IMG/VR virus record: IMGVR_UViG_3300025853_000468
Span: 1 to 29,338 of that record
Reading direction: 5' to 3' (one strand)
DNA from: a virus
Length of the DNA stretch: 29,338 bases
Both the position numbers and the translations under genes were made by a program. Numbering within the stretch: position 1 is the first letter of the stretch; the number at the start of each line of letters is the position of its first letter. Under the pieces are notes generated by a model that saw nothing but the letters and a program-made list of their open reading frames with translations, was not told the origin of the DNA and did not search any database. Below are positions 1 to 29,338 of this stretch, piece by piece.

Positions 1-1
1 A

Positions 2-1810
2 GTTCCAACAAATGTTGATGAGCTAAAAGACCTTATTGGTGCTGTTTTAACAAGCGCCGCAGGTGTATCAAAAGACTGCGAAACATGGACTGATAGAGTT
101 GGCGATGGTGAAGGCGGTACGTACCAAGGCTGGAAAGATTGCGTAAACATTGGGGCAATTTTTTCTATACCCGGATTAAATTTGCCTATACCGCCGGGTA
201 TGGCTGACATTACGTGGAAAGAGCTTGAAGACAAGATAGTTGAGGCTGGTGAAAGCCTAGAGGATTTCTTAGAAAATCCAACTGGATGGTTTGAAGAAAA
301 GCTAGAGCAAGCCGAAAAAGCTGTAAGAGATGCTTGGGGCCGCATTACATCAGGCAGTATTTTTACTACTAACGATCTTGAAAACATTCTTGCTCAAGTT
401 CTTGGTGGTTGGGTTTCAGGTATTGTTCTTGAAGAAATCAAAGATAGGTTAGAAGCAGAAAACCCGTTTTTGTTGGCTGGTGATTGCGAAGACCCTGAGT
501 TTAGAAATGCAAACCAAGAATACTGCGACGAGGGCAATCCTTTATTTGTAAACGAAGGGCCAAGTGCAGAGGATTGTGCAAGTCAAAACAGAAACCACAT
601 ACCTGCTGATGAAGCGTCTAAAACAAATAGCCGCTGTGGTGGTTGCACATCTGGCTATGAAGTTAACGAAAGCGGCGAGTGCGTAGAAGCTTTAGTTCCC
701 TGCGAAGGCGATCAAGTCCGAAATGAAACAACTGGGGAATGTGAAGATCCGCCACCAGATTATGAAGAAGGTGCACCTTGCAAAACGCCTAACGGAGAAG
801 ATGGCACTTATAATGCAGAGGGCGATTGCATTGCAGATCCAGAGCCTGAGCCGGAACCGGAACCTGAACCGGAACCTGAGCCCGAGCCCGAACCGGAACC
901 CGAACCAGAGCCTGAAATTCAAGAGCCTGAAATTGAAGAGCCTGAGTTTGGTTATTGTGAGGATGGAACTACAGAACGATCAGACTCAGAAGGTTCAAAT
1001 TGCCCAGAAAATCAAATAGAACCTGAACCGGAGCCGGAACCGGAGCCGGAACTTGAGCCTGAGCCGGAACCGGAACCGGAGTTAGAGCCAGAGCCAGAGC
1101 CCGAGCCTGAGATTGAACCGGAACCAGAACCACAGCCAGAACCAGAGCCCGAGTTAAAGCCTGAAGAAGATCCGTGTAATGACGAAATCTATGCGGCTTT
1201 AAACCCAACAGAATGTGGATCTGATGAGCCTGAACCGGAGCCAGAACCAGAGCCCGAAATTGAACCAGAGCCTGAGCCGGAACCTGAAATAGAAATAGAA
1301 CCAGAGCCAGAGGAAAATCCATGTGATGATGGAATTTACGCGGCATTAAATCCTGAAGAATGTGGAATAACAGAAGAACCAGAGCCGGAGCCAGAACCGG
1401 AAATAGAACCGGAACCAGAGCCGGAGCCGGAGTTTGAAGTTGAACCAGAGCCTGAAGATCAGGAGTGTGCAAATGGTGCAGTAGATTGGCCGTTATGTTC
1501 TGAGTGTGAAGATGGATCATTGCCTGATTCAGAGTTTGGTTGTGGTGAGCCTATAGAAGAAGATTGTCCAGAGGGCACCACACGCGATCCAGAAACAGGC
1601 GAATGTTTACCTGCTGGTGATGAGGAGTCTCCAGAGTCTGGCGGTGGTGGTGGCGGCGGTGGTGGCGGCATGATGTCGTCGCCGTTTATGGCCGGGATTA
1701 ACTACCAATTGCCAGAAATACAGCCTTTAGTACTGCCTCAACCACAACGAGCCAATCAAATGATGGGCGGATTACTTACACGCCTGATGGTAGATAGGAC
1801 GAAGAAATGA
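2..1810 (+). CDS. Partial Cys-rich structural protein with Glu-Pro repeat tracts
   Basis: The frame is open from base 2, so the true start lies left of the window; a TTG at 182 is only an internal codon. The visible product is about 602 residues. The N-terminal third has widely spaced cysteines with short CxxC-type and EGF-like spacings. Four Glu-Pro tracts follow, separated by Cys-pair modules, two of which are near copies sharing IYAALNP and ending ECG. The end has a run of 11 glycines and a hydrophobic tail. The stop overlaps the adapter start (ATGA). Position between fibre and adapter genes suggests a virion surface or tail appendage protein, with stiff Pro-rich spacers and possibly disulfide-bonded knobs. 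No enzyme motif is seen. I do not recognise a named family, and the function is inference. Confidence 0.75.
838..1458 (+). repeat. Four Glu-Pro coding repeat tracts
   Basis: Tandem GAR-CCN codon pairs encode Glu-Pro runs at about 841-915, 1018-1164, 1226-1317 and 1375-1458, with occasional Ile-, Leu- or Phe-containing breaks. Two near-identical Cys-pair modules lie between tracts, at about 1165-1219 and 1312-1368. The third base varies (CCT, CCG, CCA, CCC), so the repeat is kept at the protein level more than at the DNA level. Length variation between related phages would be expected. Confidence 0.9.
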
Positions 1811-2454
1811 CTTACTTAAACATAGTAAACAATGTGTTGCGAAGAATGCGCGAAGAAGAAGTTACTTCCGTATCTTCTACAACTTACAGCAAGATGGTTG
1901 GCGACTTTGTTAACGACGCGAAGCGAATGGTCGAAGATGCCTGGGACTGGTCGGCACTACGAACTACGCTAACAATCACTACAACTGAAGATGTTTTTAA
2001 CTATACGCTTACGGGTAGTCAAAACAGGATTAAAGCACTAAATGTTATAAACGATACGGCTAACCTGTTTATGGAGTATAAGACGGCTACGTTTTTTGAT
2101 GAGGCTTACCTGATCTCCGATCCTCGCAAAAGCGCACCAACCTATTACACCTACAATGGTGTTGATAGTAATGGTGATACACAAATAGATATCTATCCAA
2201 CTCCCGATAAGGCTTACACAATTCGTTTTAACTGCGTAAAGCGTGCGGCTGACCTGTCTAATAACGACGACACAATGGATATTCCTGCAATGCCAGTCAT
2301 TCATTTGGCTATTGCGTTGTTAGCTAGAGAACGTGGTGAGACAGGAGGTACATCAGTACCTGAGTACTTTGCGATTGCAGACAAGTATCTTGGCGATGCC
2401 ATTGCATTAGATGCACAAAAACACCCAGAAGAAGTAATTTTCTATACGGCATGA
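1807..2454 (+). CDS. Head-to-tail adapter protein (T7 gp11-like)
   Basis: This 215-aa protein probably forms the ring joining the portal to the tail nozzle in short-tailed phages. The N-terminus is helical ([16 protein letters not shown]), followed by a helix with [16 protein letters not shown]. That Asn-Asp plus Trp-rich helix is typical of adapter and tail-tubular-protein-A families. A beta-rich middle and a helical C-terminus ([12 protein letters not shown]) follow. Size is near the 190-220 aa usual for these proteins. The start overlaps the previous stop by ATGA and sits behind AGGACGAAGAA. The nozzle gene follows 7 bases later, the usual adapter-nozzle order. Identification rests on motif memory and gene order. 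Confidence 0.75.
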
Positions 2455-2461
2455 GGTAGTT

Positions 2462-3988
2462 ATGGCGCAACCACTACAAAGCATTAACCTCGTAGCTCCT
2501 GCCTTTAAGGGGATCAACACAGAAGATTCGCCTATTGGGCAGGATCCTTCGTTTGCTGATGTTGCTGATAATGCCGTTATTGATAAACGTGGGCGTATTG
2601 CTTCGCGTAAAGGCTATAGCGTTATTACGACAGATAAAACTGAGTTGGGTAGTGCAAAGATTAGAGCAGTAAAAGAGTTTCGAGATGATGCTGGAAACTC
2701 AAAAATATTTTCTGTCGGCAATAACAAGATTCTTAGCGGCACAACTACGTTAGTTGATGAGACCCCTGCTAGTTATGCAATTACTACTGATAACTGGAAG
2801 ATGGTTAACTTTAACGACAAGATTTATTTCTTTCAGCGTAGTTATGAGCCGTTAGTCTATGACAACGCAAGCGGGTCAGTAGTTAAATTAAGCACCGTGT
2901 CAGGCGCCGCAGGGGTAACTAGCGCAATATATGGCAACGAAGTTTTAGCGGCTTATGGCCGATTGTGGACAGCAGACTTTGGCGCTGACAAATCCACTAT
3001 TTACTGGAGTGACCTTCTTATCGGTCATAACTGGTCTGGTGGTACTAGCGGCTCTATTGATATCTCAAAGGTATGGCCTGATGGTTACGATGAAATCGTT
3101 GCACTAGCCGCACACAACAGTCTTCTTATTATCTTTGGCAAACACAGTATTGTGGCATATCAGGGCGCAGAGGCTCCTGCAACAATGGTGCTTGCCGATA
3201 CTGTTGCGGGTGTTGGTTGTGTTGATAGGGATACCGTTCAATACACGGGTACAGATGTACTGTTTTTATCGCATACAGGTCTTAAAAGTTTTGGTAGAAC
3301 AATACAAGAAAAATCCATGCCAATTACCAGCCTGTCTAACACCATTACTAAAGACATTATCAATCTACTTCAAAACGAAATTGAGTTTTATCGTTCTGTT
3401 TACAGCCCAGAAGAAGGCTTTTACTTATTAACCTTTACTGACCAAGACACCACGTATTGTTTTGATGTTAGGGGAACAATAGATAATGGCGCATTTAGGG
3501 TTACTCGATGGCCAGGCACAGGCTTTACTTCATACGGCAGACTTGAGAATGGTTCGTTATACATAGGAAATGGAGAAGGTATTAGCGAGTATTCAGGGTA
3601 TGAAGATAACGGCGAGCCTTATCGTTTTAAGTATTACAGTCCGGGTTTAACTTTTGGCGATCCTTCGCGTCTTAAGATCCTTAAGAAGTTGCGTCCTACC
3701 ATCGTTGGTGCAAACAGTGCTGTTTTGTTTCTTAAGTGGGCGTATGACTTTGACACATTCTTTCAGACGGCAGAATTTACCGTAGGTAATCAGGTAACTG
3801 CGTTTTACAACGAATCAGAATTTAACAGCACAGCAGAGTTTACAGGTGGTGATTTGACATCTCGTCGTGGAATTAACACGACAGGAGGTGGTGGTGTCAT
3901 TACTATTGGGTTGGAAGCAGACATAGACGGATCGGGACTGTCTCTCCAAGAGATCAACGTGTTAGCACTAATGGGTAAAGTACTATGA
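2462..3988 (+). CDS. Tail nozzle protein (tail tubular protein B / P22 gp10-like)
   Basis: This 508-aa beta-rich protein probably forms the tail nozzle below the adapter. The N-terminus (NLVAPAFKGINTEDSP, then NAVIDKRGRIASRKGY) matches the pattern seen at the start of many marine podovirus nozzle proteins, where an 'N..id..G.l..R.G' segment precedes a beta-propeller-like body. No signal peptide or enzyme motif is evident. The start follows GAGGTAGTT. The stop overlaps the next start (ATGA), pointing to translational coupling. Adapter, nozzle and fibre-like genes in series support the call. It is smaller than T7 gp12 (about 790 aa) and near P22 gp10 (about 470 aa). Confidence 0.75.
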   Translation: MAQPLQSINLVAPAFKGINTEDSPIGQDPSFADVADNAVIDKRGRIASRKGYSVITTDKTELGSAKIRAVKEFRDDAGNSKIFSVGNNKILSGTTTLVDETPASYAITTDNWKMVNFNDKIYFFQRSYEPLVYDNASGSVVKLSTVSGAAGVTSAIYGNEVLAAYGRLWTADFGADKSTIYWSDLLIGHNWSGGTSGSIDISKVWPDGYDEIVALAAHNSLLIIFGKHSIVAYQGAEAPATMVLADTVAGVGCVDRDTVQYTGTDVLFLSHTGLKSFGRTIQEKSMPITSLSNTITKDIINLLQNEIEFYRSVYSPEEGFYLLTFTDQDTTYCFDVRGTIDNGAFRVTRWPGTGFTSYGRLENGSLYIGNGEGISEYSGYEDNGEPYRFKYYSPGLTFGDPSRLKILKKLRPTIVGANSAVLFLKWAYDFDTFFQTAEFTVGNQVTAFYNESEFNSTAEFTGGDLTSRRGINTTGGGGVITIGLEADIDGSGLSLQEINVLALMGKVL

Positions 3989-4218
3989 GTAACTATTCAA
4001 AGACCACAGACTTTGCCGCGAAAGACAGTCTACCTTCCGGTGACAGCGGCAAAATTATTAAGGGCGCTGAATTTGAAACAGAATTCGACGCTATTTCTAC
4101 AGCTATCGCTACGAAGGCGGACACTGCTTCTCCTACGTTTACAGGCACAGTAACAATTCCTGCACTGACGTTTACAGGCACTCTGTCTACAGGAACAATT
4201 GATGGGGGTACATACTAA
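3985..4218 (+). CDS. Small fibre-like tail protein ending IDGGTY
   Basis: This 77-aa protein starts with YSKTTDFAAKDSLPSGDSGK, then a segment like the N-terminal anchor of phage tail fibres (GAEFETEFDAISTAIATKAD). It ends with Thr/Gly-rich fibre-like beta sequence (SPTFTGTVTIP) and the C-terminus TGTIDGGTY. The same IDGGTY end closes the 427-aa fibre at 28043-29326. The gene is flanked by ATGA and TAATG overlaps, so it is translated with the nozzle gene before it and the 369-aa gene after it. It may be a short tail spike, a fibre adaptor or a nozzle plug. Function is inferred only from sequence style and position. Confidence 0.6.
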   Translation: MSNYSKTTDFAAKDSLPSGDSGKIIKGAEFETEFDAISTAIATKADTASPTFTGTVTIPALTFTGTLSTGTIDGGTY

Positions 4219-5327
4219 TGTTGGAATGGTTAACAGGTGGTGCAGGTGTTGGGTTACTTGCTAGTGCATATGGTGATCTTGGCAAAATTGGTGAACGCGG
4301 CTTAAAGCTAGGAACCGAGCTTGCTGAAGAGCAAATAGGTCAAGCACAGTTTCGGCCTTACACAATTACTACTGGCACAGGCGGTAGGTTTGGAGTAACA
4401 CAAGATCCAACTACCGGCCAAATGTCTACAACGATGCAGTACTCGCCACAAGAGCAGGCTTTATCGCAGGCATTGTTTGGTCAGGCAGGACAGTATCTTG
4501 GGCAACCAACTCCCGGCGCGGCTCAGCTACAACAAGCTGGCATGGGCGCTCTTGGTGCAGGTCAGTCTTTAATGGGTCAGCCAGTATTTGGCATGGATCC
4601 TACTAGAGCGGCATCTACGCAAGCGTTTGGTCTTGGCGGTCAATTTATGACTCAGGCTGGAATGCCTACCGTTGACCGTGAAGCCGCTATTTATGATCGC
4701 ATGAGAGCCGCACAACGCCCTGAAGAAGAGCGTCAGGCACTTGGCTTAGAAGAGCGACTAGCGGCACAGGGTCGTTTAGGTGTTCGTACAGCGCAATATG
4801 GCGGGACTCCCGAGCAACTTGCTTTAGCTCAAGCTCAAGAAGAAGCTAAAAACAGAGCTATGCTAGGTGCTATGGGTCAAGCTCAAGCAGAACAGGCTCA
4901 ACAAGCGGCACTTGGTGCACAGTATGCTGGGCTTGGAACGCAGTTTGCAGGTCAAGCGCAAGGTCTTAGTGCGGCTCAGCAAGCTCAAGCATTGCAAGCA
5001 ATGCAAGCAGGTCAAGGTCTAATGGGTGGCAGTCAGGCGCTTACAGCGGGTCAACAGCAGTTAGGTATGGCCGCATTGTCTGGCGCTTACTTACCACAGC
5101 AACAGCTTATTAACGCATTGTCACCAGGGCAAACTGCGGCGGCACAACAGCAACAAGCACAGCTATACGGTGCTGGATTGTTTGGAGAGGCCAGAGCATC
5201 TGGCATTGATATGCTATTGGCTTCTGCGCTGGGTCAAGCAAACCTTGCTGGCGCACTTGGTGGTGGATTATTAAGCGGTGCTTTAGGTGGCGATTACAAT
5301 ATTGGCATTCCAAAGCTAACAATTTAG
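4218..5327 (+). CDS. Ala/Gln/Gly-rich probable internal (ejection) protein
   Basis: This 369-aa protein begins with a short hydrophobic segment (GGAGVGLLASAYG). A long Ala-Gln-Gly-rich low-complexity helix region follows, including QAQAEQAQQAALGAQ, and then a hydrophobic Gly-rich C-terminal part (GALGGGLLSGALGG). Such composition is typical of phage proteins packed in the capsid and ejected to form a channel across the envelope, such as T7 gp14 and P22 gp7/gp20. Its start shares the A of the previous TAA stop (TAATG). Two larger candidates for the same set follow at 5338 and 6785. No catalytic motif is seen. A tail-needle or scaffold role cannot be excluded. Confidence 0.55.
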   Translation: MLEWLTGGAGVGLLASAYGDLGKIGERGLKLGTELAEEQIGQAQFRPYTITTGTGGRFGVTQDPTTGQMSTTMQYSPQEQALSQALFGQAGQYLGQPTPGAAQLQQAGMGALGAGQSLMGQPVFGMDPTRAASTQAFGLGGQFMTQAGMPTVDREAAIYDRMRAAQRPEEERQALGLEERLAAQGRLGVRTAQYGGTPEQLALAQAQEEAKNRAMLGAMGQAQAEQAQQAALGAQYAGLGTQFAGQAQGLSAAQQAQALQAMQAGQGLMGGSQALTAGQQQLGMAALSGAYLPQQQLINALSPGQTAAAQQQQAQLYGAGLFGEARASGIDMLLASALGQANLAGALGGGLLSGALGGDYNIGIPKLTI

Positions 5328-5337
5328 GAGATTAACA

Positions 5338-6774
5338 ATGGCACGTTTTGGTAGAGATCTTGTTAGATCCTTAACGCAACCTGCGTTTGCAGACCAAGTA
5401 TCAAATGTTGGCATGCTAATTGGCTCAATGCCCAGTCGACAAAGAGAAGAAGAAGCTAGGCAAGAAAGAATGCAAAGAGAAACTGAGGCATTCACTATTT
5501 ACGAACAAGGCTTGCGTTCTTCAGAAGATGCAAATGTAGCTGGCGTTACTGCGGCATCTAAAAGACTTTCAGGAATGCTTACTGATGAAACAAGCGAAAC
5601 TGTTCGATCTGATTTGATGAAAAAAATTAGTGAGCTTGGAGCACTTCAAGAAACAACCCAAACAGCAAAAGACCAAAGGAATATTACCGATCTTATTCAA
5701 GCAGAAAATCTTTTGAATGATTTAAAAGAAAAGGGTGATGCTAGAACAGAGAATGAAAATGCTGTTATGGAGGCGGTTCAGCAAAGAGTTGATCAGTTAA
5801 GACAAATTTCTTCTGTTGTTGTTGGCGCAAAAAATACACGACGAAATGCTCGAATCTCAGAACTTACAAAAGACGAAGCATTAAAAGTTGCAGAAACAAA
5901 TGCAATGAAACGTGATCTTGCTCAGTTTGTAGGAACAGCACAGTTTACTGAAAGAGCGCAACGATACAGAGATATGGGTCTTAGCCAGCAAGTAGACGTA
6001 TTGGAAAAAGAAGTGTTAACAGTAATGACTGAGCGCCAAGATTTAATAGACAAATTAAATGAGCGAGCGCCTTTAACCGCAGAAGAAAAGAAAATTATTA
6101 CTGATCTTGGGTTTAAGACTAGCGGCGATACAGCCAATGGGATTAAAACAGATAGGCAACGACTAAACCAAATTAAAGAAACTAAGTTTCAGAAAGAACT
6201 TGATATTGCGTTGCGCCCACTAGATCCAGCTTCTGCTGGTCTTGCTAAAGCTTATGTTATAGAAACGCTTGAAGAAATTGTCCAAGAAGGCGATATCGAA
6301 GATCTTCCTTTCTATCAAGATATATCAGATAAGGTAGCTGATATTCTTGAAGATCCTGAAGAGTTAGAGTTTTTCTTAAATAAGGTTGAAGGGGCTAGCC
6401 CGGCTGAAATATCTAGCATTGTTACCGATTATCTTAAGAAGAAATTTCCTAAGAAGTTTGAGGATATGCAAACTGAGATACGCAGGAAAGCTACGATTGA
6501 AACAACTAGGCAAGGCGCTCTTGCTAATATTGCCGCAAGCACTAATGCCGCTAGAGGTAGAGCCGCGTTTGAAGCTGGAATGATAGACGAAGATAGACCG
6601 CTAACTCCCGATGATGAAGGCTATTTTGATCTATCAAACCCTGATGACGCTGATCGTGCGCTTATGCTTTATGAACGTGAAGAGAATAAAAAACGAAAGG
6701 CTAGACAGAAAAAAGAACAGTTAAGCGCAACTACAGGCGTAGGTCTTACTTCAAGATCAGGCTTTAATCTTTAG
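5338..6774 (+). CDS. Helical coiled-coil probable internal virion protein
   Basis: This 478-aa protein is highly charged and almost entirely helical by eye. There are long Glu/Lys/Arg/Gln heptad-like stretches at about residues 35-210 and 330-400, an acidic segment rich in EDPEELEFF, and a Lys/Arg-rich C-terminal part. The start has a clear ribosome site (AGGAGATTAACA). It lies between the Ala/Gln-rich protein and the 1040-aa protein, the place where podoviruses carry the middle member of a three-protein ejection set (like T7 gp15). Ile codons are mostly ATT, unlike the capsid gene. There is no sequence motif to prove function, so the call depends on context. Confidence 0.5.
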   Translation: MARFGRDLVRSLTQPAFADQVSNVGMLIGSMPSRQREEEARQERMQRETEAFTIYEQGLRSSEDANVAGVTAASKRLSGMLTDETSETVRSDLMKKISELGALQETTQTAKDQRNITDLIQAENLLNDLKEKGDARTENENAVMEAVQQRVDQLRQISSVVVGAKNTRRNARISELTKDEALKVAETNAMKRDLAQFVGTAQFTERAQRYRDMGLSQQVDVLEKEVLTVMTERQDLIDKLNERAPLTAEEKKIITDLGFKTSGDTANGIKTDRQRLNQIKETKFQKELDIALRPLDPASAGLAKAYVIETLEEIVQEGDIEDLPFYQDISDKVADILEDPEELEFFLNKVEGASPAEISSIVTDYLKKKFPKKFEDMQTEIRRKATIETTRQGALANIAASTNAARGRAAFEAGMIDEDRPLTPDDEGYFDLSNPDDADRALMLYEREENKKRKARQKKEQLSATTGVGLTSRSGFNL

Positions 6775-6784
6775 TAGGTAAATT

Positions 6785-9700
6785 ATGGCTAAAGAAATGA
6801 TTAAAGAGGATGAAACCGAAAAGGATGATCCTTCAATGATTCGCCCTGATGGAACAAGAAAATCTAACAGAGGATTTCTTGGCCAAATAAAAGATAACGA
6901 AGGCCGAACGATGACCGAGTTTAGCATTGGCGTACAAATTGATGGTGAAGAAGTCGACATTCCAACGTTAGTTCCCGGACTTACAAATGACGAAATTGAC
7001 TCTTTAAAAGATGGGAATGTTCCTGTTAGCGTTCAACAAAAAGCAAAGGCTCATGCTGAAAAACGTATAGCTCAAGGTTTAAGTCCGTTTTATCAGGATA
7101 GTGAAAGGCCTAAAGGCAAAGTAGATTTTGATCGGATTGTAGTTGCGCCAGAAGCTAAAGAGGCAAAAGCAAAGCCAGCAGTTAATTACAAAAACCTAAT
7201 AGTCATTCCTGATAGCGCCAAAGAATCGCTTCAGCTTCTTGACGAGATGGAGCAAGAGCGCGTTAAAGGTTTGGCTGTTGAGGTTGGAGAGGGCATTACG
7301 CTTGGATTGTTGGGTGAGCTTGCCGCCGTAGCAGAAGCCGCAACAAGTGATGCGTCTTATCAACAGGCCAAAGATGAGTATGAATTAGCTCGCAAGCGAT
7401 TTAAGCGAGAAAACCCTAGCTTAGCTACATACGCCGTACCATTAGAGCTTGCCGCCACAATCCCTACGGGCATTGGCTTAGCTAGAGGTCTTGGTAAGTT
7501 AGGCATTAAATCTGCCGCAGGACAGTTAGGCATTGAAGGTGCTGGTTATGGCTTTGCAACCGGAGAAACGTTTGAGCAACGTATTCTTGGCGCCACCGCT
7601 GGCGGTCTTACTGGTTTAACTCTTGGCAGGGTAATTGATGTAGCAACAGCGCCATCGAAAGCTGGTGGCTTAAAAACAGAAAAAGATCTTGAAGCTGACA
7701 AGGCGCTAGACCCAGAAGATTTTGGTGAGGCAAATAGCATTCAGCAAGCAGACGCTCGGCGATTTTTTGAAGAAGTAGATAACCCAGCTTATCGTCGTAA
7801 GCCTTTATCTGAAGCTGAAACAGTTGGCGAATTGTGGGGAGGCTTAAAAACTTCACTCCAAAACTTTTATAACCAAAACCTTCGCGGTGTATCAGACACA
7901 ATATGGGCTGAAGTTAGTCCGCAGGTGGGCGCTTTAGTTCAACGGTTTGATACCAAAGCCTTGCTTACAATAAACAAAGAGTTTTCTGACTTATCAGAAA
8001 AGTTAATTCCTGTAGCAAAAACAATCAATGAAAGCGAGCGCGCTAAAGGCGCATTACTTGATTACGCCGCAGGCAAAATGATTGATCCAGATCAAATGCG
8101 GTTGCTTCGCGAAGAGCGCAAAAAGCTTCGGGCTTCTGGACTTAAAGGCTCTAAAGAAGCTAAGCGAATGGAAGACAACATTAGGTCTAGTGCTACTGAG
8201 CGTTTGATGTCTGAGTTATCTCAAGACTTAACAGTTGAGCAAAAAGGAATACTTAAACAATACTTAGCTTACAGCTATGCTAAAAATCAAAAGTTGAACA
8301 AAAAAACATTTGGCGCTGACTTTTCAGATGACCTTACGTATTTACATACTCGACTAACAAAAGAACAGATAAAGAAACTAAAAGAAGAGCAGAAGCTTAC
8401 TGACGAGCAGATTGAAGGCCTGTTCGATGATCCTGCGTTTAAACAACGAACGCGTGGTTCTTATTTGCGTGGCGACGAAAACGCTCCTAAGCCAGCTGAC
8501 TATGACAATCCGCTTATATCTGACATACAGCGTATACAAAGGCTTGAGCAGTTATCCCAAATGCAAGATGCTTTTAAGTTAAACATTGAGGCGGCAGTGC
8601 AACGCAACGGAGGTCGTCCATTAACTCCTAATCAACTTATGGATGAGCTTGAGTTTAAATTGTTTGAGCGAGGGATTAGTCCCGAAGGATCTAAGTTCAC
8701 GCGTAAACAAGTATCAGACATGATTATGGGTCAGGAAAAAGCTCCTCACCCATTAATTCAAGCACTTAACTCTATTGCTTACGCTACTACGTTAGCAGGG
8801 CCAATGTCTGCGATTCTTAACCTTGCTGATATTCCATTGCTTGGCGCTAAATACGGCGGCAAAGCTGTTCGTGAGGGCATCAAAGAAGCAGACCCAAGGA
8901 TGCTGACACCGTTTAAGAAACCATCTGACTTAGATCTAAAAGAGATGGGCTTAAACAATCAGGTGTTTGGTGAATTTGTCAGTCAGTTAAACGAGCTTCA
9001 ATCCGGCGGTACTAACTGGATGATGAAGACGGCTAAGGCCGCAAGACAAAGCGCAGATTTTCTTATGAGGAAGTCAGGCTTTGCGGCTATGGACGTTGTA
9101 GGTAAGAAAGGCGTTATGCGTGGCGTCCTTACTAGCGCGGCAGATGATGCTAAAGCAGGAAGGCTTGCAGATAACTGGGGCTTTTACTTTAACGACGCAG
9201 AGCTAGACATTATAGCAAAGCAGTTAAAGGCTCATGGCACTGAGTACAGCAAGTACACAGGCAAAGGCAAAGATCTTATTGAAGAGCTAATGTTTGCCGG
9301 CTTGGGTCAACAGCAGTTAATTAGTGCGGCGGGTCGTCCTGCTGGCTGGGCTAGGAACCCTAACCTGCGTCCGCTCTGGGCATTGCGTGGCTTTGTTATC
9401 AAGCAACAGGCGTTAGCATTGCGAGAAGTGGTTGGCAATCTTAAGGCTGGTAAGCCAGAAAAAGCGGCTGAGTTTATGGGGCGCTATGCACTATACGGAG
9501 CTGGCGGCTATGCAGTAATTAATGAAGGCCGGCAGTTTATCTTTGGTGATGGTAATGTATCGGCTGGAGGATTGGCTCGTGGATACGGCGATGCCTGGGC
9601 AAGTTTGCTAACGGCCAATACCCTTGGTCTTAATGACTATCAATATGGTCAAATTCAACAAAACGGTTTGCTGTATACCTTTGTTGAAGGAATGATGCCT

Positions 9701-9907
9701 TTGGCTCCTAGTAGAGCCGCAGACATTGTTGGCACAGCTATTGAAGTAATTGATCAAGAACGACCACCGCAAGCTTTTGTTACTGAAGTATCGCCTTTAA
9801 TTAAGCAGTCACTAAGGCTTGGTAGAAATATTTCTGCGGGTGTTGGGGCTACAGAAACTGAAGGTATGTTTAGCGAAGGTCTTAGGACATTAAATACTAA
9901 AGACTAA
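6785..9907 (+). CDS. Large internal virion / DNA-ejection protein, 1040 aa
   Basis: This is the largest product in the window and the last gene of the late module. Residues about 19-105 form a compact domain (RPDGTRKSNRGFLG, then EVDIPTLVPGL and AEKRIAQGLSPFY). I know this domain from the ends of several podovirus virion proteins; its function is unclear. Residues about 205-270 are Ala/Gly-rich and hydrophobic. A long charged helical region follows, with another hydrophobic stretch near residues 660-690 (AYATTLAGPMSAILNLADI). This pattern suits a T7 gp16-like protein that crosses the envelope. No lytic transglycosylase Glu motif was recognised. The gene ends tail-to-tail with NinG, the two stop codons overlapping by 4 bases. 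Confidence 0.6.
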   Translation: MAKEMIKEDETEKDDPSMIRPDGTRKSNRGFLGQIKDNEGRTMTEFSIGVQIDGEEVDIPTLVPGLTNDEIDSLKDGNVPVSVQQKAKAHAEKRIAQGLSPFYQDSERPKGKVDFDRIVVAPEAKEAKAKPAVNYKNLIVIPDSAKESLQLLDEMEQERVKGLAVEVGEGITLGLLGELAAVAEAATSDASYQQAKDEYELARKRFKRENPSLATYAVPLELAATIPTGIGLARGLGKLGIKSAAGQLGIEGAGYGFATGETFEQRILGATAGGLTGLTLGRVIDVATAPSKAGGLKTEKDLEADKALDPEDFGEANSIQQADARRFFEEVDNPAYRRKPLSEAETVGELWGGLKTSLQNFYNQNLRGVSDTIWAEVSPQVGALVQRFDTKALLTINKEFSDLSEKLIPVAKTINESERAKGALLDYAAGKMIDPDQMRLLREERKKLRASGLKGSKEAKRMEDNIRSSATERLMSELSQDLTVEQKGILKQYLAYSYAKNQKLNKKTFGADFSDDLTYLHTRLTKEQIKKLKEEQKLTDEQIEGLFDDPAFKQRTRGSYLRGDENAPKPADYDNPLISDIQRIQRLEQLSQMQDAFKLNIEAAVQRNGGRPLTPNQLMDELEFKLFERGISPEGSKFTRKQVSDMIMGQEKAPHPLIQALNSIAYATTLAGPMSAILNLADIPLLGAKYGGKAVREGIKEADPRMLTPFKKPSDLDLKEMGLNNQVFGEFVSQLNELQSGGTNWMMKTAKAARQSADFLMRKSGFAAMDVVGKKGVMRGVLTSAADDAKAGRLADNWGFYFNDAELDIIAKQLKAHGTEYSKYTGKGKDLIEELMFAGLGQQQLISAAGRPAGWARNPNLRPLWALRGFVIKQQALALREVVGNLKAGKPEKAAEFMGRYALYGAGGYAVINEGRQFIFGDGNVSAGGLARGYGDAWASLLTANTLGLNDYQYGQIQQNGLLYTFVEGMMPLAPSRAADIVGTAIEVIDQERPPQAFVTEVSPLIKQSLRLGRNISAGVGATETEGMFSEGLRTLNTKD

Positions 9908-10329
9908 TCCCAACTAACAAACTCTAACCAACCTCTTATTCCTGCCGCCCTGTCATTTTCCATGCGGGCGGCTTCTGCTTTGTAGTGCTTGGCTATTTCT
10001 TTTTGCTCTTTGTGTGCACGTTTGCCTAGCTCAATGTCTTCTGCTTTTTCTCTAATTAACTCAAGGGCACCTTCGCCGTAGGTGTCAATATAATGACGCA
10101 CAAAGTAATCAGGGCTACTGCCATACTTCTGGTGACATCCATAGCAGTGGGCAAACGCATTCATTCCATCGTACCGTAGGCCCTTTTTAGCGCGGCTAAA
10201 GTAGTGGGAGCAGTGCAATCCAACGCTATTTTCTTCGTACTGTTTGCCGCATCCTTGGCATTTAAACTCGTTGCGAATCCGAACGCACCTACTAAACCAG
10301 TGGTCTGCCGCTGTTCTTTTTAGTTTCAT
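9904..10329 (-). CDS. ninG: NinG/Rap-like recombination endonuclease
   Basis: This 141-aa protein resembles lambda NinG (Rap), a structure-specific nuclease acting on recombination intermediates. The Cys/His pattern is C24-x2-C27, then LHCSHYFSRAK (C40, H42) and AFAHCYGCHQKYG (C62, C65). This is the zinc-binding HNH-like core of the family, followed by a Lys/Glu-rich helix. It is shorter than lambda Rap (about 200 aa). I chose the ATG at 10329 because it overlaps the NinB stop as ATGA; a longer frame to 10389 lies inside NinB. Its 3' end meets the late operon tail-to-tail. NinB-NinG adjacency is the classic lambda ninR order. Confidence 0.85.
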   Translation of the reverse strand: MKLKRTAADHWFSRCVRIRNEFKCQGCGKQYEENSVGLHCSHYFSRAKKGLRYDGMNAFAHCYGCHQKYGSSPDYFVRHYIDTYGEGALELIREKAEDIELGKRAHKEQKEIAKHYKAEAARMENDRAAGIRGWLEFVSWD

Positions 10330-10745
10330 AACTGATCCTTTAGTTGTTGAGGAAATGGTACATATACCTGTTTGTTCTCTGAGAGCCACCTCGTTAGCAC
10401 CTCAGCGGCTTCCGAGAGTTGGGCAGGGGTAAGCTTGGCTGTAGAGTTTTTGCCGTGCATGGCCTTTATAATGGGCTTGTAGAGCATCTCCTTTACAAGC
10501 ACCTCAGTAAACGGTATCTCAAAGTTATCACTGAACGGATGTCTTACCCAGCATCCAGCATCATTTAGTTCTTCAGCTATCTGCCTAAACCATAGGTGCA
10601 TAGCATTGTTTTGTCTGTCGCTACGCGTTGTATCTTTAATTGCATAGAGTATTAACTTGCCTTGGTCGAATTGATCCTTGATAAAAGCAATAAAGAAATC
10701 TCGCTTGTCTTTTGTATCAACAAGCCATCTGTGTGCTGTTTCCAT
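10326..10745 (-). CDS. ninB: NinB (Orf-like) recombination mediator
   Basis: This 139-aa product matches the NinB/Orf family by its size (lambda NinB is about 146 aa) and by the segment DTTRSDRQNNAMHLWFRQIA. The pattern 'R...QN..mH.w...iae.' is diagnostic to my eye, followed by GCWVRHPFSDN and FTEVLVKEMLYKPI. In lambda, Orf binds ssDNA and SSB and helps load the annealing protein. An ERF-type protein and an SSB-like protein are encoded 1.4-2 kb away on the other strand. The start follows GGGGGATAT. Upstream lies the symmetric repeat array. Downstream it is coupled to NinG by ATGA. Confidence 0.85.
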   Translation of the reverse strand: METAHRWLVDTKDKRDFFIAFIKDQFDQGKLILYAIKDTTRSDRQNNAMHLWFRQIAEELNDAGCWVRHPFSDNFEIPFTEVLVKEMLYKPIIKAMHGKNSTAKLTPAQLSEAAEVLTRWLSENKQVYVPFPQQLKDQL

Positions 10746-10762
10746 ATATCCCCCATTTAGTT

Positions 10763-10900
10763 TGCCCAGTTTGCCCAGTTTGCCTTTGATGCCTTTAATG
10801 CCCTTATTTTGACTGCCCCTTGTGTCGCATTAAGCCCGCTTGTAAGACTCAATGGGCACACTAGATTAGGGCATCACGGGCATCGCGGGCATTCTGGGCA
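10763..10900. repeat. Symmetric inverted array of 9-bp-spaced TGCC/GGGCA iterons
   Basis: TGCC cores begin at 10763, 10772, 10781, 10790 and 10799 (exactly 9 bp apart), and one more begins at 10814. GGGCA cores begin at 10854, then 10869, 10878, 10887 and 10896. The last five left cores and the five right cores mirror each other exactly about 10836 (spacing 9, 9, 9, 15 on each arm); 10763 is an extra copy. CGGGCATTCTGGGCA at 10886-10900 recurs at 19576-19590. The array fills the gap between NinB and the ATPase gene. It could be an origin, an operator, or an imperfect long hairpin in RNA. Confidence 0.85.
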
Positions 10901-10902
10901 TT

Positions 10903-12024
10903 CTACATTGGTATCCATCTATAAAACTTCTGACCGTAAGCGCCTTTGCGCTCAAGCTTTAGGTTGTTGCCCTTGAGTAAGTCCATGCAGGTGCGAAGCA
11001 TTTTCTTTGTTACGCCGTTAGGATTCATCTCGTCGTCGTTTAGCATCTGAAACAACTCGCTTTGAGAGTAAAGCTTGTGCGCTTTCATTATTTTTTGAAG
11101 GAAGATGTACTCGTCTTCGTACTTTGCAATCGCTTTGCCTATCTTTATCTGAGCAGATTGCTTGTCTTTCATTTCTGTTATGTCGTCGGGACTCATAAAC
11201 TGCACTGAGTCAACGGACTCTTCATACCCTACAGTCTCGCTAGTTTGCTTGTACTTGAATCCACCCTCGAAACTGATCTGGCTACGATCCTTTTCATTAA
11301 TTACTAATAACTCTTGGTGAAATGCAAACTTGTCGTTTAGTGGATCAAGGCCAAACATATTGTCAACGTCTGCCTTGAGATCTCCAACACCCTCAAACAC
11401 AAGCCTGCCGTCCATGCTTCGATGCTTGTTGCAATGACCCAACAAAATAACTGTACCGCCAGCGGCGGCAAACTCTCGAAACACATGAAGCACTTCACGC
11501 ATCTCACCTTTGTTCATTACGCCAACAAACTTCTTTAGCGTATCGCATATAACAATCTTGCCGTCTGCTTCTCCTTCTTGGCGGATAGCATTCAGTAGAT
11601 TTAGTGCGTCATTGGTAGTGCGTAGCGCTGGGTCGTTGCTGTTTGCCAGTGTTACCATGGTCATGCCGTGGCGCTTGCCTAGCTTAGCTTTCTGCAGTGC
11701 GCCTCTGGCGCCGTCATCTTCATTGAAGTAGATAACGTCCGACCCTTTAATAAGATTGTTGCGTATAGATTGAAACAGGTTGCCTAATATCCACACCGTC
11801 TTACCAGCTCCTGACGGGGCGTATACGAGCGTTACAGTTCCGGTGGTAATCATGCCTGGTATAACGTCTTTTTCTTTAGAGAGGCGCTCCTCAAGCTCCT
11901 CTATGCGGTCGTTTAGTGCCGCACTCCTTAGTCTATCTAAGGCTGACTTTCCATTTTGTCCTATGTCGATTGGTTTTGTTATTTGATTTTGCGAGTCGCA
12001 ATAAAGTGACCATTCATCACTCAT
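10903..12024 (-). CDS. RecA-fold AAA ATPase (RepA/DnaB-like) with C-terminal winged helix
   Basis: This 373-aa protein has one RecA-type ATPase core. The Walker A is APSGAGKT at residues 69-76. A Walker B-like strand VICDT has Asp161, and LLGHCNK at 195-200 is a sensor-like strand. This is the AAA_25/RepA style used by phage and plasmid helicases and recombination ATPases. Residues about 305-373 (SQSELFQML, then KKMLRTCMDLLKGNNL and GQKFYRWIP) look like a winged-helix DNA-binding domain. It is the only clear replication-type motor in the window. It heads the leftward set with NinB and NinG and starts divergently from the ERF gene. Whether it is a helicase or a recombinase-type ATPase cannot be decided from sequence. 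Confidence 0.75.
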   Translation of the reverse strand: MSDEWSLYCDSQNQITKPIDIGQNGKSALDRLRSAALNDRIEELEERLSKEKDVIPGMITTGTVTLVYAPSGAGKTVWILGNLFQSIRNNLIKGSDVIYFNEDDGARGALQKAKLGKRHGMTMVTLANSNDPALRTTNDALNLLNAIRQEGEADGKIVICDTLKKFVGVMNKGEMREVLHVFREFAAAGGTVILLGHCNKHRSMDGRLVFEGVGDLKADVDNMFGLDPLNDKFAFHQELLVINEKDRSQISFEGGFKYKQTSETVGYEESVDSVQFMSPDDITEMKDKQSAQIKIGKAIAKYEDEYIFLQKIMKAHKLYSQSELFQMLNDDEMNPNGVTKKMLRTCMDLLKGNNLKLERKGAYGQKFYRWIPM

Positions 12025-12170
12025 TTAGTAGTCCCCTATATTTCGGTCGAAAAGACTTTAACTGTGTATTAGATGGGTAATCTTGTCAATAACTTTTAAA
12101 AGGTTTAAAACTCTTTACAACTCTTTTGAAGTTCGATAGGATGGCTTTACCTACCAAAAAGGAGAGCAAC
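12025..12170. promoter_or_regulatory. Divergent control region between ATPase and ERF genes
   Basis: This AT-rich gap separates the leftward ATPase gene from the rightward ERF gene. It holds the palindrome CTTTTAAAAG (12093-12102), directly followed by the near-palindrome GTTTAAAAC (12103-12111), and a direct repeat AACTCTTT at 12109-12116 and 12119-12126 (10-bp offset). These may be operators. A perfect TTGACA on the minus strand (12089-12084) has no convincing -10 at the right distance. Confidence 0.5.
12114..12142 (+). promoter_or_regulatory. Candidate sigma-70 promoter for the ERF operon
   Basis: TTTACA (12114-12119, 5 of 6 consensus) is separated by exactly 17 bases from TAGGAT (12137-12142, 4 of 6). 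The expected start near 12149 leaves room for the strong ribosome site AAAAAGGAG before the ATG at 12171. It overlaps the AACTCTTT repeats, which could control it. Inference from consensus only. Confidence 0.4.
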
Positions 12171-12560
12171 ATGAGCAAGTTAATTGAAGAGCTTTTGCAA
12201 GTTCAGCGAGAGTTATCTCACGCCTCGGCTGATGCAGTAAACCCTCACTTTAAAAGTAGTTATGTAAAGTTTGAAGATCTTTGGGACTATGCCAAAGAAG
12301 CTTTAAACAGTCACGACATAATGATTCAGCAAATCAGTCATGAGTGCGAGGTTGGCGCTTGCATTGAAACTTTGCTGTATGGACATGGTGATTCTTTATC
12401 GACCGGCAAGATGATTGTCCGAGCAGATAAGGCTACAGCGCAAGCATTTGGTAGCGCCATTACTTACGCTAAACGTTATAGCCTATCAATGGCATTAGGC
12501 ATTGGTGCAGATAAAGATGATGATGCTAATACTGCAACGGCAAGTAACCGAGCATGGTAA
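12171..12560 (+). CDS. erf: ERF-family single-strand annealing protein, short form
   Basis: This 129-aa protein has the core of ERF recombinases, which anneal complementary single strands. Visible are LLQVQRELSHASADAVNPHF at the N-terminus, VKFEDLWDYAKEAL, and the family hallmark GSAITYAKRYSLSMALGI at 94-111. It then ends at an acidic DKDDDAN stretch. P22 Erf is about 200 aa, so the C-terminal domain is missing and only the annealing core remains. I chose the ATG at 12171 because AAAAAGGAGAGCAAC precedes it; an upstream TTG frame has no such signal. It opens a rightward operon with a small acidic protein and an SSB-like protein. Confidence 0.85.
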   Translation: MSKLIEELLQVQRELSHASADAVNPHFKSSYVKFEDLWDYAKEALNSHDIMIQQISHECEVGACIETLLYGHGDSLSTGKMIVRADKATAQAFGSAITYAKRYSLSMALGIGADKDDDANTATASNRAW

Positions 12561-12793
12561 CTAATGAAGAAGAATTCCTTGCGTACATGAAAGTGATACG
12601 TGAGGAGTTCGATTTTATTTGGCAAGTTAAAAGTGCAGTGGCTAACGAAGAGTGGGAGCAACTGCGTTGCATAGTAGAAGAGACGCCAAACGAGGTGAAG
12701 GAGGCTTTGAATCTGGCGCAATCAAAGGGCGGTGTTTTTACCACCCGTGAAAATCAAGCAATGAAAATTAATCCATTAAGGAGAACAGCATGA
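12554..12793 (+). CDS. Small acidic protein in the ERF-SSB operon
   Basis: This 79-aa product is mostly helical and acidic at the N-terminus (NEEEFLAYMKVIREEFDF), with Trp at EEWEQL. Its C-terminal motif (EALNLAQSKGGVFTTREN) I recognise loosely from small proteins next to phage recombination genes. It overlaps the ERF stop by 7 bases and the SSB-like start by 4 (ATGA), so the three are translated as a unit. No enzymatic motif is visible. A recombination accessory role is suggested by position only. Confidence 0.65.
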   Translation: MVTNEEEFLAYMKVIREEFDFIWQVKSAVANEEWEQLRCIVEETPNEVKEALNLAQSKGGVFTTRENQAMKINPLRRTA

Positions 12794-13101
12794 ACGACGA
12801 GAAAAACTTTGTTAGCGGTATGCTTGTAAAGCTACCCGACGATAACGCACCCGACTTTGTAAAGCTAAAGCTTTCATTTAAGTTAGATGAGTTTGGCCCT
12901 TGGGTTGCGGCACAAAAAGCCGGAGACTCATCGTTAGAGTGGATCAACATCGAGATCAAAGAAGGTCGGTCTGGCAAGTGGTATGCTGAGCGTGATATGT
13001 GGAAGCCAGATGCTTCACAGCCAGCTCGCCAACCAGCGCGCAGAGGCCCGCCAAAAGGCGTGCCAGCACAGCCAGTGCCAAACGACGATATCCCTTGGTA
13101 A
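12790..13101 (+). CDS. SSB-like protein with Asp-Asp-Ile-Pro-Trp tail
   Basis: This 103-aa product has about 73 residues of likely OB-fold beta sequence (MLVKLP, FVKLKLSFKLDEFGPW, SLEWINIEIKEGRSGKWY). A Pro/Arg-rich linker (QPARQPARRGPPKG) and the terminus NDDIPW (98-103) follow. Bacterial SSB proteins end in an acidic tip DDDIPF that recruits repair and replication proteins; here the final Phe is replaced by Trp. The fold is not obviously canonical SSB, so I call it SSB-like. It follows ERF in one operon and is directly followed by two hairpins. It probably coats ssDNA for ERF annealing and may borrow host SSB partners through its tip. Confidence 0.7.
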   Translation: MNDEKNFVSGMLVKLPDDNAPDFVKLKLSFKLDEFGPWVAAQKAGDSSLEWINIEIKEGRSGKWYAERDMWKPDASQPARQPARRGPPKGVPAQPVPNDDIPW

Positions 13102-13108
13102 CTTCCAG

Positions 13109-13168
13109 TGTGGGGTTTTGGTTCCTTTCCCCACATCCGTTTGCCCCGCCCCCTAGCGGGGCTTTTTT
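13109..13168 (+). terminator. Tandem hairpins with Rho-independent terminator
   Basis: A first stem TGTGGGG (13109-13115) / CCCCACA (13129-13135) is followed by GCCCCGC (13143-13149) / GCGGGGC (13156-13162) and six T residues at 13163-13168. The second is a classical rightward terminator. It ends the ERF-SSB operon, though the 57-aa gene downstream is only 14 bases away and would need read-through. Confidence 0.85.
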
Positions 13169-13181
13169 CTAGGAGAAATTA

Positions 13182-13355
13182 ATGGCTGAATATGTTTACT
13201 ATCGAGAGTTGTTTGACATCTTTAAGGCTTACACAACACCAAAGCTAATTAAAGTGTTGGAGTCTCAAGGGATAAAGTATTTGACTGACGCAAAAGGCAA
13301 GCCCTTTACTACAAGGGCCGCCATCGCTGATGTGCTAAGTGAAGCTGACGATTAA
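13182..13355 (+). CDS. 57-aa small phage protein, DUF4224-like
   Basis: The product begins MAEYVYYRELFDIFKAY and has LIKVLESQGIKYL and KPFTTRAAIADVL. The logic 'helix - short hairpin - Gly-x-Pro-x-x-x-T-R-x-A' resembles DUF4224-type small phage proteins. A good ribosome site (AGGAGAAATTA) lies just after the terminator, so expression depends on read-through or a promoter I cannot see. Its stop overlaps that of the leftward phosphoesterase gene by 4 bases (13352-13355). Family assignment is tentative and function unknown. Confidence 0.6.
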   Translation: MAEYVYYRELFDIFKAYTTPKLIKVLESQGIKYLTDAKGKPFTTRAAIADVLSEADD

Positions 13356-14506
13356 TTGTTTGGACGAATAGTGATCCGACTAACCTCACCGTCCGTCTTG
13401 TCGTAGGTAATTACTTTTGCCCCGCGCTGAGACATAAGCCCAAGCCTAGTTGCATACGAATCTCTTGATGCTAATGTGGGGTGCTGTTCTGTAATAGCCC
13501 CCGCATCTTCTAGCACTCGCTCGCTGTGATAATGTCCCGAGTGTATATACGCCACCTTTGATTTGCCCCAGTCTTCTCTAAATCTAGGCTCACTAGAAAA
13601 TACCTTTGGCAAATTGTTCATCTTTACTTTATGCCCATGGTGGAAGCACAGCATAACTTCGCCATGCCGATAGGCGTAATAAGGAAAGTCGTTATCTATA
13701 ACCTGAAGTCGTGGCTCTTTGGCATACAGCTTTCTAATAAACTTGCGAAGCCATATTGATCCAGCAATATCATGGTTGCCCTCCGCACAAACAAACACTA
13801 CTTGCTCATACTTCTCTAGCATCATCCTTACTGCCGCATCCATTACGGTCATCGCTATATCTACAATGCGAGAGTATCTTGAGTCGCCCTCAAGCAGATG
13901 TTTGCCAGTCGGCGTTAACTGATCGAGCCCATCCCAATGCAAAAAATCTCCAAGATTACACAGCATTCCAACTTTGCTTTTGGGTGTGCTGTCTATCATG
14001 TCTTTAATGCTTTGAAGGAATAAGTCCCTGGCTATATTCGTGTCGTAGTCTTCGCTTGTTTCTTGTCCCCAACAGTAACTGCCAAGGTGAAAGTCGGTGA
14101 TGACTAAAAGCGAAAGCAACTCAGGCTCTATTTGCTTTGGTTTTTTTACTGGCTTCCACGGTGTAATGCCATCGCAAGCTAGCTCAATCCGCTCAATCAT
14201 TGCATTGAACTGCGCTTCTCTATCAGCAATAGACTTCACCCATTGACCAACAGGGCGTCCGTCTTCGCTGTAATACGTTGACACTCCTTTCACTGTAAAC
14301 CCATGAGGCACAGTGTGTTTCATGTCATTCTGAGGTGCGTAACCGCTTAATGCGGCTCTGCCTTTTACATTGCGTACGGTATCGCGTGCGCTGTACCTTG
14401 TTGACAAGCCAAGCTCTTCTGCTATTTTTGTATAGCCAAGGCCTTTCTCGTACAGCTCTATTACTTTCCGCTGTCTTTCTGTATTGCAATAATCAAGTAA
14501 TGACAT
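13352..14506 (-). CDS. HTH-metallophosphoesterase fusion
   Basis: This 384-aa protein has an N-terminal helix-turn-helix (residues about 8-45: QRKVIELYEKGLGYTKIAEE then LGLS), a linker, and a calcineurin-like phosphoesterase domain with all metal motifs. These are TDFHLG (D138, H140), NLGDFLH (D187), EGNHD (N244, H245), FHHGHK (289-293) and SGHYH (H325, H327). These are the five blocks of the Mre11/SbcD and calcineurin superfamily. The substrate may be DNA ends, RNA or nucleotides; the HTH argues for a nucleic-acid target. The ribosome site GGGGGAGGAAAG is the strongest in the leftward set. It converges with the 57-aa gene, stop codons overlapping. Such HTH-phosphoesterases occur in other phages. 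Confidence 0.85.
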   Translation of the reverse strand: MSLLDYCNTERQRKVIELYEKGLGYTKIAEELGLSTRYSARDTVRNVKGRAALSGYAPQNDMKHTVPHGFTVKGVSTYYSEDGRPVGQWVKSIADREAQFNAMIERIELACDGITPWKPVKKPKQIEPELLSLLVITDFHLGSYCWGQETSEDYDTNIARDLFLQSIKDMIDSTPKSKVGMLCNLGDFLHWDGLDQLTPTGKHLLEGDSRYSRIVDIAMTVMDAAVRMMLEKYEQVVFVCAEGNHDIAGSIWLRKFIRKLYAKEPRLQVIDNDFPYYAYRHGEVMLCFHHGHKVKMNNLPKVFSSEPRFREDWGKSKVAYIHSGHYHSERVLEDAGAITEQHPTLASRDSYATRLGLMSQRGAKVITYDKTDGEVSRITIRPNN

Positions 14507-14534
14507 CTTTCCTCCCCCGGATAGATGTTAATAG

Positions 14535-14741
14535 CTACTCTTTTATATTTCGCATTGTGTTTGACTTTGCAAGAACAGCAACGATCTGAGTCAGCTCGAC
14601 TGGATCTATTGGTATTCCTACATGAGGCTCTTCGGTGTTTGTTACTTTTAGGTAGTGCCAATGAAGATATGATAGCAATACTGTTAACACATCTTCTTCG
14701 GTGCGTATTTTGGTTGGCGTTGCGGCAGGTTCAGTTCTCAT
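14535..14741 (-). CDS. Small hypothetical early protein, 68 aa
   Basis: From the ATG at 14741 the product has a disordered Pro/Thr-rich start (TEPAATPTKI). A helical segment (EEDVLTVLLSYLHWHYLKV) and a C-terminal helix (ELTQIVAVLAKSN) follow. The frame could extend to 14822, but 14741 overlaps the stop of another small frame as ATGA, which favours it. No strong ribosome site is visible, consistent with translational coupling. I do not recognise a family. Confidence 0.5.
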   Translation of the reverse strand: MRTEPAATPTKIRTEEDVLTVLLSYLHWHYLKVTNTEEPHVGIPIDPVELTQIVAVLAKSNTMRNIKE

Positions 14742-14896
14742 AGGTGGTCTTGCGCTCCCGATAGTTTGGTGGTATCGGTTGGACAGGGTGGCATAGTGGC
14801 GCGGGATGTCAAGTGCCAACATTCTTTAGGCATCGTGCCGCCGCAGGCTTCTGGCTTGTGCCACTTCGGCAGGTAAGGTGCGGCGCTTTTGTCCAT
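14738..14896 (-). CDS. Possible Cys/His-containing microprotein, 52 aa
   Basis: An ATG at 14896 opens a 52-codon frame with APYLPKWHKPEACGG, KECWHL and PPCPTD. Three Cys and three His suggest a possible metal site. The stop overlaps the next ATG (14741) as ATGA, the junction style used throughout this operon. There is no clear ribosome site, and an in-frame TAG lies just upstream. The gene is plausible but weak; the alternative is non-coding sequence. Confidence 0.35.
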   Translation of the reverse strand: MDKSAAPYLPKWHKPEACGGTMPKECWHLTSRATMPPCPTDTTKLSGAQDHL

Positions 14897-14957
14897 CGGT
14901 GCGCCGCGAACCGACTACCAGGCAGAGAACCAACCTTGGACTCCGCCAGTCTAACAC

Positions 14958-15164
14958 TTATTGCCTAAAAGAATATTGATATTCTGTAGCGTCATCATAC
15001 CCGTAGGTGTAATGAATGTTAGATTGAATGCTTGCTCTCCCTTCAATCGCATCATTCCAGCCAGCTCTATAATGAGATCTGATTGCGTCAAGATAATCTT
15101 GCATATGCCAGCCGCAAGGATCATCTTCTATTGTAGGTATGGCTTTCAAAGCGTTTAGTGCCAT
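14958..15164 (-). CDS. Small hypothetical early protein, 68 aa
   Basis: The start at 15164 is chosen for the strong site AAGGAGGAGC upstream; it overlaps the end of the previous gene by 10 bases. The product has GWHMQDYLDAIRSHYRAGWN, a helix rich in Trp, His and Tyr, and a Tyr-rich tail (YTYGYDDATEYQY). It has no membrane segment or signal peptide. No family is recognised. It belongs to the leftward early cluster of tightly overlapping small genes. Confidence 0.65.
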   Translation of the reverse strand: MALNALKAIPTIEDDPCGWHMQDYLDAIRSHYRAGWNDAIEGRASIQSNIHYTYGYDDATEYQYSFRQ

Positions 15165-15469
15165 GTTGTCGCTCCTCCTTCTGACTTTATAAGTTCCCAG
15201 CACACGTCTTCATCGTTAATGATTTCGTGATCGTTCCATGTGCAGTTAAGAACAACGATGTCGACTATATTGCGCGTAGCTATTTGACCCCAAGCCTCTG
15301 TCTCTTCAGTTTCAGACTCCATAATAAAAGCTGATTGCACTTCATCCGGGTCTACAAACAAATGCAGGATGCCTTTCTTCTCATCGTAGTCTTCAATGAT
15401 AGCTCCCAAGTAATCGTCGGCATCTTCTTCGATGCTACCGTGTACGAGAATGTTGATTTTGCCGTGCAT
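15155..15469 (-). CDS. Acidic hypothetical early protein, 104 aa
   Basis: The ATG at 15469 follows GAGGTGTTTAACA. The product begins HGKINILVHGSIEEDADDYL and alternates beta strands with acidic loops (EDYDEKKGILHLFVDP). NIVDIVVLNCTW and a helix with DVCWELIKSEGG follow. It is strongly acidic, which is common among early phage proteins that bind or mimic nucleic-acid-binding host targets. That reading is speculation. The longer frame upstream to 15541 overlaps the neighbouring gene and has no ribosome site. Confidence 0.6.
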   Translation of the reverse strand: MHGKINILVHGSIEEDADDYLGAIIEDYDEKKGILHLFVDPDEVQSAFIMESETEETEAWGQIATRNIVDIVVLNCTWNDHEIINDEDVCWELIKSEGGATTWH

Positions 15470-15638
15470 TGTTAAACACCTCATTGAGTTTTGATAAAGG
15501 TATACCATCAGAATGCCCATTGCCCAAGACTTCAAACACAAACTGTTTCATGTCATCAAAGTTCGGGTCACGGTTATGCACTCGGCATACATTAAAGTAA
15601 ACCCGGAGCAGTGACTCCGGGTAGTAACGATCAGGCAC
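15435..15638 (-). CDS. Small hypothetical early protein, GTG start, 67 aa
   Basis: The best start is the GTG at 15638, preceded by AAGGAG with a 7-base gap; an upstream frame to 15671 lies inside the previous gene. The product has PDRYYPESLLRVYFNVCRVH, then DDMKQFVFEVLGNGH and PLSKLNEVFNNAR, mainly helical. It overlaps the preceding gene by 8 bases and the following one by 35 bases, the largest overlap in the cluster. No family is recognised. Confidence 0.55.
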   Translation of the reverse strand: MPDRYYPESLLRVYFNVCRVHNRDPNFDDMKQFVFEVLGNGHSDGIPLSKLNEVFNNARQNQHSRTR

Positions 15639-15846
15639 GAAGCTTCTCCTTAGTCTCAGGTAAAGCACCAAGCTCTACATTTATTCCAGCTTCATTTAGT
15701 CTTTTGATAGCTACTTGCAAATGATCTTTAGCTCTACTGAGTTCATGGTTTGCTTCCCAGTCTCGGTCATTTATAAAAATGTCGAGCGCAAGATGGTAGT
15801 CACGATATCTGATCGCATACATTTCAACTAACACATTAAGTTCCAT
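15631..15846 (-). CDS. Helical small early protein, 71 aa
   Basis: The product (MYAIRYRDYHLALDIFIN, then ELSRAKDHLQVAIKRLNEAG) looks like a helical hairpin. It shares the A of its ATG with the previous stop at 15846 and encloses the ribosome site of the next gene near its end (KEKLRA). A loose resemblance to the C-terminal half of the 120-aa neighbour (KKAIEHLRIAYAELDKIP) hints that both are small helical-bundle proteins. No known domain is recognised. Confidence 0.6.
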   Translation of the reverse strand: MELNVLVEMYAIRYRDYHLALDIFINDRDWEANHELSRAKDHLQVAIKRLNEAGINVELGALPETKEKLRA

Positions 15847-16208
15847 TAGAAAGCCCTCTTACTTTCCAAGTTACTAAGCTCTTCTTTCAGATAATGAATA
15901 GATGAATTTATATCTATCATTGTCATGCCAGTACCATCCGTTAGTTTTGACTGTGGTATTTTGTCAAGCTCAGCGTATGCAATACGCAAATGCTCGATAG
16001 CTTTTTTAATCTTGTCGGTGCCATCTATGTAAACAATCTTCTCGTTTGCAATGATGTCAGGAAACAAACTTTTGGCTACCACGCGCACCGCTTGAGGGTA
16101 GACATCCTCTGGCTTGTATAAATCAAGCACGTTATCAATAAGGATCTTGATTTCTGAGTCTAGCAACTCAGGACAGATCTGCTCAAAGTAAGTTCTAGTT
16201 AAGTCCAT
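15846..16208 (-). CDS. Hypothetical early protein, 120 aa
   Basis: The ATG at 16208 shares a base with the preceding stop, behind GGAGAACTACTA. The N-terminal half is helical (RTYFEQICPELLDSEIKILI), with a possible helix-turn-helix-like segment (PQAVRVVAKSLFPDI). The C-terminal half is a helical hairpin (KKAIEHLRIAYAEL, then SIHYLKEELSNLESK). Soluble, mildly acidic, no Cys pair. It is not a family I can name. Confidence 0.6.
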   Translation of the reverse strand: MDLTRTYFEQICPELLDSEIKILIDNVLDLYKPEDVYPQAVRVVAKSLFPDIIANEKIVYIDGTDKIKKAIEHLRIAYAELDKIPQSKLTDGTGMTMIDINSSIHYLKEELSNLESKRAF

Positions 16209-16390
16209 TAGTAGTTCTCCGGTTCGATAGGTTCATCCGCTATATACAAGGGGTTGCCGAGTACATCGCGTCGATATTGTGCAAGCTTTGTTTCTTCGCA
16301 TAGATCGCAGACTTTGCATAGTGGAATGCCTCTAGCATCATGCTCCCACCATGAGTCTTCGCCTTCATGCATGCAATAACGTAAGTCCAT
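16208..16390 (-). CDS. Small conserved Cys-containing protein ending EPIEPENY
   Basis: This 60-aa product carries YCMHEGEDSWWEHDARGIPL, then KVCDLCEETKLAQYRRDVLG and a tail DEPIEPENY. C29-x2-C32 with upstream Cys and His suggests a small zinc-binding fold. I recall similar small proteins with a D/E-x-W-W-x-H-D motif and a '-DEPIE-' end in plasmids and phages, function unknown. The strong ribosome site AAAGGAG sits within a leader shared with the gene starting at 19023. Below, the stop overlaps the next ATG. Confidence 0.7.
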   Translation of the reverse strand: MDLRYCMHEGEDSWWEHDARGIPLCKVCDLCEETKLAQYRRDVLGNPLYIADEPIEPENY

Positions 16391-16393
16391 TGT

Positions 16394-16456
16394 TTTCTCC
16401 TTTGGTAAATAGAAGCGAGGGATTTCCGCAGCCCCCGCCGAAGCCGGGGTGCGGAA
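16394..16456 (-). promoter_or_regulatory. Hairpin plus shared ribosome-site leader
   Basis: Read on the minus strand, TTCCGC pairs with GCGGAA (16456-16451 with 16429-16424), enclosing a GC-rich stem capped by a TTCG tetraloop. About 14 bases later comes TTTACCAAAGGAGAAA (16409-16394). The same 16-mer occurs at 19043-19028, also after a hairpin. There is no U-run after the stem, so it looks like an mRNA-stability or processing element, not a terminator. Confidence 0.6.
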
Positions 16457-16466
16457 TCCTGAGTGA

Positions 16467-16652
16467 TTAAGAGATTAATTTTTTGTGGGTATGCCAAAAA
16501 TCTTGCCATAAAAATTCAGTTATAAAGGGAACGCCTTGTGATATGTTTTCTTCAAGACAATCTTTTCCCTTCTCTGCAATCCACAGATCAATAGCTTTGC
16601 CGTAACAAAAAAGCAAAATTGTTTCATCATCTATGTGTATTGTAGTTTCCAT
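16467..16652 (-). CDS. Small hypothetical early protein, 61 aa
   Basis: The ATG at 16652 lies behind AAGGAAAAGTGTT; upstream frame to 16832 is inside the ArdC-like gene and is not used. The product is acidic-aromatic: ETTIHIDDETILLFCYGKAI, EKGKDCLEENISQG, and TEFLWQDFWHTHKK. It has four Trp/Phe-rich turns and no membrane segment. No family is recognised. It sits between the ArdC-like gene and the hairpin leader. Confidence 0.55.
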   Translation of the reverse strand: METTIHIDDETILLFCYGKAIDLWIAEKGKDCLEENISQGVPFITEFLWQDFWHTHKKLIS

Positions 16653-16671
16653 AACACTTTTCCTTGGTTGG

Positions 16672-17505
16672 TTATGCGGCTTGGTTGTCATACTTTCGCA
16701 TGAGTTCAAATTGCGACATGCAATACTCGAATGCTTTTTGTGCATCCTTTGCCGCTGTCGTAATGTATTTTGGATCAGACTTGATAGCCTTCTGCCATGA
16801 CTTGATGTAGCTAGCGTGTTGTTTGATGTCATAGGTTACACCGAGTTGAGCGGATAAGAAGATGGAACCCAGCTCTGCCACCAACTCTTCTTTGGCGTAG
16901 TCTTCATGACCAAAGGCGCCAGTCAGATCACGATCAAGTCGTTTGCTATGACCAGTAGCGTGAATGCATTCATGGTAAAAGGTAGATTGATAGGCATCGT
17001 CAGATTCAAACTGACCTAGTTGAGGCATTCTAATTTGGTCAGCTGAAGGTGAGTAGCATGGATTGTGATGCGGTGCGTTACTGACTTTGACTTGCAGTGC
17101 GTCAGCTATATCGTGCGGACGTTCGAGCCTGCTCTCACGCATCGGTATCTCAGGCAATTCAATACCTGTTTGGTCGATGTTGAATAGGTTATATACCTTG
17201 GCAAAAGCATACTCTTTATCAGGGTCTTTCTTGTCTTTTGCTTTGTTGAAGAAAATTGCAGGCGTTGCCTTCTGGCCTTTGACACTGCCACCGAGCTGTT
17301 GCACCTGGTTCCATGTGAGCCAGTAAGGTTTTGTGTATCCATATTTCCAACTGGCAATCATCGTCATCAGTTGGTTAGTGCCATTGTAAGGGCGTTTAGT
17401 TACCCAGTTTTGGTGAAGGCAAGACTGTGATTCCCATGTCTTGCGCCATGTGGTTTCATCTGCCATAGCAGACTCAACGAGTTCAATGATTCGATCGTAT
17501 TTCAT
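16672..17505 (-). CDS. ArdC-like antirestriction protein (DUF1738 + zincin)
   Basis: This 277-aa product has two parts. Residues about 1-125 match the ArdC N-terminal ssDNA-binding domain style (TWRKTW, PYNGTNQLMTM, YWLTWNQVQQLGG, KGQKATPAIFF). Residues about 130-277 form a zincin domain with YHECIHATGH (HExxH at 178-182) and KEELVAELGS supplying a likely third Glu ligand. ArdC proteins of plasmids and phages protect incoming DNA from restriction. Size is near the usual 290-320 aa. The start at 17505 follows AGGGAACTGTT. Early leftward position fits action soon after DNA entry. Whether the peptidase acts on host proteins is not known from sequence. Confidence 0.85.
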   Translation of the reverse strand: MKYDRIIELVESAMADETTWRKTWESQSCLHQNWVTKRPYNGTNQLMTMIASWKYGYTKPYWLTWNQVQQLGGSVKGQKATPAIFFNKAKDKKDPDKEYAFAKVYNLFNIDQTGIELPEIPMRESRLERPHDIADALQVKVSNAPHHNPCYSPSADQIRMPQLGQFESDDAYQSTFYHECIHATGHSKRLDRDLTGAFGHEDYAKEELVAELGSIFLSAQLGVTYDIKQHASYIKSWQKAIKSDPKYITTAAKDAQKAFEYCMSQFELMRKYDNQAA

Positions 17506-17546
17506 AACAGTTCCCTTTTTGTTTTGGTGGTTAAAGTCTATCAAAG

Positions 17547-17762
17547 TTAGTCAATGTTATCTAAAGTTTCTGTCACTATTGTCTGTTTCATGATAGAGAT
17601 AATTTCATTTTTGCTGAGCCCAAACTCAACTGCCCATCGAGTAAAGCCATCCCAATCTGGATCGCCATGATTAAACAAATAGTGCTCCATGTTCATTAGC
17701 ACTGTCTCGCCAATCATTCCTTTGGTGTACCACTTAGGATCTAAGCTTCGTAAGTTATCCAT
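17547..17762 (-). CDS. Small hypothetical early protein, 71 aa
   Basis: The ATG at 17762 follows AGGAGTTAAAC. The product has LDPKWYTKGMIGETVLMNME, NHGDPDWDGFTRWAVEFG and LSKNEIISIMKQTI, mainly helical with several Trp. It lies 41 bases before the ArdC-like gene, the gap holding AAAGT repeats and the ArdC ribosome site. No family is recognised, and no membrane or DNA-binding motif is evident. Confidence 0.6.
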   Translation of the reverse strand: MDNLRSLDPKWYTKGMIGETVLMNMEHYLFNHGDPDWDGFTRWAVEFGLSKNEIISIMKQTIVTETLDNID

Positions 17763-17764
17763 GT

Positions 17765-17953
17765 TTAACTCCTATCACTAACTTTGGTGTTGTCCCATAG
17801 CAATGACCAACCAGACATGGTGTCGTAGAAATCAAGCAAGTCAGTCATAACCTTTTCAACTTGAACTAAGTTCTCATCGTTAAAGAACTCAATCAATGCT
17901 AGGGTTTTATTGTCGTCATCGAAGACTCGATAACATCTGTGTCCGTTACTCAT
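17765..17953 (-). CDS. Small hypothetical early protein, 62 aa
   Basis: The start at 17953 overlaps the preceding gene by 8 bases; the frame is open to 17983, but that part lies in the neighbour. The product has GHRCYRVFDDDNKTLALIEF, then FNDENLVQVEKVMTDLLDFY and ends near SGWSLLWDN. The alternating beta-alpha pattern suggests a small soluble fold. No family is recognised. Confidence 0.55.
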   Translation of the reverse strand: MSNGHRCYRVFDDDNKTLALIEFFNDENLVQVEKVMTDLLDFYDTMSGWSLLWDNTKVSDRS

Positions 17954-18368
17954 CGTATGGGTACTCCTCTTCTGCTTCGTCATCTTCTATTGACTCATCG
18001 CCTAGCGAATAGCCTTCACTGTAACGCTCGACATCGTATTGCGTCATGCAAAGATCAATGCGTTTGTCGGCAACGTTAGTGGCCCACTCAATTGCATCGT
18101 CTTCATTCTTAGCAAGAACCTTAACAATCGACACGACATTAGTGGTTACTTCAACACAGTAAACTCGCTTATTGATTTGCTCTTTGAGTTCGACAATACG
18201 ATCTTCTGTGTAACTTAATGACATTCGTATTTGTCGTAAGTCTTCGACTGCATCGCCACTCATCTGCTCAGTCACAGACGCATCGTTAAGATGGTGAAGT
18301 AGCCGACTGCGATAGTCGACTAGCTCGTGGAATAAACCTTCAAGGTCATTGATTAACTGGTCTTTCAT
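17946..18368 (-). CDS. Coiled-coil acidic early protein, 140 aa
   Basis: Residues 1-75 form a helical hairpin or coiled coil (LINDLEGLFHELVDYRSRLL, then EDLRQIRMSLSYTEDRIVEL). Residues 76-115 look beta-alpha (VYCVEVTTNVVSIVKVLAKN, DDAIEWATNVADKRI). The end is very acidic (DESIEDDEAEEEYPYDE). The beta part resembles the 62-aa neighbour at 18365-18553 in style: short strand, then a helix with 'A..WA'. The ribosome site GGAGGATGTAGC is strong, and the start overlaps the previous stop as ATGA. An acidic tail on an early phage protein could mimic DNA, but that is speculation. Confidence 0.65.
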   Translation of the reverse strand: MKDQLINDLEGLFHELVDYRSRLLHHLNDASVTEQMSGDAVEDLRQIRMSLSYTEDRIVELKEQINKRVYCVEVTTNVVSIVKVLAKNEDDAIEWATNVADKRIDLCMTQYDVERYSEGYSLGDESIEDDEAEEEYPYDE

Positions 18369-18553
18369 GCTACATCCTCCATCGGTATTGCATTAATTTG
18401 CACTGCTTCTAAGTCAAGTAAACGGGGATAATCATCAAACAGATTGCCTTCTTTCCATCCGATAATTGCCCATGCTCGTGCCAGGCATTCATCGTCAGCT
18501 TCAACCGACACAATGTGTTCGGTCGTTTCAATAAGCGTTACTAAATATTCCAT
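18365..18553 (-). CDS. Small hypothetical early protein, 62 aa
   Basis: The product EYLVTLIETTEHIVSVEADD, then ECLARAWAIIGWKEG and DLEAVQINAIPMEDVA forms a beta-alpha-beta pattern. Similar 'V.A.s..eA...A' folds occur in small phage proteins of unknown role. Its ATG shares a base with the stop of the membrane protein upstream (TAATG), and its stop overlaps the 140-aa gene by ATGA, so three genes are coupled. Mildly acidic and soluble. Confidence 0.6.
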   Translation of the reverse strand: MEYLVTLIETTEHIVSVEADDECLARAWAIIGWKEGNLFDDYPRLLDLEAVQINAIPMEDVA

Positions 18554-18714
18554 TACTCAATTACCTCCGCTAATGCGTCAATGCCAAACAGCATCGCCAT
18601 CGTTACGACAGCGGATATCGCCGCCACCATCCACATAAAGTTAAGTAGCGCCATCATCGTCGACAACGCACCAATTGTTGCAAACACCACCATTATTGCT
18701 ATCAACACATACAT
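18553..18714 (-). CDS. Two-helix membrane microprotein, 53 aa (holin candidate)
   Basis: The ATG at 18714 has the site GGAGG with a 7-base gap. The product is almost wholly hydrophobic. Segment 1 is about residues 2-18 (YVLIAIMVVFATIGALS), segment 2 about 28-45 (MWMVAAISAVVTMAMLFG), with a short ALLNF link and an acidic end (DALAEVIE). An in-frame ATG at 18729 would add MEDVT but has no ribosome site. It is the only clear multi-helix membrane protein in the window, so it is a candidate holin or inner-membrane takeover factor. Its place in the early leftward operon, away from the M15 peptidase, argues against a standard lysis cassette. The stop is TAATG-coupled to the next gene. Confidence 0.65.
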   Translation of the reverse strand: MYVLIAIMVVFATIGALSTMMALLNFMWMVAAISAVVTMAMLFGIDALAEVIE

Positions 18715-18735
18715 CGTTACATCCTCCATCGTTGG

Positions 18736-18760
18736 ATAAAAATAAAGGGGCCGAAGCCCC
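18736..18760 (-). terminator. Leftward Rho-independent terminator with TTCG loop
   Basis: On the minus strand GGGGC (18760-18756), TTCG, GCCCC (18751-18747) is followed by TTTATTTTTAT (18746-18736). The short GC stem, stable tetraloop and T-rich tail are classical. It ends the 85-aa gene transcript and separates it from the rest of the leftward operon, unless read-through occurs. Confidence 0.8.
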
Positions 18761-18765
18761 GTTGG

Positions 18766-19023
18766 TTACTTACCTGCGTTAGCTACTTCGTGAAGGTACT
18801 CGCGTCGCTTTTCGATGCGCTCTAACTCAGCGGCTACTGGATCTTGCACGTTCATACTGAGCATCTTCTTGCCAGACTTGGTTGTGCGTTCCCAGATCGC
18901 CACCTCGATGCGTTTGCCTTCGAAGAGAATCTCACCTTTGAAGTGAGGGGCTTTGTCTGATCGTTCGAGGCCACGTTCGTTACGGAAGGCGAGACCTGAA
19001 TTTGGATTGAGTTCTAATGACAT
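18766..19023 (-). CDS. DUF736-like small OB-type protein, 85 aa
   Basis: The start at 19023 is set by AAAGGAG; the open frame to 19263 runs through a structured GC-rich leader and is rejected. The product has SLELNPNSGLAFRNERG, HFKGEILFEGKRIEVAIW and TKSGKKMLSMNVQDP, then a Lys/Glu helix. The pattern 'N.G..F.N....d.ph.kGei...g....ia.W.k..ksGkk.lsl.v' is that of DUF736-like proteins, often near recombination or antirestriction genes on plasmids and phages. A nucleic-acid-binding OB-like fold is likely but unproven. As the first leftward gene with its own terminator, it is probably made early and abundantly. Confidence 0.7.
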   Translation of the reverse strand: MSLELNPNSGLAFRNERGLERSDKAPHFKGEILFEGKRIEVAIWERTTKSGKKMLSMNVQDPVAAELERIEKRREYLHEVANAGK

Positions 19024-19027
19024 GGTA

Positions 19028-19081
19028 TTTCTCCTTTGGTAAAAATTTCTGCCGTTTCCGACGGGAGCAGGATTCCGGCAG
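19028..19081 (-). promoter_or_regulatory. Hairpin leader before the DUF736-like gene
   Basis: On the minus strand CTGCCG (19081-19076) pairs with CGGCAG (19054-19049), followed by AAATTTTTACC and then AAAGGAGAAA before the ATG. A stem with a T-run just ahead of a ribosome site looks like an attenuator or weak terminator. The 16-mer TTTACCAAAGGAGAAA (19043-19028) is identical to that before the gene at 16390. Confidence 0.5.
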
Positions 19082-19393
19082 ACGCGGCAGATTGGCAAGA
19101 GAGCGGAGACGTAGCGGTAGCGAAGATGAAGCGTGAATTGCGGAGGGTCCGCGCGTAGCGTGGAAACCGTCATTCCTCTTGCTGAGCTGACGTGGATGAC
19201 GGATCCTAAGCGGACTAGGTAACGGTGTTGGAATTTTTTCCTAGGAGCTTTCCGTGGAGTCATTAGGGATCAATGCAACAGGTCAACTCATTCGGTCACG
19301 TGGCTAGATCAAACAGAGATTACTGATGGGATTGATGGGCTATTGGAACCTACAGCGGTACACACTCTCCTCATCCAGAGTGATTCGGGTCAA

Positions 19394-19422
19394 CCTGTAG
19401 GATCTACCGGATCATTCGTCAA
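19394..19422 (-). promoter_or_regulatory. Candidate leftward early promoter
   Basis: On the minus strand TTGACG (19422-19417, 5 of 6) is 17 bases from TACAGG (19399-19394, 3 of 6). It points to the DUF736-like gene about 370 bases away. The -10 is weak, so this is a guess from consensus and position. Confidence 0.25.
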
Positions 19423-19522
19423 AAACACAGCCAGAATTCACCACGGGGGGGGGTAACTCGACTTAGCGTGTATATATAGTTCCCACCCAGATACAAAAAA
19501 AGGTGATTTTGGAATCCCGACC

Positions 19523-19566
19523 GGGGTCTAAACTCTAAAACAGGTAGGTAGTAGGGGGTCTAAACT
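19523..19566. repeat. 12-bp direct repeat GGGGTCTAAACT
   Basis: GGGGTCTAAACT occurs at 19523-19534 and again at 19555-19566, a 32-bp offset (about three DNA turns), putting both on the same face of the helix. The second copy abuts the GGGCA array. It may be an operator for a dimeric regulator or part of an origin. Confidence 0.75.
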
Positions 19567-19567
19567 T

Positions 19568-19590
19568 GGGCATTACGGGCATTCTGGGCA
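19568..19590. repeat. Three GGGCA iterons, 9-bp spacing
   Basis: GGGCA cores start at 19568, 19577 and 19586. The stretch CGGGCATTCTGGGCA (19576-19590) is identical to 10886-10900 in the symmetric array near NinB. Same core, same spacing and a shared 15-mer indicate one DNA-binding factor acting at both loci, or a recent duplication. Confidence 0.8.
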
Positions 19591-19680
19591 GTTAATTGGG
19601 TTTATGTGGAGTTTTGCAAGCTACTGATTACTAAAGGAATATTAATCAGGTTTTTATTCGGTTAAGTTATAAGGTAGGAT

Positions 19681-19725
19681 TTGTATCAAAGATACAAGCC
19701 GTCGCTAAAAAGCAAAGCTTTTAGC
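19681..19725. promoter_or_regulatory. Two adjacent perfect or near-perfect hairpins with AAA loops
   Basis: TTGTATC-AAA-GATACAA (19681-19697) is a perfect 7-bp stem. Seven bases on, GCTAAAAAGC-AAA-GCTTTTAGC (19704-19725) is a 9-bp stem with one bulged A. Both have the same AAA loop and lie 80-125 bases before the terminase gene. There is no T-run, so they are operators or 5'-leader structures, not terminators. Confidence 0.65.
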
Positions 19726-19736
19726 TATAAAGAGTG

Positions 19737-19765
19737 TTGATTACCAATTAATTCATCTATAGGAT
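19737..19765 (+). promoter_or_regulatory. Weak candidate late promoter
   Basis: TTGATT (19737-19742, 4 of 6) is 17 bases from TAGGAT (19760-19765, 4 of 6). The same TAGGAT -10-like hexamer with the same spacer is seen before ERF. It would start transcripts near 19772, shortly before the terminase gene, whose ATG has no clear ribosome site. Confidence 0.3.
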
Positions 19766-19804
19766 AGGGAGGGTGGGTTGGTTAATAGGCCAACTTAAAA
19801 ATTT

Positions 19805-20239
19805 ATGCAGTCAGATTACGTCAAAAAGAGAAAGGCTGAAATCAAGCAAAGAAAACAAGAGTCGGGAAGACCGTCTAAAAAGGATTTATCGGCAAATTCG
19901 CCTGGGGGAAGAGGTAGGGTAGGTCGTCCGAAGGGCGATGCGGCTATCATCAATGAGTACAAGGCGAGGATGTTGGCTTCGCCAAAGTCAAAGAAAGTCT
20001 TAGAAACAATCTTTGATGCCGCATTAGACCACGACCACAAGAATCAGGCGGCGGCATGGAAGTTAGTCATGGATCGTATCGCGCCTGTAGCGGCATTTGA
20101 AAAAGATGTCGTGCAAAACGGCGGGAAATCTGCTATTCAGATCAACATTACGGGCGTAGGGGCGGCAGAGGTCAAGGACATTGATCCGACTACTATCCAA
20201 CCCACGGTAATTGATGGGGATAACGGTGAAATACTTTAA
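19805..20239 (+). CDS. Probable small terminase subunit
   Basis: This 144-aa protein precedes the large terminase by three small genes. The N-terminus is very basic with two GRP cores (SGRPSKKD and RGRVGRPKGD), like AT-hooks or DUF5681-type DNA-binding starts. A helical middle (INEYKARMLASPKSKKVLET, then NQAAAWKLVMDRIAP) and a beta-rich tail (AIQINITGV) follow. Small terminases recognise phage DNA and load the large subunit. The start has no ribosome site, and an in-frame TAA lies just upstream (19796-19798), so the ATG at 19805 is the first possible one. A small hairpin (19777-19794) sits before it. The call rests on context and the basic-helical pattern. Confidence 0.6.
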   Translation: MQSDYVKKRKAEIKQRKQESGRPSKKDLSANSPGGRGRVGRPKGDAAIINEYKARMLASPKSKKVLETIFDAALDHDHKNQAAAWKLVMDRIAPVAAFEKDVVQNGGKSAIQINITGVGAAEVKDIDPTTIQPTVIDGDNGEIL

Positions 20240-20570
20240 AAGAGAAGAGTTTAATTGTACTCATACAAATGAAAACCGTATGAGCGAAGAGTTTTTAGAG
20301 AAAATAGACAGGCTAAGGGAGATGTGCGGCTTTCCCTTTAAGATTACCTCTGGTTATCGCGATGCCACGCACCCGCACGAAGCTAGGAAAGAAACTCCCG
20401 GCACTCACAATCAGGGGATTGCGGCGGATATTGCAGTATCTAACGCTACTGAACGTATGAACATTGTTCACAACGCCTTAAAAATGGGATTTGGTGGTAT
20501 CGGAGTAGCTAGAACGTTTGTTCACGTCGATACTCGTAAGACAACACCCGTTATGTGGACGTACTCATGA
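20226..20570 (+). CDS. Peptidase M15-family (possible endolysin)
   Basis: From the GTG at 20226 (GGGGA 5 bases upstream) the product is 114 aa; an ATG at 20214 is possible but lacks a ribosome site. It starts KYFKREEFNC and has KITSGYRD at 39-46. TPGTHNQGIAADI follows (H61, D68), then FVHVDTR (H100). These are the His, Asp, His zinc ligands of Peptidase_M15_3-like D-Ala-D-Ala enzymes that cut peptidoglycan cross-links. No signal peptide is present, so it would need a holin or act from the virion. It overlaps the small terminase by 14 bases and the next gene by ATGA. It is the only clear cell-wall enzyme seen. Confidence 0.75.
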   Translation: MKYFKREEFNCTHTNENRMSEEFLEKIDRLREMCGFPFKITSGYRDATHPHEARKETPGTHNQGIAADIAVSNATERMNIVHNALKMGFGGIGVARTFVHVDTRKTTPVMWTYS

Positions 20571-20908
20571 AGTTTTCGCACGGTGATGCCCTAACCGCAG
20601 GGTCTGCTAACACAATCCTTGATGTCCCTGCAGGGTATGATGCGATTGTTACCTACCTGTTTATCTCAAATACAACGGGTAGCAGTAAAAACCTTAGTGC
20701 TAAGTGGGTACACAGCGGTGTAGACATAGACTTTCTAGCGGGTAAGAACGTAGGCAGTGGTGAGTTTCTAGAGTTTGGTGGGCAGTACGGTGAGTTTCTT
20801 GTAGCAAAGGAAGGTGACACCCTGAGCCTTACGCCAGAAGCGTCATCTACGTTTGTGAGTATTATTTCCTTTGAGTTAGTGCCAGCAACACCAAGGTTAA
20901 ATTTCTAA
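20567..20908 (+). CDS. Small beta-sandwich protein, 113 aa
   Basis: The ATG at 20567 overlaps the M15 stop as ATGA; a GTG 12 bases upstream is rejected. The product is almost all beta: ILDVPAGYDAIVTYLFISNT, AKWVHSGVDIDFLAG, EFLEFGGQYGEFLVAKEGDT, TFVSIISFEL. This jelly-roll pattern resembles small phage virion proteins (head decoration or tail-associated proteins). Its position before the thioredoxin-like and large terminase genes is unusual for a decoration protein. No enzyme motif is seen; a virion role is inference. Confidence 0.55.
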   Translation: MKFSHGDALTAGSANTILDVPAGYDAIVTYLFISNTTGSSKNLSAKWVHSGVDIDFLAGKNVGSGEFLEFGGQYGEFLVAKEGDTLSLTPEASSTFVSIISFELVPATPRLNF

Positions 20909-20909
20909 T

Positions 20910-21173
20910 ATGGTAATTGTCCTTGGCGCAGACTGGTGCAAAGGCTGTAAATCTATACGCACTAAGCTAATGAAGTACGATATAGACCATAGGTACGTAC
21001 CAATTCCGCCCGGCCCTGCTGGATGGGATATGGTTGAGTCACTTACCGGAAGAAGAGCTGTACCTGCTGTGATGTATAAGTTTGGCTCCCCTGTCGAACT
21101 AAACGATTTACTACAACAAGCAGGCGCAACCGAAAGAGAATTGACCGAAGAAGAGCTAGATGAACTTGATTAA
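20910..21173 (+). CDS. Thioredoxin/glutaredoxin-like protein
   Basis: This 87-aa product has the redox motif ADWCKGCKS (C10, C13) after a first beta strand (VIVLG), and a cis-proline RRAVPAV (P52), the two hallmarks of the thioredoxin fold. A helix and a strongly acidic end (TEEELDELD) follow. The length suits a minimal glutaredoxin-like fold. No signal peptide is present, so it acts in the cytoplasm. Some phages use thioredoxin as a polymerase clamp or supply glutaredoxins for nucleotide reduction; no polymerase or reductase gene is seen here. It lies 2 bases before the large terminase. An alternative role is reducing Cys-rich virion proteins. Confidence 0.8.
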   Translation: MVIVLGADWCKGCKSIRTKLMKYDIDHRYVPIPPGPAGWDMVESLTGRRAVPAVMYKFGSPVELNDLLQQAGATERELTEEELDELD

Positions 21174-21175
21174 CC

Positions 21176-22429
21176 ATGAGTGATCTCAATATTGAACTAC
21201 TGCCTTGGCAACAAGAAGTCTGGGCAGACGATACGCGCTTCAAAATTGTAGCGGCAGGAAGGCGTACTGGAAAATCCAGACTCGCCGCATGGATGTTGAT
21301 AGTCAATGCTTTGCAGGCCGATAGGGGACATGTGTTTTACGTCGCCCCGACCCAAGGGCAAGCCCGTGACATTATGTGGCAAACCCTTTTGGAGTTGGGT
21401 CATCCTGTTATTACTGGTAGCCATATTAACAACTTGCAAATCAAGCTCGTCAACGGAGCGACCATTAGCCTTAAGGGGGCTGACAGACCCGAAACAATGC
21501 GAGGTGTTAGCCTTAAGTTTCTAGTTATGGACGAATACGCCGACATGAAGCCGGAAGTATTCGAGCAAATCTTGAGACCCGCTTTGGCTGACCAAAAAGG
21601 ATGTGCAATGTTTATAGGCACACCAATGGGAAGGAATCATTTTTATGAACTTTACAAATATGCAGAACTGGGCGATGACCCTACGTACAAGGCTTGGCAC
21701 TTTACTTCTTACGACAATCCATTACTTGATTCTGATGAAATCGACATTGCAAAAAGGTCTATGTCGTCTTATGCGTTTCGCCAAGAATTTATGGCGTCGT
21801 TTGAAGCTCGTGGGTCGGAAATGTTTAAGGAAAGCTGGGTCAAAGTTAATGAAGAAGGCCCTGATGCGGGTGACTACTACATTGCAATTGACTTGGCAGG
21901 TTTTGAAGATGTCGGTAAGAAACGGACTAAAAATACGAAACTAGATGAAACAGCAATAGCTGTCGTCAAGGTCAATGAACAAGGCTGGTACGTAGAAAAT
22001 ATTATCTATGGCAGGTGGGATCTTAATGAAACCGCAATGAAAATCTTTCAAGCTGTGCGCGACTACAGGCCAGTATCAGTAGGTATTGAAAGAGGCATTG
22101 CCAAGCAGGCTGTTATGTCTCCGTTAACAGATCTTCAAAAAAAATACGGCACGTTTTTTAGAGTAGAAGAGCTGAGTCACGGAAACAAAAAGAAAACAGA
22201 CCGAGTTATGTGGGCATTGCAAGGTAGGTTTGAAAACGGTTATATCACCTTGAACAAAGGTGAATGGAATGTAAGATTCCTTGACCAACTCTTTCAATTC
22301 CCCGATCCTTTGACGCATGACGATCTAGTAGATGCGCTAGCCTATATTGACCAGCTAGCAAATGTAGCTTATGACTACGAATACGAAATAGATGATCATG
22401 ACATCTTAGACATAGTGGCAGGATACTGA
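21176..22429 (+). CDS. terL: Large terminase subunit
   Basis: This 417-aa protein is the DNA-packaging motor. Its ATPase half has Walker A AAGRRTGKS (26-34), an adenine-binding-like LLPWQQEV start, Walker B FLVMDEYAD (D119, E120) and the coupling motif GTPMG (148-152). The nuclease half has YYIAIDLAG (D239), SVGIERG and the C-terminal HDDLVDALAYI, the three acidic clusters of the RNase H-like nuclease. It uses ATP to push DNA through the portal and cuts concatemers. Length is normal for compact marine podoviruses. It is followed 1 base later by the portal. The order small terminase, M15, two small genes, large terminase, portal is compact and probably one transcript. Confidence 0.95.
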   Translation: MSDLNIELLPWQQEVWADDTRFKIVAAGRRTGKSRLAAWMLIVNALQADRGHVFYVAPTQGQARDIMWQTLLELGHPVITGSHINNLQIKLVNGATISLKGADRPETMRGVSLKFLVMDEYADMKPEVFEQILRPALADQKGCAMFIGTPMGRNHFYELYKYAELGDDPTYKAWHFTSYDNPLLDSDEIDIAKRSMSSYAFRQEFMASFEARGSEMFKESWVKVNEEGPDAGDYYIAIDLAGFEDVGKKRTKNTKLDETAIAVVKVNEQGWYVENIIYGRWDLNETAMKIFQAVRDYRPVSVGIERGIAKQAVMSPLTDLQKKYGTFFRVEELSHGNKKKTDRVMWALQGRFENGYITLNKGEWNVRFLDQLFQFPDPLTHDDLVDALAYIDQLANVAYDYEYEIDDHDILDIVAGY

Positions 22430-22430
22430 C

Positions 22431-24452
22431 ATGGCAGATATATACGAAGAAGATCCTTTAATGGCAGAGCAGTCTATTGAGGATTGGGTAATAACCAAGT
22501 GTGAAGATTGGCGTGATTATTACGAATCAAACTACGAGGCAAGGTTTGAAGAATACTATCGACTATGGCGTGGTATCTGGGATCCTGCAGATAGCGACCG
22601 TAAGTCTGAGCGTTCCCGTATTATTTCTCCTGCACTACAACAAGCTGTTGAATCTAATGTTGCTGAGTTAGAAGAAGCCACGTTTGGCCGTGGCAAGTGG
22701 TTTGATGTTTCAGACAATCTAGGCGATACCGAGCGCCAAGATGTCATGTTCTTAAGGAACAAGCTGACTGAAGACTTTGAAAATTCAATGGTTCGCAAGT
22801 CTGTTGCGGAATGTCTTATCAATGCCGCTGTGTTTGGTACGGGCATTGGCGAGATCATCATTGAAGAAGAAAAAGAAATGACTCCAGCCACCCAGCCTAT
22901 TATGGATGGCGACCTTCAAGCAGTAGGTATTAGCGTTCAAGAAAGAGTAAAGGTCAAACTAAAGCCTGTACTTCCTCAAAACTTCCTTATAGACCCAGTT
23001 GCAACCAGCGTTGAAGAAGCGCTTGGCGTTTGCATTGATGAGTTTGTTAGCAAGCATTCCGTAGAGTTGCTTCAAGAGCAAGGCGTATATCGTCAAGAGT
23101 ACATAGGCTCTGCCGCTCCTGATACAGATTTAGAGCCAGATCAAGATATTACGATTTATAACGACGACAAAGTTCGCCTTACAAAATATTACGGCTTAGT
23201 TCCTCGCTCGATGCTTTCTGAAGCAATGTCTGATGTTAATGAAACACTCGAAGCAGACGACAGTTATTACGTTGAGGCTATTGTTGTTATTGCTAACGGC
23301 GGCATTCTTCTTAAAGCAGAACCAAACCCTTACATGATGCAAGACCGTCCAGTTGTTGCATTCCCTTGGGATGTGGTGCCTGGGCGATTCTGGGGAAGAG
23401 GCGTATGTGAAAAGGGTTATAACTCACAAAAAGCATTGGATACAGAACTCCGCGCACGTATTGATGCACTAAGTCTTACTATTCACCCAATGATGGCTAT
23501 TGATGCAACACGTCTACCAAGGGGCGCTAAGCCAGAAGTGCGTCCCGGCAAAATGATTCTGACTAATGGGGATCCTAGAGAAGTGCTTCAGCCGTTTAAC
23601 TTCGGTCAGGTTAATCAGATTACGTTTGCACAAGCAGGTGCGTTACAGCAGATGGTTCAGCAAGCCACGGGTGCAGTTGATTCGGCAGGTTTGGCTGGTC
23701 AAGTCAATGGTGAGGCTACTGCGGCTGGTATCAGTATGTCCCTTGGTGCTGTTATCAAGCGACACAAACGTACACTAATTAACTTCCAACAGTCTTTCTT
23801 GATTCCTTTTGTTAAGAAAGCCGCACATAGGTACATGCAATTTGATCCCGAAACTTACCCCGTTGCAGATTATAAGTTTAACGCTAGCAGTACTCTGGGT
23901 ATTATTGCTCGTGAGTACGAAACTACTCAATTAGTTCAGCTTCTTCAAACAATGGGGCAAGACTCTCCGCTGTACCCAACGTTGGTTCAGTCAGTTATCG
24001 ACAACATGAATCTGTCTAATCGGGAAGAGTTGATTGCGGCACTGAATCAAGCGTCACAACCAAACCCAGAAGCACAGCAAATGCAGATGATGGCACAGCA
24101 AACACAAATGCAGTTCCAGCAATCGCAAACAAATGCGCTTAATGCACAGGCTCAAGAATCATCAGCTAGAGCGCAGAAACTTGCGGCAGAAGCTCAAGCT
24201 GTTCCTATAGAGCTTGAAATTGATAGAATCAATGCGGTCACTCGAAATCTTAAAGAAGGTGACGCAGAAGATAGAGAGTTTGAGCGTCGTATGAAGCTCG
24301 CAGATACCTTAATCAAAGAACGCCAAGTAGAGGGCAAACTAAATGTTGACAGACAGAGAACTCCAAATGATATTGCAGAAGTTCAGCCACAGGCTGGAGC
24401 CATTGGAGAAGGAAATCCAGAACCTGAAGTCCCAAGTGAAGGAGTTGAGTGA
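22431..24452 (+). CDS. Portal protein, 673 aa
   Basis: The gene directly follows the large terminase. The N-terminus (EDWVITKCEDWRDYYESNYE, LWRGIWDP, RSRIISPALQQAVESNVAEL, FGRGKWFD) matches P22-like and marine podovirus portals that form the 12-fold ring for DNA entry. Middle parts include RFWGRGVCEKGYNSQKALD, and VNGEATAAGISM near residue 425. The C-terminal 150 residues are Gln/Ala-rich helix (AQQTQMQFQQSQTN), like a barrel domain in the capsid. Ends acidic. The stop shares a base with the start of the first small basic gene (TGATG). The large size fits a podovirus portal with an extended barrel. Confidence 0.9.
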   Translation: MADIYEEDPLMAEQSIEDWVITKCEDWRDYYESNYEARFEEYYRLWRGIWDPADSDRKSERSRIISPALQQAVESNVAELEEATFGRGKWFDVSDNLGDTERQDVMFLRNKLTEDFENSMVRKSVAECLINAAVFGTGIGEIIIEEEKEMTPATQPIMDGDLQAVGISVQERVKVKLKPVLPQNFLIDPVATSVEEALGVCIDEFVSKHSVELLQEQGVYRQEYIGSAAPDTDLEPDQDITIYNDDKVRLTKYYGLVPRSMLSEAMSDVNETLEADDSYYVEAIVVIANGGILLKAEPNPYMMQDRPVVAFPWDVVPGRFWGRGVCEKGYNSQKALDTELRARIDALSLTIHPMMAIDATRLPRGAKPEVRPGKMILTNGDPREVLQPFNFGQVNQITFAQAGALQQMVQQATGAVDSAGLAGQVNGEATAAGISMSLGAVIKRHKRTLINFQQSFLIPFVKKAAHRYMQFDPETYPVADYKFNASSTLGIIAREYETTQLVQLLQTMGQDSPLYPTLVQSVIDNMNLSNREELIAALNQASQPNPEAQQMQMMAQQTQMQFQQSQTNALNAQAQESSARAQKLAAEAQAVPIELEIDRINAVTRNLKEGDAEDREFERRMKLADTLIKERQVEGKLNVDRQRTPNDIAEVQPQAGAIGEGNPEPEVPSEGVE

Positions 24453-24733
24453 TGGCCAAGGATCCAAGACTGGCACGCGTGGGCGTAAGCGGATTCAACA
24501 AACCGAAGAGAACGCCGTCGCACCCAACTAAATCGCACGTTGTTGTTGCCAAACAAGGCGATCAAATTAAAACCATACGATTTGGTCAGCAAGGTGTTAA
24601 GGGTGCAGGCAAAAACCCTACGACAGCAAAAGACAAAGCGCGAAAGAAAAGCTATTACGCAAGGCATAATGCCCAAGACGCAAATCCTAGCAAGTTATCT
24701 GCGCGTTATTGGTCGCATAAAGTTAAGTGGTAA
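24452..24733 (+). CDS. Basic small virion-region protein, DUF6321-like, 93 aa
   Basis: The ATG at 24452 overlaps the portal stop behind AAGGAGTTGAG. The product has SGFNKPKRTPSHPTKSHVVV, AKQGDQIKTIRFGQQGVKGA and ends SARYWSHKVKW. Its Lys/Arg-rich beta pattern, with a conserved 'KTIRFGQQGV' and C-terminal '-KVKW', is one I recall from phages under DUF6321, function unknown. It is the first of six small basic genes between portal and scaffold. DNA contact or portal-linked packing is possible; no direct evidence. Confidence 0.7.
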   Translation: MAKDPRLARVGVSGFNKPKRTPSHPTKSHVVVAKQGDQIKTIRFGQQGVKGAGKNPTTAKDKARKKSYYARHNAQDANPSKLSARYWSHKVKW

Positions 24734-24738
24734 CAGAT

Positions 24739-24891
24739 ATGAAAGTTAAAGCACCTGAAGGCTATCACTGGATGAAGTCCGGTAAAGAATATAAGCTGAT
24801 GCGAGATCCCGCCGAAGGCTATAAGCCACACAAAGGCGCATCTAAGTCGGCGGATTTTGCAGTTCAAAAGGTTCATGGAGGCAAGAAGTGA
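24739..24891 (+). CDS. Lys-rich microprotein, 50 aa
   Basis: An ATG at 24739 opens MKVKAPEGYHWMKSGKEYKL, then MRDPAEGYKPHKG and SADFAVQKVHGGKK. It repeats a Gly-Tyr motif (PEGYHW, AEGYKP). It starts 5 bases after the previous stop, and its end carries GGAGG as the ribosome site for the next gene (GTG at 24888). Strongly basic. The family is not named, but such 'aPeGyHwMksg' proteins occur beside portals in marine phages as I recall. Confidence 0.6.
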   Translation: MKVKAPEGYHWMKSGKEYKLMRDPAEGYKPHKGASKSADFAVQKVHGGKK

Positions 24892-25067
24892 AAGATAAAG
24901 ACCATACAGTTAGCTACACGCCTACTGAGTATTACTCTATGTGCGAAACTTCTAAGAAGCGCATTAAAGAAATGCAAAAACAGGGCATTCCTACTAAGTA
25001 TGACTCCAAAGAAAACCAAGAAGATCTTGGTAAGATGGATTCATATATGATGATGTTTAGCAAGTAA
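24888..25067 (+). CDS. Basic microprotein with GTG start, 59 aa
   Basis: The GTG at 24888 overlaps the previous stop by 4 bases (GTGA) and has GGAGG 6 bases upstream. The product has DHTVSYTPTEYYSMCETSKK, KEMQKQGIPTKYDSK and ends KMDSYMMMFSK. It mixes aromatic residues with Lys and a Met-rich C-terminus, and is less basic than its neighbours. Family unknown. Clear ribosome site and coupling support expression. Confidence 0.6.
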   Translation: MKDKDHTVSYTPTEYYSMCETSKKRIKEMQKQGIPTKYDSKENQEDLGKMDSYMMMFSK

Positions 25068-25077
25068 GGAGAGAATA

Positions 25078-25185
25078 ATGGCTTATGGAACGCAATCTGC
25101 ACCCAAAAAGAAAAAGAAGCCTATGCCTTTGCCTAAGCGTAATGAGCGCATGATGAATAATAAGAACAATAAAAAGAAAAAGTAA
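25078..25185 (+). CDS. Very Lys-rich microprotein, 35 aa
   Basis: The ATG at 25078 follows AAGGAGAGAATA. The 35-aa product has 13 Lys/Arg, including five Lys in a row (SAPKKKKKPMPLPKRNER) and a KNNKKKK end, and only one acidic residue. It looks disordered and DNA- or RNA-binding. Good ribosome site and the tight train of genes make it real. It may help neutralise packed DNA, but this is speculation. Confidence 0.55.
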   Translation: MAYGTQSAPKKKKKPMPLPKRNERMMNNKNNKKKK

Positions 25186-25187
25186 TC

Positions 25188-25367
25188 ATGCCAAGGGTTA
25201 AGTCTAGGGTTAACCAGTCCGGTAACTACACCAAGCCGACCATGCGTAAGAATCTTTTTAATAAGATTAAAGCAGGCGGCAAAGGTGGAAAGCCGGGCCA
25301 ATGGTCTGCTCGTAAAGCGCAGATGCTAGCTAAAGAATACAAGGCTAAGGGTGGGGGCTATAAATAA
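25188..25367 (+). CDS. Basic Gly-rich microprotein, 59 aa
   Basis: Starts 2 bases after the previous stop. The product is PRVKSRVNQSGNYTKPTMRK, then NLFNKIKAGGKGGKPGQWSA and RKAQMLAKEYKAKGGGYK. The 'GGKPGQWSARKAQ.LAK.YK..GGGYK' pattern recurs in marine and cyanophage small proteins by memory. Its stop shares a base with the next ATG (TAATG). Strongly basic, with no acidic cluster; role unknown. Confidence 0.65.
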   Translation: MPRVKSRVNQSGNYTKPTMRKNLFNKIKAGGKGGKPGQWSARKAQMLAKEYKAKGGGYK

Positions 25368-25624
25368 TGGCGCTTAAAAAGCCCCAAAAGTCTTTAAAGA
25401 AGTGGACTAAACAGAAATGGCAAACCAAATCAGGCAAGCCGTCCACTCAAGGGCCAAAGGCTACAGGCGAGCGATACCTGCCTAAAGCCGCAATTAAATC
25501 TCTTTCAGCTAAAGAGTATGCGGCGACTACGCGCAAGAAAAGAAAAGACACAGCGGCAGGAAAACAACACTCGGCTCAGCCCAAAAGTATTGCTAAAAAA
25601 ACAGCTCGATCACGAAAAGCCTGA
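25367..25624 (+). CDS. Lys-rich DUF5872-like protein, 85 aa
   Basis: TAATG overlap with the previous gene. The product has 26 Lys/Arg against 3 acidic residues. Key segments are LKKWTKQKWQTKSGKPS, GERYLPKAAIKSLSAKEYAA and TTRKKRKDTAAGKQ, ending SIAKKTARSRKA. This matches the DUF5872 pattern I recall from phages and large viruses ('W.kq.W.t.sGkp....geRYLP..Ai.aLs..eYaat..KKr'), of unknown function. Last of the six basic genes, ending at a putative promoter. A DNA-binding virion component is plausible. Confidence 0.75.
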   Translation: MALKKPQKSLKKWTKQKWQTKSGKPSTQGPKATGERYLPKAAIKSLSAKEYAATTRKKRKDTAAGKQHSAQPKSIAKKTARSRKA

Positions 25625-25649
25625 CATTTTTTTAAAATTGTGCTACAAG
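25621..25649 (+). promoter_or_regulatory. Candidate sigma-70 promoter before capsid genes
   Basis: CTGACA (25621-25626, 5 of 6) is exactly 17 bases from TACAAG (25644-25649, 4 of 6), preceded by TGC, an extended -10. The spacer is T-rich. The -35 overlaps the stop of the DUF5872-like gene. It would start transcripts near 25656, before the ribosome site AGAGAGAG of the 84-aa gene. It would give extra capsid-gene transcripts ending at the terminator near 28015. Confidence 0.5.
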
Positions 25650-25678
25650 GCACAAAACAACCAAAGAGAGAGTAAGAT

Positions 25679-25933
25679 ATGACACCTGAGCTTGAAGAGT
25701 ACTTTGGCAACTACAATACGCTGTTTAACCATCCGGGGTTTAAACAGTTGGTTGAAGAGCTAAGCAACAACGCTAGACAGCTAGCAGACTTGCAAACAGT
25801 TAAAGATCAGGAAGAATTGTTTTATCGCAAAGGCCAGGTTGCCGCATTGGCTACAGTAATCAACTTAGAAGCAACGATTACTGCGGCGCGAGACCAAGCC
25901 GAAGCGGAAGCTCAGGAAGAGCTTGATGTATAA
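25679..25933 (+). CDS. Acidic helical protein upstream of scaffold, 84 aa
   Basis: The product is a long helix or helical hairpin: LEEYFGNYNTLFNHPGFKQL, VEELSNNARQLADLQ, EELFYRKGQVAALATVINLE, then AEAEAQEELDV. The 'lf..pgwk.l.....' start and a central 'fr.Gq..al..ii.l' are seen in small phage proteins near portals and capsids; function unknown to me. Preceded by the putative promoter and overlapping the zinc-ribbon gene by 8 bases. Confidence 0.65.
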   Translation: MTPELEEYFGNYNTLFNHPGFKQLVEELSNNARQLADLQTVKDQEELFYRKGQVAALATVINLEATITAARDQAEAEAQEELDV

Positions 25934-26147
25934 GATATATGATTTCCGTTGTAGTAACGGACATGTATTTGAAAGAATGGTGCGCAAAGGAGAAGCAGTC
26001 AGTAGGTGCGACTGCGGATCTAATGCTACTAAAATGCTGTCAGCGCCTAAGTGCGTACTCGATGGTCATAGTGGGGACTTTCCTGGTCGTCACATGAAGT
26101 GGGTGCGAGAACACGAAGAAGCTGGCAGGAAACCTAAATCTCCATAA
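25926..26147 (+). CDS. FmdB-like zinc-ribbon protein, 73 aa
   Basis: From the ATG at 25926 the product has YDFRCSNGHVFERMV (C9, H13), SRCDCGSNATKML (C28, C30) and SAPKCVLDG. This is the FmdB-type zinc-ribbon pattern ('Y.f.C..Gh.fe......C.CGs.....'), with His in place of the second Cys of the first pair. The tail is Arg/Lys/Gly-rich. Such ribbons bind zinc and often regulate or scaffold. In this gene cluster the protein lies just before the scaffold and may be a minor capsid or regulatory protein. Confidence 0.7.
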   Translation: MYKIYDFRCSNGHVFERMVRKGEAVSRCDCGSNATKMLSAPKCVLDGHSGDFPGRHMKWVREHEEAGRKPKSP

Positions 26148-26170
26148 TGACTTAGTTCACGGAGTTTAAT

Positions 26171-26998
26171 ATGTCTAGAGCAACAATGCTTGATCCGCAC
26201 GTCGAAGACGAGAATGTGGACAACGTTGAAAGTGAAGTAAACGAGATTCAAGAAGCTGAGGCAGAGCAATCTGCTGAAGTTATTGAGCAACCTCAAGACC
26301 CAGTAGAAGAAGATTTAGAGTCAAAGATCCCAGAGAAATATCGTGGTAAATCTTTGCATGAAGTTGTTCAGATGCACCAAGAAGCTGAACAGGTAATGAG
26401 TCGTCATTCTGCTGAAGTCGGTGAGCTTCGCAAGGTCGTGGATGAGTACATTGTTACTCAAACACAATCTGCACCTAAACAGAACGTTGAGCCCGAAAGT
26501 GATATTGACTACTTTACGGATCCTCAAGGCGCTGTTAATCGTGCAATTGAGAACCACCCTAAAATTAAGGCGGCAGAGGAATATTCAATAAACTACAAGC
26601 GTCAGTCAGCTTTGGCGGAGCTTAATAATAAGCATCCAGATATGAAAAGCATTTTGTCTAACGCTAGGTTTCAAGAATGGGTCAACGCCTCCAAATTTAG
26701 AACTCAATTGTTTGCACAGGCTGACAAAAACTACGACGCTGAGGCGGCCGATGAACTTTTTTCTTTATGGAAAGAAATGCAATCGGTAACTCAGAAAACC
26801 GTAAATGCTGAAAAGCAAGTGCGGAAACAGCAGTTAAAGTCAGCTAATACAGGCAACGCGCGCGGCAGTGGTGAGAAGACTCGTGAGAAGCGGTATCGTC
26901 GGATCGACTTAATTAAACTTAAAAACAACGATCCTGCACGTTATAACGCTATGGCGGATGAAATCCTAAGAGCTTATAAGGAGGGTCGGGTCAAATAA
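26171..26998 (+). CDS. Capsid scaffolding protein
   Basis: This 275-aa product lies directly before the major capsid gene. It has a very acidic N-terminal third (DENVDNVESEVNEIQEAEAE), a conserved-looking middle (IPEKYRGKSLHEVVQMHQEA, ELRKVVDEYI) and SDIDYFTDPQGAVNRAIENH. The C-terminus is basic (KQVRKQQLKSAN, REKRYRRIDLIKLKNNDPAR). An acidic N-terminus with a basic C-terminus is typical of podovirus scaffolds (T7 gp9, P22 gp8 style), the basic end binding the capsid protein. The 'iPeKyrGKs..ev..mh.e.e' segment is familiar from marine podovirus scaffolds. Confidence 0.8.
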   Translation: MSRATMLDPHVEDENVDNVESEVNEIQEAEAEQSAEVIEQPQDPVEEDLESKIPEKYRGKSLHEVVQMHQEAEQVMSRHSAEVGELRKVVDEYIVTQTQSAPKQNVEPESDIDYFTDPQGAVNRAIENHPKIKAAEEYSINYKRQSALAELNNKHPDMKSILSNARFQEWVNASKFRTQLFAQADKNYDAEAADELFSLWKEMQSVTQKTVNAEKQVRKQQLKSANTGNARGSGEKTREKRYRRIDLIKLKNNDPARYNAMADEILRAYKEGRVK

Positions 26999-27015
26999 TC
27001 CAATAGGAGATTGAC

Positions 27016-27990
27016 ATGGCTACTGCAACATATCCAGGCGCGGCTGGTTTTACTGCGAAGACGGAAGCGGATACTTTTGTACCAGAGATCTGGTCAGATG
27101 AAATCATTGCCGCTTACCAGAAAAACTTGAAGATGGCTCCCCTTGTTAAGAAGCTCGCAATGAGTGGAAAGAAGGGCGATAAGCTTCACATTCCTAAGCC
27201 CGTCCGTGGTGATGCGAATGCGAAAGCGGCTGACACTGCGGTAACAATTATCGCAAACACCGAAGGTGAATTGACTGTTGATATCGACCGTCACTTCGAA
27301 TACTCACGTCTGATCGAAGACATCGTAGAAGTACAAGCACTTTCTAGCCTCCGTCAGTTTTACACTGAAGATGCTGGTTATGCGCTTGCTGTGCAGATCG
27401 ACAACGATCTCCACGCGGCAGGTACTGGTTTTGGTGACGGTGGTGCTGTTGTATTCAGCCCAGCGGCTACTGACTACCAGCACACTGGTTGCTTCTTTAA
27501 CGATGGCGGCACAACTACTCAGTACACTGACGATACTATCGTTCCTGCTGACGTATTTACTGACGCATTCTTCCGCGACATGATCCAGAAGCTTGATGAC
27601 AATAACGTACCTATGGACGGACGTTCACTCATCATCCCACCTTCTGTTCGTAACACCATCATGGGTATCGACCGTTACGTGTCTTCTGACTTCGTATCGG
27701 GTCAGGCTGTTAACTCTGGCCTTATCGGTAACCTCTACGGTGTAGACGTTTACGTTTCAGCTAACTGCCGAACTATCGAAGCGGCGGCTGACAACACAGC
27801 TGGATCGGCTGACACTCGTGCGGCTCTTCTGTTCCACACTGACGCTATCGTCATGGCTGAACAGCAGTCAATCCGTTCGCAAACTCAGTACAAGCAGGAA
27901 TACCTCTCAACTCTGTACACGGCTGACTGCCTGTACGGTGTTCAGGTATATCGTCCTGAAGCTGGTTTCGTACTCGCGGTTGCCGAGTAA
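27016..27990 (+). CDS. Major capsid protein
   Basis: This 324-aa HK97-like-fold candidate lies between scaffold and a strong terminator. It has EADTFVPEIWSDEIIAAYQK, KLAMSGKKGDKLHIPKPVRG and VDIDRHFEYSRLIEDI, which is the N-arm and E-loop style of T7-like and marine podovirus capsids. Later come FRDMIQKLDDNNVPMDGRSL, IIPPSVRNTIMG, GLIGNLYGVDVYVS and SIRSQTQYKQEYLSTLY. The codon use is unlike its neighbours: 17 of 20 Ile codons are ATC, whereas the gene at 5338 uses mostly ATT. This is expected for the most abundant protein. Ribosome site is AGGAGATTGAC. Confidence 0.9.
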   Translation: MATATYPGAAGFTAKTEADTFVPEIWSDEIIAAYQKNLKMAPLVKKLAMSGKKGDKLHIPKPVRGDANAKAADTAVTIIANTEGELTVDIDRHFEYSRLIEDIVEVQALSSLRQFYTEDAGYALAVQIDNDLHAAGTGFGDGGAVVFSPAATDYQHTGCFFNDGGTTTQYTDDTIVPADVFTDAFFRDMIQKLDDNNVPMDGRSLIIPPSVRNTIMGIDRYVSSDFVSGQAVNSGLIGNLYGVDVYVSANCRTIEAAADNTAGSADTRAALLFHTDAIVMAEQQSIRSQTQYKQEYLSTLYTADCLYGVQVYRPEAGFVLAVAE

Positions 27991-27997
27991 GATACCT

Positions 27998-28029
27998 AGC
28001 CCCCTTCGGGGGGCTTTCCTTTTTCTTTT
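27998..28029 (+). terminator. Strong terminator after the capsid gene
   Basis: AGCCCCC (27998-28004), loop TTCG, GGGGGCT (28009-28015), then TTTCCTTTTTCTTTT. A perfect 7-bp stem with a TTCG tetraloop and a long T-rich tract. It caps capsid transcripts; the fibre gene starts only 14 bases after, so fibre levels are set by read-through. Confidence 0.9.
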
Positions 28030-28042
28030 GTAGGAGCTTTAG

Positions 28043-29326
28043 ATGGCGTTATTTCGTGGCACAGGTGGATCTGGTGATGCTAGTACAGATACTTATGCAT
28101 CTGAAGTTGCGTTAGAAGCAACTAGAGCCTCTACAAAAGCAAATGAAGCGGCCGCGTCTGCAATATCCGCGCAAGCGGCTCAAGCGGCGGCAGAGCTAGC
28201 CCAGGCGGCGGCAGAAACTGCACAGACCAATGCAGAGACTGCAGAAACAAACGCAGAAACGGCAGAGACTAATGCTGAGACTGCGGAAAATGCGGCAATA
28301 GCGGCTCAAACATCAGCTGAAACAGCTAAGACAGCATCAGAAACTGCTCAGTCGGCGGCTGAGGTAGCTAAGACAGCGGCTGAACTAGCAGAAACTAATG
28401 CTGAAACAGCCGAAAGCAACGCATCTGCATCAGCTACTACTGCTACAACTAAGGCTAGTGAAGCGGCAACCTCTGCCACTTCTGCCAGCACTTCTGCCAC
28501 TTCTGCCAGTACGTCGGCAAGCAACGCGGCAACAAGCGCAACAGCGGCTCAGACGGCACAGACTGCGGCAGAGGCCGCACAAACAGCGGCTGAAGCGGCG
28601 CAAGAAGCTATCGACGGTTTGTATCTTGGAACTGCGGCATCTAATCCTACGGTAGATCTTAATGGAGATGCGGTAACAGCAGGTGACTGGTACTTCAATA
28701 CAACAGATAGCACTACACGAATTTATGACGGCTCTGCTTGGAACAGTATCAACCCTGACCTTGTTGGTGATTCTAGTCCACAGCTAGGTGGCGACCTTGA
28801 CCTAAACAGTAATGACATTACAGGCACAGGCAACCTAAACATCACAGGCAATGTGGTACTTAGCGGTACTGTCGATGGCCGTGACATAGCCACAGACGGC
28901 ACTAAACTAGATGGTATTGAGGCTAACGCTACAGCAGATCAGACAGCCGCAGAGATTAGAGCGCTTGTAGAGTCAGCCACAGATTCCAATGTATTCACTG
29001 ATGCAGACCACACAAAGCTTGATGGTATAGAAGCCTCAGCAGACGTAACGGACACAGCTAACGTAACAGCGGCTGGTGCATTGATGGACAGCGAGGTAAC
29101 TAACCTTGCACAAGTTAAGGCGTTTAACTCTGCTGACTACGCTACTGCGGCACAAGGCACATTAGCTGATAGTGCTTTGCAGAGTGGGGACAATATATCT
29201 GTCCTAACTAACAACTCAGGCTACATAACGGGTAACGAAACCATTACTCTAACTGGAGCTGTGACTGGCTCTGGTACAACTTCTATTGCAACTACACTGT
29301 CAACGATTGACGGGGGAACTTATTAA
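28043..29326 (+). CDS. Tail fibre protein, 427 aa, ending IDGGTY
   Basis: The start (ATG 28043, TAGGAGCTTTAG) follows the terminator. Residues 1-20 (ALFRGTGGSGDASTDTYASE) are a typical fibre anchor. About 20-190 is an Ala/Glu/Thr-rich heptad coiled coil with tandem ETAQTNAETAETNAETAE units. Then come a small domain (LGTAASNPTVDLNGDAVTAG, DWYFNTTDSTTRIYDGSAWN) and a beta-rich LGGDLDLNSNDITGTG. Two KLDGIEA-containing repeats and a Gly/Thr-rich end follow. It is a trimeric fibre shaft and tip, probably the host receptor-binding protein or its base. The last residues match the 77-aa protein at 3985-4218. The TAA shares a base with the next ATG. Confidence 0.8.
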   Translation: MALFRGTGGSGDASTDTYASEVALEATRASTKANEAAASAISAQAAQAAAELAQAAAETAQTNAETAETNAETAETNAETAENAAIAAQTSAETAKTASETAQSAAEVAKTAAELAETNAETAESNASASATTATTKASEAATSATSASTSATSASTSASNAATSATAAQTAQTAAEAAQTAAEAAQEAIDGLYLGTAASNPTVDLNGDAVTAGDWYFNTTDSTTRIYDGSAWNSINPDLVGDSSPQLGGDLDLNSNDITGTGNLNITGNVVLSGTVDGRDIATDGTKLDGIEANATADQTAAEIRALVESATDSNVFTDADHTKLDGIEASADVTDTANVTAAGALMDSEVTNLAQVKAFNSADYATAAQGTLADSALQSGDNISVLTNNSGYITGNETITLTGAVTGSGTTSIATTLSTIDGGTY

Positions 29327-29338
29327 TGACCACGATTA
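29326..29338 (+). CDS. Start of a gene cut by the window edge
   Basis: An ATG shares a base with the fibre stop (TAATG) and reads M-T-T-I before the window ends. It could be the start of the Cys-rich Glu-Pro protein that enters the left edge, whose first visible residues are [12 protein letters not shown]. Joined exactly as given, the frame is off by one, so this link is unproven. Confidence 0.35.

Follow-up and report, generated by a model that had tools for sequence, protein, structure and literature searches.

The self-loading initiator helicases Rep of SaPI and Cch2 of SCCmec use a C-terminal domain to read short iterons that lie directly downstream of their own gene. The Cch2 iterons are 5 nt long and recognition is sequence-specific, with binding by two hexamers having been proposed (PMC7581432). 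In the PLE satellites, the DNA-binding domain of RepA_N and the origin covary as a swappable module, as confirmed by swaps, and a nuclease directed at the origin is the presumed driver of the specificity switching (PMC8263062). The replication protein of pRN1-type plasmids contains a winged helix, and its origin is an inverted-repeat region located just 3' of the rep gene (PMC4234260). Here, we describe a phage locus at which two facing arms of 9-bp iterons lie behind the gene for an ATPase with a C-terminal winged helix. We propose that this protein reads the array, very probably as its docking site, and consider whether the array serves as a replication origin.

Results

The window, by which we mean the whole stretch of 29,338 nucleotides that was analyzed, carries the array in a non-coding gap of 157 bp (10746-10902) between the NinB and ATPase genes, both on the minus strand. 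The preliminary description had placed it in this gap, and every TGCC and GGGCA core that it listed was recovered (Table 1). The longest runs at a 9-bp step in the gap are five TGCC and four GGCA; shuffling the gap 5,000 times by dinucleotides never produced a run of four, so the array is far above chance. The mirror symmetry about 10836 that had been claimed is exact for five pairs (10772/10897, 10781/10888, 10790/10879, 10799/10870 and 10814/10855), and each arm has the 15-bp step, but this exact mirror is not conserved in relatives. Since facing arrays of equal 9-bp period mirror about some center automatically, the 15-bp step shared by the arms is the sole informative part, and just two sequences, the window and its near-copy L202, show it on both sides. 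A further claim, that the spacers of the two arms match, proved only partly correct, as two of the four spacer bases are usually mismatched (AA opposite AA). No AT-rich unwinding element was found in the gap (GC 0.43-0.59 at the eleven loci measured), and the arms thus enclose no unwinding element of the classical kind.

Table 1. Positions of the array, the genes around it and the codons that follow the array word
Feature	Position	Strand	Basis or remarks
NinB/Orf-like recombination mediator	10326..10745	-	PHROG 72, E 8e-10; gene after the array
Arm adjoining ninB	10763..10818	-	Six units, GGGCA/GGCA on the - (coding) strand; TGCC cores at 10763, 10772, 10781, 10790 and 10799 (9-bp steps) and at 10814 after a 15-bp step; conserved as GGG-N6 in relatives
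Center between arms	10819..10853	no strand	Window sequence differs from many relatives
Arm adjoining ATPase stop codon	10854..10900	+	Five GGGCA units at 10854, then 10869, 10878, 10887 and 10896 (9-bp steps); conserved in relatives
ATPase (AAA_25, RecA/RepA-like fold), proposed array binder	10903..12024	-	Pfam AAA_25, RecA-fold matches, class-tracking residues
C-terminal winged-helix domain, residues 303-373	10906..11118	-	AF2 model, structure matches
R344 codon, recognition helix 340-350	10993..10995	-	R in all GGGC-type, L in all GGGG/GGGT-type phages
F325 codon, helix 321-327	11050..11052	-	F in 53/54 GGGCA loci (Y in one); Y in all GGGCC/GGGCT; L/V/C in all GGGGA
Residue 318 codon, start of strand 318-320	11071..11073	-	M in all GGGGA phages; never M in discovery-set GGGCA phages
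Excisionase-like protein, 57 aa	13182-13355	+	PHROG 1266, E 0.0013; in most relatives
Second, 3-unit array	19568..19590	+	GGGCATTAC GGGCATTCT GGGCA; divergent non-coding gap beside gene at 19805

Scanning with the ATPase yielded 80 loci, and after longer flanks had been obtained 81 sequences, the window included, were analyzed. The array is present across them, either directly after the ATPase gene or after a small inserted gene; in the window, as in most relatives, its start coincides with the stop codon of the ATPase gene. The preliminary description had raised the question of whether spacing, rather than spacer sequence, is conserved. The 9-bp step, the two facing arms (mostly three to five units each) and GGG are kept, and the two letters after GGG, the spacer, the number of units and the distance between the arms vary (29-244 bp, the extremes including chains broken by a degenerate unit); the 15-bp step is not kept. 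The two letters after GGG change in concert, such that the word changes as a whole and in both arms, giving 54 GGGCA, 18 GGGGA/GGGTA and 9 GGGCC/GGGCT loci. Four of the GGGCA loci (L240-L242 and L043), whose arrays contain a broken unit, were classed by hand.

A small extra gene separates the ATPase from the array in L210, L214, L221, L225, L229, L233, L236, L239 and L243, and the array is thus not tied to the ATPase stop codon. That it might be degenerate coding sequence of the ATPase tail was rejected, as a separate inserted gene precedes it in some relatives. The center between the arms varies in length and in many relatives holds a TTTAGGGGGCGGG...CCCGCCCCCTAAA-like sequence. Extra small hairpins of the form GGGAAAAGCGGCC...CCC are present there in L205, L206, L225 and L271, as if small mobile inverted repeats had inserted, and L274 and its relatives have a conserved inverted repeat, TTTTAGGGGGCGGCCCCCAAAAA, between the arms.

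Searches by DNA or protein at 1e-5 returned no cultured relative. The sole remote match is an AAA ATPase of Campylobacter phage CAM-P21 (2555-3517; 25.6% identity, E 3e-4), where no 9-bp array was found in the 5.7 kb inspected and the next gene directly overlaps the ATPase gene. Other contigs have the GGGCAT pattern at 9 bp without the kin genes; many resemble coding repeats, only the sequence around the match having been inspected. Genome contigs contributed one short MAG contig labeled Gammaproteobacteria, too short for naming a host. The group is one of common, uncultured marine phages without a close cultured relative in the collections searched.

The ATPase matches Pfam AAA_25 (E 1.5e-11; 44.7 bits, cut-off 27), and its model aligns with RSF1010 RepA (1olo) at Z 9.6 and an rmsd of 3.9 over 169 residues, the core having been modeled at low confidence (mean pLDDT 60). 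Its C-terminal domain is predicted more securely, with pLDDT values of 86-93 over most of the domain in the full model and a mean of 91 when modeled alone. Three helices and a beta hairpin follow one another in the wHTH order (helix 303-312, strand 318-320, helix 321-327, recognition helix 340-350, hairpin 355-370), and the structural matches are to PadR/HxlR/Fur-type domains (best Z 8.9). A search of solved structures by sequence gave no credible relative. By Pfam, the protein has no DUF927 or D5/Primase_Cterm-type helicase domain but AAA_25 instead. No other helicase, primase or polymerase was recognized among the window proteins scanned, in a 29-kb record whose completeness is not known. 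The family searches made with the window gave no integrase. The minus strand at 16672-17544 encodes an anti-restriction protein of the ArdC type, which includes a zincin-like metallopeptidase domain (Pfam PF08401, PF18818).

We then asked which protein residues follow the array word, in an exploratory scan that covered 14 gene families and many columns. The highest association in any of the 14 families was that of ATPase residue 325 (MI/H 0.95). Of the 373 ATPase columns, just three (318, 325 and 344) have no residue in common between GGGGA and GGGCA phages. Residue 344 follows the fourth letter of the word, R344 occurring with C and L344 with G, T or A at 120 of 120 loci. The last 39 of these were fetched in two more scans after the rule had been seen; all have R344 and GGGC-type arrays, and with L344 in 0 of the 39 the GGGGA half of the rule is without a fresh test. 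An arginine at this position could be expected to contact the guanine opposite letter 4, which would be an ordinary interaction. Residue 325 only tends to follow letter 5. Four of the later loci have Y325 and are rich in GGGCC/GGGCT; five others, a clade, have M325, not met before, and GGGCA arrays. L278 and L279 were read by eye. Exceptions to the tendency are L239 (Y, mostly GGGCA) and a clade that has F325 but GGGCC in one arm.

The word class changes 11 times on a tree built from residues 1-290 of the ATPase. In six independent pairs on well-supported branches, residues 325, 344 and 318 all agree with the class (sign test, p 0.031). In NinB, NinG, the excisionase-like protein, families 10 and 18 and others, close pairs that belong to opposite classes differ little or not at all. 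NinB does not track the word, being up to 100% identical across classes with only weakly associated columns. The excisionase-like protein, considered as a binder that might form a Cox-like 9-bp filament, was rejected because it is identical in GGGCA and GGGGA phages (L250 versus L251 and L235).

A second array, which the preliminary description did not contain, was found at 19568-19590 (Table 1). This site lies about 8.7 kb from the main array in a divergent gap of 541 bp and has one orientation only. It occurs beside the same gene in 13 phages, with two to four units, all in the branches nearest the window, and many relatives are without it. In 13 of 13 phages (5 GGGGA-type, 8 GGGCA-type) its word equals that of the main array; several of them are close kin and do not represent 13 independent cases. 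L220 (GGGCA) and L230 (GGGGA) share 91-99% identity over most of the region from about -4.2 to -0.4 kb, apart from a few stretches of lower identity, yet they differ jointly in the C-terminal part of the ATPase, in the array and at the distant site. Together with the concordance of words, this joint difference argues for a single trans-acting reader of both sites. An AT-rich stretch (19600-19760, about 31% GC) abuts the second array and is a possible unwinding element or promoter region. Given this neighboring stretch, the second site may act as an operator or as a further origin.

Discussion

The DNA-reading domain of the ATPase changes wherever the word changes, and we regard it as very probable that the array is the binding site of this protein's own winged helix. 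The regular spacing had initially been taken to suggest a bound oligomer at a replication origin, segregation-type site or master operator. Our results fit this suggestion and supply a candidate binder in the adjacent ATPase; the assignment rests on covariation, without binding data. Likewise, the proposal that the C-terminal domain sets iteron specificity is supported only by the covariation of residues 318, 325 and 344 and by the distant site, no binding assay being available. In this reading, the ATPase binds the array as double-stranded DNA through its C-terminal winged helix, with one GGGNN unit per subunit, and two facing oligomers would then assemble, one on each arm. Physical binding, this stoichiometry and oligomerization are all inferred.

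The purpose of such binding that we consider most likely is to start phage DNA replication, in which the ATPase would be an origin-binding initiator and a helicase or helicase loader. This inferred function draws on the location of the array behind the gene, its facing arms, the RecA-fold ATPase, the lack of another recognized replication enzyme among the window proteins scanned, and the precedents outlined above. The absence of an AT-rich element from the gap is evidence against it. In the absence of replication data, we lean only slightly towards the array being the phage replication origin. An array that is read by the ATPase and serves replication initiation is our best combined explanation, and we consider it moderately probable. 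The wide variation in arm distance, the lack of the second site in many relatives, the weak model of the ATPase core and the exceptions to the 325 tendency weigh against it.

Binding of the array by the ATPase could instead serve transcriptional regulation, with no role in replication. Binding could repress transcription into ninB-ninG or cause pausing there and, via the second site, act on a divergent promoter region beside the gene at 19805. The array does lie inside an operon, immediately ahead of the start codon of ninB, the second site occupies a divergent non-coding gap, and winged-helix domains are common in repressors. Against regulation, the gap upstream of the ATPase gene itself (12025-12170) holds no array, a scan of the array gap gave no promoter-like site, the second site is missing from many relatives, and long facing arms combined with a RecA-fold ATPase would be unusual for a simple repressor. 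We consider an operator without a replication role unlikely, though by no means negligible, and the choice between origin and operator is not decided by sequence.

Another factor might bind the array, with the ATPase C-terminus correlating merely through adjacency and joint recombination. The C-termini of GGGGA phages are indeed alike across different backbones, and close pairs of different class diverge chiefly in the ATPase C-terminus beside the array. This resemblance suggests that the winged-helix code and the adjacent array may move as one cassette, and since reader and array can recombine together, independent inventions of each word are fewer than the switches counted. Linkage alone would explain part of the correlation between residues and word, though not the match at the distant site. 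Moreover, the few non-overlapping columns all fall in the DNA-reading fold, ninB is weakly associated despite being the other neighbor of the array, and none of the 14 families offers a better candidate. The distant site, which switches too, separates function from linkage, resting on a modest number of lineages. Mere hitchhiking of the ATPase C-terminus is consequently improbable in our assessment.

The array had also been suggested to form a long interrupted hairpin as RNA. In such a scenario, folding of the ATPase-ninB mRNA would control translation, decay or termination, and the changes in the arms would be compensatory. The coding strand is predicted to fold strongly (-62 kcal/mol, z -4.5) and both arms change together; the fold probably arises just because the arms face each other. 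A second site of one orientation cannot form a hairpin, yet it tracks the same word, as does the ATPase winged helix. The regularly mismatched pair of spacer positions in each unit, the variation in unit number and arm distance, and the lack of an Rfam match at gathering score and of a terminator-like site in the gap further speak against an RNA element, which we judge very improbable. A terminator was rejected separately, as no such site was found in the gap and a T-run does not regularly accompany the GC-rich inverted repeat at the center. Quadruplex formation by GGG tracts at 9-nt steps is hardly credible: GGG is the most conserved part of the unit and 6-nt loops fit quadruplex rules, but many arms have three GGG units only rather than at least four, and loop letters should not change in concert across the arms, the distant site and a winged-helix residue.

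If our preferred reading of an ATPase-bound array that serves replication is correct, it would name the likely origin and its reader for a common group of uncultured marine phages, and a RecA-fold ATPase would join those proteins whose C-terminal reader guides them to their own origin. The 54, 18 and 9 loci of the three word classes would present a natural series of matched reader-site pairs for the winged-helix recognition code. The repeated switching recalls the PLE satellites and raises the question of which force selects for it in these phages. We also put forward, tentatively and with less than even confidence, that this is an initiator of new build: a RecA/RepA-fold ATPase with its own winged-helix reader, assembling as a double oligomer on facing pentanucleotide arrays, its specificity swapped repeatedly as a cassette of reader plus array, and two or three residues constituting a natural protein-DNA code.

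Among known systems, the locus shares features with several, each of which also differs from it. The lambdoid O/P region shows the same general order, with ninB- and ninG-like genes after a replication-type gene. The lambda iterons are longer direct repeats inside the O gene, unlike the phage array, which lies outside the gene, beginning at its stop codon, and has facing arms. The ATPase core shares the RecA fold of the hexameric helicase RSF1010 RepA. Iterons of RSF1010 are read by a separate protein, RepC, whereas the phage DNA-reading domain is part of the ATPase. The pRN1-type protein differs in combining Prim/pol with an SF3 helicase and in having a stem-loop of about 100 bp, not iteron arrays, as its origin. 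As in PLE RepA_N, reader domain and site change repeatedly while the rest of the protein stays, though RepA_N belongs to another protein family, its DNA-binding domain is N-terminal and its iterons are semi-palindromes of about 30 bp. SaPI Rep and Cch2 are of the DUF927 or D5/Primase_Cterm type, in contrast to the AAA_25 domain and RecA/RepA-like fold of the phage ATPase, and the phage array differs from theirs in its facing 9-bp arms and in an origin function that is inferred. The units nevertheless lie directly downstream of the ATPase gene, apart from the small gene that intervenes in some phages, and the phage protein might thus work in the manner of Rep and Cch2, reading iterons just downstream of its own gene.
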